This document shows, one piece after another, positions 1 through 6,338 of a stretch of 6,338 bases of DNA (its first letter is position 1; every line of letters begins with the position of its first letter). Position numbers and translations under genes: made by a program. The DNA is from Halanaerobiales bacterium (GTDB lineage Bacteria; Bacillota_F; Halanaerobiia; DY22613), in the NCBI GenBank assembly GCA_023128035.1, contig JAGMES010000220.1, positions 1 to 6,338 on the forward strand, in the 5' to 3' direction. Below the pieces are notes generated by a model that had not been told where the DNA came from, searched no databases, and saw only the letters and a program-made list of their open reading frames with translations.

Positions 1-2
1 CA

Positions 3-107
3 ACAATTATGTCTTATATCGGAACTGCTAATAAACATAAAATCGATGCTTTTACTGCAATAAAGGCGGCAGTAACTAACCAGTCAAAAGCTTTACTTTT
101 TAGTTAG
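3..107 (+). CDS. C-terminal fragment of a probable IS66-family transposase (cut by window edge)
   Basis: An open frame enters from the left edge and runs 34 codons to TAG at 105-107. Its residues include SYIGTANKHKIDAFTAIKAA. That pattern of an aromatic-I-x-T-A stretch, a basic patch and a short A-I-K-A helix resembles the extreme C-terminus of Firmicute IS66-type (TnpC) transposases as I remember them; I could not run a search. If right, an insertion sequence lies mostly outside the window to the left. The other two forward frames close quickly (TAA at 61-63 and 29-31). The last 15 bases overlap, tail to tail, the stop end of the small membrane-peptide gene on the other strand, so little room is left for a transposon end between them. 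The fragment is short and the family call is a pattern judgement. Confidence 0.5.
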   Translation, partial: TIMSYIGTANKHKIDAFTAIKAAVTNQSKALLFS

Positions 108-203
108 CGACTGAATAGTTACCATATTATAAATAATAACTGTACTTAAACCTAAAATTAAACAAATAAATAGGCAAATAACTATTTTTGATCTTCTGTT
201 CAT
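93..203 (-). CDS. Small single-span membrane peptide, 36 aa, unknown function
   Basis: ATG at 203-201 is preceded by TCAGGAG (AGGAG at 211-215) with a 7-nt spacer, a strong ribosome binding site that supports a real gene despite its size. The product begins MNRRSKIV, has one hydrophobic segment at about residues 7-26 (VICLFICLILGLSTVIIY within it) and ends QSLTKK before TAA. Positive charges before the segment suggest an N-in membrane peptide with a short tail outside. Two cysteines (residues 10 and 14) lie inside the hydrophobic segment. It is the last gene of an apparent operon with the secreted-peptide precursor and the thioredoxin-like gene, with 63 nt separating it from the precursor gene. 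Its final codons overlap the end of the facing transposase fragment, so the original C-terminus may have been altered by that junction. I do not recognise a family. Possible roles are an immunity peptide, a membrane partner or a remnant; none is shown. Confidence 0.55.
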   Translation of the reverse strand: MNRRSKIVICLFICLILGLSTVIIYNMVTIQSLTKK

Positions 204-228
204 TTTTTTACTCCTGACTATCTTTTAA

Positions 229-416
229 GAATAAACTGAGTGATGTGTAATTATTTAATTTTTAACTTAACAACAACCTATATTCTCCCATACGTAAACT
301 TCATCCGCATATGCTGGTACAATATAAGCACCAAGAATAAGCATAACTATAAAAATTATCATTGTTTTTTTCATGTTATCTCTCCTTTTGACACTCTTTA
401 ACCACTCAGTTTATTC
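229..416. repeat. Perfect 14-bp inverted repeat bracketing the small secreted-peptide gene
   Basis: GAATAAACTGAGTG at 229-242 on the plus strand is repeated exactly on the minus strand, where plus 403-416 reads CACTCAGTTTATTC. The arms are 160 bp apart and enclose the whole peptide gene at 267-374 with its ribosome binding site. The right arm contains the TAA (411-413) that would end the frameshifted thioredoxin-like reading frame. In the transcript the arms could pair and loop out the peptide gene. As DNA they could be the ends of a small mobile cassette or sites for inversion. No target duplication or recombinase is visible. Confidence 0.7.
267..374 (-). CDS. Short secreted peptide precursor, 35 aa, with vicinal C-terminal cysteines
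   Basis: ATG at 374-372 has a near-ideal ribosome binding site, AGGAGA (381-386), 6 nt upstream. The product is 35 aa. It has a two-lysine N-region (MKKT), a hydrophobic core at about residues 5-19, a helix-breaking proline at 20 and a classical AYA cleavage motif at 21-23, so Sec export and signal peptidase I cleavage are expected. The predicted mature peptide is only 12 residues, DEVYVWENIGCC: acidic, with tyrosine and tryptophan, and ending in two adjacent cysteines before TAA. It lies 36 nt after the shifted stop (413-411) of the thioredoxin-like gene, apparently in the same operon. Its thiols and the partner's CXXC motifs suggest that the neighbour oxidises, reduces or otherwise handles the peptide; that is inference. 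It could be an extracellular signal, a metal- or thiol-binding peptide or a small toxin. I recognise no family. A perfect 14-bp inverted repeat surrounds the gene. Confidence 0.65.
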   Translation of the reverse strand: MKKTMIIFIVMLILGAYIVPAYADEVYVWENIGCC

Positions 417-488
417 CAAACATTTTTCTAATGTAGTAAATTGTTTATATGTATTTGCTATCCTATCTAAAACTACATAGGAAGGAAA
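411..488 (-). pseudogene. Out-of-frame 3' tail of the thioredoxin-like gene
   Basis: In the frame one base further on, the minus strand reads FPSYVVLDRIANT followed by YKQFTTLEKCLE and TAA at 413-411. Joined after C195-D-S-C198-K-I-V, for example by dropping one T near 486-488, it yields CDSCKIVPSYVVLDRIANTY. This matches the usual thioredoxin layout of CXXCK, a proline a few residues on, and an amphipathic helix carrying I-A-x-x-Y. The repaired protein would be about 225 aa and end 36 nt before the start of the peptide gene. Even so, the second domain would stop after its first helix, at the edge of the inverted repeat arm (403-416). The break could be a true mutation, an assembly error or, less likely, programmed frameshifting; no recognisable slippery signal is present. 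Confidence 0.6.
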
Positions 489-1089
489 CAATTTTACAAC
501 TATCACAATAATCTGTTGAAAAATATAAAATTAATTTATCTTTACTTTGCAAATTATAATTTGTAGTAAAATAGTTTAATATCTCATGTTCAAAAGGTTT
601 ATCTATAATCTGTTGTAACTTATCAACAATAGCAAAACTATTACTACCGTAAGTTTTAAAAATAACTTTATTTTCATCATCTAAGATCACACAACTTGGT
701 GTTATCTCAGTCAGGATACGACCTTTCAATGAAACATTCATTGAATCAGGGACATCTTGTTTTTTAGTTTTTGTTAAGGGAATTTTATCCTTCCAAACAT
801 TATAAATAACTACTTTATCTCCCTTAAAAAAATAATCTATCTTTTTGCTAAAATCTAAAAAAGATATACATGCAGAGCAAGAAGAAGATAGACTAAACAA
901 CACTTTTAATTTACCTTTATCTAAAATTTTAATTTCTTCATTTTTAAAATCAAAAAAATTTACTTCAAGAAAATTCTCCATAGAATCTAATACTATTGAT
1001 TTATTATCATGTAATCCTGAGAAAATAATATATCCACAAATTACACTAATAAAGAAAAATACTACTAAAAAATATTTTATAATCTTCAT
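463..1089 (-). CDS. Membrane-anchored thioredoxin-like protein with two CXXC motifs; 3' end frameshifted
   Basis: ATG at 1089-1087 follows AGAGG (1096-1100) at a 6-nt spacing. The 208-aa product has an N-terminal hydrophobic anchor or uncleaved signal at about residues 4-24. An extracytoplasmic thioredoxin-like domain follows at about 40-168, with a strand leading into C71-S-A-C74 and a TPSCVILDDE stretch at 130-139 that looks like the cis-proline loop. A second strand, KLILYFSTDY, leads into C195-D-S-C198-K, as if a second thioredoxin domain begins, but the frame stops ten residues later. Reading on in another frame gives a credible continuation (see 411-488), so the gene has probably suffered a single-base indel or sequencing error. 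The likely activity is thiol-disulfide exchange outside the membrane. It is the first gene of the operon with the two small-peptide genes, under the promoter at 1125-1153. TlpA/ResA-like is the nearest general description; exact family unknown. Confidence 0.7.
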   Translation of the reverse strand: MKIIKYFLVVFFFISVICGYIIFSGLHDNKSIVLDSMENFLEVNFFDFKNEEIKILDKGKLKVLFSLSSSCSACISFLDFSKKIDYFFKGDKVVIYNVWKDKIPLTKTKKQDVPDSMNVSLKGRILTEITPSCVILDDENKVIFKTYGSNSFAIVDKLQQIIDKPFEHEILNYFTTNYNLQSKDKLILYFSTDYCDSCKIVSFLCSFR

Positions 1090-1124
1090 TTTTTTCCTCT
1101 TTTCTTCTTTTTTTGCATAGATAT

Positions 1125-1153
1125 ATTTTACATTATTATACCTAAGTTGTCAA
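1125..1153 (-). promoter_or_regulatory. Sigma-A-type promoter of the thioredoxin-like/small-peptide operon
   Basis: On the minus strand a perfect -35 TTGACA (1148-1153) is followed by a 17-bp spacer and a -10 TAAAAT (1125-1130, five of six consensus bases). The expected transcript start, near 1117, leaves a leader of about 28 nt. The 8-bp word TAGGTATA occurs twice in the same direction, at 1162-1169 and 1137-1144, one copy just upstream of the -35 and one inside the spacer. These could be binding sites for a regulator not encoded in this window. Confidence 0.75.
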
Positions 1154-1177
1154 GTTTACTATATACCTATTTTTACA

Positions 1178-1214
1178 CAAAAAAGGCTATGTAGTATAAA
1201 AACCACATAGCCTT
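1178..1214 (-). terminator. Rho-independent terminator of the metal-efflux operon
   Basis: Read on the minus strand, AAGGCTATGT (1214-1205) and ACATAGCCTT (1192-1183) form a 10-bp stem around a 12-nt loop. A T-run (complement of the A-run at 1179-1184) follows immediately. It begins about 11 nt after the repressor stop codon and ends just before the promoter of the next operon, so it separates the two transcription units. Confidence 0.85.
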
Positions 1215-1224
1215 CATCTTTACC

Positions 1225-1611
1225 TCACCCATGCAATACATGAGAAAGACCTTGATTAAACAAACAGAGTATATGCTCATCATCCAATGAATAAAAGACT
1301 GTCCGACCTTCTTTACGGTATTTTACCAATCGATTATTTCTGAGTACCCGTAACTGATGGGAAATAGCTGATTGGCTCATCTGCAACAATTTAGCCAAAT
1401 CACAAACGCAAAGTTCTGTCTGAGATAAAACATGAATTATCTTAATTCTGGTTGGGTCACCTAAAGTTTTGAATATCTCTGCTAAATGTTGATAAGTCTC
1501 CTCATTCAGTTCATCATCTAGACTATTCAAAAGATCATCATGAATTTTACATTCAGTACAAACATCTATTGGTTGCAGATCTTCAGATTTATACTTTTCT
1601 TGATCTTTCAT
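1225..1611 (-). CDS. ArsR/SmtB-family metal-sensing repressor, CadC-like
   Basis: The product is a dimeric winged-helix repressor that releases DNA on binding Zn, Cd, Pb or related ions. I place the start at ATG 1611-1609, because GGGGGA lies 7 nt upstream and overlaps the end of the ATPase gene; an in-frame ATG at 1626 lacks a ribosome binding site. The 128-aa product has an N-terminal CTEC (C18, C21), the alpha-3 motif ELCVCDLA (C68, C70), the recognition helix SQSAISHQLRVLR and a wing KYRKEGRTVFYSL. It also has an alpha-5 site with D111, H113, H124 and H127. The N-terminal pair plus CVC is the CadC soft-metal site. The alpha-5 spacing (i, +2, +13, +16) matches the SmtB/CzrA zinc site, with His in place of the final Glu. 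Its gene comes after the ATPase gene, 1 nt past that stop codon, so both are translated from one message. Its likely operator is the palindrome at 3792-3817. Confidence 0.93.
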   Translation of the reverse strand: MKDQEKYKSEDLQPIDVCTECKIHDDLLNSLDDELNEETYQHLAEIFKTLGDPTRIKIIHVLSQTELCVCDLAKLLQMSQSAISHQLRVLRNNRLVKYRKEGRTVFYSLDDEHILCLFNQGLSHVLHG

Positions 1612-1612
1612 G

Positions 1613-3751
1613 CTACATTCCCCCATTTGCTGAAAACCGCATCATTCGCATCGCATTTAGAATAGCCAGTAAAGCAACACCAACATCTGCAAATACAGCC
1701 TCCCACATAGTGGCAATACCCAAAGCACCTAGTATTAGTACAAAACCTTTCACACCTAATGCAAATATAATATTTTGCCAAACAATCGTTCTAGTTCTCT
1801 TAGCAATCCGAATCGCTTCTACCATTTTCATCGGTTCATCTGTCATTAATACGATATCAGCGGCCTCAATAGCTGCATCAGAGCCTAAACCTCCCATTGC
1901 CACACCAATATCAGCTCGCGCCAGCACAGGGGCATCATTAATCCCATCACCCACAAAGACCAGTTTATCTGATTCAGAAATCATCTCTTCTACCTTATTA
2001 ACCTTTTCATCAGGTAATAATTCTGCATGAACCTGATCAATACCTAACTCTCTTGCTACTTTATTTGCGATCTCTTTACGATCACCAGTCAACATAATAA
2101 TCTTTTCAATCCCTAATTGACGTAACTTTTGCATCGCATCTTTAGAATCTTCCTTTATCTGATCACTTATTCCAATTCGCCCAATATATTTCCCATCTAC
2201 TGCAACATAGATTATAGTGCATTCATCAGAATGAGCCGGATATTCAACTCTATTCATCAACATCAATTTGTCATTCCCTGCAAGAATTTCTTTGCCCTCA
2301 ATTATAGCTTTAACGCCATGCCCAGGAATCTCCTCATATGCCGATCCGCGTTCAATAAATACATGTTCATGATATGCTTCAAGAATAGATTTTGCAATTG
2401 GATGATTAGAATAAGCTTCTGCTAAAGCAGCATAACGAAGTAATTCTTCTGATGTCACATTTTCTACAGGCTCAATCTTATTTACCTTAAAAACTCCTTT
2501 AGTCAAAGTTCCAGTCTTATCAAAAACAATGGTTTTTACTTTATTCAAGGCTTCAAGATAGTTACCGCCTGTTATCAAAATACCTTGCTTAGATCCTGCT
2601 CCAATACCACCGAAAAAACCAAGTGGAATAGAAATCACCAATGCACAGGGACAGGATACAACTAGAAAGATTAAACCACGATAAAGCCAATCTTGAAATA
2701 CTGCTCCTTTAATGAAAAGTGGTGGAAGAAGAGCTATTGATAGAGCAGAAATTACTACAGCTGGAGTATAGTACCGTGCAAACTTAGTTATAAAATTTTC
2801 TGTCTGTGCTTTTCTTGAATTTGCATTTTGTATCATATCCAAAATTTTTGCTACTGTAGATTCACCGAAAGTTTTAGTAACCTTTAGAGTTATAAGACCA
2901 CTTATATTAATAAATCCAGCTAAAAGTTCTTCTCCAGCAACAACTGTTCTTGGTACAGATTCACCTGTTAAAGCTGATGTATCTACCTGAGATTGGCCAT
3001 CCAAAATCACTCCGTCCAATGGAACTTTCTCACCAGGCTTAATAATAATCATCTCATCAATTCCAACTCGTAAAGGATCAACTTGAATTAATTTCCCATC
3101 ACGTTCAATATTAGCATATTCAGGTCTAATATCTAATAAAGCTTTGATTGAGCGTCTTGAACGATTCACAGCTAAATCCTGAAACAGTTCTCCAACCTGA
3201 TAAAACAACATTACACCAACAGCTTCAGGAAATTCTTGAATAGCAAACGCCCCAAAAGTAGCCAATGTCATCAAAAAATTCTCATCAAAAACCTGACCCT
3301 TAAGAATGTTTCTCCCAGCTCTTAACACTACCTCTCCACCAATTATCAAATAACTTATGACAAATAAGCTTAGTTCTACTGGAAATGGTAAGGTAAAGAT
3401 CAAAGCACAAGCAAACAAAATCGCTCCAACACCAAATTGAATCAAATCTTTTTTCCATGTTTCTTCTTCATCATCTGTATGTGTATGATTAGCATGAGCC
3501 TCATATACTTTTACATGGGGCTCCCTCTTAATCACCATCTCCTTCACTTGATCGACAATCTGTGAGGCTATGGAATTTTGAAACTCCACTTCCATCATCT
3601 GATTAACAAGATTAATTCGTACATCACTAACTTCTGCAATCCCTTGAACATCTTTTTCGATCTTAGCTGCACAATTCGCACAGTAAAGCCCCTGTAGATG
3701 AATTTTTTTCTGTGTAGTCTCTTCTTTTACCAACCTTTGTACTAACGCCAT
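1613..3751 (-). CDS. cadA: P1B-2-type Zn/Cd/Pb-transporting ATPase
   Basis: This is a membrane pump that exports Zn2+, Cd2+ or Pb2+ using ATP. The start chosen is ATG 3751-3749, with AAGGAGG 8 nt upstream; the in-frame ATG at 3772 has no ribosome binding site and lies in the leader hairpin. The 712-aa product has, in order, an N-terminal HMA domain with GLYCANC (C24, C27) and a His/Asp/Glu-rich linker (86-97, HANHTHTDDEEE). These are followed by paired membrane helices, the actuator TGES (262-265), the membrane metal site CPC (367-369), the phosphorylated D411-KTGT, the nucleotide-binding HP (450-451) and GDGINDAP (601-608). N660 with K668, and D689 in DVGVALL, match the conserved TM7/TM8 residues of the P1B-2 (CadA/ZntA) group rather than copper pumps. 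All catalytic motifs are intact and the length is normal. The HMA domain ends with the usual Cys pair only, so Cd, Zn and Pb cannot be told apart. It is the first gene of its operon. Confidence 0.96.
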   Translation of the reverse strand: MALVQRLVKEETTQKKIHLQGLYCANCAAKIEKDVQGIAEVSDVRINLVNQMMEVEFQNSIASQIVDQVKEMVIKREPHVKVYEAHANHTHTDDEEETWKKDLIQFGVGAILFACALIFTLPFPVELSLFVISYLIIGGEVVLRAGRNILKGQVFDENFLMTLATFGAFAIQEFPEAVGVMLFYQVGELFQDLAVNRSRRSIKALLDIRPEYANIERDGKLIQVDPLRVGIDEMIIIKPGEKVPLDGVILDGQSQVDTSALTGESVPRTVVAGEELLAGFINISGLITLKVTKTFGESTVAKILDMIQNANSRKAQTENFITKFARYYTPAVVISALSIALLPPLFIKGAVFQDWLYRGLIFLVVSCPCALVISIPLGFFGGIGAGSKQGILITGGNYLEALNKVKTIVFDKTGTLTKGVFKVNKIEPVENVTSEELLRYAALAEAYSNHPIAKSILEAYHEHVFIERGSAYEEIPGHGVKAIIEGKEILAGNDKLMLMNRVEYPAHSDECTIIYVAVDGKYIGRIGISDQIKEDSKDAMQKLRQLGIEKIIMLTGDRKEIANKVARELGIDQVHAELLPDEKVNKVEEMISESDKLVFVGDGINDAPVLARADIGVAMGGLGSDAAIEAADIVLMTDEPMKMVEAIRIAKRTRTIVWQNIIFALGVKGFVLILGALGIATMWEAVFADVGVALLAILNAMRMMRFSANGGM

Positions 3752-3771
3752 AAAAATATCCTCCTTCAACA

Positions 3772-3787
3772 TGACTCACAAGAGTCA
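3772..3787 (-). other. Small hairpin in the 5' leader of the ATPase mRNA
   Basis: TGACTC (3772-3777) and GAGTCA (3782-3787) are complementary around a 4-nt loop, giving a 6-bp stem. It lies between the transcription start and the ribosome binding site. It may stabilise the mRNA or may mean nothing; it lacks a T-run and is not a terminator. Confidence 0.35.
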
Positions 3788-3791
3788 CGCT

Positions 3792-3817
3792 AATATATGA
3801 ACATGTATTCATATATT
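3792..3817. promoter_or_regulatory. Probable operator for the ArsR/SmtB repressor
   Basis: AATATATGAA (3792-3801) and TTCATATATT (3808-3817) are a perfect 10-bp inverted repeat around 6 bp, with the core TGAACATGTATTCA. The TGAAyA-n2-TrTTCA form is the known operator pattern of SmtB/CzrA/CadC repressors. The site begins next to the -10 box and covers the expected transcription start near 3812, so bound repressor would block polymerase. The only candidate repressor in the window is the ArsR protein of the same operon, implying autoregulation. Confidence 0.85.
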
Positions 3818-3818
3818 C

Positions 3819-3847
3819 ATTATATTAGTTATTGTTACCAATGTCAA
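3819..3847 (-). promoter_or_regulatory. Consensus sigma-A promoter of the metal-efflux operon
   Basis: On the minus strand TTGACA (3842-3847), a 17-bp spacer and TATAAT (3819-3824) match the vegetative sigma-A consensus at all twelve positions. A promoter this strong fits a gene pair kept off by a repressor and induced by metal. It directs transcription into the ATPase and repressor genes. Confidence 0.9.
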
Positions 3848-3866
3848 TAGATTTTTTGTTTCCAAC

Positions 3867-3902
3867 AAAAAAAGAATGACCAACTACAGTTGACCATTCT
3901 TT
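3867..3902 (-). terminator. Rho-independent terminator downstream of the SpoIID-domain gene
   Basis: In minus-strand RNA the arms at 3902-3888 and 3885-3871 form a 15-bp stem that includes two G-U pairs, with a very tight loop. A run of seven T follows (complement of A3867-3873). The plus-strand RNA would have A-C mismatches at the two wobble positions, so the terminator is directional. It stops leftward transcripts about 220 nt after the SpoIID-gene stop codon, once they have passed through the long inverted repeat, and insulates the metal-efflux promoter. Confidence 0.8.
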
Positions 3903-3922
3903 AAATAAAACTCGTGAAAGAT

Positions 3923-4117
3923 AACTCGCTTCGCAGTAAAATTTGCTTAATTGTTTGAAGGCATGGATATACTTAAAATTAGCGACACCTAAGTCAGCTC
4001 AATCCGAGAAAGCTTTCAATTACCAAGAAATTTAACACAGAGCTGACTTTTGAAGGAGCGTTTTTTAAGTATATCCATGCCTTCAAACAATTACCCACAA
4101 ACTTTTAAGCGAAAGTT
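3923..4117. repeat. Palindromic intergenic element with 31-bp perfect arms (MITE-like or structured RNA)
   Basis: Bases 3948-3978 are perfectly complementary to 4063-4093 (31 bp), with GAAGGCATGGATATACTT in the middle of the left arm. The similarity continues imperfectly outward to about 3923 and 4117 (AACT plus TTCGC on the left against GCGAAAGTT on the right). Inside the 84-bp loop a second perfect 10-bp inverted repeat pairs AAGTCAGCTC (3991-4000) with GAGCTGACTT (4040-4049). No protein frame of note is present. The right edge sits 3 bp before the SpoIID-gene stop codon complement, so the element forms that gene's 3' untranslated region. The shape suits a non-autonomous miniature transposable element or a structured RNA. 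Imperfect flanking matches (GAAAGATAA at 3916 against GAAAGTTAA at 4111) might be a decayed target duplication. Confidence 0.75.
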
Positions 4118-4120
4118 AAA

Positions 4121-6190
4121 TCAATATTTCTCCACCATATCTATTCCAGTATAAAAATGATTCAATATCTGATCATAGCTAAATCCAGAATTCGCCATTC
4201 CTGCTGCTGCAACCTGATCCATTCCTACACTATGGCCCCAACCTCCACCATAAAAACGATAGGCTATAAGTTTACCATTTTCAAATTCAGGTCTTAAGAA
4301 AAAGCGATTACTTCGCAAACCACCAAGCTTTGAACGAAGAGAATTTTTCAGCTCAACCTCTCCTTCTGTTCCTATAGCTAAAATGGATATTACACTACCA
4401 CCTTTTCCTCTACCAGTAACTTTTAACTCTTTCAACTCACCAATTTGAAGACGATCCTCAATAAATTTTCGACTAACCTGTCTTTCCCAACGAAAATGAA
4501 TTGAACTAGTGAAATTTGGATCAGCAGAATAAGAATCTGGTTGATTAATAAGCCAATTTTTGAGCTCTGCTGGTTCTAATGGGAATTGATCAACCTCTTG
4601 ATCTTTGAGAGTAGAAACTCCTAAGAGGTATGGCACTGCCATCCCCCACACATCTTTTACATCTTCTGTATGACCTCCTGAATTGGCACTATAAAGCGCA
4701 TTTATCGGACGATCTTTATAAGTCATGATTATTCCTAATGTTTCAGCAACAGCCTGGCGAGTCGAATTTCTTTCCCATCCAATTCCATTATAGGCTGCAC
4801 AATGGACAGTATCGCAAAGATCATATCCTGAAGAACTATGTCTACCTAAATGAAAATATGTGTAAGTTCTAGCTGCTACTGCTTGTACTTTCAAAGCCTC
4901 TAATGGCCATGAAGCAGACATTTCAGATGCGACTACAGAATAAAGATAGTCCTCCACATTAACGATATTAACCAATCTTAAGCCACCTAGATTTGGTATT
5001 AGTTCAAGTTGACCCCGATATTGTCGATCTTCTTTGCCAGACCAGTAATATCCTTTTCCAAATTGAATACCATGAATGAGTATTGGAGCATAACTAATGG
5101 GTTCGATCGTAATAGATTCAGAAAAACGAAGAGGTTTTCCATCAGGATATGATACTAATTCATACTGGCCCTTCTTTTCTTCTGCTTTCCAGATCTGACC
5201 TTCTAGTCCTTCAGCCAATATGTTTCCATTCTTATCTTTAACCTGGAAGGAAGAACCTACACGAAAGAAGATCATCTTTTGCACATCTCCTCCAGATAGT
5301 CCAACCTTGATTTTTTGAATATTCTCCATCTCAGGTAAAGGTTGAATCTCTTTGAAATTTACGTTTTCAGGCAAATCTTTAACCTGAGGAGGTGAAGTTT
5401 GAGATTTAAATCTTCCTGGGAATTCTTTTTCTAACCAAGTTATTTGAGCCTTAGAAAATTGATCCTGCTTATTCTCCGTTATTGCTTTCTCAAGGCGATA
5501 ATAAGCTTTATCATAATCATTTTGTTTTAAATATAATAATCCTAATTGACGTTGTACTCCCTTAAGACTTCCGTCAATTCGTAATGCTTTTAAATAATAA
5601 GTGATCGCCTCATTCTCACTTCCTAATCCTTCATAAATCAAACCTTTCTGAATTGCAGCTAAAGCATATCTTGGGTTTGTTTCTAATGCAATCTCAGCAT
5701 AAGTCAAAGCCTCTTGAATTTTTTCATTTCTCAAATAAATTTTACTAAGATAATAAGATCCTTCTGCTAAAACTACTGAAGAAAGATTTTCATTATTTAA
5801 AAGGTTTTTAAGACCTTTTTCCGCTAAATCTAATCTTCCAAGATTAAAATGAGCAATCTCTAAATACAATTTTATCTCAAAATCCAAAGAATGTTCACGT
5901 AAATAGCGGGTATATTGTTTTACAGCTTGTTCATAATCACCCATTTCTTCATATACCACAGCCAAGTTTATTGCAGCTCGAGAGCCAGGCTCGTAGCGAA
6001 CAATTCGACTATAGTTTTCTATCGCCAAAGCCAGATTACCATCATAATATGCCTGATTTGCCTCCAGATAAATATCCTCAGTCTCAAGATAACCCTGAAC
6101 TTCATCTCGAAAGCCAAAAAAAACTAAAAAAGATATAATGCCTAAAATAATAGTAATTAATATAAATTTCCGGTAATTAAAATTAATCAC
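4121..6190 (-). CDS. Membrane-anchored TPR protein with C-terminal SpoIID/LytB domain
   Basis: This is a probable peptidoglycan lytic transglycosylase acting outside the membrane; SpoIID cleaves denuded glycan strands during spore engulfment. The start is GTG 6190-6188, with GAGGAG 7 nt upstream. The 689 aa comprise a single N-terminal membrane anchor (about 9-27), about five to six TPR units (about 38-240, e.g. AYYDGNLALAIENYSRIVRYEP) and a proline-rich linker (about 262-290). A beta-rich segment (about 292-400) leads into the SpoIID domain to the C-terminus. Key residues are E423 in VVASEMSASWP, aligned with the catalytic glutamate of SpoIID. C459 and C464 in DLCDTVHCAAYNG correspond to the cysteine region known to bind zinc in the clostridial enzyme. 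SGGHTE (504-509) and GGGWGHSVGMDQ (648-659) are also conserved. It is much longer than classical SpoIID (about 340 aa) because of the TPR half, which probably docks partner proteins. It is transcribed alone from 6232-6260. Whether its role is sporulation or vegetative wall turnover is open. Confidence 0.92.
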   Translation of the reverse strand: MINFNYRKFILITIILGIISFLVFFGFRDEVQGYLETEDIYLEANQAYYDGNLALAIENYSRIVRYEPGSRAAINLAVVYEEMGDYEQAVKQYTRYLREHSLDFEIKLYLEIAHFNLGRLDLAEKGLKNLLNNENLSSVVLAEGSYYLSKIYLRNEKIQEALTYAEIALETNPRYALAAIQKGLIYEGLGSENEAITYYLKALRIDGSLKGVQRQLGLLYLKQNDYDKAYYRLEKAITENKQDQFSKAQITWLEKEFPGRFKSQTSPPQVKDLPENVNFKEIQPLPEMENIQKIKVGLSGGDVQKMIFFRVGSSFQVKDKNGNILAEGLEGQIWKAEEKKGQYELVSYPDGKPLRFSESITIEPISYAPILIHGIQFGKGYYWSGKEDRQYRGQLELIPNLGGLRLVNIVNVEDYLYSVVASEMSASWPLEALKVQAVAARTYTYFHLGRHSSSGYDLCDTVHCAAYNGIGWERNSTRQAVAETLGIIMTYKDRPINALYSANSGGHTEDVKDVWGMAVPYLLGVSTLKDQEVDQFPLEPAELKNWLINQPDSYSADPNFTSSIHFRWERQVSRKFIEDRLQIGELKELKVTGRGKGGSVISILAIGTEGEVELKNSLRSKLGGLRSNRFFLRPEFENGKLIAYRFYGGGWGHSVGMDQVAAAGMANSGFSYDQILNHFYTGIDMVEKY

Positions 6191-6231
6191 TTCTATTCTC
6201 CTCTCTGAGCTATGTTCTTATTATATAATTT

Positions 6232-6260
6232 ATTATACAACATCTGTCTAAGAAGAACAA
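6232..6260 (-). promoter_or_regulatory. Probable promoter of the TPR-SpoIID gene
   Basis: On the minus strand TTGTTC (6255-6260, three consensus bases plus a weak tail), a 17-bp spacer and a perfect -10 TATAAT (6232-6237) lie about 45 bp upstream of the start codon. A second TATAAT is at 6220-6225, 12 bp nearer the gene, but has no good -35. The arrangement is sigma-A-like. I see no clear SigE/SigF or Spo0A pattern, but these are too degenerate to exclude by eye. Confidence 0.55.
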
Positions 6261-6338
6261 TGGCTAGAAGGATTGAATCTATTTCCTCTTTATAAGTCTA
6301 AAGTCACTTTTTTTCTTTTGAGTTAAGACCCCCACTTC

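Follow-up and report, generated by a model that had tools for sequence, protein, structure and literature searches.

In the available part of PMC4919988, PedC, BdbA and BlpGst are exported thioredoxin-like proteins that carry a CXXC motif and are encoded beside a small cysteine-containing peptide. The same part gives co-production of PedC as making recombinant pediocin about threefold more potent, with the MIC going from 1.2 to 0.4 uM, and offers the disulfide role of PedC as a hypothesis. A second kind of cysteine-bearing small gene appears in the accessible part of PMC9094748, which cites Canestrari 2020 for the Cys-rich regulatory sORFs of mycobacteria, short ORFs with adjacent Cys codons that lie in an operon.

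Here we examine a locus from a Halanaerobiales bacterium, contained in a stretch of 6,338 nucleotides that we refer to as the window, in which a membrane thioredoxin-like protein, a secreted Cys-Cys peptide and a small membrane peptide had been proposed to form one operon. The explanation that we favor, tentatively and with somewhat less than even confidence, is that the locus is what remains of a small, AT-rich operon for at least three exported products, in which the thioredoxin-like protein would have acted on the Cys-Cys end of the exported peptide and the third gene was cut by an IS66-family element. The features are collected in the table.

Coordinates of the features of the locus and of its neighbors in the window
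Feature	Position	Strand	Remark
IS66-family right end: transposase C-terminus (stop codon ends 107), terminal repeat CTGAATAGTTAC at 111-122	1..122	+	
Expected 8-bp target duplication CATATTAT	123..130		deduced from 3 relatives; other copy would fall outside the window
Native 27-codon 5′ stump of interrupted gene (MNRRSKIVICLFICLILGLSTVIIYNM...), own ribosome-binding site	123..203	-	IS boundary
14-bp inverted repeat, one arm	229..242		perfect arms
35-aa peptide gene; predicted product DEVYVWENIGCC	267..374	-	A-Y-A cut site (by eye) behind a signal-like N-terminus
14-bp inverted repeat, other arm	403..416		perfect arms
Natural-looking C-terminal end, next frame, via KLFPSYVVLDRIANTYKQFTTLEKCLE	411..506	-	putative; stop at 411
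Membrane-anchored thioredoxin-like protein as read, 208 aa	463..1089	-	Pfam Thioredoxin_2 E 2.3e-4, below cut-off
Promoter-like TTGACA-17-TAAAAT, 11/12 consensus	1125..1153	-	consensus match only
Terminator-like hairpin	1215-1182	-	behind arsR-like gene
ArsR/SmtB-type regulator, ELCVCDL stretch	1225-1626	-	NF033788 E 4.1e-31
Heavy-metal P-type ATPase	1613-3772	-	TIGR01525 E 7.2e-170
SpoIID/TPR protein, 689 aa: TPR repeats and SpoIID/LytB domain in one chain	4121-6190	-	

The ORF list of the window holds three minus-strand ORFs in this order: 1089-463 (208 aa), 374-267 (35 aa) and 203-93 (36 aa). Each start is preceded by a Shine-Dalgarno-like stretch and opens a hydrophobic N-terminus. We filtered starts for a Shine-Dalgarno stretch, an ATG, at least 25 codons and a hydrophobic N-terminal segment, and compared the outcome with 2000 dinucleotide shuffles. 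On the minus strand of 123-1224 the filter passes three starts, those of the three ORFs and no others, and the opposite strand of the same interval has none that passes the Shine-Dalgarno and hydrophobic filter. At least one start passes in 7 of the 2000 shuffles and at least two in 0 of 2000, a figure that serves as a guide only because the thresholds were chosen with the genes already seen.

Signals for transcription are less distinctive. The site at 1153-1125 is the sole 11/12 match among the 8 promoter-like sites found, for which a loose scan of shuffles gives 10.7 by chance, and the single terminator-like hairpin compares with 0.6 expected; that such sites are no commoner here than in shuffles counts against the favored explanation. 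Base composition sets the locus apart, with 23.9% G+C in 123-1130 against 35.1-37.1% in three neighboring genes, which fits acquired or fast-changing DNA. Genes for a transporter, a regulator or a peptidase are absent from the native stretch 123-1153, which also speaks against the favored explanation. The original prediction of a promoter followed by three same-strand genes with ribosome-binding sites is borne out at the level of starts, Shine-Dalgarno-like stretches and an 11/12 promoter-like site. As a set of three genes it holds for the exported look of the products and fails for the third member, an IS66-truncated stump, and its boundary at 93 falls inside the insertion sequence, so that the native part comprises 123-1153.

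The boundary of the insertion sequence can be placed to the base. Positions 3-107 of the plus strand read ...IMSYIGTANKHKIDAFTAIKAAVTNQSKALLFS, then a stop, and this transposase C-terminus is 62% identical over 29 residues to G075 (E 1.5e-7), whose own frame of 125 residues has matches among annotated IS66 transposases (46% in Planococcus, E 5e-24). It is matched in 2 of 398 phylum genomes (E up to 0.1), in 1 of 59 class genomes (E up to 1, at 0.97 only) and, weakly, in three plasmid records, two of which are an annotated IS66 transposase of Acidiphilium (E 0.05). The 12-mer CTGAATAGTTAC stands at 111-122, and nowhere else does the plus strand of the window come within two mismatches of it; an identical 12-mer stands behind the transposase match in L060 and L070, CTGAACAGTTAC stands there in L059, and in the more distant L058 a GTTAC-type terminal motif was not found. 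Of four elements searched for a left end, L067, L068 and L069 have one: they run from GTAAC to GTTAC between identical copies of an 8-bp duplication. In the fourth, L060, no left end could be recognised. Because the elements with both ends close on that final C before the 8-bp duplication, base 122 is the last base of the insertion sequence. The duplications of L067, L068 and L069 (TTTAATTT, TTGAAAAG and AATTATTT) are AT-rich, as is the expected CATATTAT. A DNA search with the first 230 bases of the window returned AT-rich noise only.

Judged from the transposase C-terminus, the GTTAC terminal repeat and the 8-bp duplications of relatives, positions 1..122 belong to an IS66-family element, as its right end. 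Of the 36-aa ORF, the first 27 codons are native, and the last 9 (VTIQSLTKK) together with the stop are DNA of the insertion sequence. Any continuation of the native gene would lie beyond the window. On this sequence evidence the ORF is the stump of a longer, interrupted gene and not a small-peptide gene, and the one-span membrane peptide of 36 aa suggested for this place has to be given up. A mobile element that cuts a gene can thus yield a convincing 'small membrane peptide', which calls for caution.

The 208-aa ORF carries two CXXC motifs, CSAC at residues 71-74 and CDSC at 195-198, and between them a TPSC at 130-133, within a TPSCVILDDENKVI stretch from 130 that we take to be cis-Pro-loop-like. 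The order of a CXXC followed by a loop of this type is as expected of a thioredoxin fold. Family models agree below their thresholds: Thioredoxin_2 (PF13098) matches at E 2.3e-4 with 21.9 bits against a curated cut-off of 27, PF08534 reaches 13 bits against 26.6, and the domain with the first CXXC gives a weak match to PedC_BrcD (TIGR01295; E 8.9e-4, 19.1 bits against 120). Unrelated families score little worse than Thioredoxin_2, namely Cybc1_Eros (E 0.0018) and Toxin-deaminase (E 0.0072). Likeness between the two CXXC regions is at chance level, its score being reached by 176 of 2000 shuffles, and the single-sequence structure model of the protein, with a mean pLDDT of 37.8, is too poor for use. 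A thioredoxin-like assignment is consistent with these sub-threshold matches and is weak. What stands of the earlier claim are the CXXC motifs and the sub-threshold Thioredoxin_2 match; against it are the missed curated cut-off and the unrelated families close behind.

The end of this ORF deserves comment. The 208-aa reading stops ten codons past CDSC, and the next frame offers a natural-looking end whose stop at 411 sits 36 bases ahead of the peptide start, with a codon-position G+C of 0.34/0.25/0.16 (506-411) against 0.30/0.24/0.15 in the main ORF. Such an end points to a one-base frameshift somewhere in about 484-504, just after the second CXXC, and the gene thus probably ends at 411 and not at 463. 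The frameshift may be either a true mutation or an assembly error.

Between this gene and the interrupted one lies the peptide gene, which ends TGT TGT TAA. Read by eye, an A-Y-A before DEVYVWENIGCC would leave a product of about 12 residues with two adjacent C-terminal cysteines, and the tiny exported peptide of the original prediction, ending in Cys-Cys, is retained with its signal-like N-terminus and this predicted site. Its size is one that gene callers can skip. The peptide could also be an unstable product, or one with a role in regulation.

The two arms of the 14-bp inverted repeat stand 160 bp apart and closely flank the peptide gene together with its ribosome-binding site. A similarly spaced 14-bp inverted repeat (20-300 bp) occurs in 19 of 2000 shuffles of bases 1-1160. 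Minus-strand RNA of 220-430 folds better than 200 of 200 shuffles (z -4.2); the fold inside the repeat alone is not unusual (z -0.63), so the strong fold comes from the repeat, and plus-strand RNA of the repeat region also pairs (z -2.5). Rfam gave no match. One could read the 35-codon ORF as a regulatory leader whose tandem Cys codons before the stop sense cysteine, the repeat folding the mRNA and tuning the third gene. The TGT TGT TAA end, the enclosure of the ORF by a repeat found in so few shuffles, the fold of the minus-strand RNA and, as far as PMC9094748 could be consulted, the existence of Cys-rich regulatory sORFs in mycobacteria would all suit such a leader. However, its Cys codons number two only, a leader has no need of a signal peptide, no terminator-like hairpin follows the ORF on its 3′ side, and the fold is ordinary inside the repeat and is matched by pairing on the plus strand; we consider it improbable. 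The same perfect arms, placed so closely around the gene and its ribosome-binding site, might instead bound a small cassette, inserted or invertible, that brought the peptide gene in between its two neighbors. No target duplication was seen by eye outside the arms, one of which covers the place where the first gene probably stops, and the window holds neither a recombinase gene nor further exact copies of the arm. Nor did the searches yield relatives that could reveal the site empty or inverted, and a cassette is in our judgment very improbable.

On the other side of the promoter-like site are the arsR-like gene and the heavy-metal P-type ATPase gene, whose end is overlapped by the regulator start (ATPase first, then regulator). 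With these genes adjoining and a Cys-Cys end on the peptide, the exported peptide and the thiol protein might bind metal and belong with the ArsR/ATPase pair. We give this little credence, since the two groups of genes are separated by a terminator-like hairpin and by a promoter-like site of the locus' own, and base composition differs strongly from that of the ArsR and ATPase genes.

Farther along the window, the SpoIID/TPR protein is 61% identical to its counterpart in G151, a genome that shares its phylum with an uncultured Clostridia record, which makes a Bacillota host probable. The protein is matched in 372 of 398 phylum genomes (E up to 1e-3); among the matches listed, many cover the SpoIID part only and about 30 places span most of the length. 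The gap between the P-type ATPase and SpoIID/TPR genes contains a perfect 31-bp inverted repeat (3948-3978 and 4063-4093, 84 bp between the arms), a stretch for which none of the 59 class genomes has a match at E up to 1e-3. In the nearest relative a different long inverted repeat (L009, about 1138-1351; by eye) precedes the SpoIID gene.

Searches for relatives of the native genes used several approaches, some of which pick up close relatives only. For the thioredoxin-like ORF, 149 pattern stretches in genome contigs contained 0 relatives, a search among 5.8 billion proteins returned the protein itself only, from 2 contigs of which the longest has 32,015 bases, and plasmid and phage records as well as solved structures (PDB sequences) gave 0 matches. 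At E up to 1e-3 none of the 398 phylum genomes matched it, in a search for which no positive was known, so that the empty answer shows nothing. Although 20 of the 59 class genomes match at E up to 1, none holds an acceptable relative: the best match (L017, E 6.7e-4) lies in a stretch that contains a stop and no obvious gene, and the others inspected are TlpA-like or unrelated proteins. A second place, in G364, sits among sugar-transport-like genes. The single viral-contig match covers the N-terminal 44 residues only, on a contig with a terminase-looking protein by eye. G405 (L025 and L071) encodes a membrane-anchored protein of 408 aa that appears by eye to have two redoxin-type domains, among unrelated genes and with a polyketide synthase-like gene nearby; a crude filter found no comparable peptide in its 10-kb neighborhood.

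The peptide has no relative in the collections of proteins, genomes, plasmids, phages and viral contigs searched. Matches to a WEN.GCC pattern in 5 of 398 genomes are attributed to chance because each lies in a frame of 11-26 codons that does not end behind CC. PADLOC returned nothing for the three ORFs, PHROGs nothing under E 0.03, and the literature no operon of such composition, which is weak evidence given the narrow search wording. Because no homologue of any native part turned up in these collections, function is backed by neither conservation nor co-occurrence. An AT-rich island for which homologues were not found, with an IS66 insertion and a probable frameshift, is also what decaying DNA would look like, with chance ORFs beside a mobile element and a functionless peptide. 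This we regard as unlikely, as it leaves unexplained why three starts here combine a ribosome-binding site with a signal-like N-terminus when 0 of 2000 shuffles have even two.

The degraded operon is backed by those starts, by a promoter-like site behind a hairpin, by low G+C, by the weak thioredoxin and PedC_BrcD matches, by the IS66 end and by the C-terminus in the next frame. Such an operon would encode a thioredoxin-like protein anchored in the membrane, a peptide of Sec type that is released as approximately DEVYVWENIGCC and a third membrane or secreted protein, whose gene the IS66-family element would have cut after 27 codons. The thioredoxin-like protein would face outwards and oxidise, reduce or transfer the adjacent cysteine pair of the peptide, a thiol step that we model on the bacteriocin handling thought to be carried out by PedC/BdbA-type proteins, PedC being the closest parallel in function. 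The interrupted gene may have encoded a partner of the peptide for processing, immunity or sensing, and it is this missing gene that would identify the system. The system, as this strain carries it, is probably incomplete or no longer active. The sequence establishes the order of the genes, their starts and the IS boundary; frameshift, export, thiol chemistry and partnership are deductions. A more specific proposal would make this an undescribed peptide system that IS66 has inactivated here. Its membrane thioredoxin-like protein, with its two CXXC motifs, would load or oxidise the Cys-Cys at the C-terminus of a secreted peptide of 12 residues, and a third exported product would be their partner; the chance that this proposal is right is slim. 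Novelty beyond the degraded-operon account is possible, and from one damaged copy without relatives it is not ours to claim.

Set against described systems, the locus shows partial likeness to several. Like a full IS66-family element, the insertion has a transposase C-terminus, a right terminus ending in GTTAC and an expected 8-bp duplication, whereas the window holds its right 122 bp only. The peptide gene resembles the mycobacterial sORFs, as partially consulted, in being a short ORF of an operon with Cys codons side by side; unlike them it has no attenuator-like hairpin behind it, and its signal-like N-terminus and ribosome-binding site mean that it is not leaderless. The NVEALA peptides (PF14055) of Bacteroidetes have TlpA-like neighbors and an -EN(V/I)- string, and likewise are small exported peptides adjoining TlpA-like genes. 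Membership was rejected: the peptide does not match the family model at E up to 10, the family was found in 0 of 59 class genomes (control genomes 1 of 14), and a literature search on it found nothing. With the membrane-anchored thioredoxins of ResA/TlpA type the 208-aa ORF shares an N-terminal anchor, a CXXC and a cis-Pro-like loop; two WCPPC proteins of the class align only weakly (L019, E 0.0027; L020, E 0.0057), and the ORF has CSAC and a second CXXC near its C-terminus. The PedC/BrcD-type isomerases (TIGR01295), BdbA and BlpGst, as far as the source could be consulted, offer the same pairing of a CXXC thioredoxin-like protein with a small Cys peptide. The protein of this locus is by score no member of that family (19.1 against 120 bits), the visible part of the locus is without an ABC exporter or immunity gene, and the peptide differs in its Sec-type leader, its length of about 12 residues and its adjacent cysteines. 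If the pair is real, its exported peptide would be thiol-dependent and far below the known disulfide bacteriocins in size.
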